Assembly: GCA_003833135.1 (NCBI GenBank)
Contig: QZLH01000230.1
Location: 60,078-124,077 of the forward strand
Direction of reading: 5' to 3'
Source of the DNA: Oehlia diaphana
Taxonomy: Eukaryota > Glomeromycota > Glomeromycetes > Glomerales > Glomeraceae
DNA: 64,000 nucleotides
Shown here: piece by piece, positions 1 to 64,000 of the stretch
Layout: each line of letters starts with the position of its first letter
How positions within the stretch are numbered: the stretch's first letter is position 1
Notes under the pieces: generated by a model
What the model saw: only the letters and a program-made list of their open reading frames with translations
Told to the model about the DNA's origin: nothing
Databases searched by the model: none
Program-made: the position numbers and the translations under genes

Positions 1-416
1 AATTGACAAATTCGCCGGATGCAGCCAATTTCGGCCCTTTCAACGAATCAAAAAAAAACAATTTTGTCAAGATATTTTCCTTTTCAAAATCTGTTAAAAG
101 TTCGTTAAACTTGTTATAGGAAGAGTCCTCTTCCTTTAAAATTATAACGATCAGATTATTTACCGGAGCTGTATCTACGCAACCGGTTTATTTACCTTGC
201 AGTCATACCATTTATTCCCGTTAATCTAATAGGGAAATATAACAACATTCTTTTACATCGCCTTACTTGATCTATATAGTTTTTTGAGCCTGTTCAAATT
301 GCTTTTCTACAATTTCCATATTACTTGTCCTGGCGACATTTTCTAAAAAACCGACGTGTCTATAGACAAATCGTTCTTTTTTTTGCAATTTGAACTTAAC
401 ATATAAGTGTCAACGA
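1..416. other. 5' flank, no gene seen
   Basis: No convincing exon is visible on either strand. It is AT-rich sequence upstream of the NIPA-like gene that starts at 417 and presumably holds its promoter and 5' UTR. A gene starting outside the window cannot be excluded. Confidence 0.4.
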
Positions 417-1890
417 ATGAGCATAAACGATAAATACATTGGGTTGACGTTAGCCGTCGCCTCCAGTCTGCTGATTGGCACGTCTTTTATTATAACAAAA
501 AAGGGACTAATAGATGCAAACGATAGACATGGTAGTTTTTAAAGATATTTTTCTTTCCAAAAATTGTTTTATATGCTATAAGTGTTTTGAAATTTTTTTA
601 TTTACCTTTAGGGTTCGCTGGTGATGATCATAGTTATTTAAAAAACCCAATTTGGTGGTTAGGAATGGCAACAAGTAGGTTCATTTGACTATATTATATT
701 TTAAGAATAGAAATAATATATAAACGAAACAATTAATTTTAATTAAATAGTGGTTTTTGGAGAATTGTTAAATTTTGCGGCATACTCCTTTGCGCCTGCC
801 ATACTTGTAACACCGCTTGGTGCTCTTAGTGTTTTGATTGGGTAAGTGTAGAAAGTTGAGTACTTTCATATACATATGATCGATATCTTAATTAAAAATT
901 TTATATAATAGAGCTGTTTTGGCATCATTCTTTCTTAAAGAGAGTCTTGGGCGGATAGGAACAGTTGGTTGTGGGTTATGTTTAATCGGATCTATTATGA
1001 TAGTGCTTCACTCACCTGAAGATAAAGAAATTAAAACTGTCGACCAAATTTTACAATTTGCCCTTAAACCTGGTATGTCAACTATTTTTTATTTTTTAAT
1101 TAATTAAATATATTTTTTTTCGAACAACTTAATTAAATTTTTCTTTTCTTAAAAAAAAAAACTATATAGGATTTTTAATTTATATTGTAATAGTCGGTTG
1201 TTATACGGTTTTTGCTATATATCATATTGTACCTAAATATGGCAGAAAAGATCCCTTGGTGTATCTTTCAATTTGTTCATTAGTTGGATCAATATCAGTG
1301 ATGTCTTGTAAAGGATTTGGCATTGCATTAAAGCTCACTTTTGCAGGCAATAATCAATTAACTCATCCATCAACGTATGTGTTTATCATCATATCTACTC
1401 TTTGCATATTAATACAAATGAATTATTTTAACAAAGCTTTAGATCAATTTGAAACTAATATGTAAGTAATAATTCATAATGTTTTAAAAAGTTTACATAG
1501 GAACTAAGTAATTTATCTACTTTTTCTTCTTTTTCTCTCGTTAGAGTAAATCCTATATATTACGTATTTTTTACAACATCAACGATTTTCGCATCAGTTC
1601 TTCTTTTTCGAGGATTTAATACAGAGAGTATGAATGTTGTTAGCTTATTTTGTGGATTCCTTACAATATTTGCGGGAGTATACTTATTAAATACAGCAAA
1701 AAATGATGGACTTAGATCAATGCAAACTGGAACTGGGATTTTAAGATCATCAATATCGGGAGAAGGACGCGATTCTTTAATGAGAACGAGAGATGCGACT
1801 TTATTTAATGCTTTTGATGAAGAAAATCGCTTAGAAAACTTAGGATTAACACAATTAAATGATGACTCAACAGATTCCGAAGAAGACTGA
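417..1890 (+). CDS. NIPA-family magnesium transporter
   Basis: Six exons (417-531, 612-674, 751-841, 912-1072, 1170-1461, 1545-1890) sum to 1068 nt, or 355 residues plus stop. The family is recognised from conserved stretches across the exons: a first membrane helix with GTSFIITKKGL, then YLKNPIWWLGM, GELLNFAAYSFAPAILVTP, GALSVLIGAVLASFFLKE, and IVNPIYYVFFTT near the end. These are typical of NIPA (DUF803) proteins, multi-pass membrane carriers that move Mg2+ and are related to the drug/metabolite transporter superfamily. The hydrophilic tail of about 70 residues is rich in Ser, Arg and acidic residues and ends in an acidic cluster. All introns are short GT-AG introns. The start is the first ATG in frame with the conserved N-terminal helix. 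The substrate is inferred from the family, not shown here. Confidence 0.9.
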
Positions 1891-2309
1891 GAACAATAAG
1901 GACAATTATAAGATTTTAATGATATATACTATTATAATTTTTCACACTTAGTAAGTTAAGAATATCAATAATTGCAGGGTAATTTAACACTCCCTTTTGT
2001 TGTACAGTTATTCTTGTAAAAGTATAAAGTGATTATTGCTAATTCATAGATGATTTTAATAATATTTATAATATTTTAATCTTTGATCACACAAAGTTAA
2101 TTATCGTAATTATCGTACGTGTTTGAGATCGGCGGTTGCACGAATACATATGCATCGTATTTAGAAATTAGTATAATTGAAATAATGAAATAATTGAAAT
2201 TAAGATATTTTTAGATCATTATAATTAATTTAGTTGTAAATAGATGATATTCTTGGCAGCCTCTACATTAAAATACATGGCTCTACGATAAACAAATAAA
2301 AAAACCAAA
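1891..2309. other. Intergenic spacer
   Basis: AT-rich spacer between two genes in the same orientation, about 420 bp. It should hold the 3' UTR of the NIPA gene and the promoter of the ERD1-like gene. No ORF, tRNA or repeat was recognised. Confidence 0.5.
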
Positions 2310-3717
2310 ATGTCCACCATAGAGTGGAACTTTTCAAATACTTTTCCTTTGCCTTATCGTGTGCTCATTATTTCCGTAATAGGCCTTTGGGCATGGGGTT
2401 CTAATTTGCAAATACTTACTTGGCTTTCTATAGACGTTCCACATCTTTTAGATAAAAATAATAATACCCCTTCTTCTCATAAAGCCATTTATAATTTAGC
2501 ATTCATATTTACGTCTTGGATTGGGTTAAATTTAGTTATCTTTTGGCAAGTAACTGGTGGTGTTGAAACAGAAATAATAGAATGGACTTCAATTCCTTTA
2601 GTTTGTTATGTTATCGTTTTTGCCATCATAATATGTCCCTTCAATTGTTGTAGGAAAAAAGAAAGAATGAGATTTTTGCGGTCAGTTAACGCTTCCAATT
2701 GTTTTAAAAAATCTTTATATACTTAATTTTCTAACATTATTCTCAAATAGGTGTATTCGAAGAATTGTGTTTTCTTTTAGTAGCGATATACCTCTTGCGG
2801 ACGTAATAATGGCAGATATTTTAACTAGTTTTGCCAAAGTTTTTGGCGATTTATATGCCACAGGACGTATTTTATTACATTGTGATGAAGTTTATGTAGG
2901 AAATAGAGGTTGGAATTATATAATAGCTCCTTTGTTTACTAGGTAATTAAATTTATGCCACGCTCTGTTTACACGTAACGTAATTTATAGCTGATATTTT
3001 ACACTCTTTTGAAAATTTTGAAAAGCATTCCATACGTTATTAGGTTTAAGCAGTGTATGACAGAATATATCGGATCTAATCGTAACGACAAACGTCATTT
3101 ATTTAATGCTTTTAAATACGCTTCAGCATTTCCCGTCATATTATTTTCAGTATTACAAAAATGGTATAAATATGAAGCTCTTACAGCTCAATCAATTGTA
3201 TGGGTTTCTCATTCCACTTTATTTAGATTATGGTAAATATATAATTTTTGGTTTGGTTAATATTTCCTACTTAATTTGATTAAATTTAAAGATATATTTT
3301 AATATTATTAGGATAATATCAGTAGCTTTTAATTCTATGTATTCTTTTTACTGGGATGTTGTAATGGATTGGAAACTAGATTTCTTTTCACCAGCATATC
3401 CAGGCACTTTAATACCTGGTTTACAACTTCGATCGAATTTGCACTTCAATGAAAGTTTTATATATTATGTAGCAATATTTATAGATTTTTTACTTAGATT
3501 TACGTGGTCTTTGAAACTATCATCTCATTTACATATTATACATCAATTGGAAGGTGGTGTTTTTTTAATGGAACTCTTAGAGGTTATGCGACGTTGGTTA
3601 TGGATTTTTTTTAGATTGGAAAGTGCTCATGTAGAAAAATTCGATAAAAAAGGCGGTGCTTACAGTATAGTAGAACTTAGAGATCATAATTCATCTGACA
3701 TAGAGTTAAAAGAATGA
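2310..3717 (+). CDS. ERD1: EXS-domain protein, ERD1-like
   Basis: Four exons (2310-2680, 2751-2942, 3026-3232, 3312-3717) sum to 1176 nt, or 391 residues. The protein is multi-pass and carries the EXS domain signature: a GDLYATGRI segment, IPYVIRFKQCMTEY, HLFNAFKYASAFPVI, then YSFYWDVVMDWKLDFF and a C-terminal RRWLWIFFRLE block. EXS proteins include yeast Erd1, which works in the Golgi in retention of lumenal ER proteins and Golgi glycosyltransferases and in phosphate recycling, and the XPR1/Syg1 phosphate exporters. There is no N-terminal SPX domain and the length matches Erd1, so I prefer Erd1 over Syg1. The N-terminal WAWGSNL motif in the first helix also fits Erd1-like proteins. Confidence 0.82.
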
Positions 3718-4536
3718 ACTTTTTCTTCATAAGGGTCTTTAACCGGACAATATGAAAATTAGAGTATTTAAAAGTATTTTAATGTATAATCATTAATATT
3801 ATATAAGTTATTTATAATACGGAAAAAAATACGTAAAACTATCACATTAACTGCATAATCCTTCGAAAGTCACAAATATATTTAGAAACAATAAAATTCA
3901 AAATAAATCAACTATTACTAAATATTTCATTTTTTATTTTATTTTTTTTTTTTAAAAAAAAAAGAAATATTCTTGCACGAGTACAATAAATATATAAAAA
4001 TAAACATTGCCTGTATTAAGTTCCTATCTTAAAAAAAAAATAAAATAAATTTCTACACAAAATCAATCAAAAATTATTAACATTCGTCCGCTAAAATCAA
4101 TTACACAAATAAATGAACAAAATGAACTTACATTGATTCTTAGTTAATTCAAACTGTGCTGGTTCTTTAATGTTTAAAAAAAAAAACTCGGAAATTTACA
4201 GAAATCTCTGGAAAGATTAAAAAATATTTTTTAATAATTGCATAACGTTTTTTCAAATTGAAATTCTGATAGTGTGCAGGAAAAGTAACCATTTACACAA
4301 ATAATCTATCATCGATTCTCCAGTTTTCATACACACGGTAAATCAAAGTTCCTAGAATCAAGTATTAAGTAAGTATATAGGTTATAACAGGAAAGAAAAG
4401 GGTTATAAACTTTCGAAAATTTTTTTTTTTTAGCATAGAAAATAAAAAACCAAAAGAACAAACAAACAAAAAAAAAATATTGTGTAATTGAAAAAAAAAG
4501 AAAGAAAAAGAAGATAAATGTCTGAGTCATAGAATC
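3718..4536. other. Convergent intergenic region
   Basis: The ERD1-like gene (+) and the RNPS1-like gene (-) converge here. The sequence is A/T homopolymer-rich, as expected for two 3' UTRs and polyadenylation regions. The only open stretch is low-complexity poly-Phe/Lys sequence and is not a gene. Confidence 0.5.
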
Positions 4537-5600
4537 TCAATAACGACTACGGCTTCTGCTTCGACTGCGGCTTCTCGATCGGCTTCTTGGTGAGTAACTT
4601 CTACTTCGACTTCTGGAATAGGGTGATCTTGATCTACTCCGTGAACTATACGAACTGTATGAATATGAACGCCTTCGACGAATTGGTGTTCTTGATCTGG
4701 ATCTTGAATAGCGACGCAATGGAGATCTGCCCCGAGCGCGATAACTACTCGCCATAAAACGGCGTGGAGGTGATGAATTAAATCTTCCACCTAAGAAAAT
4801 TAGAAATATTTCTAGAAATGAGATCTATTAACCATACATCAATATTTTACTTATTACAATACCTCTGCGTCTAGGTGGTAATGGAGAAAGCGGCCGACGA
4901 GGCACGAATGTACAAGACAATGATGAGCCGTCCAGTTGACCCTTATACAAAGGAAAAAAAAATTAAATAAATAAATAATTCAGAAATGTTAATTAATGCA
5001 TTTGTTCTTTGTAATTAAGTCCATACGTACTCCATCCATATAACTAATAGCTCTTTCTGCTTCAGCCCTAGTTTCATAATCAATATAAGCTATTCCTTTG
5101 TTCGTTTGCCCTATAAGTAAAGATCGTAAAAAAAGATTAGGTTAAAAATCAATCATGTACGAAAAAGATAAATTATAATACTTGCATTTATCATCAAGAG
5201 CCATTTCCACACGATGAATTCGTCCAAATGCACCAAATATTTCTTGTAAATGTGCATCTGTAACATTTTTTGTCAACTTATTGACCATAATCTTCGTAGG
5301 AAGTGGAGATAAAGAACGTCGTCTGCGTGAATAAGGTGAACGGGAACGACTACGTGAGTACGATAAAGAGCGCGATCGACTTCTAGAGTAGGATCGTGAC
5401 CGGCTTCTTGAGGAATAAGAAGAATAAGAACGACTTCTAGAACGCGATCCTGAAAGCGAGCGTGGATTGCGAGAACGGCTCCGAGAACGGGATCGACTTC
5501 CTGCTTGTGAATTTATTCTGGTCCTATTGTTAAGACCAGCAATAAGTTATTAGTAAGGTATCCAGCCGGTATTAGTTATGCAAGCGAAGAGTACTCACAT
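4537..5600 (-). CDS. RNPS1: RNPS1-like SR/RRM splicing factor
   Basis: Five coding exons on the minus strand (5600-5599, 5523-5186, 5110-5031, 4941-4863, 4790-4537) sum to 753 nt, or 250 residues. Layout: an N-terminal RS-rich region, one RRM beginning with VNKLTKNVTDAHLQEIFG and containing GIAYIDYE (RNP1-like) and AISYMDGGQLDG, a proline/arginine linker (PRRPLSPLPPRRRG), and a C-terminal RS tail. The RRM and the following linker match RNPS1, a component of the ASAP/PSAP and exon-junction complexes that modulates splicing. Two oddities affect the model. The start codon is split, AT in the first coding exon and G in the next. The intron inside the RRM (from 5185) has a GC donor (gcaagt). Frame arithmetic supports both. 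No other ATG occurs in the first exon sequence upstream. Confidence 0.85.
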
Positions 5601-6000
5601 TTAACTTTATCAAGTCAAACAAAACGAGAAAATATGGACCATTTAATTTTTAATCTCTTATTTTACGTATCTTAAGTTTTACTGCGCCTTGTGGATAGAT
5701 AAATCACATGATTTACATTTTGTAATTACGTAATTCCCTGGCGAGTGATTAGCTGAGTTTATAAATGATCGTTTACTTATTTCCCGGCCTCATATAGGTA
5801 CAGGAGATTACTAATTTTAATTTTAATATTTAGTGACACGCTCCAGGGGATTACCATTTATTTCATGGGAAGGGGAACATTAGGAGTTTTTTCCCCGAAG
5901 GGAAAAAACCCCAATTCCCCATGAAATAAATAATATTAATTATACATAAGTTTACGTTATTAAATAGCTTCATTTAGTATTCATATAAATTTATCAATTA
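5601..6000. other. Intergenic region with hairpin
   Basis: This spacer lies between the 5' end of the RNPS1-like gene and the 3' end of the OS-9 gene. It contains the imperfect palindrome described separately at 5856-5931 and otherwise no recognisable feature. Confidence 0.5.
5856..5931. repeat. Long imperfect palindrome
   Basis: The left arm begins ATTTATTTCATGGG and the right arm ends CCCATGAAATAAAT, giving 14 paired bases at the outside. The inner part pairs again through TTTTTTCCCC and GGGAAAAAAC around a short GAAG loop. The element is far GC-richer than its surroundings. It may be a small foldback element or a strong hairpin. No flanking duplication was clear. Confidence 0.6.
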
Positions 6001-7782
6001 TTAATTATTTTTTTCTTTTTTTTTATCATTTTTACTATTATCTAAATTAACACTTTTTTCATCTTCGTAGTCCATTTCATAAATTAAACTTAATTTTGCT
6101 TGATGACTTTGGTAATTATCTGACCTTTTCTTTTTGATAGGCTTATTAGAATGAAATTTAATATTTTGCGCTAATAAGCTTTCCAAAACACTTTTATAAT
6201 CCGTGTAACTAGGCTCGTTTTTTTCATTATTCGTTTTTCCATCAACTACTGCCAATTGTCCATTTTCATCCATAAGATAAATCTGGATTGGTTTTTCTCT
6301 GCCATCGTTATCACTCTCAATTACTCCATCTTTTTGCTTCTTTAAATTTTCAGCGACCTGTGAGATAAAATCAAACAATTTATCCGTTTGAGTTTCTTGC
6401 CCCGAAAAATCTCGGATATCAACTTTTTGTTCATCATCATGTTGATTATCATCTTTTTCTGTGCTAATAAATGATAAAAAGGTTATCATAACATTACATT
6501 TTATACCTCAGAATTAGGTGGAACACTACCTCATTTTTTTTTCATTCTCTCCACTTTCTAAACTTTTTCGTTCTTTATCCATATACTGTGCGAATTTTTC
6601 ATCCGAAATAACTCGCCTACATTCAATATGATTAATTTTATTTAAAGTTTTACTAAGAAATGCCGGATCATTGCATAATTTTGGCGTATTTATAACCACG
6701 AGATAATGGCAAGTAAACTTTTCTGTAACGACCGCAATCATATCATTTTGTTGTTGACTGCAATGGAACTAAATTCATTTGATATTAATTAAAAAGTAAT
6801 CCTCTAAATACATATTGTTCCGTAGTTAATAAATGTACCTGAATTTCAACCCTACGGGGTTTTCCTGTTAGATCGCATTTTGTACCATCACTCCATCTTT
6901 GCACCAAGTATTTTTTGCCACCAACAGCTTGTAAATCTGTCCCTAATTGCTGTTGTTGACTCTTTGAACCCTTTTTGTCCTTATAAGAAGACGGCAAAGT
7001 TGCATGACGAGGATCATATCTTCCTAAAAAATATGAATTCACTGATTTATCCTCAATAGGTTTCATATTAGGTTGGATGGTTTGAGTATGGAATTGTTTA
7101 ACATGACTAAAAAAAATTATATTAGTTATGATTCGTAGGTGTTAGCAAAAAAATTAATTAGATATCCATTTACCTTAGATGACAGTATTCATATGTCCAC
7201 CATCCATGATACTAAATAATTTAATCAGAAATTCAATATCAACAATAATTCCTTTTTTTTAATAGGAATCATTTGCAAACTTACATAATAAAGACAATTA
7301 TCTTGTAATGGCTCTAATGATGCTAAACCTTTTTTCATAAGATCAACATCTTTATTATCTTCAGGTGCCTCTTCAATCGAAGTTTGATTAACAACATAAG
7401 GTATCTGGCAAACATATGGTTGTCCAGTTGCTGTACGCATTATAACTGAAGTTAACTTTGATTCTACATTATCTTCTGAACTTGTTTGTGATAGTGTAGG
7501 AACTCGACTAGTTTCCTGTAAAAATGACGATTTATTAAAAGTTCTTTATTTGTTAAAATATGGCAAATGAATATCTACCGTGTGTACATCATCAAACGCA
7601 AATTTTTCTAAACTACTATTTGGGATTGATTGATTCTCATATATAATCACTTTATACTGTGGATGTGCTAATAAATCTTCGTAAACCCATGAAATCGAAA
7701 AAGCTTTTGTGAAATGCTCTGTTGTAAAACATAAAAATATTAAAACTAAACCAATAACAAAGTCATGTATTGAGTAAAACAT
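6001..7782 (-). CDS. YOS9: OS-9/Yos9-type ER lectin
   Basis: Six exons (7782-7579, 7515-7285, 7211-7174, 7106-6839, 6768-6530, 6463-6001) sum to 1443 nt, or 480 residues. An N-terminal hydrophobic signal segment (LVLIFLCFTTEHF) is followed by the mannose-6-phosphate receptor homology (PRKCSH) domain: YVCQIP, then YHGWWTYEYCHLSHVKQFH spanning a 38 nt exon, a WSDGTKCDLTGKPRRVEIQ segment, and HYLVVINTPKLC. This is the Yos9/OS-9 layout, in which the lectin reads trimmed N-glycans on misfolded proteins and hands them to the HRD1 ligase for ER-associated degradation. The C-terminal third is hydrophilic and Lys/Asp/Glu-rich. The tail ends in lysines and asparagines and shows no HDEL signal. Confidence 0.88.
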
Positions 7783-7979
7783 GGCAGTTATTTAATTTTG
7801 TCGAGTTTGTAAAAATTTTTCAAAATTGATATACGTATAACGTGGCTAATTTATTAAATTATAAATGAATGCTTATGTAATATAATAAATGATTATCACA
7901 CATAATTATACAAAGTTTTACATACATTCTGAAACATTTTTTAATTGATTCGCCCTAATATACAATTTACAAACTATTT

Positions 7980-9633
7980 TTAGTTTTTAGCTTGACAGCA
8001 TACTATATCTGCTTTAGAACTATCCAAATCGTTAGAAAGTATTGCATTTGTCTTACTACAAGAACAAAAATTCCCAATCAAGTCCGTAACTTCTTCATTT
8101 ATCTTTTCCACTTCATGTTTTAACACAGAAGACATTTTAGTATGATCGCGATATTGTTCCAATTCAATTACTAACTCAGTAGACAAACTCGTGAATAAAT
8201 TGGTGGGAAATGAAAGAAGGAAGAGGGTAGCAAAGGAGATCTGAGTTTCGTTGTACTGATTTGGAGGCGGCGATTGCTTCTTAAACACTGATTTAACAAT
8301 TGAATATAAAGGAGACATAATGATATCGTTAAGTAAAGTGCTAAGGTATTGTTCTCCAGATTCCGGATTCCCTTCAGAACTGGACTTATCTACATCAGTT
8401 TGCATGGAATTATGTAGTGACATAATAAACGGATCATTTAAAATCACTTTTACCACCTCCTCTAAAGTTTTCGGCCTTTCGGTAATTAATCTGTCAGGAA
8501 GATCCTTACAGAAAGTTTTTCCGAGAGTAGTCCAGTTTACTATTGCATCTTGAGACAATTTACAGAGAGAAATGGGTTTTTGGGGTTCATACGAAGAAAG
8601 GAGAAAATAACCTCGTGGCAAGTTAGTCTCCTTATCCAATGGGAGCATAGCTTCGTATAATAAATCAGCAGAAGCAAAGTACGATGGATATTTGAATCTA
8701 TTAAAAAAAGAGGAAAGAAATGGGTTCAAAGTATAATATATTTCAAAAAAAAATTAAATTGTTTTACCTAGCAGTATCTAATACAAGAGCCATATTTTGT
8801 TCATGATTATATGCTCCAATTGGCGAAAAGTGACCATCGCCAGTTTGTTGCAGGGCTTGCCTTGAAAAAGAGATTATCATAAAAATATCGGAACGAGAAC
8901 AAACGGCCTTTAAATCAGAAATAAATTCTTCTTTTGACACTTTATTAGCGCGTTTAGCAACAGTGTAACAGTGACATCTTGCTAAACATGCAAATTGATC
9001 AAAAGTAACTCCAGATTTTTTCACTTCTTCGATTTCAGCACAGCAATTTAAAAGCTCATCATACCACCATCGCCAAGGACCTTTCCATACCGGAGCACCT
9101 GTGACTTGTAATGCATTAAGAACTATTGATAAAGAACTTAAACCACAATAAGCTGGTTCCATCTGATGTGAAAAACAACTAGACAAGTTAAAATAACCCT
9201 CGGCATAACCTTCATTAAGCGCTTGTTTAAAAAGTTCCTTGCCAGAAGGTGAGGCGAAATTGATCAAGTGATCAGGTAATTTACGGCCCTGAAAAGTGAT
9301 TTGCGGAGGAGGTGGTTGCGGATTTTCCTTTGATTTTAGTGAAGTTATAGGTAACGAAGTTTGAGAAGTTGTTATTGAAGCAAATGAAGAGGAAAGTTGT
9401 CTACTTTTAGAAACGTAATTGCGTGAAAAAGATGGAGAAATAAATACAACAGATGAAAAAATAGTCTGAGATCGTACAAATGATTTTGCAACTTTTTTTG
9501 TAAACATTTCAGCAAAGTTTCCTTCAAAGACTAAGCTCCGTAAACGACAATTAATTTCTTCGGGTCGTATTTTGTACAGCTTACCCAAGTTTATCGCAAA
9601 CAATGCAAAGTAAAATATTTGTTCAAATGACAC
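7980..9633 (-). CDS. PCS1: Phytochelatin synthase
   Basis: Two exons (9633-8768, 8697-7980) sum to 1584 nt, or 527 residues. It is a gamma-glutamylcysteine dipeptidyl transpeptidase that makes phytochelatins from glutathione when bound to heavy metals. The conserved N-terminal catalytic domain starts near residue 118 (KLPDHLINFASPSGKELF). The papain-like triad is visible: Cys163 in EPAYCGLSSL, His268 in GDGHFSPIGAY and Asp286 in ALVLDTAR, with spacing 105 and 123, close to plant enzymes. WKGPWRWW is also diagnostic. The C-terminal region is variable, with CSCS and CC near the end, as usual for metal-sensing tails. The 117-residue N-terminal extension is Ser/basic-rich after Met43, so a later start (Met43) or organelle targeting is possible. 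The gene is divergent from TTI2, with 127 bp between starts. Confidence 0.95.
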
Positions 9634-9760
9634 GGATCAGTGTCGGATCAGCGGATAACTTTTCGGATCTGATAAAAAGTTATCAGATTTTATTGCTATA
9701 TTTGTTTGGGGTTTTTTTTGGCTTTATTAATTGGGTACCTCAATAGTTAACTATTGAAAA
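9634..9760. promoter_or_regulatory. Shared divergent promoter region
   Basis: Only 127 bp separate the start codons of phytochelatin synthase (-) and the TTI2 gene (+), so both promoters and 5' UTRs must share or overlap this interval. It contains a short repeat of ggatc-type words (gtgtcggatcagcgga). No metal-response element could be identified with confidence. Confidence 0.4.
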
Positions 9761-11363
9761 ATGTCAAGTATTAAAAGTGAACTAGTTAAATTACTTGATA
9801 GATTAAGAGTTCCAACTTATTTATCATTTGTTGATAGATATGCAACAGGTGTTGTCTTTGTTATTTACCTTTTATCTTTAAAATAAATTGTATTAAATTA
9901 TGTATGCACTTTTTAATATTTAAAGATACTGATATATCGAGACTAGCGAATACATTTAAAATTCAAGCTGAATTGGCGTTAAAAGAATTACAAACTTTAA
10001 TCCAGAATGCCACAGATAACAAACTAGATGATGAAGAAATAATACAAATAATTATAACATGTGCAACGTTTATAGAAGAATCATGGACAAATTCTGATTT
10101 AAATAAAAGTGCAATTGGTAAAGTTGCTTTTTCGAAAAAAAATTTTTTTTTTTTATATATTAAACGTAGGAATACTTTTTTTAAGCAACAATCAACTCGT
10201 TGATTACCTTGCAACCAAAGCGGTTTCCGACTGTTACACGAATGATTCGAATATTTTCCTCTGAAATACTCGAAAAATATGTAAAACCAGTATTTCTAAA
10301 GCATACTCCTGTGAATGTTGAAAAGAGAAGTGGAAAATTAATAAAACAACCTGTTGATTTTGATATTGGGAATGAATCATGGAGAGGAGAAATAGCAAAA
10401 GGATCTAATATTTTACGGTGGTGCATCTTACATCTGAAAGTAAGTGATTTTAATTTTATTTAGAGAAATAAATTAATTGACGTCTAAAAAAAATGATTGA
10501 TACCATTGAAAGAACACAGAGATTGAGAAGACCATTGGACTTATTATTCCTCCAACTTTATCACTTATTGATGATTATAATGTGAATTTCAAGACTCGAG
10601 GTGTCTCTATACTGGACTATTTATTAAAAGAATTAACCCCTGACATTATACAACGAACAGGATTAGGTGAAGTTTTTCACGAAGCATTAAGTAGATGTTT
10701 AACTTATCAAAATGAGGAATCTCATGTTTCATTATTACGTCAAAGCTTTTCTGCTATAATTTCATTAATCTCCTTAATCGAAAAACCAAATTCTGAAGCG
10801 CGTTTTATTAAATATGAACAAATATTATCCAATAATGTTGTAAGAGGTTTCATATTTTCAGGTGACAAAATTGTAATTCGTATAGTATTATTAGAACAAA
10901 TCCCTAATCTAAGTCAAGAACTAGGTATAGTTATGGTTAAATATTTAGGAGAATTAATACAAATGATATGTGACTCTTTGCAAGTAACCTTTGAGTTTAC
11001 AAATAAAGAGCAAATCATAGGATTACATTATGCAGCGGCAAAAGGTTTAGAAAAGGTTATTAGTACATGCTGGCCCAGGTATGTAGTATGTTCATCTTTT
11101 CATGTGAACGTTTATTTCTGTTAACTATATATTCTATGTACATAAGAATACCACAATACAAGGGTCGTATATTGAAATCAGTGGCAACATCATGGTATCA
11201 AGTGATGCGTGTTGAAGTTAATAATAACATGTTAAAAAAGTCACTATGCAACATATGTCAACTCTTAAAATTGGTATGCGCACAAAATAACGTGAACATA
11301 AAAAAAGATATTCAAGCTTTATTAGAATTAGATAGCGAAATGTTTGAACCTTTATTAAATTAA
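9761..11363 (+). CDS. TTI2: TELO2-interacting protein 2 (Tti2)-like
   Basis: Five exons (9761-9848, 9926-10117, 10186-10439, 10522-11078, 11147-11363) sum to 1308 nt, or 435 residues. It is a helical, HEAT-like protein. The best family signature is IIPPTLSLIDDYNVNFKT, then RGVSILDYLL and RTGLGEVFHEALSRCLTY, with CWPRIPQYKGRIL near the end, which I match to the Tti2 family. Tti2 with Tel2 and Tti1 forms the TTT complex, an Hsp90 co-chaperone that stabilises PIKK kinases such as TOR and ATM. The exon 3 acceptor is at 10185. The nearer AG at 10169 would lead into a stop, and the chosen one restores frame without a frameshift. The assignment rests on family memory only. Confidence 0.72.
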
Positions 11364-11413
11364 TTAATTCTATTGTGATTTTTAATTATTAAAGTATTAT
11401 ATATAATAAACGA

Positions 11414-13146
11414 TTAACTTCTGTAATATAAATTATTATTATATGAAGTCCATCTGCTAGATCCGCTTCCGCTTATACTACCACCGCTTATACCACTCAC
11501 ATCTCCAGGTGAAATAGGTGAAGTTATTGGTAAACTTCCATTTGGTGTTCCAGAAGGAGTCATTGCGGTAGATAACATAACATTGCTATTGTTTGCTTGA
11601 TGTACAAAATATATGAAAACCATACTTGCAATTCCACTAACAAGAAATATTACATCAAACCATCTGTGATAAAATGCAATATCAATCGATTTGAAAAGTA
11701 TCGTAATTTTATTCCTATATACTTCTGGTAATGACATTCTCAACATTAAAACTGAACTAAGAAAATACATTCCCATTATGTGTGCAAGAAATAACACAAT
11801 ATTGTTTCTCGATACGGGGTTTGATACTGCTCTAAAAAATTTTAGGAATTGAATTAATAATCCTCGAATAGAAAAAAATATCATTATTCCAACTGTGAAA
11901 AAACTTAATTGTTGATACCAGAAATCAATATCAATTTCTTTTATGTTAAAATAAGCAATTGCTAATGTTAACCCGTAAGTAATTGGGTCAGTTTTTCCCA
12001 CACGTGAAAGAATAATATTGACAATTGCCATTACGATTTTGTAAATGCAATAAATCGAAAAATTATAACCCATAAAATTATAATATTTTCCTTGCCATGT
12101 TTTAGAATAAAGTATTCGATCTCTCTCTTGGTATAAATCTTCGATATCTAAAAATAATTGTCGTCCAAAATTTTCAAGTCCTGTTATTTCTTGTCTTAAA
12201 ACGCTAATATTTTCACTACTAATCCCGATCCCATTCGCCATTGTATTAAACATTCTTCGCATAAATCCACCAACTCTTGAATTTTGCTCGTTTGTAGTTC
12301 TTTGTTGCTGTGAAATTATTATTCTTCTCTTCTTATTTAATATTATATCCAAAGTTTGAAGGTATTTTTTTTCGGCTGCTTGAATATCTGTGTCCTTAAC
12401 TTGTCTCAAGAAGAAAAATAATGTTGCATAAGGACTGTTTACTGCCCCAAATCCTGATAATATTGCCATTATAGTAACTCCAAGTACTCCCACGCGACTC
12501 ATTCCAAATTGTATCAATGTATCATCGGGTATAGATTCTATTCAAATAATATAAATATCAGTTTTATTTATTAAGGAACGAAATTATAACGAATAAACTT
12601 ACTTTTTTCAGTATTTTTAATTGGAAAAAAATCTCCAACTTTCCAAAAACCATAAAAATATATTAACCAACATAAAAGTGCGATGATTATAGAATATCTT
12701 TTGGGTAAACTTTCCTGTATATTTGTTATTAAAAGATATAATTGATAAGCTGGAATCAATATTATTACGAGGAAAAGTGACACGTAGAGGGTTATTTTCC
12801 AACATATATATCGTGAACTAAAAATATTTACGTTTTAACATTGTTAAAATGTTTTTATATAAAAATAAATAAAAATAAATAATAAAAATTATTAAAGAGA
12901 ACTTTACTCTTTATGCATGACGTCCATGATCTCAAAAATGATCAATTCGAACAAAGCACAGCTTGTGCTGAAAGTAAGTGAAAATATTGCTTGAACGAAT
13001 TGGACGTCATGTCGGTCAATAGACGATTCATAGTCTTTAAATAGTTTCTTTACTAAATAAACCCATCCAAATGCAAAAAATAACATTTGTGAACCAAATT
13101 GTAAAAATAAATCATATAATAACGTAAACGTAAATTCATAAACCAT
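11414..13146 (-). CDS. Golgi pH regulator (GPHR/GPR89 family)
   Basis: Three exons (13146-12908, 12817-12603, 12537-11414) sum to 1578 nt, or 525 residues. It is a multi-pass membrane protein. Diagnostic stretches are SRYICWKITLYVSLF at the second exon, MSRVGVLGVTIMAILSGFG followed by AVNSPYATLFFFLR, a central coiled hydrophilic loop (residues about 180-270), and the C-terminal membrane block FHGIM-like helices ending in a Gly/Ser-rich tail. This is the GPHR family (GPR89, plant GTG1/2), an anion channel thought to set Golgi lumenal pH. It is divergent from NBAS, with 142 bp between starts. Confidence 0.92.
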
Positions 13147-13288
13147 CGTCTAAAAGAATCAAGTGAATAAAAGTGATGATTATCTTTAAAATTATGCGGT
13201 CATGCAGCTAAGGTTATACATACGATTCAACTGCAGAATTGATTGGCTTGTATAGTATTTTACCGATTGATATAATCGATATTCGCAG
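13147..13288. promoter_or_regulatory. Shared divergent promoter region
   Basis: A 142 bp interval between the start codons of the GPHR (-) and NBAS (+) genes. No specific motif was identified. Confidence 0.35.
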
Positions 13289-16200
13289 ATGCAAAATTGG
13301 AAAATAATGGCAAAACAAATAGAACCTACCAAAAGCCTTTCAGAACGCATACTTTATGATATAGATGTAGTTGCTGTTTGGAAACCAGAGGATGAATTAG
13401 ATCAGGAAACCGGCTCCCAAGTCAAACTACATGCTAACCCTTATGATCCTTCTTATTCTCAGATACCAAAACATGTGTTCAAGCAAGTTACACACCGCCT
13501 CGTTCGTAGCTTAGAGAAACTAGCGATTTCCACTACGGTACCACGTTCACTTATTCAGGCACGTCTAAAAGTGGCTTCTGATAGATTTATGCAGTTGTCG
13601 CCTAATTGCCAGTACCTAGCTGCATTGAGCGATCACAAAATAGAAATTAGAACGAGTAAAAGTGGCTTTGAAACAAATCACGCAATTTTTACTTCTAAAA
13701 GAGATAGAGACACATTTCCAAAATGGAGACGTCTATCCTGGAGTCCAGATTCTAAAATCTTAGCAGCTTCAAGGAGCGATGGAACAATTGAGATCATTGA
13801 CGAAAATGGAAATTTAGTTTGTGTCATATTATCTAGCACAAACATTAATTCTGATGCTGAAAAAGATGCACAAAGCAGGTCGAGTTTTTTTCTTGAACCA
13901 GTAGCCTTTTTATGTTTTATTGATCCAAAGCGTGGATCAAATAAGATATTAGCATTTGAGGGATACGTATACCAGTATGAATTGCTGGTAGTCACTTTTG
14001 ATAGTATTTTACGTAGCTATTTAATAAACACAACAGAGACAGCAGCCACGGACGGAAAGGAAACTTTATGTCATTTGAGACCTAATGCTACTTATTCACG
14101 TGAAGGACCTTCCGATCCTGGTTATTTTGCTTATTATCATAAATTTTCTTTTAAGCAATGGTTGTCTACTACTGCTTGTGGAGCTGTCATAACTTTAAAT
14201 GGGTTAATGTTATGTCTTGGCGGTAAATCAAGCTTTGAGAATGATGATGAGACAACCTTGTCTTCTGTTGCATGTTGGATGCTATTGCCAGAAAGACCAT
14301 TTTATCGTAAACTAGAGTTGGAAGGTTCAAATAGTAGATCTATAGATGATACATCACAATTAAGTCAAGAAACAGCTGATTACTCGGGATTCTTTTATCG
14401 GTTAATAAATATTTTTTCAACTTGGCGTAATACCAACAAAAATTTCACAGATGAAATAATTCACAACATGGTTTTATCACCAAATCAGCAGCACTTATTG
14501 ACTTTGGACTTTTCTGGTGCAGTAAAGTTATGGAATTTGTCCTTAAATAAAGGACTCGAATTAAATAGATCTTTCAATCAATCTGAACTTAATTTCTTTG
14601 CTAGAGGTAAAGAATTTAGAGATCTGTCTTTAGAAGAATTTATTGACAAAGTTTCAGTAATTAAAAATGAGGGTGGTGATGTTACTAGTATTCCAGGATT
14701 TGATAATGGAAAAGTTGTATCAATTGGTTGGTGGTCAAATGATGCCCTTATTTTTGGTTATCAATACGGTTTAATGATTATTGCCCGCCTTCCAGAAATG
14801 GTTAATATATTAGGTGAATCTCCAGAATCTTTTAAATCTTGTCGTGAAATTACCAGTCAATGTAATAATTGTTTCCTTGTTATTGAACATGAGGTTAAAT
14901 CTGTTAAAGCTCGAATGATTAATGATGGATATGTTCGATATTCAAGAGAACAGGAAGAAGGAGATATTGATGATGAAGAAACCGAAGAAGCAGAATCTCA
15001 ATTAAGCAGATTAATAAGTGCTTTAGCAAATTCTTTACATTATGTGACTGATACTTTCTTATGGCACTTTGAAAATGATACCACGGAATCCCGTGGGAAA
15101 ATTGTAACAGTTTCTAGAAAGACATATCGTCTTAATCGTATTTCCAAAATTTCTCCTCTCGAGCTATTAAACCGCAAAATAAATGCTCTAGATTATGATG
15201 ACGCGTTGGTAATAGCCAAAACGTACAATCTAGATACAGATGTTATATATCAGGCTCAATGGCAGGATGCTGAAGTCTCTGAGTCTGCAATTCATGATTA
15301 CCTTGATAAAATACATGATAGAGAATGGGTGCTCTCTGCTTGTATACGTACATTTAGCAATAAACCTGATTTATTAAGACTTTTGTTAAATTATGGTTTG
15401 AAAGACACAGATATTTTGGACAATATTTTAAATAATGGAGCATCGTCTAACAAAGATGAAATAATTAAATTGCTTCGTGAATATCCTTTTAAAGTAAATT
15501 CTGAGGTGAAAGAATTTTTGGACAAACTACATATATCTGAAAAAGATATTATTATTTGTAAATATAGGCATTACTTTTTTAAGTACTTGGATCGGTTGCG
15601 TACATATGAGGTTATCGTTGAAGAAAAAAAAAAGCATGACATTGAAAATGGATCTATGGAGGATTTTGAAGACAATGATGGCTGGGTCACATTTGTTGAT
15701 TATACTTCAACATTCGTTGATGATTATGCAGTATTTCGTGATTTGAACATTGCAGCTTTAGCTATGGATTATGCAACTGAAGAGTTTTTCAAGGGTTTGA
15801 GCGTTCTATTTACTCATCATGGTTCCGAAACATTGCCTTATCGTTTTACAATCCTTGAACAAATTCCGGAAACGGTTAACCCTGATGATTATGAATCTTT
15901 CTTACCTAGCGTTATCTTAAATAGCAATGGTGAACTTGTTGAACGTTTGTGGCATGAACAACCATGGAGAGAAATAGATTGGGTTGATAACCCAATTTTA
16001 AAGCAACGAATATTACCTAATGTATCAGAGGAATTAGAAGTCGGAGGAATAAAATTAAACCCAGTTGAATATCCAGCACAATCAACTTTAATTACAAAGT
16101 GGTATATTGATCGTGCTCATAAAATAGATAGTGTTTCAGGACAAGTGGATAAAGCTCTTGAACTTATTCATCATGGAATCAGGAAAAATGTAATGAATTT

Positions 16201-18157
16201 GGAGACCTTGGAAGAAAATCTTGATATGTTAGCGAAACTCGTTTATGATTGCTATCCAAACTTGGATTCAGTTAGTAAAAGCATGTCATTGAGGGAATTT
16301 GAAGCATTAACTGAAGCGGAAATTATTCGAGTATTCCTTCAATATACTGATGAAAAACGGATTGTTAGTGACATTAAGAAATTTATCATTCCCTTTTTAA
16401 GAATATTACCTTCTCGTCGTGCTCGATTAAATCACGTTCTTAAAGACAATATTATTGATAAAATACCAATATCAGAATCAGAGAATAAACCATATGATTT
16501 GCTTTACAATTATATCTTAGATATTTCATCATCTAATTTAAAATTAGTTTGTACTATCTTTGAAGCATCAAAACCGAGTTTGGATACGCAAGAACGAATT
16601 ATCATTTCCGATGAAGATCTTGCCAGAATAGCTCTTGCTTGTCTTTACGGAAATTCTAGAACTGATAATTGGCAAGTTATGACTCGTATTTATGAATGTC
16701 TTCCGGTATTTGATGAAATATCAGATGAACATCATACTAGTTTTGACATTAGTTCACTCCAGAATTATACACCATATGAATTTTTCTCACTATTCAAGTC
16801 TAAAAATGAAATTCAACTTCAAGGCATAATTGATTCTCTTGAACTTCATTTGAATGCTGCAGAGATTCTCACTCGATATGACAATGCTGTACCTTTATGT
16901 TGGTTTTTACAGAGTTCGAACGATTATATTTTACAAAAGCAATTATGTATTCAATTAGCAAGGAGATCTGGTAGTGGACCCGAAAATGATGAAGATAGGT
17001 TTAAAAATGAAGATGAATGGACCTTATTATTAAAGGAAATTCTAAATCTTCATGAAAATGGAAAAGGCGTTTTGAGTAAAATATCTACAGAGGAAATATA
17101 TAAGATTTTTGTTTCTTCATTATTGAGCTATGGCAGTATCCTTTATTTATTTTGTGAATGCTAAATTTCTATTCTTTTGAGTGGATACTTTAAAACTATA
17201 TTACCTATAACAATATTCTTTTAGAATTTAATTTGGCCCGTAAAATTATTTTGCCAACTGATCAACCACAACCTTTAGATATAACGGTAGCTGAGCAACT
17301 TGTTATAGATGCGTCAAGAGAATTCTTTGATAATGCTCCTTCCGGAAATATGCATCATGGATATATGAAGTTGGCATATGAATGGTAGGGCGTAAGTTTT
17401 AACTAAAGTGGCTTCCTTATATTGTTGTTAATGTGTTTTATTTTTTAGTCTTCAAATTTTGCCCATTTCTGATACTCTTCAATCTGAAATTGAGTTCATT
17501 GAAGCAACCCATATGCTTACAGAACAAAAAGTTTATCATCAACCTGGAATTCTGATACATCCTATGCAAATTCGACTTGCACCAAATAAATTAGATTTGA
17601 TTTCTCGTTTATTAAGTACAAATGAAGATGCATATTATGATCCTAAATCAATTATGGAACTTGCAAAGAAGTTAGGTTACCGAAATGATAAAGTTGCGGA
17701 AGTCAAAGTTATGGCCATGCTTGCTGATGCTGCATTACGTGATTCTAATCTCAATTTTGCATACAATATGTGTATCGATATTGTGAAGATAATAAAGACA
17801 ATTTCAAATATGAGAAATAATGATAAAAAGGAGACTCTACTAGATTCTGTTAAAGATATTGCTTGGAGAATTTGTTATGAGGTTGCAAAGCAAGACACAT
17901 TTCAAAATTTGGAAAAGCAAATGATTCTCATGGGATATGCCTTGGCAATGTGTCCTAGTGATCAAGCTGCAGATATTTTAAATATTTGGCGGAAAATAGA
18001 TAATGAATATAGATTAGAATTAATTCGCAAATCCAATGAGAAATCTTTGGAAAAACCTAAATTAGTCAAACCAGTTGTTGAACGTGTCGAATCGAGCCTA
18101 TTAACGCCTTTACTGAAAGGAGATCGAATTAAAAGCGTATTCAGTAGATTTTTTTAA
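13289..18157 (+). CDS. NBAS/Sec39-like vesicle tethering protein
   Basis: Three exons (13289-17135, 17225-17384, 17449-18157) sum to 4716 nt, or 1571 residues. The N-terminal part is a WD40/beta-propeller-like region (SPNCQYLAALSDHKIEIRT, WRRLSWSPDSKILAAS.SDGTIEI, and later LSPNQQHLLTLDFSGAVKLW). It is followed by a long helical Sec39-type region (ALDYDDALVIAKTYNLDTD, LLNYGLKDTDIL, AEIIRVFLQYTDEKR). This is the architecture of NBAS, a subunit of the NRZ/Dsl1 complex that tethers Golgi-to-ER retrograde vesicles. Yeast Sec39 lacks the propeller, so this protein resembles animal NBAS, though it is shorter. A second ATG at 13307 is an alternative start. The very large first exon is unusual for this window. 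Confidence 0.85.
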
Positions 18158-18302
18158 ACAACGATTTTCATTATTATTTGGACAAATTAATAACGCTGGT
18201 AGGTTATATTGAGCAATTTATATGCAGGTTATTTTACTAATTAATAATTTTAATAGTATACATTTAGTTATTCCTTGTTTTGTTAATTTAATAAATTTCA
18301 TA

Positions 18303-19315
18303 ATGTATAATAAAAAAAAAGAGGTCATAATACCTGTGAATTATTACCGGGTAGCTCGAATTAGCCATGATAATTCGAACATTGTACCGTATACTTTCCG
18401 TAGTATATCGGCATCACCTGATTCTAACTCTTACGATATTAAATTAGTATTAGTTAATGATATACATAAAGACGACGCGTATCAACATGCCCCAAATTCT
18501 GTACTTAAGATTCGGAATGTACCATATATATCTTGGCAGTATATAAAGTTCAAAAACTGTTTTTTACAACTCTTTAATACTTAAAAATGGTTTTAAAGTA
18601 TGGTTATGTGATAGGTCGGTAATTATACTAATTAGAATATGACAAAGAAATCGACAATGTTTAATATTTATTCTAAATTGATATTTCAGGCGAGCAAATT
18701 GGTAACAAGTCTGCGACTGAAGGGAAGATAATCACTCCCGCAAAAATACCTGAAGTGATTAGTTTATCTGTGGTAAATTCTTCAAGATTCGTGATCCTTA
18801 GTACTAAACCAGGTAAGCAAATTTGAAGATAAGTTTCCTTTTTAAAAAAAACGCAAAACTTTTAACATTTTTTGATAGAAATCCTTGAATGGATTCGTAC
18901 ACATTCATATATAAAACTTGAAGTTCATTTGTTTGACAACGAAAATGAAGCATCACATATTCACATCCCAGACGTAGTTGTTGATCTTTTACCAACATTA
19001 GATTCACATCAAAACAAATCTCTTCTTGATTATGTTAATATTCTTCATCATCCTAATCCTTCGGAGGAAGAAGTTCGTCTCGAATTTCGTCCTCAAAATC
19101 CGAAAAACGATGATCATATTGAACCCTATTTTCGTCATGTTGTAAAAAGGAATTCTTCTTTTAGTGAAATTATCGATGGTTTACAACAAAAATGGGATTC
19201 AATTGTTTATCCAAGTGCTTGGGATAATTTTAAAAATGTTGCCAGTTCTTTAACAAATAATGCAAATGATGAAAATGTCGATACTTCACTTGATTCTATT
19301 GTAGTTAATAAATAA
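18303..19315 (+). CDS. Hypothetical protein, multi-exon
   Basis: I do not recognise this protein. A first exon from an ATG at 18303 (an in-frame ATG also lies at 18222) encodes a soluble sequence (VNYYRVARISHDNSNIVPYT, then IKLVLVNDIHKDDAYQHA). A middle exon starts after the acceptor at about 18690 (EQIGNKSATEGKIITPAK) and ends at a gtaagc donor near 18810. A last exon starts near 18881 and runs EILEWIRTHSYIKLEVHL through FRHVVKRNSSFSEIIDGL to the stop at 19315. The second join is clean (CCA G, then AA ATC). The first donor is not resolved: phase 0 at 18517 or phase 1 near 18560 would both keep frame, and the consensus-looking site near 18538 would not. No membrane segment or signal is seen. 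It lies 145 bp downstream of NBAS in the same orientation. Confidence 0.55.
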
Positions 19316-19945
19316 CCATTTATAAATTATGTTAGCGTATTGTAAGTGAATATTACAATAATAATCCATTAAATACTATTAGTTTTAAAAAGTTATGTAT
19401 ATTCAAATTTTTTTTTACACAGGTCTATAAATAGTATCTTTTAAGGAAAAAACCAATTCCAAGTTATTTAAACTACCAAACATAAAAGTTTTATAAAATG
19501 TTTATATAAAGAAAGTAAGAGGGAAAAAAGCTACCATTTATGAAAAAAAAAGAAAAGAAAAATGTAAATATTAAACAAAGGAAAAGTTACAAGAGAAAAA
19601 AAACATTTGGTTTAAAAAAACTTGGGATATTTGTAATGATGAACGATTAATATTCGTAAACCTGTGTTTTCCTGATCAATTTCGTTGTTCAAACTACCTT
19701 TTTTTTTTATTTCATTCAAACAATGCTATATAAATTATACTTTTCATGAACTATTTGTGAATGATAATTTTTTTTTAGTAAATTAATAGTGCAAAAAAAC
19801 TGTGTAAATGATATAACATTAACTTGTACTCATACTTCCAATTTTTTATATGTTGACACAATTTTCCTAAAGAACTAAAGTTATTAACCGCCCAAGTAGC
19901 TTCCCTTATTTTAGAATTTCTTTGTGAATATACTTAATAAAAATT
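19316..19945. other. Convergent intergenic region
   Basis: 3' ends of the hypothetical gene (+) and the Ariadne gene (-) face each other. The sequence is rich in A and T runs and holds no recognisable gene. Confidence 0.5.
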
Positions 19946-21788
19946 CTAACTTTTAATATCTACTTGAAATTCCCAACGAGATTCAAGCAATCCTTTGGCG
20001 GTATCTTCCAATAATACTTCTCTACGGCTTCCAACATAAACAGTTTTATCCAAGACTTGTTGTTTCAATTCTGCAATTTTTTCGGCTTCAATAGGTTTTT
20101 CCAATAACTCTGAAAGCTGTTCGACTGCCATCTCAAGATCACGTTGATTGTCTTCAAAGATATCAGTTTGATTGTTACGAGCAAGATAAAAAGCAAAGGC
20201 ATATGTCCATTTAAGTGTCATACGGCATTGAACAAGAATATCAACAGCCTTCTTAAGGAACTGAACTTCAATCCAAGATAAATCAGAGGTTTGTTGCATT
20301 TCCTCCATCTTTTTCTCAGTCTTGTTATACAATTCACGATCCAATTTCGCTGATTGTTCATGATTGGCAAATCGATTATAATACTAAAAGCGAAAAAGAT
20401 TGTATTTATAATTTAATTAATAAATTAAGCATGAATAAATATCATCAATATACATACATGAAGGTACCGTTCCAAAGAAGCACGAGATTTGGCTTGCTGA
20501 TCTCTTGCATCTATGCTAGTCTTTTCGTCGTAACGATTACAATTGTACCAACTGGTGCCATGCTCTGACCAAGGACCCATACAAACCCAGCAAAATTCAT
20601 ATTTGCATTTACGACAAGTCATATGGTTACATCCACCATTCTTTTCAATGGTTGAATGACACTTTCCGCATTCTTTTGTATGAGCAGAAATCCAATTAGC
20701 TGTTTCGGAATCATCTTCACATTTTTTAATCCATTTTTTTACAAGAACGCAAATGGAGGGCTGATGGTCTGGGAAACCACAGCCAAAGCAAAAGCGATGT
20801 GTACATACGCATTCGACTGTCGGGACAATGCTTGTAAGTGAAGTTTGAGGTACATGACATTCTATAGCATATTCACAACTAGGAGCAGGACACCATCGTA
20901 AATATTCGTTGTCATCAACGTATGTACGATTTAGTAACGTACGATATCTACAAAAAGTTATTTAAAATAATCATAAAGGATAAATATTATTTACTAAAAA
21001 AAAATTAATGATTAATATATAAAATATAAACCTCTCATGTATATCTTTATTCACCGCCAATTCAACAGTTTTTTCGTCTACTATTACGTTACATTTGCTA
21101 GCCATACATAAAATTCTGCGACTTTCACCTTCTTCTTTGATCTTTTGTGTCAAATAATGTTCGTAACAATTTTTACAAAATCTATGCCCACAAGATAGAG
21201 CTAAGGTATCTAAATCTTTATCATCATCACAGCAAATATCACAAATAAAACCAGGAATCTTTATAAATTTTGGTGTTCTGGCATTATCAGTTATGACACC
21301 AGCTTTATTTAAGACCTCAGTTGAATCTTCCATGTACCGTTCAATAAGTCTCTCCTTATTCCAACGAAAATGACGAAGCAACGTTGCAGCATGTTGTTTC
21401 TGGATACCGAGAATATTGGATACGTGAGTAACTTCATCGTCTTGATTCTTCACGATACCTTCAATAGAGTGAACAATAAAGTCCACTTCATAATTTTTTT
21501 TACGGTCTTTTTCCGCTACGACGTCCGTAAAGTTGAGATCGGTATCATCGTCATCTACATAGTCATCTTCATCTTCGACATCTTCGACATCTTCGTCTGA
21601 AATTACAAATAAAAAAAAAAAATAGAATATAATTATTAAAATCGTATAATTTTACTTGCGCGGCTTAAACTTTCTTTTGAAAAATTATAAGATTGATAAG
21701 AACGAGCACATTAAAAGACATTGAATAACATACCTGAGTCTCGATAAGAATCTTCGAACGTGAGATCTTCGTCAGACATGTCCGACAT
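19946..21788 (-). CDS. Ariadne-type RBR E3 ubiquitin ligase
   Basis: Minus-strand multi-exon gene. Order: an acidic N-terminus (DEDVEDVEDEDDYVDDDD), a UBA-like segment (ATLLRHFRWNKERLIERYM), RING1 (CDICCDDD with CGHRFCKNCYEHYL), the in-between-RING region, and RING2 with ECGKCHSTIEKNGGCNHMTC. The cysteine of GGCNHM corresponds to the HHARI catalytic cysteine that takes ubiquitin as a thioester. CKYEFCWVCMGPWSEHG and YNCNRYDEK follow, then the autoinhibitory Ariadne domain (MEEMQQTSDLSWIEVQFLKK, FAFYLARNNQTDIFE). Two close ATGs (21788 and 21779) begin MSDMSDEDLTFED. The frame stays open upstream to an acceptor-like site near 21834 with a basic KHKKRK stretch, so a further 5' exon is possible. 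Confidence 0.93.
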
Positions 21789-21839
21789 TGGTTCAATCTT
21801 GCGTTTTTTATGCTTTGGAGACGACGTCTTGCCTGTTTA

Positions 21840-22227
21840 GAAGTTCAAAAAGCAATACAAATCTTCGTTCGAGTAGTAAATCCACTACGATGCAGGGTAA
21901 TTTTAGGCACTTTTAGCTTTATTCAAAAGAGAACGTTAATGAATAAAAACGAAGCTTGACCACCACAAAAGAAAACTGTGCTTTATCTTTTCTAAGGAAT
22001 TTTTGAACCCGTCCCCTTATAAAAGGAGATCTCGGGGGTGCATGTGCATTCTCCAAATCACATGACAATTCATAAACCATTTATAATCCTGGATTTAGAG
22101 TTATGATTCATATACAAAAATTTTTGCTCACGTGATAATAAACGGCGCGTTATAATTATTTATACATTTTAATAATTCAAGATGGTGGGAACTTCAAAGT
22201 TTGGTTTTACATTGAGTTTTTTTATTA
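21840..22227. other. Intergenic spacer
   Basis: Upstream region of the Ariadne gene and the 3' flank of the Src1-like gene. No ORF or RNA gene was recognised. A possible non-coding 5' exon of Ariadne may lie here. Confidence 0.4.
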
Positions 22228-24120
22228 TTAAATTTTAAGAAAATTTTCAAGAACCCTTGCAAATGAGGAAATAATATTGCACCATATCAAAATCCGATTA
22301 CCTTGGATTAACGTGAGAAGTATAAGGACCTAAAAGATGAATCAACAAGTCAATGATTGTTTATGATGATTAGATGATTAAAGAAGATATAAATGTGTAT
22401 ACTTACCTTTCCACTCCCAGACACCTGTTTCAAACCCGTCGTAGATAATGTTTCCAGCACGAACATACGGGTTTGTCCGGACCTTTTCATCAAGCTTTTG
22501 GAAAAGCTTTTGACGTACCATAGGGTCTTTCACATGAGCGAATGCCTCTTCACGAAACTCCTGACCGATTATTCGTTTTTCTTCATTTAATCTCGTTAAT
22601 GCTAAGCCGAAGGCAGCGCTCACTTGGCGTCTTTCCCATATCCGTTGTCGAATATACCAGAATCCAAATACTAACAAAGATGATGCTGACACAACTGTCA
22701 ATGAATAAGATAGATTATCGAAAAACTTCTTGATAAGTTTCGCGATGGCAAAAGATAATTGGCAATAAAAGCTAAAAGTTGGCTTTTTGGAGAATATGTA
22801 ATTTTCCCCGTCCTTATTCTCAATGTTAATATCATCATCCTCGCAAATGTTCTCGTATGTGACATTGATATATTTGTAGTCTTGCAGTGGCATGATGTCT
22901 TTAAGTTGAAGTATGAGATTTTCATACAACATGTTATCTTTATCTTCATATCCACATGTAACTTTTCCCATTTCGCGAGCAATAATTTCTTTGAATTCTT
23001 TAGTATATTTCCTAGCCTTTGTCATTTGATCTTTATCAATCGCGCAATGCGTATAGTAGGGCTTAGCTAGCCGAAAAAATGAAGTTTCCCGTTTGAAGCC
23101 TTTTTCACATTCTGTGATGATGCCATTTGAACACGTTGCTTTAGGAGGACATTGCGTGCACATTAAATTAATTACGAATTGAGATGATGATTGTGAATCT
23201 TCACCTTCATTATAATCAGGTTTAACGCTATCACAAAAGCCAATTTGTGCTTTTAAACTCAACAACACAATAACGGTTGTGACTGTGAAAATAAGGAAAA
23301 TTATCCCTGAACTTAATCGGATCTTCTGTTTACGTTTAACAAACTCGGGAGGCGGTCTACGATCGATATTTCTTTTAGAAGCTCGAGGTTTAAAACAATA
23401 TGCAAACGCTTCACGCCGTTCAAAATGTTTTATTTTGTCTTCTATATTTTCAGATCCTTCCTGAATTGGATATAAAGGTGTTTCCGAAGACGCTTGTAGT
23501 TCTTTTTCTCTAAGTTTAACTTTCTCTAGTTCTTCTGGCTCTAGAAAAGGATATGCAGGAGTTCTAGAGTACGGAGGAACCATAGGATAAAACGGCGTCT
23601 CTGATGTTGGAGCTTTTAAAGGACGTGGCGGAGAAATCCTTTCAGAATAATTTTGCCTCAATTGTTCTTGTGAAATCGAAGTCAGTTGTGCATTATTATT
23701 AATATTATCGTCATCTATAACTATTGGTTTTGAAGACTGCCCATCATCTTGAATGATTTGTGATTGTGTCATCGTTTCTTCCTTTTGCTTTTTACTACTT
23801 ACACGTCCTACTTTCCTCTTTCGCTGATTTGGAGTTTTAATTTGTGAATTTGAGATAGAAGATATATTATCTTCTTCAGCATGTTTCTGTCCAGTGATAC
23901 TTTTTCGTTTAGCAGTCTTTTGCTCTGTAGAAACTTTCTGCTCTTTTTCTTCCTTTCTTTGTAATTCAGGAAGTACGTACTCCTGAAATTTCTGTACAAA
24001 ATCAGCTTTCCTTGCAATACCCTTGTGTGGAATATTGTGAGCGTTTAAGATTTCTTTTAGACGTTTTATGGTGACCTTATTAGGATCGAAATCTTTCGCA
24101 AAATAATCCTGGTTACTCAT
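22228..24120 (-). CDS. Src1/Heh2-like inner nuclear membrane protein
   Basis: Three exons (24120-22407, 22329-22302, 22255-22228) sum to 1770 nt, or 589 residues. The N-terminus carries a HeH/LEM-like helix-extension-helix motif (DPNKVTIKRLKEILNAHNIP, ARKADFVQKFQEY), followed by a basic, NLS-like region (KRKVGRVSSKKQK). A first membrane helix (SSGIIFLIFTVTTVIVLLSL) precedes a lumenal region with cysteines (CTQCPPKATCSNGIITECEKG). A second helix (VVSASSLLVFGFWYI) follows, and the Man1/Src1 C-terminal (MSC) domain ends RTNPYVRAGNIIYDGFETG, VWEWKG. Src1/Heh proteins anchor chromatin and rDNA to the inner nuclear membrane. The two 28 nt terminal exons are inferred from splice signals and frame. 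The last is the least certain part. Confidence 0.88.
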
Positions 24121-25454
24121 GTTTGAAAATATAAAATATAATGTTTGTTTTATACATGAATAAAGAATATTTTTTTAACTATTATAAATTCTTTTTTATT
24201 ATTTATTATGAATTGCCTCGAAAAGTAAGCTAGGTAAACTTTGAAAGTTCAGGTTTGAGTTCAAAATACTTGCGCGATTTTCGCGATGTTTTATCGAATT
24301 ATATATTATGAAAACGTGTTTGCGGATTACAAATAGTTTTGTCATCCTTAACGCCCCACAATAAACATCCAATCGAATTTTTTATTGGACGAGAAATACA
24401 CTTTGTGTAACGATTGTTTAGAACAAAGTCAACAAACTGTCAAACTGACTGAAAAGTATAAAAGAAATATCAACAAGAACGGACAACGGGAAAAGTTGTT
24501 AACAATGCCAATTTAATGAAATACTAAAAGAAAGCAAGTATGCCACTAGTGAAACACTAATTGATGCCATCGGGATTGCAAGTATTAAATGAAATTGCTG
24601 ATGCGGCTTATGCTGGTCGCGACGGCTTAAATCATATTGTTTGTCGCAAGCGCGCGAAGAAATAGAGGTTTATGAATTATTAAGGACAACTACTTTGATA
24701 AAGATGGTAGTGAAGTATACAACTATAGTTCGTACTAACTACTAAGTTTAATAATTTTCGTAAACTTTAAAAATGCGGACATAACAAAAATGAAGAAAGA
24801 AAGCGATGATATTTCTCAGTTATTACGGCATGTTCACGTTGATAACCCTTCCAATAAAAGATATTGAGGAAGGGAGGTTGGCATGAAGACGACTTAGACG
24901 AGACATATCATGAAAAATACTGGTAACTTGGATAAGTACTCGTGAAGAGTATTAATACAAACTCGCGAATTTGGATGGTTTGAATGTGATTAAATTTAGA
25001 AGAATTTTATTATGAATAAAAAAAAAAAGATTAGCAGAGTTGGAAGAGAAAGTTATTCGTCAAACTCAAAAAGATGGGAGCATTATTGGGAGAAGGGATA
25101 GATAATACGATAGCAGAGTTAGATAAGATAAATAATAAGATAACAGAAATTGTGCTCGCGCTGCTGGCAATTGCGAAATAATGTAGTTTCTTTGCTCTCA
25201 ATCTTTAACCAATAGACTTGAGGGAAAGAAGAATATTTTTAAAAACTAGGAGGTGAAGTGTCTTTCTGCCGCAAGTTTTCAGTAAATTGATAAAAAGGGA
25301 ATGAATGGCGGGAATGTTTGCAAGTTTAGTTAGAGAAGTTAACTGGTTTGCTGGATTTCTTTTTTTAGGTGGTTTGGTTTGCCAATTGATAAATTCCATA
25401 ATAAGAAAATAGTTATTGTTCATTTAAAAAATTATGTTTTTAATATTTATTATA
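24121..25454. other. Intergenic region, possible gene remnant
   Basis: No intact gene. Between about 24560 and 25190 there are short coding-like pieces on the plus strand, for example SGLQVLNEIADAAYAGRDGL at about 24565 and LAELEEKVIRQTQKDGS near 25036, broken by stops and frame changes. This could be the remains of a gene, but I cannot name a family. Confidence 0.3.
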
Positions 25455-25615
25455 CAGTTCACCCTCATTATAGTGAATTCCACGAGCTGGAGATTAAAAT
25501 TCGTTATAGAGAAATTCACTTACTGAGGGCCATTTTATTTTATATAATAAAAATCCGTTTTCTTCATTATAGCAAATTATTCACTATAAAAATTCACTAT
25601 AGAGAGGGTGAATTG
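25455..25615. mobile_element. Pogo/Tc1-like MITE (161 bp)
   Basis: The left end reads CAGTTCACCCTCATTATAGT and the reverse complement of the right end reads CAATTCACCCTCTCTATAGT, giving inverted repeats of about 24 bp that continue into GAATT. TA dinucleotides flank both sides (25453-25454 and 25616-25617), the target duplication expected for Tc1/mariner/pogo elements. No coding capacity. The interior repeats short TTCACTATA words. It lies about 100 bp upstream of MIA40. Confidence 0.85.
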
Positions 25616-25717
25616 TAATCCATTTTTTAATATAAAATAATGATAATAAATATATAAATCAAATAATTCAAATCAGTTTAAACTAGATTGACACTTTTTT
25701 TTTATAGCAACAGTCAT

Positions 25718-26402
25718 ATGACTATTATGACTGCTGCACGTGAAAAACTATACCAGTTAAAAAATTTTCCGTCAAGATCTTTAAAAAAAAAAAATATAAT
25801 AATGACCTCCACACAACAGACGAATGTAGAAACGGCAACAATTTCACAAGAAACCTTACCGCCTTCAAAAAATGAAAATGAAAATGAACAGTCTGATGCA
25901 TTCAATCCAGAAACTGGAGAAATTAATTGGGATTGTCCATGTCTAGGAGGAATGGCTAAAGGATCTTGTGGAGAGCAATTTAAAGCAGCATTTTCATGTT
26001 TTATTTATTCAAAGGCGGAACCAAAAGGTGTTGATTGTCTGGAACAATTTCAGAAAATGAAAGATTGTTTTAGAGAACACCCTGATGAGTATGGTGATGG
26101 TTAGTATAGTTATTTTAATAAATCTTTTAAATATACTTTCACTTAGGATTAATCTAATATAATGTGAGAATTTAGAATTAGATGACGATGATGATGATAC
26201 AGAAGAGGAAGCAAATTTGGTTACAGAAGATGCAAAAAAAATCGATTTAGTTACAGAAGACACAAAACATATAGATGTGTCAAAAATTACGGCTGCTTCA
26301 ACTACCGAGTCCTCTAATACTTTTAATCATTCTGATACAAGTGATAAACAAAAGTATGAAAAATCCGAAAAATCCGAAAAATCCGAAAAATCTAAAAATT
26401 GA
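25718..26402 (+). CDS. MIA40: Mitochondrial import oxidoreductase MIA40/CHCHD4
   Basis: Two exons (25718-26099, 26176-26402) sum to 609 nt, or 202 residues. The core shows the redox-active CPC motif ([16 protein letters not shown]) and a twin CX9C helical hairpin: [11 protein letters not shown] and [11 protein letters not shown]. These are the six conserved cysteines of Mia40, which oxidises and traps small cysteine-rich proteins in the intermembrane space together with Erv1. A basic N-terminus ([18 protein letters not shown]) may be a presequence. No clear membrane anchor is seen, so it may resemble the soluble animal CHCHD4 more than yeast Mia40. A later ATG at 25802 is an alternative start. 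The acidic C-terminal tail ends in four EKS-type repeats. Confidence 0.93.
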
Positions 26403-26600
26403 AAATATCATCACTTCAGCCTAAAAAACTTATTTCACATTCATTACATGAAATTGTGACATTAAATTGAGAATAAACTTCATGATTTAAAGTTTATTAT
26501 AACAGTCCTTATTTTATTTATTATTGGTTTTTTTTTATTATATTAAAACGTAAATAAATAATGAAATATATGTATATGTATATGCTCATTACGAAGAACT

Positions 26601-28172
26601 CTATTTAACCGGATTTCCATCTTGGTTTTCTTTTTCAGATGAAACAGTAAAAGAAATAGATTCAGAATCAAATTTTCCATTTGCTTTTCTTGAAATAAGT
26701 GGTAAAGATTTAGATTTACTATCACTTGAATTACTTGAATTTAACGATAAGGAATATGGAGGTGGTTTATTATTATTCTCTTTAGTTTCAAAATCTTCTG
26801 ATATTTCTGTAATCTTTTGATTCTGTTGATCCTGTTGATCTTGTTGATCTTCATCGTCTTTATTTTCATCGCTTTTATCAATTTTTTCAATCGTTTCAAT
26901 TAATCTTGCAGTTCTAACCCATTTTCTTCTTCGTGTGTATTTTCTAAAACCACTCTTTGAAGAAAGATTATTCCACCTATTATCAGCGTATTGCCAACCA
27001 TCATTATCAACATCACCATCGTAATCAATCCACCAATCTGAATTTTCCCATTTCCATTCCATGGTTTTCTTAATTAGAACGTTTGAATCTTCAGGTGTTT
27101 CACTAATTGTAGTAGTCGGTGGTAATTCAAATGAACTTTTAGGATTTGTTGGTTCATTATATTCATCAGACCAAGCGGGTCTTTCATTTAAGAATAAATT
27201 TGTGGTCCAATCTAAACCTAACCACCAACGTTGATTCTCATATATAACAAATCTAAATATTAAATCTGTACAAGTTTTATTTTCATCTTTATTATTATTA
27301 TCTTTTTTACCTGCAAGTTTCTTTTGTTGTTCTTTTGCTTTACTAATCAAAGTTCCAAAAGCTCTAACAGAAAATCCTCCCCTTTCTCCTTGTTGTGATA
27401 AATTACCTCCACAAACATACACGCATATTAAATCCATAATTCCATGAAATACCGGTGATTTAATAAGAATATATCGAGTAAATTTAAACCATGGACTATG
27501 CCATACTAATCCAAATGTTCCCAAAATAATGAAAATCCATGTTAATGAAACGAAATATGTCAATACTAACCAAATTGGATATGAATATATTAATCCACGT
27601 ACAACTTTTTGAGTTTGTGAAGAATTTGTCCAATCAACATTTGAACGAATTAGATTAATAAGAGCGTGAAATGACGTAAGTTTATCAGATATAGTGTGTA
27701 TTTCTGAAACTGTTCTATTCAAATCAAGTTGTGAAGTGGATTTTGAAGCTGAGCTTGGTTTTCCAAGTTTTTCGCTTTTACCTTTTTCAACCCATTTCCA
27801 ACCTATCCAAACTAATAGAAGTATATGAGTTCCATATATTATAATTTCTGTTGGGTAAAGGCAAATTGTCCACCAAGCAGCCACTAATAAACAAGATTCT
27901 GAAGGATTTCCCGTTGACCAGGTAACCAAAGATAAAAAATATGAAAAAAAGTGTACAAATGGTGAAGTGTATGTTAAAACACGAGTTATACTGGGTGGTG
28001 TAGAATATAAAAAGTCAACAGGTGGAGGAGACGATACTTGTGAAGACGACGACGGTGATCCTGTAGATACTTTAATATTTGGCATATTAGTTATATCTGT
28101 AGTATCCGACATGGTCAAATCTATTGGGTTAATATTTGCTAGGAAAAAAGCTTGTTGATTAAAAGTGGACAT
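26601..28172 (-). CDS. Pex24/Pex30-family peroxisomal membrane peroxin
   Basis: Single-exon gene of 523 residues. Membrane segments lie near residues 90-125 (VHFFSYFLSLVTWS, LVAAWWTICLYPTEIIIYG) and 195-225 (YPIWLVLTYFVSLTWIFIIL). A dysferlin-like region follows (FRFVIYENQRWWLGLDWT, WSDEYNEPTNPKSSF, then MEWKWENSDWWIDYDGDVDN, DGWQYADNRWN, RRRKWVRTARL). This is the layout of fungal Pex24/28/29 and Pex30/31/32 proteins, which act at ER-peroxisome contacts and control peroxisome number. The C-terminal tail contains a DQQ repeat and is disordered. It is divergent from HEM2, with 191 bp between starts. Confidence 0.85.
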   Translation of the reverse strand: MSTFNQQAFFLANINPIDLTMSDTTDITNMPNIKVSTGSPSSSSQVSSPPPVDFLYSTPPSITRVLTYTSPFVHFFSYFLSLVTWSTGNPSESCLLVAAWWTICLYPTEIIIYGTHILLLVWIGWKWVEKGKSEKLGKPSSASKSTSQLDLNRTVSEIHTISDKLTSFHALINLIRSNVDWTNSSQTQKVVRGLIYSYPIWLVLTYFVSLTWIFIILGTFGLVWHSPWFKFTRYILIKSPVFHGIMDLICVYVCGGNLSQQGERGGFSVRAFGTLISKAKEQQKKLAGKKDNNNKDENKTCTDLIFRFVIYENQRWWLGLDWTTNLFLNERPAWSDEYNEPTNPKSSFELPPTTTISETPEDSNVLIKKTMEWKWENSDWWIDYDGDVDNDGWQYADNRWNNLSSKSGFRKYTRRRKWVRTARLIETIEKIDKSDENKDDEDQQDQQDQQNQKITEISEDFETKENNNKPPPYSLSLNSSNSSDSKSKSLPLISRKANGKFDSESISFTVSSEKENQDGNPVK

Positions 28173-28363
28173 TCAAAGACAATTTAAAAAATAATTTTTT
28201 GCAGTTTTTTTTGTATTTAATCGGAAAAATTCACATGTATATGTAACAAACAAATAAATAGAGATTTTTTGATCTATCAAACATTATTTAACACGTGCGT
28301 ACTGTAAAAAAATTTCAGTCATCTTTTTTGTCAGTATTACATCACTAAAAAAGATTACAAACT

Positions 28364-29775
<1,412 letters not shown>

Positions 29776-29857
29776 TTCACGGATCATATGTAAATTAAGA
29801 AATACAAATAAAAATAATAACACTATTTTATGCGAAATCCATGAAATCATATATTTT

Positions 29858-31100
29858 TCAATCTTCTGAATGATTCGAATCTTTCTCTTCTCTCATTTCG
29901 TTTTCTAAATCTTCAATTTCCAACAAATAATCAATATCTCCCACACGCCAAGTCCAATTTGACTCTTCACCATTATCAGAAGATATTTTGTAATATATTC
30001 GATCAGCAGGTTCAAAATAAGGGCTTTCAAATCGAAATAATACCACCCTTCTTGATTGATCATTTATAAAAATCTCACTTTTTGCTGATTTTAGAATGTA
30101 TTGCATATCAGCATCTATTTCAACATCTACTTTAAAATTAATTCCATCGCTAAAGCTTTTAGCTACTTTTGCTCTTGATTCATTAAAATCACCTTCTGAA
30201 GGTGTATTACGAATAGCCAATTTCATTGTCATCCATTTTAATATACGATATTCATTATTTGTGTTAGAATATGCCTTTTTAGGTCCAATTGACATCCATA
30301 CATCACGAATATTTAATCCATAAATTTTTAACATATCAATGGTTATACTAGATTTCTCTGGTTCTAATTTATCAAGTTCAGTAATAATTCTATCATAAAA
30401 TCTAGTAGTCAACATATCTTGTAATTCATCGCGTTCAGATGGAGTTGAAAGAGATGTACATACTTGTCGTGCAGCAAATGCGGCTGAAATTTACAGATTT
30501 TTTTTATTACTTATGTACGAAAAGAGGTAAGTTCTATAAAGAGAATATTATACCTCCTTGCAGGAATTGTTCTGGAAAATATTCAGCGGATACCGCGCTC
30601 TTTAACATCCTCGACATAGCCCACTTACATAATTCATGTTGAAAAAATGCTGGTAATAATGATATTATAGAAGTCCAAAAATTTGTTATTGGATATGGAT
30701 AATGTTTTATCCGTGGCGATTGATTACCGTAAAGCCAAGCTATAATAAATAAAAGAGTATTTTGCTTTATATCCTTATATCCTATTTAATTTTTGACTAA
30801 CAAATAAAGATAAAAAGATTACACACGAAAAGTTATTGAATAACCAGTTTTCCTAGGGGGTGGTAAATTATAAATCGGAGGATTTATATCAGTTGGATCA
30901 GGTGTAGGTATAGGGTCTTTTGGTGGACCTGGTGGAGAAGGTGAAGAAGATGACACTGAAACTCGTAACGTAAACCCTGGAATAAATTGTGAAGGGAAAA
31001 GTCTTTTTGAGCGAGTTAATGAAGAGGTAAACCCTATATTTTTGTGAGTAAATAGAGAAAAAGAGCTCAAAGAACGTATCGCTTGGTTACTTTTTCGCAT
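29858..31100 (-). CDS. Predicted mitochondrial protein, Tim44/mL45-like fold possible
   Basis: Three exons joined by frame (31100 to about 30833, about 30741 to 30557, about 30484 to 29858). The N-terminus is a typical mitochondrial presequence: basic and Ser-rich (MRKSNQAIRSLSSFSLFTHK, TRSKRLFPSQF), without acidic residues. It is followed by a Pro-rich linker (SPSPPGPPKDPIPTPDPTD). The body (LPAFFQHELCKWAMSRML, AEYFPEQFLQGAAFAARQV, VVLFRFESPYFEPADRIYYK) loosely resembles Tim44/mL45/Mba1-type NTF2-like domains, but I cannot confirm this. Treat function as unknown. It is divergent from CZIB, with 125 bp between starts. Confidence 0.65.
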
Positions 31101-31225
31101 ATTTGAAGATAAAATTTAATGATTATCGATAAATTTTAAAAATTCTAAATATGTCGTACTGATCATTGTCAATCTTTCAAAATATATATAGACACAATTG
31201 ATCTTTACGTATGCATAACAAAAAA

Positions 31226-32164
31226 TGGTGGTGTGTAGCTTTTTTCCTTCATTTTTTATTATTCTTTTTTGTTTTTCTTAATTAGCAATTGAGCTTTTTT
31301 GGCTTGTATAGAAACTCGCTCTTCATTTTAAGGCAGAACTTGAAAACGTGACGGAGGTTGGTCCAGGTGACGATGATTATGAGTGGCATTTTAAGGTTTT
31401 AACTCGCTTTTTAATTCGAAGATTTTTTGATTATTGAGTAATTTTTTCGTGGAATTTTTGTTATAAGGTAAAATGCACAAGTTGTAACGAGGAAAATGAC
31501 AACTGGGTTGGAGTGAACCGATTGGTAAGTTTTTCGTTCATATGGTCCAAATATTTTGATTCAAGTTTAATTTTGTATAGGCTCAAAATGAGTTGTCAGG
31601 GTCAAGAGGAACTGCGAATTTTGTAATGCGTTGTAAATTCTGCAAACGAGAGAGTTCAGCACGTAAGCTATCATTTATTATTTGTTACTATAGTAATTTA
31701 ACACTATAATCATATAATCTTGACATTTGTAGAATTTGACACATCTCCAATTAAGCCTTATACTATTGAAAATAATGGAAGTTTTGCTAAAATGGCAATC
31801 ATTGAATGCAGAGGATTAGAATTAATCGATTTTGAACCTAGAGTAAAGATATATGATTGTTGTGTTTAAAATTTTAATTCGAGTCGACGCAACTTACTAA
31901 AAAAATTTTTTTTGCAATCGGTCACGTGTTTACACGATTTCACGATTTAACTTATCAGGCTGGATTTAAAGCTGTAGGTATCAAATCAGGAACTGTATTC
32001 GAAGATATTGATCTTACTGAAGGTGATTGGGCCGAATATGATGAAAAGGTACTTTCCATCTGGTTTTACTTTATTTAAATTATGATGTTTAAACTTATTT
32101 ATATTCAAAGGGTGGTGTTCCCGTTGGGATTTCGGAGATAAAATCTGAATTTAGACGCACATAA
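31226..32164 (+). CDS. CZIB: CZIB/UPF0587 CXXC zinc-binding protein
   Basis: Seven exons (31226-31231, 31312-31395, 31468-31524, 31581-31662, 31733-31842, 31959-32048, 32111-32164) sum to 483 nt, or 160 residues, the family length. It matches the eukaryotic UPF0587 (human C1orf123/CZIB) family: KLALHFKAELENVTEV, two CXXC pairs (CTSC and CKFC) that bind zinc, SGSRGTANFVMRCKF, IECRGLELIDFEPRAGFKA, and the C-terminal DWAEYDEKGGVPVGISE. The biochemical role is not settled in the family. The first coding exon is only ATG GTG, chosen because the N-terminal MVKLAL is expected and the donor and acceptor keep frame. Confidence 0.9.
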
Positions 32165-32642
32165 ATATTGATGACTTATTACACGTGCAAGATTCATTTG
32201 TATATAATTAAAAATTTTTATATTATAAAATTCTTAACATTGATTATTTTAAATAATTCTTTAAAAAAAAGTCCTCCATTAAACTCAAAATGACTTTGCT
32301 TCGACTTATCAATTCTTTTTTGAAACTGAGATCAGACAGTGTGAATACATAATATTTAATATTTGATAACTTCATTAAACATAAAGTTTCAGAATTATTT
32401 CGTTCATCATATCCCATGTCTCAAATAAGAATAGAAAAGACAATTATCCACAAAGTACGCGATCAAATATCATTACAAATTCTCAATAAAAAAATCATAC
32501 AACATAAATATTTTTTTAAAGAATAATCGTAGAATATTAATTAATTTTAATAAAGTAAGAATTTTAGATCTAATCCTTAAAATAATTTTTTCATTTTGAA
32601 TTATAAGTCTGATAATAATAAAAAATAAAATACTCAATATAC
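32165..32642. other. Convergent intergenic region
   Basis: 3' UTR space between CZIB (+) and RPS13 (-). AT-rich, no gene seen. Confidence 0.5.
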
Positions 32643-33339
32643 TTAAGCAACCAAGGCGCTCGCAGTTGAAGATTCGCTGTAAAAAAACAAGTTAAGGTAT
32701 AATTATACCATGTAGAATAGAGAATAGAATGCAGAGAGAAAAAATTTCTTGTTTACGAAATCAAGATCATTTATAAATTATAACCAATATAACTGCTAAG
32801 GATACTATTTCCAGTTTGGAGCCAATTGACCAGCTTTCTTGTAGTATCTGGAAAGACGATGAATTCTAGATTCAATCAAGATCAATCTAAATTTGGCGTC
32901 TTTATCTTTACGATTACGTTCTAAGTGTTTACGAACAGCAACAGCTTTCTTGATTAAATGATATAAATCTTCAGGAATTTCAGGTGCCAATCCTTAAATG
33001 TTGAAGGAATTAGATGGATGGAATACTTATTTTTTTTAAAGAAAAAAAAAATATTTTTTTTTTTTCTTTTTTTTTTGAATTAAATTAAAATATCAAATTC
33101 GCACCATTTGATTTCAATATACGGAGAATCTTATTCCCGGTAACGCTCTTCACTTGTGCGATACCGTGAGAATCTCTGAGGATAACACCAATTTGTGAAG
33201 GTGTCATACCCTTTTTCGCAAATTTGAAAATTTGTTCACGTACGTCTTCGGCTGTAGTCTTTAACCAAGTAGGTTGAGTCCGTCGGTACGGAAGAGCAGA
33301 ATCAGAAATACCTTTACCGGGAGCGTGCATACGACCCAT
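32643..33339 (-). CDS. RPS13: 40S ribosomal protein S13 (uS15)
   Basis: Three exons (from 33339, from 32994, and the last ending at 32643). The protein starts [20 protein letters not shown], continues [19 protein letters not shown] and [16 protein letters not shown], and ends [17 protein letters not shown], nearly identical to uS15 in other eukaryotes and of the usual length of about 151 residues. It is a small-subunit ribosomal protein near the subunit bridge. The short last exon supplies the conserved tail: the second exon ends in AAA TA and the third starts C GAA. Three-exon structure with GT-AG introns. Confidence 0.98.
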
Positions 33340-33539
33340 TTTGGCTGACTTTTTATTATACTTATCCTACAAAGAGGAGACGAAGGAGGAGGAAAAATTT
33401 TTTTATGCCGATCACAATTTTTATATAATTGTCGTACATAAAAATGCGCGGAAAAAATTCAAATTTTTTTTTAGTGAATAATTGTATTTAAATATTTTTG
33501 AATTCAACATAAATTTACTGTAATTTTTTTAACTTCATA

Positions 33540-36500
33540 ATGGAGAAACTTCAAAATATTGTGAAATCTTTGCCACATATGTCTAAAGACATAGTGGACG
33601 ACACAATTCATGAAAAAGTGTTATCATACTTATCAGAATACGCGTCGCAAGGTCCAAAAACAGTGGTCAAATTCATTGAATGGGACATCCTGGATATAAT
33701 ACGTGTGTGTAATTATCAAAATAAAGACTTAAATTATAATGTTTTTATTTCTTTTTAATAAATTAGTGAACTTTTATAGTCTTGCATCATGCGAGTGCAC
33801 GAAGATTACAGGATTATGGCATTATCAATTCGTTTTCTTGCGCGTCTTTTGGCCAATGATGATAGGTATCATGCTCCATTGTTTTCTCAGCTACATACAA
33901 ACTATATCGGTATACTTCATTTTATTTTAGACAATGTATTTAACGAAGAAGCTTTGATGCGTCTTTCATGTATTGAGGCTTTAGAACAAATAGTAATTTA
34001 TAACCTTGGCGCTAAATGGTATTTCATTAAGAACTTTTCGTGCAATTTGTGTAATAGATTATTATTAAACAAATATACGAAATTAATTGAAGGTTTCTCG
34101 AATCAAATAAAAGCCATCAAATCGTAGCAAAATGTTTCGATGATTCAAGTACATATGTATGTAAATTTCATTATTTTATATTTGATGTTAAAAAATAAAG
34201 TAAAGTAAATATAATTATTGACGATTTGGACGTATGATTAAAGGTAACAGTTGCAGCGTCTAAGCTTCTCTTAACTATAATCAACAATTGTTCATTATTC
34301 GCAAAATTCTCTTTAACTACGAATTGGAAAAATACTGAAACACAGGATGCCCTTATGGATTCTTTAATAACTTCACTTGATCTTTTCAATAAAATAAATC
34401 AATTTGCGTTTGATTCATCTGCTGATATAAGGCGTCGGTTGGAAGCTTTGCAGATAATTTGGGAATTAGTAAATTCACGGACAAACAATGCCATCGAATT
34501 TATAAAACAAGGGCATCTGGTAAATGAAAGTTTTTTTTTAAAATAAAACATTATGTACATTATGTCTTCATTTTATGTTAAAGATATTATTGTTTTCAAT
34601 TGGTTTTAGTTGAACAGGTTGAATGTTTTGTTAATTGATCCAGATAGAAATATAAGAGCTAGAGCAAACGACATTTTGTGCATAGTGCTAGATTGGGTTC
34701 CTGATCCGATTTCTCTATTTAAGAGATCAGGATCTTTAGATACTAAAGACTCTGTCACAGAAAGTATGAAATTTTTCGAAACATGATGTTCCTTTTTAAT
34801 TTTTTATTTATGATCCTAATATTCTTTTATATTACATTGATAATATAGCTTTGAATTATATCATAAATGATTTCGTTTTCCCGTTGTGGAATACTGACTC
34901 TAGTTTTGAAATGATTACAATGGCAGTCAATGTACTTGAGTCTTCCATAAAATTAGTTGAACGCGTTTCTAAAGGAAAAATTATAATAGCATCAGTCTTT
35001 ATGGATTTATTGATATTTTTGCTTGGTTTTGCAACAAATCAACAAAATATAGAAAATCCTGAAAAATTTGAATATCTTCGGCACAATTATGTGCATTTCG
35101 AAGTCATATTTGAGAATGGTACATTTGAAAAGGTACATTAAATTGTAATAATATATTATAGTAAAAATAAAATATTCACGTGAGCATTCATTATTGTATA
35201 CAGTTAAAGAAACTTTTCCAAACAAAACGAAATTTTGCTGACCGGAAATTATTGATTCTCAACATATTGCATACAATTCGTGTTATTTCACAAAAAAATG
35301 CTGCTGCAGTTGCGGTAAAGTATCTAAAGTTTAGTGCAATTTGTGAAACGATTGTATATTTATCAAATAAAAAAAATTCTTCTTTTTCTTTTAGAACACA
35401 TCATCAATATGTATGATACTAGATATTTTGTTTATGCCAGAGTTTAATACAGATCAGCGTATTATGAAAGAAGCACTTAGTATAATACCCGTTGTACTTT
35501 TCACTAAAATAGACTATAATAAAATAACCGACCAAGAAATTGTGAATAAGGTACCTGTAAATTAATTGATTCTCTAATCTAATTTAATATTTACCATGAA
35601 ATTATATATAACTCTTTCGTTATCGTGATAGACATTACAAGCAATTCAATTTTTAGCTTTAGATTCAAAAATAGAATGTCGTGGGATGGTTTTATTACTT
35701 GAAACTATGGAAAAATTGCTCTGTGCAAACGTTATGGGAACATATATTTTATACAGTAAATATGCAAAGGAATGGGCTGACGTCCTAATATTTAGAGCTT
35801 GTGATTTGCGTTGGGATATTCGTGATTCAATTTTAGAATTTATAGGTGGATTATTTGATAAGGTTTGAAATTTACATCCATAATGTTTTTTTATATATAT
35901 TGATATTACTTACCTTCAGTAATTTAGTCGTCAAATGTTGGTTCTGGGGTGAATTTTATTATAAAATTTGATTTACTTAATATTGTGTTTGCAAAGATTA
36001 ATGACGAAGAATCATACGTTCGTGCTTCATGTTTAAAAGCAATTAAGGCAATTTTTTTATTAATTTATTTGATGGTAACATATTTATGCTTTTTATGCTG
36101 ATTTAATTGTTTAAAAATTTAAAACATAGACAATTATTAGAAACTCAAAAGGCTGGCAGTATATTGTATCTGGACAATTGCAAGAAGATATTGCACTAAA
36201 GCTACCATTTATGATGAGAGATTCTGAAGCTTTCGTACGAAGAGCTGTGATGGAGTTAATGACATGTCTCATTGTTGAACGTGAATGCGGCACAATTTTG
36301 TTGGATGATCGTAATGCAGAAATTATGAAGTATGTATTATTTTGAAAAAGATTTTTTTTTTTTTTTTTTTGGTTAAAATCTAATGTTTTTTATTAACTAT
36401 TAGTCCAACAATAATGGATAAAATTATGGATGATCCAGATTTTTATGTTCGAATTAACGGCTGTCAATTTTTGGCATCTGTATGGGATCATTGTGAACAA

Positions 36501-37080
36501 GATCGATTAAATTACGGACAAAAGAAAACAAAACATAATAAAGATATAAGCGACAATAGTTTACTGATAGGTCAAGATTCTTCTTGGTTTTATTGGCTGG
36601 ATGGAGATAAATTACTTATCGCTGCTGTACGTATAGTCAATGAAAATTAATTTATCTATTTACAAATTAGAATAAATTGTTCAATTTGTTTTATATATTA
36701 TTTAGGCAGAAGATTCGAGTCGATTAGTTCGTAGTGAAGTACTTGCAATACTTAAACGACTTAAACATTATCTTGAAAGGATAATCCCATATCGAGAATT
36801 ACCAACAATTCGAGGACTACTACCGTCACCGTTTGCTGCGATTATCAATTGTTCTCAAATTCCACATAAACAATTAATTGACGAATCAACCTCATTGAAA
36901 CAAAAGTATTATAATTTTTATCAAAACATTTGTATGATTGATTTTGAACGTCTTGAAGCAACTATAGATGTTGAACATTTATATAAAGAAGCTTTGGAGA
37001 GCGTCACTACAAAAATGATGACTGAAACGGATATGATTGAAGATGAAAATGACGATTATGCTATGGATTGTTATTTTTAA
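33540..37080 (+). CDS. BRAT1-like HEAT/armadillo repeat protein
   Basis: A long plus-strand gene made of many short exons and introns of about 60-100 bp, ending at 37080. Exon pieces include VDDTIHEKVLSYLSEYASQG at the start, YRIMALSIRFLARLLANDDR, LMRLSCIEALEQIVIYNLGA, SADIRRRLEALQIIWELVNS, LRWDIRDSILEFIGGLFD, FYVRINGCQFLASVWDHCE and RLVRSEVLAILKRLKHYL. These amphipathic helix pairs indicate HEAT/ARM repeats throughout. The N-terminal segment and overall size suggest the BRAT1 family (BRCA1-associated ATM activator, also linked to Integrator). That is inference. Exact exon borders were not all resolved. The C-terminus is acidic, ending in IEDENDDYAMDCYF. Confidence 0.65.
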
Positions 37081-37304
37081 TTATACATTATAATACATGA
37101 TTATCATTTTCATAATATTTAAAGTTTAAAAAAATAAAGAATACTTATCCGATGATAATAAATATTACGAATTTTTGGACCTTTTCTCGAGCCATTACAA
37201 TTTAAGCCAAAAAAAAAAACTTTTATAAATCTGCCAAGCTGATTTGTCTTTTATACCAGTCGTTAAATGGCAAATTCAGTAGAAAAAAAAAAAATAAAAT
37301 TTAT
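37081..37304. other. Short convergent spacer
   Basis: 3' UTR space between the BRAT1-like gene and the bestrophin-like gene. A-rich, nothing else seen. Confidence 0.4.
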
Positions 37305-38560
37305 TTATTCAGTTTTCTTATTCCATTGACATGGATCTAAAGGACGTTCTTCAAATAAACTTTCAATTTCTTTTCTTAGATTTGAACAATAATCATCAAC
37401 AGGTAAATCCTAAATGTTAAAAACAGAATGTATCGAAAGGTTTCGAGTAGAAAAAGAAAATTTCGAACAGTTAATTCTTATAACTTACGTTAATATCATA
37501 ACCAAAAGGATTCTCAATTTCACTGCCAATAGCATCAACACCGAAGAATGTGAATGTAGCTATAGCAGTTATAGGAACTGTATACCATCCTAATTTCTCA
37601 TATAATTGCGGTGGTAATGCCAAAATATATAATGTTATCATTTGCTAATATACAAAGAAGAAATTATATGAGAATAAAAGAAATTTCAAATATTAAAAAA
37701 AATATATTATAACTTACTTTTAAATGAACGGAATAAGCGAGAGGAATTGGTGTGGTAAAAATTCTTTCAAACCCAGTGTATATTTCGGTCATAGAATGAA
37801 TTAAAGAATTAATAGTATAAAAAGTGCTAGAATCCAATTTATCCTGTTTTTTAAACATGTTTATATAATTATATATCATATGAGTAATATCAATAGGTAT
37901 ATTACGAGTTTCGTAATATTTGTTTATATTATCGCTTATATTCATATTCCTTTTCTCGCTTATAACAGCTTCAGAAGAATGAGAATTTTGTGATTCATGT
38001 TCTTCTAAAGCATATTCATGTTTTTCTTCGAATTTTCTATAAGCATAAGGTATTAAATTTTTTAAATCCAAATAACCCACTCCGTTTTCTTCACGAAGTC
38101 TATGTTTAATAGCTATAGCAAGCGCAATAAATAATCGAATTGCTTGTTTAATTTCTTCATTATCATTTGCTTCTCCTTCACCGTCATTATCATTTTTAGC
38201 TACACTAAACCAAAGTATTCTAGTAGCATTCCTAATATTAGCTACTAAACCACTCCATAATTTTCTTCCTTCCCAAAATCTATCATAACTACTATTAGTT
38301 CTCAAACCAATCATACCAGCAGTTACGATGGTTAATATAGGTATAAGTGAATTACTAAGTACTGGTGCAAACCCATGTCCTGCGAATATAACATACCACA
38401 ACGAGTATGCTGAAAATGCTATGACTTGTACAAGTACGTTTAGCAATACTGTACCTTTGTAATGCAGAATAAATGTTTCATATGAAAATACATCTATAAA
38501 CTGAGAGAATATATCTTTTTTACGCATGGAAGCGGTTGCTGGTGTACTCTTGGAGATCAT
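37305..38560 (-). CDS. Bestrophin/UPF0187-family anion channel
   Basis: Minus-strand gene with a large first exon (38560 to about 37718) and two further exons ending at 37305. Bestrophin-like features: a first membrane block (GTVLLNVLVQVIAFSAYSLW), VLSNSLIPILTIVTAGMIGL, RTNSSYDRFWEGRKLWSGLV (the strongest signature), RLFIALAIAIKHRLRE, and near the C-terminus FFGVDAIGSEIENPFGYDIN. Fungal members of this family are poorly characterised membrane proteins and are presumed chloride channels. A charged loop of about 50 residues with His/Glu (EKHEYALEEHESQNSHSSEA) is inserted in the middle. The 312 bp upstream (38561-38872) holds no gene. Confidence 0.88.
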
Positions 38561-38872
38561 ATTAAAGAAACGAGAAAGTATCTAGAATAAAAATCAACTA
38601 AATCAACTGAACTTCTTTCGGTTTTTTTATCGTATTACAAAGACGCCAAAATAAATATAGCGTAAAAAAATCCTACTTTCAAAACCACGCTTTAACATTT
38701 TTGGCTTTGCATTTTTATAATTCAAACAGCGCACAGACCAACTTTATCACAATTTTAAAGTTACAAAGAATTGATTTTATTTACTTTTTAATATAAACCG
38801 TATATTAACATCAAAATCAATAACGCTATCAAATGTGATATCAGCAAATTAGTAACATAGCTAAGTTCAAAT

Positions 38873-40340
38873 TTATTTCCATAAGCCGTGAAGTGGTTCA
38901 GAGGGCAAGACAACTCTTTCTAAATTTAACTCTTTAAAGATAACATCTTCAGCTGTTAAAGGTGTGAGTTTTTTAGTTTCAAAATCTGATAATTCTTCAA
39001 GTTCTTCACCGGCTTCTCCCAATTCTTCTGCAATTTCGTCTTTTGCACCAATAAGCAATAATTCAGCTCCATCATAATCCATAAATTCAGTGGTAGATAA
39101 AGAAAGGAATCGTCGGCCAGCAAATTTTTCTCTAAGATGAGTTGGATAAGTCACTTTTTCGTATTCTGGAAGTCCTGTTTTTGGTGGACTTGTAGTTTCA
39201 GGATTCTTTAAAGAAAGATATTTATAAAATATTAGATTCACCTTGACAATTATATATTTAAATAAAATAATGAGATTTATTACCTTTACACTAATTACAT
39301 AGCTTCCTTCACGTTTAATATTAAAATCATCTTGAACCTCAGTTGGTTCCTCGGGAAATTCCAAAACATACGCTAAATGTGTATGTCCTTTGTGTTCAAC
39401 GATGTTATACACACCCTTTCCCAATAATCTACACGAACCAAGTGATCTCTCGCCTCGAGTTTTAGTTTGGTATTTTCTCCCGCTCACGAATTCTTTTATT
39501 TCATCTAAATCAGTAAAAGCTTTATCCTAAAGTAAAAAAAAAGTTAATATAATTGTTTAAATAATATTATTTATAAATTAATATTCTGTATGATACTTAC
39601 CACATAGGCCCAAGATCTTACATGAAACTTAATTTCAGGAAGTTTCTTCTTGCCAATCGTAATTATACGAATTTTACCAGGAATAGGCTTGTCAGATTCA
39701 GGCTTTTTATCATCACTGGCTTGTTGAAAACAGCTAAGCACGGGTTCTTCGGATACCGACGGTCTCACCATATATGGTATAAGTACTATATAACTTCTTT
39801 GAACATCATCAGAGTTATGTACCTCTTCGGTACCAACCTAAAAAAGAGTTAAATATCACATGAATACTAAGTTCACGTGATTTAAAGTACCTTTGCTCTT
39901 TTTACCTTTGGTCTATAAAAGAAACAAATGTGACCCTTCTCAACAGTATTCTGAGCCATATTCTTCTCTAATTCCTTTCTCAATTCGGTCTGGACTTTAT
40001 TAACTTCTTTGTCAATGGCCTGTTCGCTTTTACCGTTATGTTTATCATACTCATCAATTAACATTTGATCATGTTCACTGGGTGGCTCATTTCCATTAGT
40101 ACCGTTGTCTTCACGAATATCTTGAGCAACAGATTGTTTCTTACGACGCTTATTTTCAGGAGCTTCATTAACTTTTTTATCATCGGATACATTTTGTTCA
40201 GTTTCTACATCACCTTTACCCTTATCTGTTTCCTTATGTTGTTCTTCTTTAGCATCGGATTTACGTTTTCTACCACTACCGGCGTCCTCGGCAATTTTGG
40301 CTGAAGCAATTGTTGAGGCTTTTCTTTTTTGTTGTGGCAT
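38873..40340 (-). CDS. Conserved lysine-rich nuclear protein, unknown function
   Basis: Five minus-strand exons starting at 40340 and ending at 38873. The N-terminal third is highly charged with repeated Lys/Glu blocks and NLS-like KRKAS, GRKRKSD and NKRRKKQ. The rest is globular: HICFFYRPKVKRAKVGTEEV, DDVQRSYIVLIPYM, KIRIITIGKKKLPEI, RSWAYVDKAFTDLDEIKEFV, GKGVYNIVEHKGHTHLAYVL, GSYVISVKNPE, and a tail rich in Glu. I recall similar conserved proteins in many fungi, sometimes annotated loosely as transcription factors, but no domain with known function is evident. Best called a conserved hypothetical nuclear protein. Confidence 0.8.
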
Positions 40341-42493
40341 AGTGACAATGTATTAAGTTTCGGTATATATATTAATATATTAAAAAAAAAAAAGGAAAAG
40401 GAAAAAAAAGGGGGAAATGAAATGAGAAAAAGTTGGAAATCTAGACGAATTCAGTGTGAATTTATACGTTTTCAAATATTTCAAGTAAAGTGATATCATT
40501 GTGATGGATATATTTATATAACCCATTATTCTTTTGTAAACAGCTGATCAAAAAGAAAACGTTAATTCAAAATATAGTGTTCATTTACTAAAACTAAATT
40601 AGAATAATGAGGTCCCGGGGTGTTTTTCCCATCTTCGGAAAAAAAGCAAAAGAAAACACATTTTTTTATTTTGCCATATGGAGTAAAATGATGATTCTCA
40701 CCGAAATTTATTTTAACTAACAATATATATATAAATAAAAAAAAGGCATGTCTTTTTTTTTTTATGCAATAAATATAAAATAAAGTTTATAGAATAATCA
40801 ATATATAAAAAAAATCAATATATATCAATAAAAAAAGTTTATTTGTTTGATGTAATACGTGGGAATATTTGTATTTATTGATCAATTGAAAATCTGGATC
40901 GGGATTCAATTAGCGTGGGTCCTGATCCAATGTCGCTCTGATTTCTTATATATATGTATGATACATTAAACTGATAAGAAGAGATGATCTCAATCTTAAC
41001 AGTTAGTTTTTATGCATTTATGCGGCATCTAGGATAATCAATTATGAATTATTTATTTATTTTTTTATTTTTACTGCTGAATTTTATAAAAAAAGGGAAA
41101 AAAGAAAATTTTCTTTAATAAAAATTATTTGATTAGTATAGAGATATTTTAGTGTTTTAATAAAAATAAAATAAAGAAAAAATTTAATAAATAAAAAAAA
41201 AAGAATAATTAAAGATTTACCATGTGATTGATTGCATAAAAAACATTTGAGTGCAGTAAATTTGAGATAATGTTTACAAAAAATTCCCAGGAACAGGAAG
41301 CACAATTCGTTACATTACACTGATTTTCTGCCAAAATAGGACAGCCCGCCTAAAATAATTTAGGACTACTATCAGTCGGAGGAATTATTTTGATTAACAT
41401 TGATACTCTTTTAAAGACTTACATTTGTAAGTAAATGGGTTTCAAAAAGAATATCTGATATAATAAAAGGTAAATTTTATTGAAAAATTTTTTATTAAAA
41501 AATATTTTGCATATATAATATTAAAAATTTTCTTATTCTTTTATATAGCAAAAAAGTAAATATTTTTTTTTTTTTTACTGGAAGCAGTAACTTTTTTATA
41601 GAAATTTTATGTATACGTAAAACATTTTAAAAGTATGAAATCTTATCATTATATTAAAGTTTTGTCAAAGACCGACCATATGGCTTTTACAAGTAATGCA
41701 AATCTACATATGGGAAAGATCAAGATTAGAGAATTTTTTTCAAAATTGAGATTTTTATTTCATTATACTTTTTGATATAGCTAGATTAAAATACAATAAC
41801 TTTTAAATTTTAACCAAAAAATTCTTTTACCTTGATTTTTCTAGATCAGTTTCCATAACTGATAATAAATAAATATTCTATTGATAAATTAAATTTAATG
41901 ATTATTAACAATAGGATAAATAGCTAATAAATATTGTATATAAAATTTCAATATTATATAATAATAAATTATTTAATTATCATAAATAAAAAAAAATTAA
42001 AATTTAACTGAATAATATAATTTTAATTTTAACTTTATTTTATTTTAAACTAGTATAAATATATTTAGATAAGAAAAAAATATAATTATATTTTATTAAA
42101 AATAAAATTTTATAACTATCAAATTAAACTTAGCTAAATTTTTTTTTAAAGATTATTTATATAAAATATTATTAAAAGTAAAATTTATATAATCATATAA
42201 ATTATTAGTAAATTATTTATTATTTTCAAAAAAATATAGTCAATTCTTCTTATAATGAATATTATAATTTTATAATGAAGAATCTGAAAATTTTAATTAG
42301 TTAGTTTATTATATTAAAAGTATTTTACCAAATTCTATTATTTTTATATAATTATATTATATAATTTAATTTTATTATAAAAAGAGTTAACTGTATTTCA
42401 CCTAGCCTATATGCAAATTTAATCAATTTTACAAATAAATAAAATTAATATAATATATATATATATATATTTTTCTTTGTAAAAGCATGATCA

Positions 42494-42524
<31 letters not shown>

Positions 42525-43010
42525 TTAATTTTTTTTTTTTTTTTTTTTTTTTGCAAGATAGTGCAATTTGTAAGTTTATTAATTATATAAAATATAGAAA
42601 ATTCTGTTACATATATAATTAATTAGTTTAAAACTCCAAATCAGTCTCCCGTCTATAAGATTACTTCTGTACCCTACCATCACCGGTATCTAGCACTGCC
42701 TAGCACTGCCAAAAAATTTGGGTACTACCCATCTAGCACTACCAAAGAAGTTTGGGAAATACACGGATTTTTTCTAGTAAGATGGCGCTTTAATTTAGAG
42801 GGGAAATCAAAAGATGCTTCACATAAATGGCAGATTAATCTGTCTCGAGGATGTGAATTTTTTTTAAGTCAATAGTATCCATCTGCAAGGAAGTCACGTT
42901 AGTTTTCCGCTTATGCAGAGAAATCGGAATAGTAATTTTTTTGCGTAATGATAAAGGGATGGTTAGCATCCGATTTTGGAAATCTAAAATAAATTAGCAC
43001 GATCAATCCA
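40341..43010. other. AT-rich intergenic desert
   Basis: About 2.7 kb with no credible gene on either strand; open frames are short and low in complexity. Base composition becomes extremely AT-rich from about 41.4 to 42.6 kb. Near 42660-42760 the word CTAGCACTRCC occurs three times close together. Confidence 0.55.
42440..42552. repeat. AT microsatellite and poly(T) tracts
   Basis: A run of TA dinucleotides is followed by two long T homopolymers of about 20 bases each, separated by a short A-rich spacer. Length is likely to vary and to be error-prone in assembly. Confidence 0.8.
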
Positions 43011-43020
43011 AGGTACACCT

Positions 43021-43921
43021 AGGGCTCCGATCGGTATCGGTAAATACCGAACTGAACCGATCAGTTTCGATATCGGATCGGTTTCAGTTTTGCAATTTAC
43101 CGAAACTGAACCATTCGGTAAATTATCGATCGGTTTCGGTAACTGCGGTTTTGGTATCGGTTTTGCAATTTACTGAACCGATTTACCGAAGTTAAAAAAT
43201 GTTGCGAAACGTTTTTTAACATGTAAAATTAATAAATAAAAAAACGTTTCGCAACATTTTTTTATCAAAATAGTTAAAAAACGTTGCAGAACGTTTTTAA
43301 CATGTATAAAAAAACGTTTTGCAACATTTTTTTATTGAAACTGTTAAAAAACGTTTCGAAACATTTTTTAACATGTAATTTGATAATAAAAAACATTTTT
43401 CGCAACGTTTTTAATTATTTGAACAAAAAACGTTGCGAAATGTTTTTTATTAATAATTTTATAAAAAAACGTTTTTCGCAAACGTTTTTAATTGTTTTAA
43501 TAAAAAACGTTGCGAAAACGTTATTTATCAAGTAATTTAATAATAAAAAACGTTTCACAACGTTTTTTAATTGTTTTAACAAAAAATGTTATGAAACCGT
43601 TTTTTTTATTAAATTGCTTAATAAAAAACGTTTTCACAACATTTTTTTAATTCTTTTAATAGAAAACGTTGCGAAAATGTTTTTTATTAATAATTTCACA
43701 TTTTCGCACATTTTTTTAATAAATAATGTTGCGAAAACATTAAAAATCGAACCGATAATGAATTGGTAAATCGGTTCAGTTTTCGGTAATTACTGGTCGG
43801 TTTCAGTACTGATGATTATCAAAACTGATCGGTTTCGGTAATTAACAATACCGTTACCGATCAATTCAGTTCGGTTTTGGTTTTGGCAAAAACCGTACCG
43901 AACCGAACTGATCGGAGCCCT
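43021..43921. mobile_element. Foldback element, 901 bp, 10 bp target duplication
   Basis: The element begins AGGGCTCCGATCGG and ends with CTGATCGGAGCCCT, its inverse. It is flanked on both sides by the identical 10-mer AGGTACACCT (43011-43020 and 43922-43931). The outer arms of about 170 bp are rich in CGGTTCGG/CCGAAC words. The inside is a run of roughly a dozen degenerate units built on AAAAACGTTGCGAAACGTTT and its inverse, so the whole element can fold on itself. A 9-11 bp duplication is typical of Mutator-like elements; the class assignment is inference. No ORF of note. Confidence 0.88.
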
Positions 43922-43931
43922 AGGTACACCT

Positions 43932-46900
43932 AGCAATAAAAGTTCTTGTCACTCTTAACAACCATAAAGTCATCTTTGATTTTTTAGAATTCTTCCCATC
44001 ATACACAAAAATATCAAGGCCATATACTGTTCTGATAGTATCAGATTTCGTGGCAACACCGCTAAGATCAGGAGCATTACTTCTATCCACATCAAGATTT
44101 AAGTGTTTTACAATATTATTGGATATTAGAGAGCTATCAGAACCAATATCAAAAATTGTTGTAGGAATGACTGAAGATTTCTCACTTTCAGACGCGACTA
44201 CCTTAGTTTTAATAGTAACTACATCACTAGCAGATCTGCGGTTAACAATTCCAATACCTGCGTCAGAAAACCAAAAGCTATCAGTGCACATGCTATTCTC
44301 ATTTTTACGGATTAAATTTGCAGCCATATTACTGAATATAATCCTGTAAAATAGCAGTGAAAAGTTCTTTGATACTATCCCAAATTTTTTCTCGTGTCTT
44401 TATCGAAGATGATCCCTTAAGTTGGTTAAGTATCAGTTCTTTATAATTGATAAATTCTGCATTTAAAGCATTATATACAGATATAATGGTCTCTTTTGGT
44501 ACAGTATTAACAAAAGATTGAACTAAGGCCTTTAAAAGTAATTGGAAAACCTCAAAGATAATACGTTGCCTTTCAAGTCGTGATTTTATCTTACCTCCTT
44601 CTTTCTTATCCCCGCGTCTTCCTTCTGCACTCTTTTTTTTTAATACATAACAAGTATGTCAGGAAGAATCAGAATCTGAATCACTGTCAGTAGAGTCAGA
44701 TGAATTGGCTGAATCAGAAGAATCATGTGCGTAATTTGTTTTCTTCTTCTTTTTAGATTTCGGACATGAACCTTTAGTATGGCCAGATTTTCTGCAACCT
44801 GAGCATTTTTTTGATTTTGGCTTGCGTGTATCTGAACTAATACCAAATACCTGGTTGCCATGATAAATATGATCAGGTGGTAAATTTTTATTAAGTTCTG
44901 TATCAATGAATGCTTCAAGATCTTCAATAGATATTTTACTTATATCGATATCTCTCAGAAGACCTAATTTGTATCCTAGTGTAACTAGTTTCTGAAATGA
45001 TACATCTTTTTAAGGACTTGAAAAAGGGCCAGATGAGCTAACTGCTGGTACTGCTAATGGTGATACTGCTAATGGTGATACTGCAGATGCTGCGATCACA
45101 GAAATTTTAGAATTTATAAGTTTCTCAATATCCGCCAAAGATGGATCCTGATATAGAATTACAGGAATAGGCGCTATATCTGTCCTATATCTCTCAATTT
45201 CTTCCAATTTTTTCAGGATAGATGAAACTGAATTTTCTAAACCAATACGTCGTGCCTCCATCTGATTATCACTGGAAAGGCCATTTAAGAATTGTTGTCG
45301 TACTAATTCATTCTGGTTTACCTCTGAAAGAGTTGGATATGCAAGCCTAACCATTCTTCGTAATTTAGAATAAAATCAACTTACAGTATCATTACTCTGA
45401 ACAATAGCATTAAATAAAAGCTTAAACTTTTCAGATGTTATAGTAGGGAAGTAATGACTAAAATGATATAATACTTGTCTGATACGTATTCCAGGAGCTA
45501 CAATTACACTCCTATTATTAGCATTAGAATTATTAACAGCTAAATCTGTAGGACGACCATCGGCTATTGACCAATCTTCATCCTATACAGTATGACTAGG
45601 TATAAAAGTAGCGCCAGTGATAGTATTATCTTCACCCACTTGTCTATGTTTTGTAAAAGCTGATCCTATAAATTGATTTGCCACAACACCCTTTATAGCA
45701 CCATTATTCATTGCATTAATAGCAGCAAGATTAGTCACACCAGTATTATCCCGAATATTTGCACATTCCCAATTTTTTCCTTTGATATGTGTTTCATACC
45801 AATCTCAGGCATCATCTTCAAGTAAAGCCTCAAAAACCCCATGAATCCTAACATAAGTCCTAGCATTAGCGGCAGGATCAAGTCCAGCAGACTCACACTA
45901 TTGCCTGAATTCTTGAAGTTAAAGTTCTGGATCCTCATCAGATGTTCTTCTAAATTTTTTAGGTGCGTATCCTGCCATTATTAGTTGTATTCTTAGAAAC
46001 TGTTGATTCAAATTTTGAATCTGATTCTGCACATTTTGAAGTTGATTTTGCAAAATTTGCCCATGATTGCAACAGTTTAAAAATTGTTCTTTCCATGCTC
46101 GAGCTTGCTGAATAATAGCAATAGTTCGCTTTCTATTCCACTCTATTTCTCTATTATAGCGTTGCAATAATCTGTGAGCATTTCTTCTACTCTCATCCCA
46201 CTCTCTCCAAATATTACCTAATTGAGTCTGGGTATTAGCCAATTGGATCTGACTGTTGGCTAATTGAGCCTGAGTATTTTGTGTAATACCTTCCTAATGT
46301 TGGCGATGATGCACTTCATTCTCAAGTGCATCCTCATAAGTACGTCTTGTTCTCAGTACAGTAGCGCATGTATCATTAAGTTCTTGCCTATAGTATTCTT
46401 CACGGTTAAATGCATCATCCAACAAACCTTCAAGTCTAACCTCATTATTATTTTGATCTTCTATAATATTCCGCAACTCATTGGCATGTTGGATAATAGT
46501 ATCAAGACTAGCATTTGCTGAGTCAAACAAATTATTTACGTGAGGATCATCTATTACTAATATATGATCAAGGAAAACACGAATACCAGCTACATTATGG
46601 GAAATATTTGCCCGATGAATTAAGATTTCTGTAATAGGATCGGAGGAATTCGCTGCCATATTTTTCTGTTGTCTGCCAGCAAGTTCTTTTATTCGAGCTT
46701 TGAGTTGAATATTTAAAGTATCAACTTCAATCAACTGGCGTTCTAGTGCTTGTAGCCCTTCTTCTTTTAGTGATACTGCTTCTAATGCATTCTTAAGTTT
46801 TACACGCAATTCTGCATTTTTTTGCCTAAATTCTTCTATTTCAGATTCGTGTCTCGAGATTACACCATATAGGTATTTTATATATTGTTCCTGTGATTGC

Positions 46901-46974
46901 AATGTACATTCGAGTTTTTTAATCTGTGACTTTAACAATATCGCTTCTATCTGATCATGCATCGCAGCTTTCAC
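43932..46974 (-). pseudogene. Decayed gag/retropepsin-like gene
   Basis: Minus-strand coding remnant read from 46974 down to 43932, broken by several stops. Order: a coiled-coil N-terminus (LKNALEAVSLKEEGLQALER), a Gln/Asn-rich segment (LQNVQNQIQNLNQQF), a capsid-like helical part (LRRMVRLAYPTLSEVNQNEL, FLNGLSSDNQMEARR), a CCHC zinc knuckle at about 44800 (CSGCRKSGHTKGSC), an Asp/Ser tract, then a retropepsin-like DIGSDSSLI motif at about 44145 with VKHLNLDVD after it. This looks like gag plus aspartic protease of a retroelement. No reverse transcriptase is seen nearby. The foldback element at 43021 sits in its 3' end. Confidence 0.7.
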
Positions 46975-47066
46975 AGATTTTTATAAATCCCACCTTTAAT
47001 AAACAAATTGAGCAAAATTATATTCTTCAGTGAATCTTTTATCGGCCAAGTAGATATTATCATGTT

Positions 47067-47987
47067 CCAGAAAAACTTTGGGCTAAGACACGGGCAGAAG
47101 AGTATGATATTGATATTTCTGATGTTACAGAATGGTTGCATAAACAGGCTGTATGGTAAATACACTCCACAGGTTTCTTTTAATAAAATTACATGATCAA
47201 ATATGTATCATCAGGTGGATATCTTATATATGCCCCATGATACTGTAGGTAGAAAGCTATATAAGTTCTGCCTAAATATTGTAGATGTTGCTAGCCATTA
47301 TAAAGCTTCTGTACCTTTAGAGAATTGCAGCTCTGCGCATGTTGCTAAGGCATTTAAAATGATTTATAATAAAGCGGGTTGTTTACTTATTTGGCCAAAA
47401 GTTCTACAGGTAGATGGCAGATCAGAATTTAAAGATGAAGTTATGCAGCTAATGGGTAAAAAAATGTACGCATTTGGGTAAGTACTACTCATAAAAATCA
47501 GGCTATCGTTGAACGATATAATCGAACTTTAGCAGAGAGGCTTTTTAAAATACAGGATGCAAAGGAACTCTTTATAGAAGGTGTGAATACTGCCTGGGTT
47601 GAGAAACTTTCTGATATTGTAAATGAGTTAAATAATTCCAACACTCGTCTGCTAGGTATGCCGCCAGTTAAGGCAATTCAGAAAGATCAGGTATATGCAC
47701 TACCCTCAAAGATTCGCAAAGATAGACTAGTGGGTATAAATAAAACATGGTTACCCGCAGGTTCTTCTGTTAGATATTTACTTGATAGCTCAGATTATAG
47801 AGGTAGAAGGTGCGCTACAGATCCAATATGGTCTACTAAAATTTTTACAATTGAATCTTCGACGGTTATTGATGGGCAGCCGGTTATGTATCAGTTGACA
47901 AATGGACCTAAAAAATACTTTATTCGTGAAGAATTATTAGTTGTGCCATCTGATACTATGCTACCTCCTACTTATATATTATATTAA
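47067..47987 (+). pseudogene. Polinton/Maverick-type integrase, frameshifted
   Basis: A retroviral-type DDE integrase remnant. The N-terminal part (PEKLWAKTRAEEYDIDIS, VTEWLHKQAVW) ends at a stop near 47157. The catalytic core is in another frame from 47203: YHQVDILYMPHD (first Asp), LNIVDVASHYKASVPL, VLQVDGRSEFKDEV (second Asp). After a frameshift near 47469 comes THKNQAIVERYNRTLAERLF (catalytic Glu), continuing to 47987 with a chromodomain-free tail (KKYFIREELLVVP). The sequence type, together with the neighbouring protein-primed polymerase, matches Polinton integrases rather than LTR retrotransposons. Its stop overlaps the stop of the polymerase remnant on the other strand. Confidence 0.82.
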
Positions 47988-48881
47988 TTTTCAAGTTGTG
48001 GTATCCTATAGTCTCTATGCGCATACATTGTAATATTATCTTGCGCAATCCATTTTTTATTATCCATAGGGGATAATCCAACTTTTGACATTTCTATAAC
48101 ATTTATGGCATGCTTGTCAGATCGGATTGCTCTAAAGGTAACTGTATCATTATGCTTAGGATCAAAGAGTGCCTTATTATGTCGTTCATAGTGGAACTCT
48201 TTCTTAATCACTTTTGAGGGGACACCTTTAGCTTTACGGATTCTATATTTTGGATTGGTAATTTCATCTCCTACCTTGAGGATGGAGTACATCTTAGGAC
48301 GGAGGCTGATAAATTCCGCAATTATTGCGCCATTGCATTCATCCTTAAATTTACCTGAAATTTTCATATTTATGTCGGCCTTATCACCTAATGCTTTTTG
48401 TACAGTGTGATCCTTAGGATAATCACTGAAGTCGAATTGGTCTGCCATATCTATGAGATCCGCATTGATATCCTCAGTTTGGATTTGTACAAGAAGTGAG
48501 TCTGTATCTGTATAACATAGCTGGATTTTTTCTCCATATCGTACCTTAAAAGTATCATAGTAGAATTGATACACGCAGAGCTTTGAAAGGTCAAGTACAC
48601 TCATACCCATATATGTTGGACGGTTAAGCATTACCTCCACTTTTCGTCGATGGATTGCAACAAGATTTTCTGAGAATATTTTACGTCCCTTAAATGCGGG
48701 ATCTGAGGTAAGCTTTTTATATTTCTTGGAGTGGATTTGGGGTTATACTACTAAGACACGTACACGCTTTCTGAGATTTTCCATAGTTTTACCAAATACA
48801 CTATTATTCATGAGTTTATAAAAGTCCTTCTTAAAATCGTTCTTAGCCTTAGTACGTTCGATGGTGTTGAATTCTATATAT
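47984..48881 (-). pseudogene. Protein-primed DNA polymerase B, C-terminal part
   Basis: C-terminal third of a DNA_pol_B_2 polymerase. From 48881 it reads [20 protein letters not shown], then [19 protein letters not shown] (motif B, K...NSxYG type), one in-frame stop near 48743, RPTYMGMSVLDLSKLCVYQF, then CYTDTDSLL (motif C, the catalytic YxDTDS) and a thumb region ending at 47984. It is cut off upstream by element A at 48882; the rest of the gene continues at 55396. Polintons carry this polymerase. The stop means it is not functional. Confidence 0.85.
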
Positions 48882-49199
48882 GGGGTCTGTGCTAGGAAAA
48901 TAAGGCTTAGAGTCATTTTTTATCAAAATTGAGATTTTTGATTTATTTTAATCTGCAGTATATAAAGAACATTTGGTTTAAATTTTATAGTACGTTGTCT
49001 TATGATTAAAATGAGCAATCGGGGTTTAAAAAATTTCAATTTTTTGTGTAATGATCAGCCATAAAATCTAAAATTAGATCCAGAAATGATCAACACAATG
49101 TCACATGATTTTATTAATGTCATGTATTACTAGATTTTCCAGACTTGAAATTCGCGAAAAAGGTAGATTTTTTTTTTTTTGCATATTTTTTTACTTTAA

Positions 49200-49710
49200 G
49201 ATATTACTAACTCTTCCTTTTTTTTTCTTTAAGATGCTTCCTGGACTTGAACTTTGGCCTTTAGATAATAGACTTTGAAAAATAGTAAGTTGGAAGGGCC
49301 AAATGGAAATATTTTTTTTTATTTTGGAAACATTGCTAAACGTCCTTTTCTTTTTTTTAGGATGTCTCCCAAATTTGGATTTCAGCCTCTTGAATAATGA
49401 CTTTGGAAAATGGTAAATTGGGGAAATGTTTTTTTGTTTCAAAAATATTACTAATGTTCCCTTTTCTTTTTTCTTTTTAGGATACTTTCTGGACTTGACT
49501 TTGGCTTCTTGAACAATGGGCTTTAGAAATCAGTTAATTGTAAGAGCCAAAGTGAATTTTTTTTTTATTTGAAAATGATACTAACATTTCCTTTCTGTTT
49601 TTTTCTTTAAGATCCTAACTTTAGAAATGGTAAATTGATATTTTTGATTTGGGAATATTACCAACATTTCCTTTTTTTGGAAGGATCCTATACTTGGACT
49701 TTAACCAGAT
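49200..49710. repeat. Subterminal tandem repeats, left side of element A
   Basis: Four to five degenerate units of about 120-128 bp (the last shorter). Each contains a poly(T)/CTTTTT tract followed by aaGATnCTtnCTGGACTTGaa-like sequence (49230, 49358, 49480, 49608, 49681) and TGGTAAATTG-like words. Non-coding. Confidence 0.7.
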
Positions 49711-51259
49711 ATTAATATTCCAAACTATGCCAAAACTATGCTAGTTTTGGCAAGTTTCACAATTTTGCAGTTTCGGAAAATTTATTTACTTTATAATTTT
49801 AATTTAAAAGCTTAATTTTTTTTATTTAATAAAGAAATAAGACATAAATGTATTAAAGATAATAATTATCTTTATGTGAGTCTTCTACATGTTGGCGAAT
49901 TTTTTGATATAAATATTTTTTTCTTTCATCAGACATAGGCATAATATCTAAAACATTTAATTTTTCATTTTTATCAAAATTATTATTATCACGTAAAAGC
50001 TTGTGACAAATTTCATCTCCACCAGATTTTTCAGAACAATAAACTTTTCCTAAATCTTGTAGCAAACTACTAAAACAAAAATGATGATATTTTGTTATAT
50101 TAGGTAAATTTATAAAATTTTTGTTTGAAAAAATTTTTTGAAAATTAAACCACTTCTATTCAATCCCACCATTGTATCTAATTCCTTCATTACCTTTTGA
50201 TGATTTATTTACAATTTCTTCAATATCATCAATAGTATTAACTTTGTTATTTTGGTAAATTATTTTTATTTGTCCAAAAAATGAATTACAAATAAATTTT
50301 GTATGACCTGGTACCATAAAATTAATGGTAATATTATCATACCAACCTAATATACACAACCAAGACCAAAAAAAAAGTGATAAATTATTAATATTTAAAT
50401 TTTTTTTTCCTTCTTTAGCAAATATTTTAATTGCTTGATAAACCATATTTAATGTTGTATTAGCTCCTTTTGCAACACCTTTAGGAAATTCATTTTCTCC
50501 AATAACAAAATTTATTTGTTTATTTTCTCCTTCAGTTTTGCAAACACCAAATAAATGAACAGCATAAGCTGTTTTAAAATAAATTGATCCAACTTGTTGT
50601 GGTGAATATGGAACAGTTACATTTTGTGCCCAATCATAACAAATATGTGCTATAGATAACTCATGTTTACTTTTTTCAATATTATTATTATAATGTTGTC
50701 GTTCAAGATCAGCTTTTTCTTGATGTTCTTCAAATTGGTTTTTTATAATATTAAATTTATCAATATCACTTTTTGCTATTCGCATTTTTGCTTTGAATTC
50801 TTCACATGTTTCACAAAGATCAGATGCAGGAGATTGAAATTTAAGATTAGGCATTAATTCATGCCAAAGTCTACGAAATGTACTATAAGAAATAATATTT
50901 TCATTTTCACCATGTTCAAGACAATAATATTCTTTGTATTTATTATATATCGAAGTATAATTTTCATTAGTTGGAAGATATATAAAATTTCCAGAATCAT
51001 TTCGATGTCTCATAGGAGATGGTAAACCATGAATAGTTCCATACTGTGTTAAAAATTCTTTAACAGAAGATGCTATATTAAAATCAACAAAAACTCTTGA
51101 ATTTCATCTTGAAACATATCTGGTGTTACCATAAGTACGTTCAGTTAATCCATTTTCTTGAAGATGGGTTTGTAATACTGATAGCTTATAGTCACTTAAA
51201 TTGCATAATTTCAAGTATGCAGGCTTACAAAGTGGTAAGGATATATTAAAACTATATTT

Positions 51260-53870
51260 GGGGACGCGGCTAGAAAAAGCCGGGGTTCGGACCGATCACG
51301 TGATTTTGAGATTTTTTAATTATCATATGCTCATGAGTCTAACCATTTGGAAAATTAATTTTTCCATATATAATATAATAATAGAAAAGGCGTAAATATT
51401 TACAATTCTTGCAGTCTTTTATTTTAAAAATAAACGCATTTTTTTGACTTTTATTTTTAATAAATTATATGGAATATGGTATTAACTTTGATAATGATAA
51501 TGCAAATAATAATATTTTATCTGCTTTAGCAGAACTGAATAACACTTTTTTTATTGAAAACAATTCAAGTTCTGATGAAAAAAGTATATCGGATGATGAA
51601 GTTATTTCTAATTTTGACGATATTGAGGATGATACTCAAAGTCTTGTAGAAAATTTTAATGAAATGCGTATAAATAACCTTGAGTTTGTGGAAAATTCTG
51701 ATAGCTATATCGAAGATAAAGTTTATGATGATATAAAATTAAAAATAAAAGAATTTTTTGATAAAGGAAAATGCACATGTAACCCTAAGTGTTTTGAGAA
51801 AATTGGATATGAGAGGTTTCTTGCACGTCGAATGGAATTTGAAGGTTTAGATAAAAATGCACGGGATATGGTTATTAAAGGCCAATTAATAGCATTTCAA
51901 CAAGATGAAAATACAAAAAAAAAAACTGCCAATAATAGAAAAATTTTCCGTTTCAAATATTGTTTTAACAACAGCACTCCTATTTGTCGTGGCACATACC
52001 AAGCACTTGTTGGTGTTGGTCATACATATTTAGATAATATAATAAAACATCTACGAGAATATGGTCTTGAAGAACGTATACATGGTAATACTGGCAAAAT
52101 CCCAAATAATAAGAATCGTGTTGAAGTAAATTATGATATAGCGTGTGAAATTCATAACTTCCTGAAAAATTACTCTGATATACATGGTTTACCTTCACCC
52201 GGGCGGAGTCTTAATAAAATAACCATGCCAGTGGTATTTCTTCCAACAAATTGTAGTTATGTATCAGTATATCGCGATTATATTCAAGCTTATAAAGAAA
52301 AACATGGAGAAGAAAAATGTGTTGTATCAGAAACAACTTTTAGAAGGACCTGGAAATCTTTAATGCCATCACTCCAGTTTATGTCTCCGAAGTCTGATTT
52401 ATGTGAAATATGTGAAACAATGAAATTAGAAATTCAACATATTACAGAACATGAAAAGAAAATATCAGCCACTGAGAATTTTTTGGCTCATTTGGATCGT
52501 GCAAAACAAGAACGTAATTGTTATAATACTAATATTAAGCGCGCAGTTGAAGATGGAAAAAGAAACCCAAATAAAACTAAAACTCAAATATCATTTAAAA
52601 GTTTTGAAGGGAGTGCTCACATTACATACGATTGGGCCCAGAATGTCCATGTTCCTTACTCTCCACAACAAGTAGGAACATTATTTTTTAAAAGTCCTCG
52701 AAAAGTTCATTTGTTTGGAGTTTGTAATACTGGAAACTTCCCTCACACAGAACAAACAAATTATGTTATTGATGAAGGTGAAATGCCTGATGATGGTAAA
52801 CTGGGGAAGGGAGTAAATTGTACAATTAGTCTGGTTTGGCATGCTATCCAGAAATATAATCATGGAGAAAGAAAATTAATAATCACATGTGACAACTGTG
52901 TAGGCCAAAATAAGAATAATTACTTTTTATTTTTTTATTCTTGGCTAATTGATCGTGGCATGTATGAAGAAGTTGAGATGAATTTTATGATACCAGGTCA
53001 TACCAAGTTTATTTGTGACAGTTGTTTTGGCCTAATTAAGATTTTTTATCGGAAAAGTAAAATCAATACTGTGGATGATGTGGTTTCCATTGTCAATAAT
53101 TCTACTACAGTTCATCTTAATACTTCTCAACGCTACCTAAATGGAGAAGGGTTTCAGTATTATAATTTTAAAGATTATTTTCAAAAGTTCAAAAAAATTC
53201 CTAATATTCAAAAATATCATCACTTTTATTTTACTTCACAGCGTCCCGGGGTTGTTTTCTATAAGGATAGACTTGAAGATAGTTATAAAGAGACTACAGT
53301 TCGTAATTTTTCCTTTAATTTCAATATCCAACCTTCTATAATTAACACTAGGCCACTTTCTTTGAAAAGACAAGAGGAATTATATAAGGAGATCGCACCT
53401 TATGTTGATTTACCGTTTCGCAATATTACTTGTCCTAAGCCAAACGAACAGTAATAAGTTAGACTAAATTTATTGTAAATAGGTTCAAAACTTTGCGATA
53501 TTACTAAATAAAATGAGCTTATTTTTTGTCTACTTACTGCTGTTGGGTGGCCATTGCATTTTTATTATTTTTTTTATATTTCGAAAGTTGAAATCTCGGG
53601 TAAATAAAGCTTTTTAAAAAATATATCATTAACTTTTATTGAAATATGCATTATAAAATTTAATGATTTAAATTAAATAAATCTAATGTAATGAAGTCTA
53701 AGGTTTTCAATTAAATTCCTGTGAAATTTCGACCATAGTTATTAAGACCGTTTTCAAAAAAAAACAATTTTTTTTCGCAATGATCGTCAAATTTGATTAC
53801 GTAATTTAAACCTCGATTTTCTCGAAAACACGTTATCGGCCGAACCCCGGCTTTTTCTAGCCGCGTCCCC
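51260..53870 (+). mobile_element. DNA transposon B, 2611 bp, apparently complete
   Basis: Terminal inverted repeats start GGGGACGCGGCTAGAAAAAG and continue CCGGGGTTCGG, identical for 31 bp at both ends, then ACCGATCACGTG against CCGATAACGTG, so about 42 bp in all. The flanking duplication is ATTT (51256-51259 and 53871-53874). It inserted into the transposase-like gene of element A; removing it plus one ATTT restores that frame (2615 bp shift agrees). It holds one long ORF. Near-identical ends and an intact ORF suggest recent insertion. Confidence 0.93.
51469..53454 (+). CDS. Putative transposase, DDE/D-like, intact
   Basis: A single 661-residue ORF inside element B. The N-terminal 90 residues are acidic and Asn/Ser-rich. 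A cysteine-bearing segment (KCTCNPKCFEKIGYERFLAR, residues about 101-120) follows, then a helical DNA-binding-like part (YLDNIIKHLREYGLEERIHG). The core has SDLCEICETMK, YDWAQNVHVPYSPQQVGTLF (Asp388), ITCDNCVGQNKNNYF (Asp475) and MIPGHTKFICDSCFGLIKIF (Asp517). The three aspartates sit in an order suggesting an RNase H-like catalytic triad; that is inference. The family is widespread in eukaryotes as uncharacterised proteins; I associate the core with Pfam DUF7869, name to be checked. The start is the first ATG after the left terminal repeat. Confidence 0.85.
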   Translation: MEYGINFDNDNANNNILSALAELNNTFFIENNSSSDEKSISDDEVISNFDDIEDDTQSLVENFNEMRINNLEFVENSDSYIEDKVYDDIKLKIKEFFDKGKCTCNPKCFEKIGYERFLARRMEFEGLDKNARDMVIKGQLIAFQQDENTKKKTANNRKIFRFKYCFNNSTPICRGTYQALVGVGHTYLDNIIKHLREYGLEERIHGNTGKIPNNKNRVEVNYDIACEIHNFLKNYSDIHGLPSPGRSLNKITMPVVFLPTNCSYVSVYRDYIQAYKEKHGEEKCVVSETTFRRTWKSLMPSLQFMSPKSDLCEICETMKLEIQHITEHEKKISATENFLAHLDRAKQERNCYNTNIKRAVEDGKRNPNKTKTQISFKSFEGSAHITYDWAQNVHVPYSPQQVGTLFFKSPRKVHLFGVCNTGNFPHTEQTNYVIDEGEMPDDGKLGKGVNCTISLVWHAIQKYNHGERKLIITCDNCVGQNKNNYFLFFYSWLIDRGMYEEVEMNFMIPGHTKFICDSCFGLIKIFYRKSKINTVDDVVSIVNNSTTVHLNTSQRYLNGEGFQYYNFKDYFQKFKKIPNIQKYHHFYFTSQRPGVVFYKDRLEDSYKETTVRNFSFNFNIQPSIINTRPLSLKRQEELYKEIAPYVDLPFRNITCPKPNEQ

Positions 53871-54299
53871 ATTTATATGAATGGCGTGTTTTTTTCTCTG
53901 TTTCATTTTTTTCAATTTTTTCATTTGAAATTTCAAAGGACATTAATTGAGTTTTTATAAACAGTTCAAATTCAGACTTTCCAAGTGCTTTTATCTCCAT
54001 GTGTCTTTCAAAAAAATGCTTAAATCCTACTTTTTCAAAGCAAGTTCTTATATCTTTTTTATTCCTAAAGCGTCGGCAAGTACAATTTGCAGAATTATTA
54101 AAAAATGTCATTAAGTTATGTACTACATCAAGTACCATCTCATTTTCTTCATACTTTTCCAATCCTAATTCAATAAAATTGTAAATAGGTCTTGCTTCAG
54201 AACTCATTATTTTGAATTTTTTTGATAGATATAGTAAAATTTTTAATGATTTAAAAGAAAAAAAACCCCGCCATAATTAATAAAAAATACCACAAGATT

Positions 54300-54560
54300 T
54301 TTATAACGATTTTTATTAAAAACCCTTTAAAATAATTAAAGTAACGATTTTTACTAAAAAACCCCTTTAAAATAATTAAAGTAACAACTTTTATTAAAAA
54401 AAAATAAAAAGAATATAAAAAAAGAAAGAATTTTCATTCCTTTTTAATTACCCGCCCCTTTAATTTTTAAAAAATCCTTTAAAACAATTAAAGTAACGAT
54501 TTTTATTAAAAAAAAAATAGAAAGAATATAAAAAAGAAAAAATTTTCATTCTTTCCGCCC
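54300..54560. repeat. Short degenerate repeats in element A
   Basis: The phrase AACGATTTTTATTAAAAA followed by CCTTTAAAATAATTAAAGT recurs four times (54307, 54342, 54382, 54495 approximately), with intervening AAAGAATATAAAAA words. Low complexity, non-coding. Confidence 0.6.
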
Positions 54561-54739
54561 TTTTTAATTATCCGCTAACTTTAGATAAAAAGAATGAAAC
54601 ATCAATACCATTTCTATCCCTTTTAATTACTTTTCAAAGCTAGTCTCAAGTCTACTTATAAAAAAAAAAGAAATAAAATGTTAATATTGTCCCCATTAAA
54701 AAAACACACTTCCTCTTTAATTACCTTTTAAACATTAGT

Positions 54740-55110
54740 TCTTTCCCTTCTTTTCTTTAGGTCCAAAGGCTACATTTTGAAAAGAAAAGGTTAGTATTTC
54801 TCTTTAACAAATTCATTGCTATGTGCCGCATACTACCTCCATTTTGTTTAACTTACCTTCTTGTTTTTAAGTCCAGAAGCTACACTGCAAAAAGAAAGGT
54901 TTGTATTTTTTTTAATAAGCCACCATATCAATTTCATTAATTTTATTTAAATTACTTCTATTTTTCTTAGATTCGAAGATTACAATTAAAAAAAATAATT
55001 TTTTTATTTTATTTTTTTAGCAAATCTACTGCCACGTATCACACAACTTCCATTTCGCCTAACTTGCCTTCTTTGTTCTTCAAGTTCAAAGGTTATACTT
55101 TGAAAAATAC
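54740..55110. repeat. Subterminal tandem repeats, right side of element A
   Basis: Three to four degenerate units of about 105-125 bp containing TTTTAAGTCCAGAAGCTACA-like sequence followed by an A-rich tract (54759, 54867, 54968, 55079). Read in inverse orientation the unit resembles the left-side array (AAGTCCAGGAAGCATC), so the two arrays form imperfect inverted subterminal repeats. Confidence 0.6.
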
Positions 55111-55395
55111 TTTAGACCATTTCAAACTAAGTACAAAAAAAGAAAAGCTTAAACGGCAAATATTTAAAGTTAAAAATTTTTGTGTAACAATATCTTGGAG
55201 GGTCAAATTGCTAGCAAAATGTTCGGTAATACAGTAATACAATAATTAAATCACGTGAAGTAGATCATCATACCTAAAATTAGTAACATTTTTTATTGGT
55301 CAAAAATCACTGGATTGTGTAATGTTTATGTTGATCATTGTTTATTTCAAAATTGTACTAGCCTCCCGTATCACTATTTTCCTAGAACAGATCCC

Positions 55396-56522
55396 ATATG
55401 GTTTCATCCATGGAGCCTGCTCGAACTTTATAGCTTCGTAAACTTTCTTGATTACTAAGCCTTGGTTAACATAATACTGGAGATTTCTGTAATGGACTAC
55501 ATATTCATCCTTATCAAATAGGTTAGAAATAAGCTTATCTGTGGGTGTATATTATTGTTCTGAGCATGCTATTATTTCCCACTGCTTTTTACTAAGCCAT
55601 TCCTTCTTGACCTTCATTTGTTCTGGCGTGAGAGGATAATCTGTGTGTTATGAATGAAAGGCTTGGGGATATTCCAGTTTGACTTTAAGGATATATCCCT
55701 CAGAAGAATCATCTGGTATTTCATTATTCTCTATTTGCCTTTGGATGGCAGTTAACTCATCCCTCTCCTTTATCCAGCAGAAATTACTTGTAGGTAAGTA
55801 TTGCAACATGGCCCATCCATATAGGTTATTTGCATCTAAGTATAGGATAGATGACTTGGGCTTATCTGCTATCCATCCTCCTTTCATATCCGGATTGTTT
55901 GCACGAGCATATCATTTACTTACCATAGAGATTCCACCACGTAATCCTTGTTTTACCATCATATACATGTCCTGATCAGTTATAAGATGTAATTTTTGCC
56001 CTGTCATGAAGAATAGTGCATCCTATGCGAAGCCTGGTGTTGAGTAATACCAGAGAGAATCTAACCCATATTTTTTTAAGCCGTTTCTCAGAAATTTTGG
56101 AATATATCGGCTAGTAGGAGGACGTCAGTTTTGAGATAAATATTATGATAATCGCGCATTGTTTTACATCCTGCTTTTTTCCATACATACTGTGCATATT
56201 CGTATTCTTTATCACTAATGTGAGTTTCATTAAGTTTGCTATAGAATGCTCCTTTAGGTGGTAAACTAGTTTTCTCGAACTTATTCCAATCATTCATATA
56301 TTCATACAGATAGACACCTTTCTTAAGATAAATCTTGAGTAATTTGGGTGGTATTTGTCTTTGTATTATCTTAAAGTTTTCAGGATGTGTGAAACATCTA
56401 CCTCAATTCGCCATAAATGTTGTGGGTTACTACATTTTTGTGTTCTACATTTTTCTGCACCTAAGTTGGATGCTAATTTGTTGAGATTTGATTTCATAAA
56501 TTGTAAGCTATCTATAAATCAA
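55396..56522 (-). pseudogene. Protein-primed DNA polymerase B, central part
   Basis: Continuation of the polymerase upstream of element A, read right to left. It begins with FIDSLQFMKSNLNKLASNLG (exonuclease region) near 56515-56455, then KKGVYLYEYMNDWNKFEKTS, LPPKGAFYSKLNETHISD, CKTMRDYHNIYLKTDVLLLA (exonuclease III-type motif with Asp), TPGFAWDALFFMTG, ILYLDANNLYGWAMLQYLP (motif A), EGYILKVKLEYP, and VYEAIKFEQAPWMKPY at the break. Several frame changes and stops show decay. The protein-primed (DNA_pol_B_2) type is shown by these conserved blocks. Confidence 0.85.
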
Positions 56523-56824
56523 AGAGGACCCTGGATATCTAATATAAAGGTCATAATGGACTTTTGGCCAAAAACACCCCTTTTTGCTGAAATTCAAAAA
56601 ATCGTTTTTTATAAATATCTCAGCATCCAGTGATTCAATTTTAATGATCATTTTTTTTATTTTGTAGCCCTCAATTAGCTCTACAATTTAAAAAAATGTT
56701 CATCAAAATTGGACCACTGAATGCCGAAATATTTACAAAAAACTATTTTTTGAGCCCCTGAAAAATGGGCCAATCTGCTGAAAGTGTGACTTATGACCTG
56801 TTTTGGAGATATCCGGGGTCCTCT
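56523..56824. mobile_element. MITE, 302 bp, inserted in polymerase remnant
   Basis: The left end reads AGAGGACCCTGGATATCT and the reverse complement of the right end reads AGAGGACCCCGGATATCT. Similarity extends over about 33 bp to AGGTCATA. It lies between the exonuclease-region fragment and the N-terminal fragment of the polymerase. No clear target duplication was found beyond A/T bases, so the class is open. No coding capacity. Confidence 0.75.
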
Positions 56825-57366
56825 TTTTCTACACAATGGAATTTTCAACCTGATCTGTAATTTGTATAGCTTTCTACTTTCTGCATGATTCTTGCTAATG
56901 CGAAGTTAAATGTACCATTAATATTTGTTGTTGGGAGAATTGGCATATTTCTGGTTTTAAATGGTATATTATATCTGTAGATATATCCTATTTCATCTTC
57001 ACTAAAGTTGCTATCTCCGAATAATCCCTCTTGGTAAAATTCTATTCGTCTTAGCATGGCAAATATTCCAATTCTTACTTTGATTGACTTCAATCGATTT
57101 CGTTTATCCTGAAGAATATTCTGAATTGTTTGACTATATGCTGAGAGAAATAAAGCATAGTCATCCTCTCCAGGCATTCCTATAGCGATGTCAGCTATAA
57201 AGTTTGAATCTGTTAACTCCTTTCCTATATGTACCTGATCGTGACGTATAAAGACTACCTCATAATGTGAGTCTGGGTCGATTTGCATCATGTGGGTTAT
57301 CTCTTCATTGGTTACCATCACTTGCACTTCACAGATTTGGCAGATCTCTTCCTTATATTCCTGCAT
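56825..57366 (-). pseudogene. N-terminal part of Polinton polymerase-like gene
   Basis: ORF of 173 residues starting at 57366 (MQEYKEEICQICEVQVMVTN, HYEVVFIRHDQVHIGKEL, RLKSIKVRIGIFAMLRRIEF, NIPFKTRNMPILPTTNING). It ends at a stop just before the MITE. Its position and orientation upstream of the exonuclease region suggest the N-terminal domain of the same polymerase, with the part between it and FIDSLQFM deleted. This is inference from context; the segment has no motif I can name. Confidence 0.5.
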
Positions 57367-58030
57367 TTTTGCATTTGAGCGTTGTTACCCCTAATCACAT
57401 GTGGAGTTACAATTTACTGCGCTGAAAGATCATGTGAAAAATTAAGATCTACTGCGTCTAACTGTACCAAGCTGACCTAGCCGCAGCCACCCTAGCCTAT
57501 TATTTTTATTATATTAATTATATTTAATATTAACGATATATTTATTTTATTTATTATATTTATTATATTAGTTATATTTATTAAATTAGTTATATTACTT
57601 ATATTTATTATATCTATTATATTTATTATATTTTTATATGTAGTAACTTTTATATAAATAACGTTGGTATTTTCCTTCGTTAAAGAAGTTCCTAAGTTCC
57701 AATTAGTTTGTAATCAGTTCCTATAAAGTTCTATAATAAAGTATAACCTTTTACACTATAAACGAACTCCCTATTTTAAGCGTGTCTAGTTTGATTGGAT
57801 TTCAGTTATAATTAAACGTACTTAATCTTCCTGATTGCAAATCATAGTTAATCTATTCAACATACCAAATCGGTTAACAGCGTGGATATAGAATCTCTTA
57901 TAATTGCACTCCTTTGAGTGTTGCCAAAGCTCTGCGAACTGTTTGCGGCTAATCTTGCTTGTCGAGTTGCCATCCTTTTTTATATAGGAGAAAGTTTTGT
58001 TCAATTTATTATTTTTTAAAAAAATTCAAA
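57367..58030. other. Low-complexity spacer with small ORF
   Basis: 57500-57650 is a run of TTATATTTATTATA-type words. A minus-strand 60-residue ORF (58004-57822; SKISRKQFAELWQHSKECN) looks non-random in composition but I recognise no family; it may be another transposon remnant. Confidence 0.4.
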
Positions 58031-58430
58031 TTTTTCGTGACCTGCTACTACCCTGTGGCCTTCAGGTTTTATTTTTGTTAGCTATGAATATGCGCAACTC
58101 TTTAGTTAACTATAGACCTTAACTATTTCGTGGCCTGCTATTATCCTATGGCCTTCAGGTTTTATTTTCTTATATATCAGGGTGTGAATTACTGTTCACC
58201 CTTCAGCCTCATGTGCCCTTTGTTCGGCCTTTGGCCTCACGGGCACGTTTTGCAATCTACTTGCTGACAGGATGAAAACTAACTAGATTGGCTTTTTAAG
58301 TATTTACTTATGTGTCAGAGGTATGGATTGCTGTTCAGCCTTCGGCCGGACATGTGAACAAAATGCAATCTACTTGCTAACAGAATTGTAAACTTGCTGG
58401 GTTGGCTTTCTGGGTGGATTGGGTAGTAAT
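58030..58430. repeat. Paired degenerate direct repeats
   Basis: Two copies of TGGCCTTCAGGTTTTATTTT preceded by CCTGCTAYTAYCCT (58039 and 58132), then two copies of GCAATCTACTTGCTRACAG followed by a TTGGCTTT tail (58252 and 58368). Between them lies CTTTGTTCGGCCTTTGGCCTC, a GC-rich inverted segment unusual for this window. Confidence 0.65.
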
Positions 58431-58984
58431 ATTCATAGTTTGAGATAGACACTAAATTTGGATTTGAGTGTATTGTAGCTCTCTTTATTTTTTGTGTACT
58501 TGGTGCTGTTAGGTAGTTTCAAACTGCTTTAGATTACCTTATGTTTTTCATGGTCAAATTCATCTTTGAAGGGTTACTAGGCAATATACCTGTATTTCTA
58601 TTAAATCACTTTTTGAAGCGATTCTAGCATACCTTTTTTTTATTACATGCTATACGCCCTCGAAATGACGCTATAAAGCTATAAACCTTTCACACCTTTT
58701 TGCTATTTTAGCGGCTATAGGAAGCCAAGGATGATAGCATAGGGAGGTGTGCCTGATTTTATATAGCAGGATTGGCTTACTAAGCAGATTGGAAAGTTGG
58801 AAGCGAAGGTTAGCTTTTATAGTTAAATTTAGCTTTGTGAGCGAATTGAAGGGTATTTTGGCTTTATAGTAAGGTGGGTTTAAATGGCTGATTAGCGGGT
58901 ACTATGAGAAATTTAATGGTAAGGCTGTATGATTGAAAGAGGGCAAAATGGCAAGTGAACCAGAACTGGTAAATTCATACTACT
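58431..58984. other. Spacer, no gene seen
   Basis: No ORF of substance and no recognised family. Less AT-rich than neighbouring spacers. Confidence 0.4.
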
Positions 58985-60550
58985 TACTCACCGGTCTCCA
59001 TTTCAAGTTCCAGGCTGGAATCTACAAAAAAAAAAAATGTTCTTACATAAAAAAAGCTAAAAAAAACTCTACCTCTCCTCTAAAAATACTTACCGGTTTC
59101 CATTTCCAAGTTCCAGGCTGGAATTTACAAAAAAAAAGAAGTAAAAGAACGTTAATAAATATTCTTATATAAAAAAAAAACAAAAAAATACACTTCTCCC
59201 TTGAAAATATTCACCGGTCTCCATTTCCAAGTTCCAGACCGGAATCTACAAAAAAAAAGAAGTAAAGAATGTTAATAAACGTTCTTACATAAAAAAAATA
59301 AAAAAATCTGCTTTCTCCTCCCTTTAAAATACTCACAGGTATCCAATTCCAAGTATCAGACCGGAATCTACAAAAAAAGTAGTGAAAGAACGTTAATAAC
59401 ATTTTTACATAAGAAAAAACACAAAAAATCCCGCTTTTCCCTCTAGAAATACTTACTAGTCTTCATTTCCAAGTTCCAGGCCGAAATTTACAAAAAAAAA
59501 GAAAGAACGTTAATAAACATTCTTACATAAAAAAAATAAAAAACCTGCTTCCTCCTTTAAAATACTCACCGGTCTCCATTTTCAAGTTTCAGGTCAGAAT
59601 TTACAAAAAAAAAAAACGTTCTTACATAAAAAAACCAAAAAAAAACTCTACCTCACCTCTAAAAACATCTACCAGTTTCCATTTCCAAGTTCCAAGCTGA
59701 AATCTACAAAAAAAGGAAGTAAAAGAACGTTAATAAATGTTCTTACATAAAAAAAACAAAAAAACACACTTCCCCCTTAAAAATACTCACCGGTCTCCAT
59801 TTTCAAGTTCCAGGCCAGAATCTACAAAAAAAAGAAGTAAAAGAACGTTAATAAACGTTCTTACATAAAAAAAAAAACAAAAAAACCCATTTCCCCTCTT
59901 TAAAATACTCACCAGTTTCCATTTCCAAGTTCCAGGCCAGAATCTACAAAAAAAGAAGTAAAAGAATGTTCTTACATAAAAAAAAAAACCCCCCCGCTTC
60001 CCTTTCCTTTAAAATACTCACCAGTCTCCATTTCTAAGTTCCAGGTTGAAATCTACAAAAAAAGAAGTAAAAGAATGTTAATAAACGTTTTTATATAAAA
60101 AAAAACAAAAAAAACCCACTTCCCCCTTTAAAATACTCACCAGTCTCCATTTTCAAGTTCCAGGCTGGAATCTACAAAAAAAAAAGAAGTAAAGAATGTT
60201 AATAAACGTTCTTACATAAAAAAAATAAAAAACCCGCTTCCTTCTCCCTTTATAATACTTACAGGTCTTCATTTCCAAGTTCCAGGTCAGAATCTAAAAA
60301 AAAAGAAGTAAAAGAACATTAATAAACGTTCTTACATAAAAAAAACCCAAAAGAAACCCCTGCTTTCCCTCTAGAAACACCTACTGGTCTCCATTTCTAA
60401 GTTCCAGGCCAGAATCTACAAAAAAAAGAAGAAAAAAACGTTAATAAATATTCTTACATAAAAAAAAACAAAAAAACCCACTTTCCCCTCTTTAAAATAC
60501 TCACCGGTCTCCATTTCTAAGTTCCAGGCCAGAATTTACAAAAAAAAGAA
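58985..60550. repeat. Minisatellite array, 14 units of about 120 bp
   Basis: Each unit holds CTCACCGGTCTCCATTTCCA, AGTTCCAGGCCGGAATCTAC, an A-rich tract with GAAGTAAAAG, the perfect inverted repeat GAACGTTAATAAACGTTC, then CTTACATAAAAAA and a C/T-rich tail (CCCACTTCCCCCTTTAAAA). Copies of the AAGTTCC word lie near 59003, 59106, 59228, 59350, 59471, 59585, 59685, 59805, 59925, 60037, 60158, 60276, 60398 and 60518. Spacing is 100-122 bp. Open frames inside it are artefacts. Confidence 0.93.
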
Positions 60551-60827
60551 CAGCGAATTTTTTTTTAAAATGAAAAAAAGTAATATTTAAAATTGCGCAA
60601 TGCAATTAGTTGATTTGTACTATGCTGTCTAATAATCTAATCCAGATCATCAATAACCATCGAATTAACCAGTCAATATGTTTCTTCTAAAAAATAAACT
60701 GATTTTTTTAAAAAATTTTATTAATGAAAAACTGAATTTTTTTTACTTTTAGTAATAAGAAGAAATCAGTTTCTTTATTAGTTAATTAAAAAAATTACAT
60801 TTATTAAAAATAATTATTCTTTTTTTT

Positions 60828-60960
60828 GTGGACAATCTGCAATTCCGCAAATGTTCTGCAATTCTATAAAGTACTGCAATTCAACCGCAATTGAATTGCA
60901 GTACTTTAGATCATTAGCAGAATTGCAGAATATTTGTGGAATTGCGGATAATTGTGAATT
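60828..60960. mobile_element. Small foldback element
   Basis: The left arm runs GTGGACAATCTGCAATTCCG to AAAGTACTGCAATTCAA. The right arm is its inverse, starting TTGAATTGCAGTACTTTA and ending near TTGCGGATAATTGTG, with a very short loop (CCGCAA). A third partial copy with GCAATGTTCTGCAATACCGC lies just downstream to about 61050. No coding capacity; a target duplication was not resolved. Confidence 0.7.
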
Positions 60961-61050
60961 GTGAATTTGCAGATATTTAGACTTCAAAATCCGCAATGTT
61001 CTGCAATACCGCAAATCACAATTATTCTGCAATTACCTATTTGTGGCACC

Positions 61051-63999
61051 ATCCTTAATATTAAAGTATAGTAGTTTCTGCTATTGATATTTTCATTACT
61101 TGACCTGCAAGTTTTAATATTACATTATCTTATAATAAATTATCTTTTATTTGTGAATTCAGTTACGCATTTTCAAAATGCTTTCAGTAGGAAGAAGTTA
61201 CATTCTTGTCAGAATCCAGTTATTTCAGTTCCTATCTGAAGGAGTTATATTCACAATTTGTGTTTTGATACAGGTTTTCACGCAACCTTTAGGTTTATAG
61301 CTTACTCGCAACTTTCATGTTTCATTTATATACTAGATTTACTTTCTTACCATGAAATCTTAATACAGTTTTTATTTTATGATCCATTATAGTACACAGA
61401 AGTTCTCTCTCATAATAGATCTTATTCTTATGACTTTATAACATGAGCGAATCACTTAATATAGTCTTTTTATCATAACTGAAGAAATAACAGTTTTAAT
61501 TTTAAAATTTATCATGATAAGTATATTATATCTAATTATTTTACCGCATCCTTCTTTTTATAATTCCTAAGGTAGGCTCATAATATAAGTACTTCACTCA
61601 AATTCTTTTTATTTTAACTGAAGAATTCCAACAGTTTTGTTAATTTATTCTTTAATTCATTACAATACATAAAAATTCTCTCTTGTAATAAATCCATTTT
61701 GTTTTATTTTATGGATTTTTCATTAAAATGCAAAATTCATCTACCACTTTTAATATTTTGGTAAACCTTACTCAACCCATAATAATTTTTAATTCAAATA
61801 TTCCAAAATTTTATTAATATGTATGCCTCAAGTTCAGATTCTCAGGAATACCCTTACAGGTACTTGATCATATAAGGATGATCAAAATGACCTTTTGCAT
61901 AGTTATTAATCATAACCTTTTGCATAATTGCTAGTTATAACCTTTCATATGATTGCTGATCATTTCCTTTTCTTGGAGCATTGTACCAAGTTGTCACCGG
62001 TACCTGCCACATACCAATAGACTAAATTCATCATTTACAGATATATGTATTCTTGCTTGGTTTAAATTTTATTGTTTATAATTTATTCAAAATTTCAAAC
62101 TGCAATAATTTTCTTCAATGTATTTTACTCATTAACATTATTTTATTTATTTCATTAAGGTTATTTTGAATATTGATTTTATTAATTGTTAACCGTTTTC
62201 TAATATGAAGCCATATTAGTAACTCTATATTAACAATTTGATTGATTGATTTTTAATTAAATTTCTCTAGCTGAACTCTAACCAGCTTCTTCAACTAAAG
62301 CCAAAACCTCAATCTTAAATATCTTTTAAGTTACACTAATAAATTGATTATCTCTCGATTATCTATCTAAAACTTAACATTTTCATTATAATTTATCATT
62401 TTCTATCACAATTTACCATTTTCCATTATTTGTCCAGACTGTTTATAAATTGTTCAAACTGTCCATAAATTATTTAGACTATCCATAAATTATTCAGACT
62501 CCATAAATTATTCAGACTCCATAAATTATTCAGACTGTCTATAAATTATTCAGACTGTCTATAAATTATTTAGACCGTCCATAAATTATTCAGACTGTCC
62601 ATAAATTATATTTTCATAAAATCCCCTTTAACATTATGTCATTTCATTGTCATAATACTAATCTATTTATACTAAACTAATAATAACTAATCTAATAATA
62701 TAAATAATTAATTATAAATAACTAAGCTATAAATAAATATTACTATAAATAACTATTGTATAACTATAATAATATATTTTCTAATTATTTCGGTTAAATA
62801 TTTTTTCATTGGCTGAATGTTTATTCATGTTCCATTTGGTATATTATTCATCCTCTGGGTATTTTCTTTCGATCACGTGATTATCTCAATATTTAGGGTT
62901 ACAGCATATTACGACAAATTAGCATAAAATCTGCATCAAATTTTATATGTAATTTCTCTAGTTGACTCACAGATCGTCAATTAAATAATCTCAAACTGCA
63001 ACACAAGTTCGATACAAATTATTTTACTATCTTTTATCACATAATTATAAGAAATATATTTTTAATAATCTTTTTGCTTCTCAAGAAATTGGCAAAAAAA
63101 TTGTTATTTTATAAGAACAATTGTTGTAATTTTTTTTGACTTAATTGAATATATTTTTTTTATAATAAAAAATTTAATTGCATTTATATATAATGTTATT
63201 AGGTATATTTATTTACTTAGATTATTATTTGTTTAACGTTCCCATTTCCTTCTATTTTTTAAAAAATTTGAGATCTAATAAATTTAACAATATGTTCTAA
63301 CGAAGAATTTGTAAATTGCAGAAATTGCAGAGAAACTTCAGGTAAAATTCAAAATATCATTAATAATTAAGTTAACTATTTATATCTTCCATATTCTTAA
63401 ACCTAATTAACTTTCTAAACTATTATTTAGTTTAAAAATAATTTTCCAACATTTTTTATTTCAGTGAGAGACTTTATTTTGCAAAAATGACTGTAGATAT
63501 CATTGGAAATTGGGTAATATTTAGTATATTATTATTATATACAATTTTAACCTGATATTAATAAAAATTTTATAGCTGAGACTGAATGCAAGAAAAAGGT
63601 AAATAAGCTCATTACAAGGTATGATCCACCTCCCAATGAAATTGTATCACTCTCCTTTATCTAAAACTCAAGAAAAAAATCCAAATTCACAAACACCAAA
63701 TCATTATCAAGTATTGATATTAATGTCTAATTGTCCTCACCTGAAGTATCATCAACTCCTTCTAAAACAATTATTGAAGAATCTTCAATTACTGAAAGAA
63801 CGAACTGGTATTTAATTAGTATCTTCACAAATACAAGAGGATTCGAGAAATTCTGGTATATTTATAATTTTTGTTAGTATTTACAATATTTATAAAGAAT
63901 AAATGTATTTGTAACAGCCTGTTACATATCTTATTTGTAACATCCTTTTTTTATTTTTTTTTAATAATAAATTTAGTATATGTTTTACAAATAAAATTT
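61051..63999. other. AT-rich spacer with no clear gene
   Basis: No long ORF on either strand. At 61885-61970 the phrase ATAACCTTTTGCATAATTGC recurs three times in variants. At 63487-63650 a possible tiny exon pair (MTVDIIGNW, then ETECKKKVNKLITRYDPPP) with splice-like borders is seen, but it is too short to call a gene. Confidence 0.45.
62431..62609. repeat. Minisatellite, 18-20 bp unit, about 9 copies
   Basis: The unit is CCATAAATTATTCAGACT with an optional GT before CC and C/T changes (GTCTATAAATTATTCAGACT). Units are head to tail. Confidence 0.92.
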
Positions 64000-64000
64000 T

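What the first reader, a model, noticed from the sequence alone, without database searches (positions are those of the whole stretch)
51260..53870. Apparently intact, possibly undescribed DNA transposon with a DUF7869-like transposase
Inverted repeats of about 42 bp (31 bp perfect), a 4 bp duplication proven by frame restoration, and a full 661-residue ORF with three conserved aspartates. Proteins with the core words YDWAQNV.VPYSPQQVG, CDNCVGQNKNN and GHTKF are common in eukaryotic genomes as uncharacterised proteins. Here the ends and target site are clear, giving a direct link between that protein family and transposition.
Basis: partly seen in the sequence, partly recalled or inferred. Interest (0 to 1): 0.9.

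Follow-up and report, generated by a model that had tools for sequence, protein, structure and literature searches.

The report
Young Sola2-like DNA transposon in fungus
This is a recently moved cut-and-paste jumping gene in a mycorrhizal fungus; its enzyme belongs to a protein family filed until now as 'unknown function', and relatives with the same kind of ends sit in bacteria, but the element itself looks like a member of an already named transposon group.

Summary
Window 51260-53870 is a 2611-bp DNA transposon with 31-bp perfect inverted repeats, a 4-bp ATTT target duplication and an intact 661-aa ORF carrying Pfam DUF7869. It sits inside an older, dead element of the same kind (48882-55395, ATAT). 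An identical copy with unrelated flanks and six further ends show recent mobility. AlphaFold gives an RNase H core with D388, D475, D517 in catalytic positions; the 50 listed structural matches of the domain model are all DDE/D transposases or integrases. 19 of 20 fungal ends and 13 of 14 ends of seven bacterial relatives abut AWWT. 'Undescribed superfamily' is not supported: DDD enzyme, 4-bp AWWT duplications and occurrence in bacteria match Sola/Sola2, and Sola-2 families are reported in Rhizophagus. No reference Sola2 protein could be compared. Most likely a new Sola2-type family, with a useful assignment: DUF7869 is a transposase catalytic domain, in fungi and bacteria. No paper in the held library contains 'DUF7869'.

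The parts
51260..53870 (+). complete 2611-bp transposon (inner element)
   Evidence: identical copy at G000:C16:113559-116169 with unrelated flanks
51260..51290 (+). left terminal inverted repeat, 31 bp perfect, imperfect to about 52 bp
53840..53870 (-). right terminal inverted repeat
51256..51259 (.). target duplication ATTT, left copy
53871..53874 (.). target duplication ATTT, right copy
51469..53454 (+). 661-aa transposase ORF, intact; RNase H catalytic core about residues 379-528 with D388, D475, D517
   Evidence: dN/dS 0.21 against the C154 relative
48882..55395 (-). outer, older DUF7869 element interrupted by the inner one (6514 bp including it); imperfect TIR GGGGTCTGTGCTAGGAAAATA / GGGATCTGTTCTAGGAAAATA
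48878..48881 (.). outer element target duplication ATAT, left copy
55396..55399 (.). outer element target duplication ATAT, right copy
50156..51255 (-). 3' part of the outer DUF7869 gene; has stops and lacks the second Asp motif (DNCxGQNKN)
53857..54207 (-). 5' part of the outer DUF7869 gene as listed by the ORF finder (the outer gene's own part stops at 53871, where the insertion begins)

Best explanation
A recently active, apparently autonomous cut-and-paste DNA transposon of the Sola type (most likely Sola2) in a Rhizophagus-like fungus. One gene makes a DDD transposase: an RNase H-fold catalytic domain (Pfam DUF7869) with the triad D388-D475-D517, and N-terminal helical and Cys/His regions that probably bind the TIRs and metal (inferred). 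The enzyme recognises the 5'-GGGG ends, cuts the element out and joins it to a 4-bp staggered cut at AWWT (mostly ATAT); host repair fills the gaps into the 4-bp duplication. Shown: ends, duplication, copies at unrelated sites, conserved triad, purifying selection, predicted fold. Inferred: cleavage, excision and end binding. Not shown: that this copy is expressed or moves today.
Against: No Sola2 reference protein could be compared, so membership rests on features. ATAT is its own reverse complement, so four of the five exact fungal duplications cannot by themselves tell a duplication from a symmetrical end; the ATTT case and the two frame tests do. C154 and C16 came up in a scan that demanded equal flanking tetramers and C457 in one that allowed one difference, so 'exact in 5 of 6' is not an unbiased rate. 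The C37 MITE has GTAT/ATAT, and four of seven bacterial elements have unequal tetramers. The triad is not universal: metagenome relative P0051 has Asn for the first Asp and the C457 relative has Asn for the third. Foldseek alone gave no match at E <= 0.001 for the full model.
Confidence: 0.72

Rival explanations
1. Same transposon, but DUF7869 elements form a superfamily separate from Sola1-3 that shares 4-bp AWWT duplications by convergence.
For: No paper in the held library contains 'DUF7869'; the list of eukaryote-prokaryote transposon pairs in the introduction of PMC10045372 (that section read in full) has no such pair; Pfam leaves it as a DUF.
Against: DDD triad, 4-bp AWWT duplications, size, TIRs and presence in bacteria all fit the printed Sola/Sola2 description, and Sola-2 families are reported from Rhizophagus irregularis.
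Confidence: 0.23
2. The ORF is a passenger or domesticated gene mobilised by another transposase, so DUF7869 is not the transposase.
For: No activity was measured; other TE families are abundant in such genomes (inference).
Against: It is the only ORF of 100 aa or more lying between the ends, has the integrase-type RNase H core with a conserved DDD triad, and genes of this family lie between GGG termini in five fungal copies and seven bacterial loci.
Confidence: 0.03
3. The TIRs and duplication are chance or a segmental duplication.
For: The genome is AT-rich, so AT-rich tetramers match by chance more often.
Against: A 31-bp perfect GC-rich inverted repeat; flanks of the two identical copies do not match each other; the frame opens with one ATTT removed and not with both kept; chance of equal tetramers 0.8% per locus.
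Confidence: 0.02

Closest known systems
Sola2 DNA transposons (PMC3627910 passages; Bao et al. 2009 recalled, not held)
   Same: 4-bp AWWT duplications (ATAT, AAAT and ATTT are all printed for it), DDD transposase as printed for Sola, TIRs, occurrence of Sola in bacteria and eukaryotes
Bacterial DUF7869 elements (Candidatus Thiomargarita nelsonii, Desulfocicer vacuolatum, Legionellales, Desulfobacterales and other MAGs)
   Same: GGG(G) termini (one L075 end reads GGCGG), AWWT at 13 of 14 ends, one gene of about 570-670 aa, about 30% protein identity to the fungal one
   Different: flanking tetramers equal in only 3 of 7; rare; I know of no named IS family for them (ISfinder not searched)
Mariner/Mos1 transposase and retroviral integrases
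   Different: 2-bp TA duplications for mariner; no significant sequence match in the PDB
Zator / ISAzo13
   Same: sub-threshold Pfam hit PF07592 (E=0.059) over the second and third Asp region
   Different: 3-bp duplications (PMC10045372); here 4 bp

Membership tests
Sola2 | 4-bp target duplication | tested here: met
   frame test inner element, codon phase outer element; equal tetramers in 5 of 6 complete fungal elements, though C154 and C457 were found by scans that favoured equal flanks
Sola2 | duplication consensus AWWT | tested here: met
   19 of 20 fungal ends; consensus printed in PMC3627910
Sola2 | DDD transposase | tested here: met
   D388, D475, D517 invariant in the 17 rows of A1, 90% or more in wider sets, placed in the RNase H core
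Sola2 | TIRs of 11-1124 bp and length mostly 2-9 kb (printed for Sola) | tested here: met
   31 bp and 2611 bp; range printed in PMC10741241
Sola2 | transposase sequence converges with Sola2 references in profile searches | not testable with these tools
   no Repbase or Dfam; the 2009 and 2011 papers are not held
piggyBac / Kolobok | TTAA duplication | tested here: not met
   ATTT, ATAT, AAAT; TTAA is recalled
Tc1/mariner | 2-bp TA duplication | tested here: not met
   4 bp by the frame test; TA printed in PMC10045372
Zator/ISAzo13 | 3-bp duplication | tested here: not met
   4 bp; 3 bp printed in PMC10045372
RNase H-fold DDE/D transposases (general) | RNase H-like core with acidic triad | tested here: met
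   (predicted models)

The most novel reading that the evidence does not exclude
DUF7869 transposons are a superfamily of their own, distinct from Sola1-3, that spans bacteria and eukaryotes with conserved GGG termini and AWWT target choice, and the bacterial members are an insertion sequence family that nobody has named.
Probability: 0.22. Interest if true: 0.6.

Novelty: new member of a known kind. Interest (0 to 1): 0.4.

Why it matters
It gives a mechanism-level assignment to Pfam DUF7869, a family that sources name 'hypothetical' or 'DUF7869 domain-containing' protein: the catalytic domain of a DDD cut-and-paste transposase. Genes carrying it should be checked as transposon-derived in genome annotation, and lone copies become candidates for domestication. 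The pair of identical copies gives ready material for an activity test, and the bacterial relatives with the same kind of ends suggest one transposition system shared across domains.

Tried and rejected
Chance repeat or segmental duplication: rejected. TTAA, TA and 3-bp families: rejected by the length and letters of the duplication. Viral carriage: no relative among viral contigs in two scans; none in plasmids by one DNA and one protein query. ISAzo13 link: only E=0.059, not followed. NCBIfam with three proteins: nothing under E=0.09. PDB by sequence: nothing below E=0.85. Ends of the relatives on C1292, C104, C1031, C254, C1011 and C124 were not found in the stretches held. Bacterial loci without a convincing pair of ends: L077, L079, L081, L082 (L077 and L079 again) and L096; L076 and L084 were left out of the pair scan. 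Two single bacterial ends (L076 AATT, L097 ATAT) were found with a pattern that itself demanded AWWT, so I leave them out of the 13 of 14, although one search prints 15 of 16 with them in. The end lists were typed; the script rechecked 24 of the 36 against the DNA and located, without an automatic comparison, ATATGGGG and AAATGGGG in L078 and L080. The element-free paralogue of the C16 site (C428) lacks about 22 bases at the junction, so it shows an insertion but not the duplication; the same test for C457 found no paralogue. Papers: 'DUF7869' 0 papers; 'GQNKN' 5 unrelated papers, listing only; other searches (listings). In the tree L083 and L084 were dropped for more than four stops, the stop of L081 was written X, P0121 is an unreliable long branch, and P0043, of unnamed source, was put in the Glomeromycotina group by similarity.

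Full report
Observation. The 2611-bp unit 51260-53870 has 31-bp perfect terminal inverted repeats starting GGGGACGCGGCTAG, imperfectly similar to about 52 bp. In the window it is the only perfect inverted repeat of at least 20 bp with arms kilobases apart, up to 8 kb. ATTT flanks it on both sides. The interrupted minus-strand frame opens across the junction when the element and one ATTT are removed; with both copies kept it closes at once. The ORF 51469-53454 has 661 codons and no stop; the only Pfam family over its cut-off is DUF7869, PF25273, E=2e-23.

Nesting. The interrupted gene is itself a DUF7869 gene, and the stretch around it is a second transposon: 48882-55395 with imperfect ends GGGGTCTGTGCTAGGAAAATA and GGGATCTGTTCTAGGAAAATA and ATAT on both sides. 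It lacks the second catalytic motif and has stops, so it is dead. It lies in a decayed gene that reads like a Polinton DNA polymerase B (motifs recalled; Pfam only sub-threshold, PF03175 E=0.012). The two halves of that gene, translated apart, have codon phases 0 and 1, and taking away 6514+4 bases (2 mod 3) brings them into one phase, which chance gives in one case of three. So both nested insertions agree with a 4-bp duplication by reading frame, the inner one decisively.

Mobility. The assembly, 108.8 Mb in 1672 contigs, holds a second copy identical over all 2611 bp, on contig C16 in the other orientation, with flanks that do not match over 1500 bases on each side and ATAT on both sides. 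Six more ends of the same family run into assembly gaps (C200, C577, C706, C1257) or contig ends (C871, C1279). Relatives with both ends: C154 (about 77% identical, 3174 bp, two stops, ATAT), C457 (30-44% protein identity by segment, 5890 bp, TIR GGGCGCTTTGCAGTAAAAAG, ATAT, third Asp replaced by Asn) and a 428-bp MITE on C37 with unequal flanks GTAT/ATAT. C154 was found by a scan that demanded equal flanks and C457 by one that allowed one difference, so their equal flanks are partly by selection. Ends abut AWWT in 10 of 10 cases for the family and 9 of 10 for relatives; AWWT makes up 6.5% of tetramers in the window. ATAT is its own reverse complement, so of the exact cases only the ATTT insertion, with the frame tests, separates a true duplication from symmetrical ends. 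Against C154 the ORF shows dN 0.17 and dS 0.80, ratio 0.21, so the protein was under constraint.

Relatives. Protein searches gave 58 hits at E <= 1e-3, 126 at E <= 1e-6 (120 listed) and 775 at E <= 1e-5 (120 listed). The hits of the first two that carry an organism name are Glomeromycotina (lineage recalled), with Rhizophagus closest, so the genome is most likely a Rhizophagus-like fungus (inference). In the third list four hits carry an organism name and all four are bacterial: Candidatus Thiomargarita nelsonii, Beggiatoa sp. PS, a Desulfobacteraceae MAG and a Planctomycetota MAG. A scan of GTDB contigs returned 13 loci, among them Desulfocicer vacuolatum DSM 3385 on a 147-kb contig; most others are MAG contigs, where misbinning cannot be excluded. 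Seven of the 13 show a pair of GGG(G) termini, one L075 end reading GGCGG, and 13 of these 14 ends abut AWWT. The flanking tetramers are equal in 3 of 7 (AATT, AAAT, ATTT) and unequal in 4 of 7. I cannot explain the unequal ones; recombination between copies or mutation are guesses. The bacterial elements are rare in what I searched: 1 of 395 genomes by Pfam model in the phylum of Desulfocicer, that one being the centre itself, 3 of 42 and 10 of 291 by alignment in two orders, centres and weak partial matches included. In a quick, unrooted tree the nine rows grouped as Glomeromycotina form one side of a branch (SH-aLRT 100) apart from bacterial and metagenomic rows, so nothing there points to a recent transfer.

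What is known. Sola transposons carry DDD transposases and 4-bp duplications and occur in bacteria and metazoans (PMC10741241, passage). Sola2 elements of dictyostelids have AWWT duplications such as ATAT, AAAT and ATTT (PMC3627910, passages). A curated Rhizophagus irregularis library already lists novel Sola-2 families (PMC11075540, passages). The defining 2009 and 2011 papers are not held, and no reference Sola2 protein could be compared, so I place this element as Sola2-type by features, at about 0.7. The Thiomargarita nelsonii genome paper lists transposase families by Pfam number; in the passages shown (12 of 20 places) DUF7869 is not among them (PMC4853749); the Pfam family may be younger than that paper.

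Verdict. The claim of an undescribed superfamily is weaker than it looked. What is useful is the assignment of DUF7869 as a DDD transposase domain, and the finding that fungal and bacterial elements share the kind of termini and target choice.

Noticed in passing
48882-55395: Older DUF7869 element with its own TIRs and ATAT duplication, interrupted by the inner element; dead (stops, second Asp motif lost).
   Followed up: yes
47987-48880 and 55402-55899, minus strand: Decayed Polinton-like DNA polymerase B pieces (motifs recalled, Pfam sub-threshold) split by the outer element.
   Followed up: partly
11414-38560: Ordinary fungal genes: Golgi pH regulator/ABA_GPCR, Sec39/Nbas, Man1-Src1-like, Pex24p, bestrophin.
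   Followed up: no
L057 (G000:C37): 428-bp MITE with related ends GAGG/GGGG and flanks GTAT/ATAT.
   Followed up: partly
L066/L068/L069 (G000:C457:36010-41899): Divergent 5.9-kb relative with perfect GGGCGC ends and ATAT flanks; coding sequence in pieces, possibly split by introns, third Asp replaced by Asn.
   Followed up: partly
L072, L074, L078, L080: Bacterial DUF7869 elements whose flanking tetramers are unequal though all but one fit AWWT; unexplained.
   Followed up: partly
43194-43262: 20-bp perfect hairpin AAAAAATGTTGCGAAACGTT.
   Followed up: no
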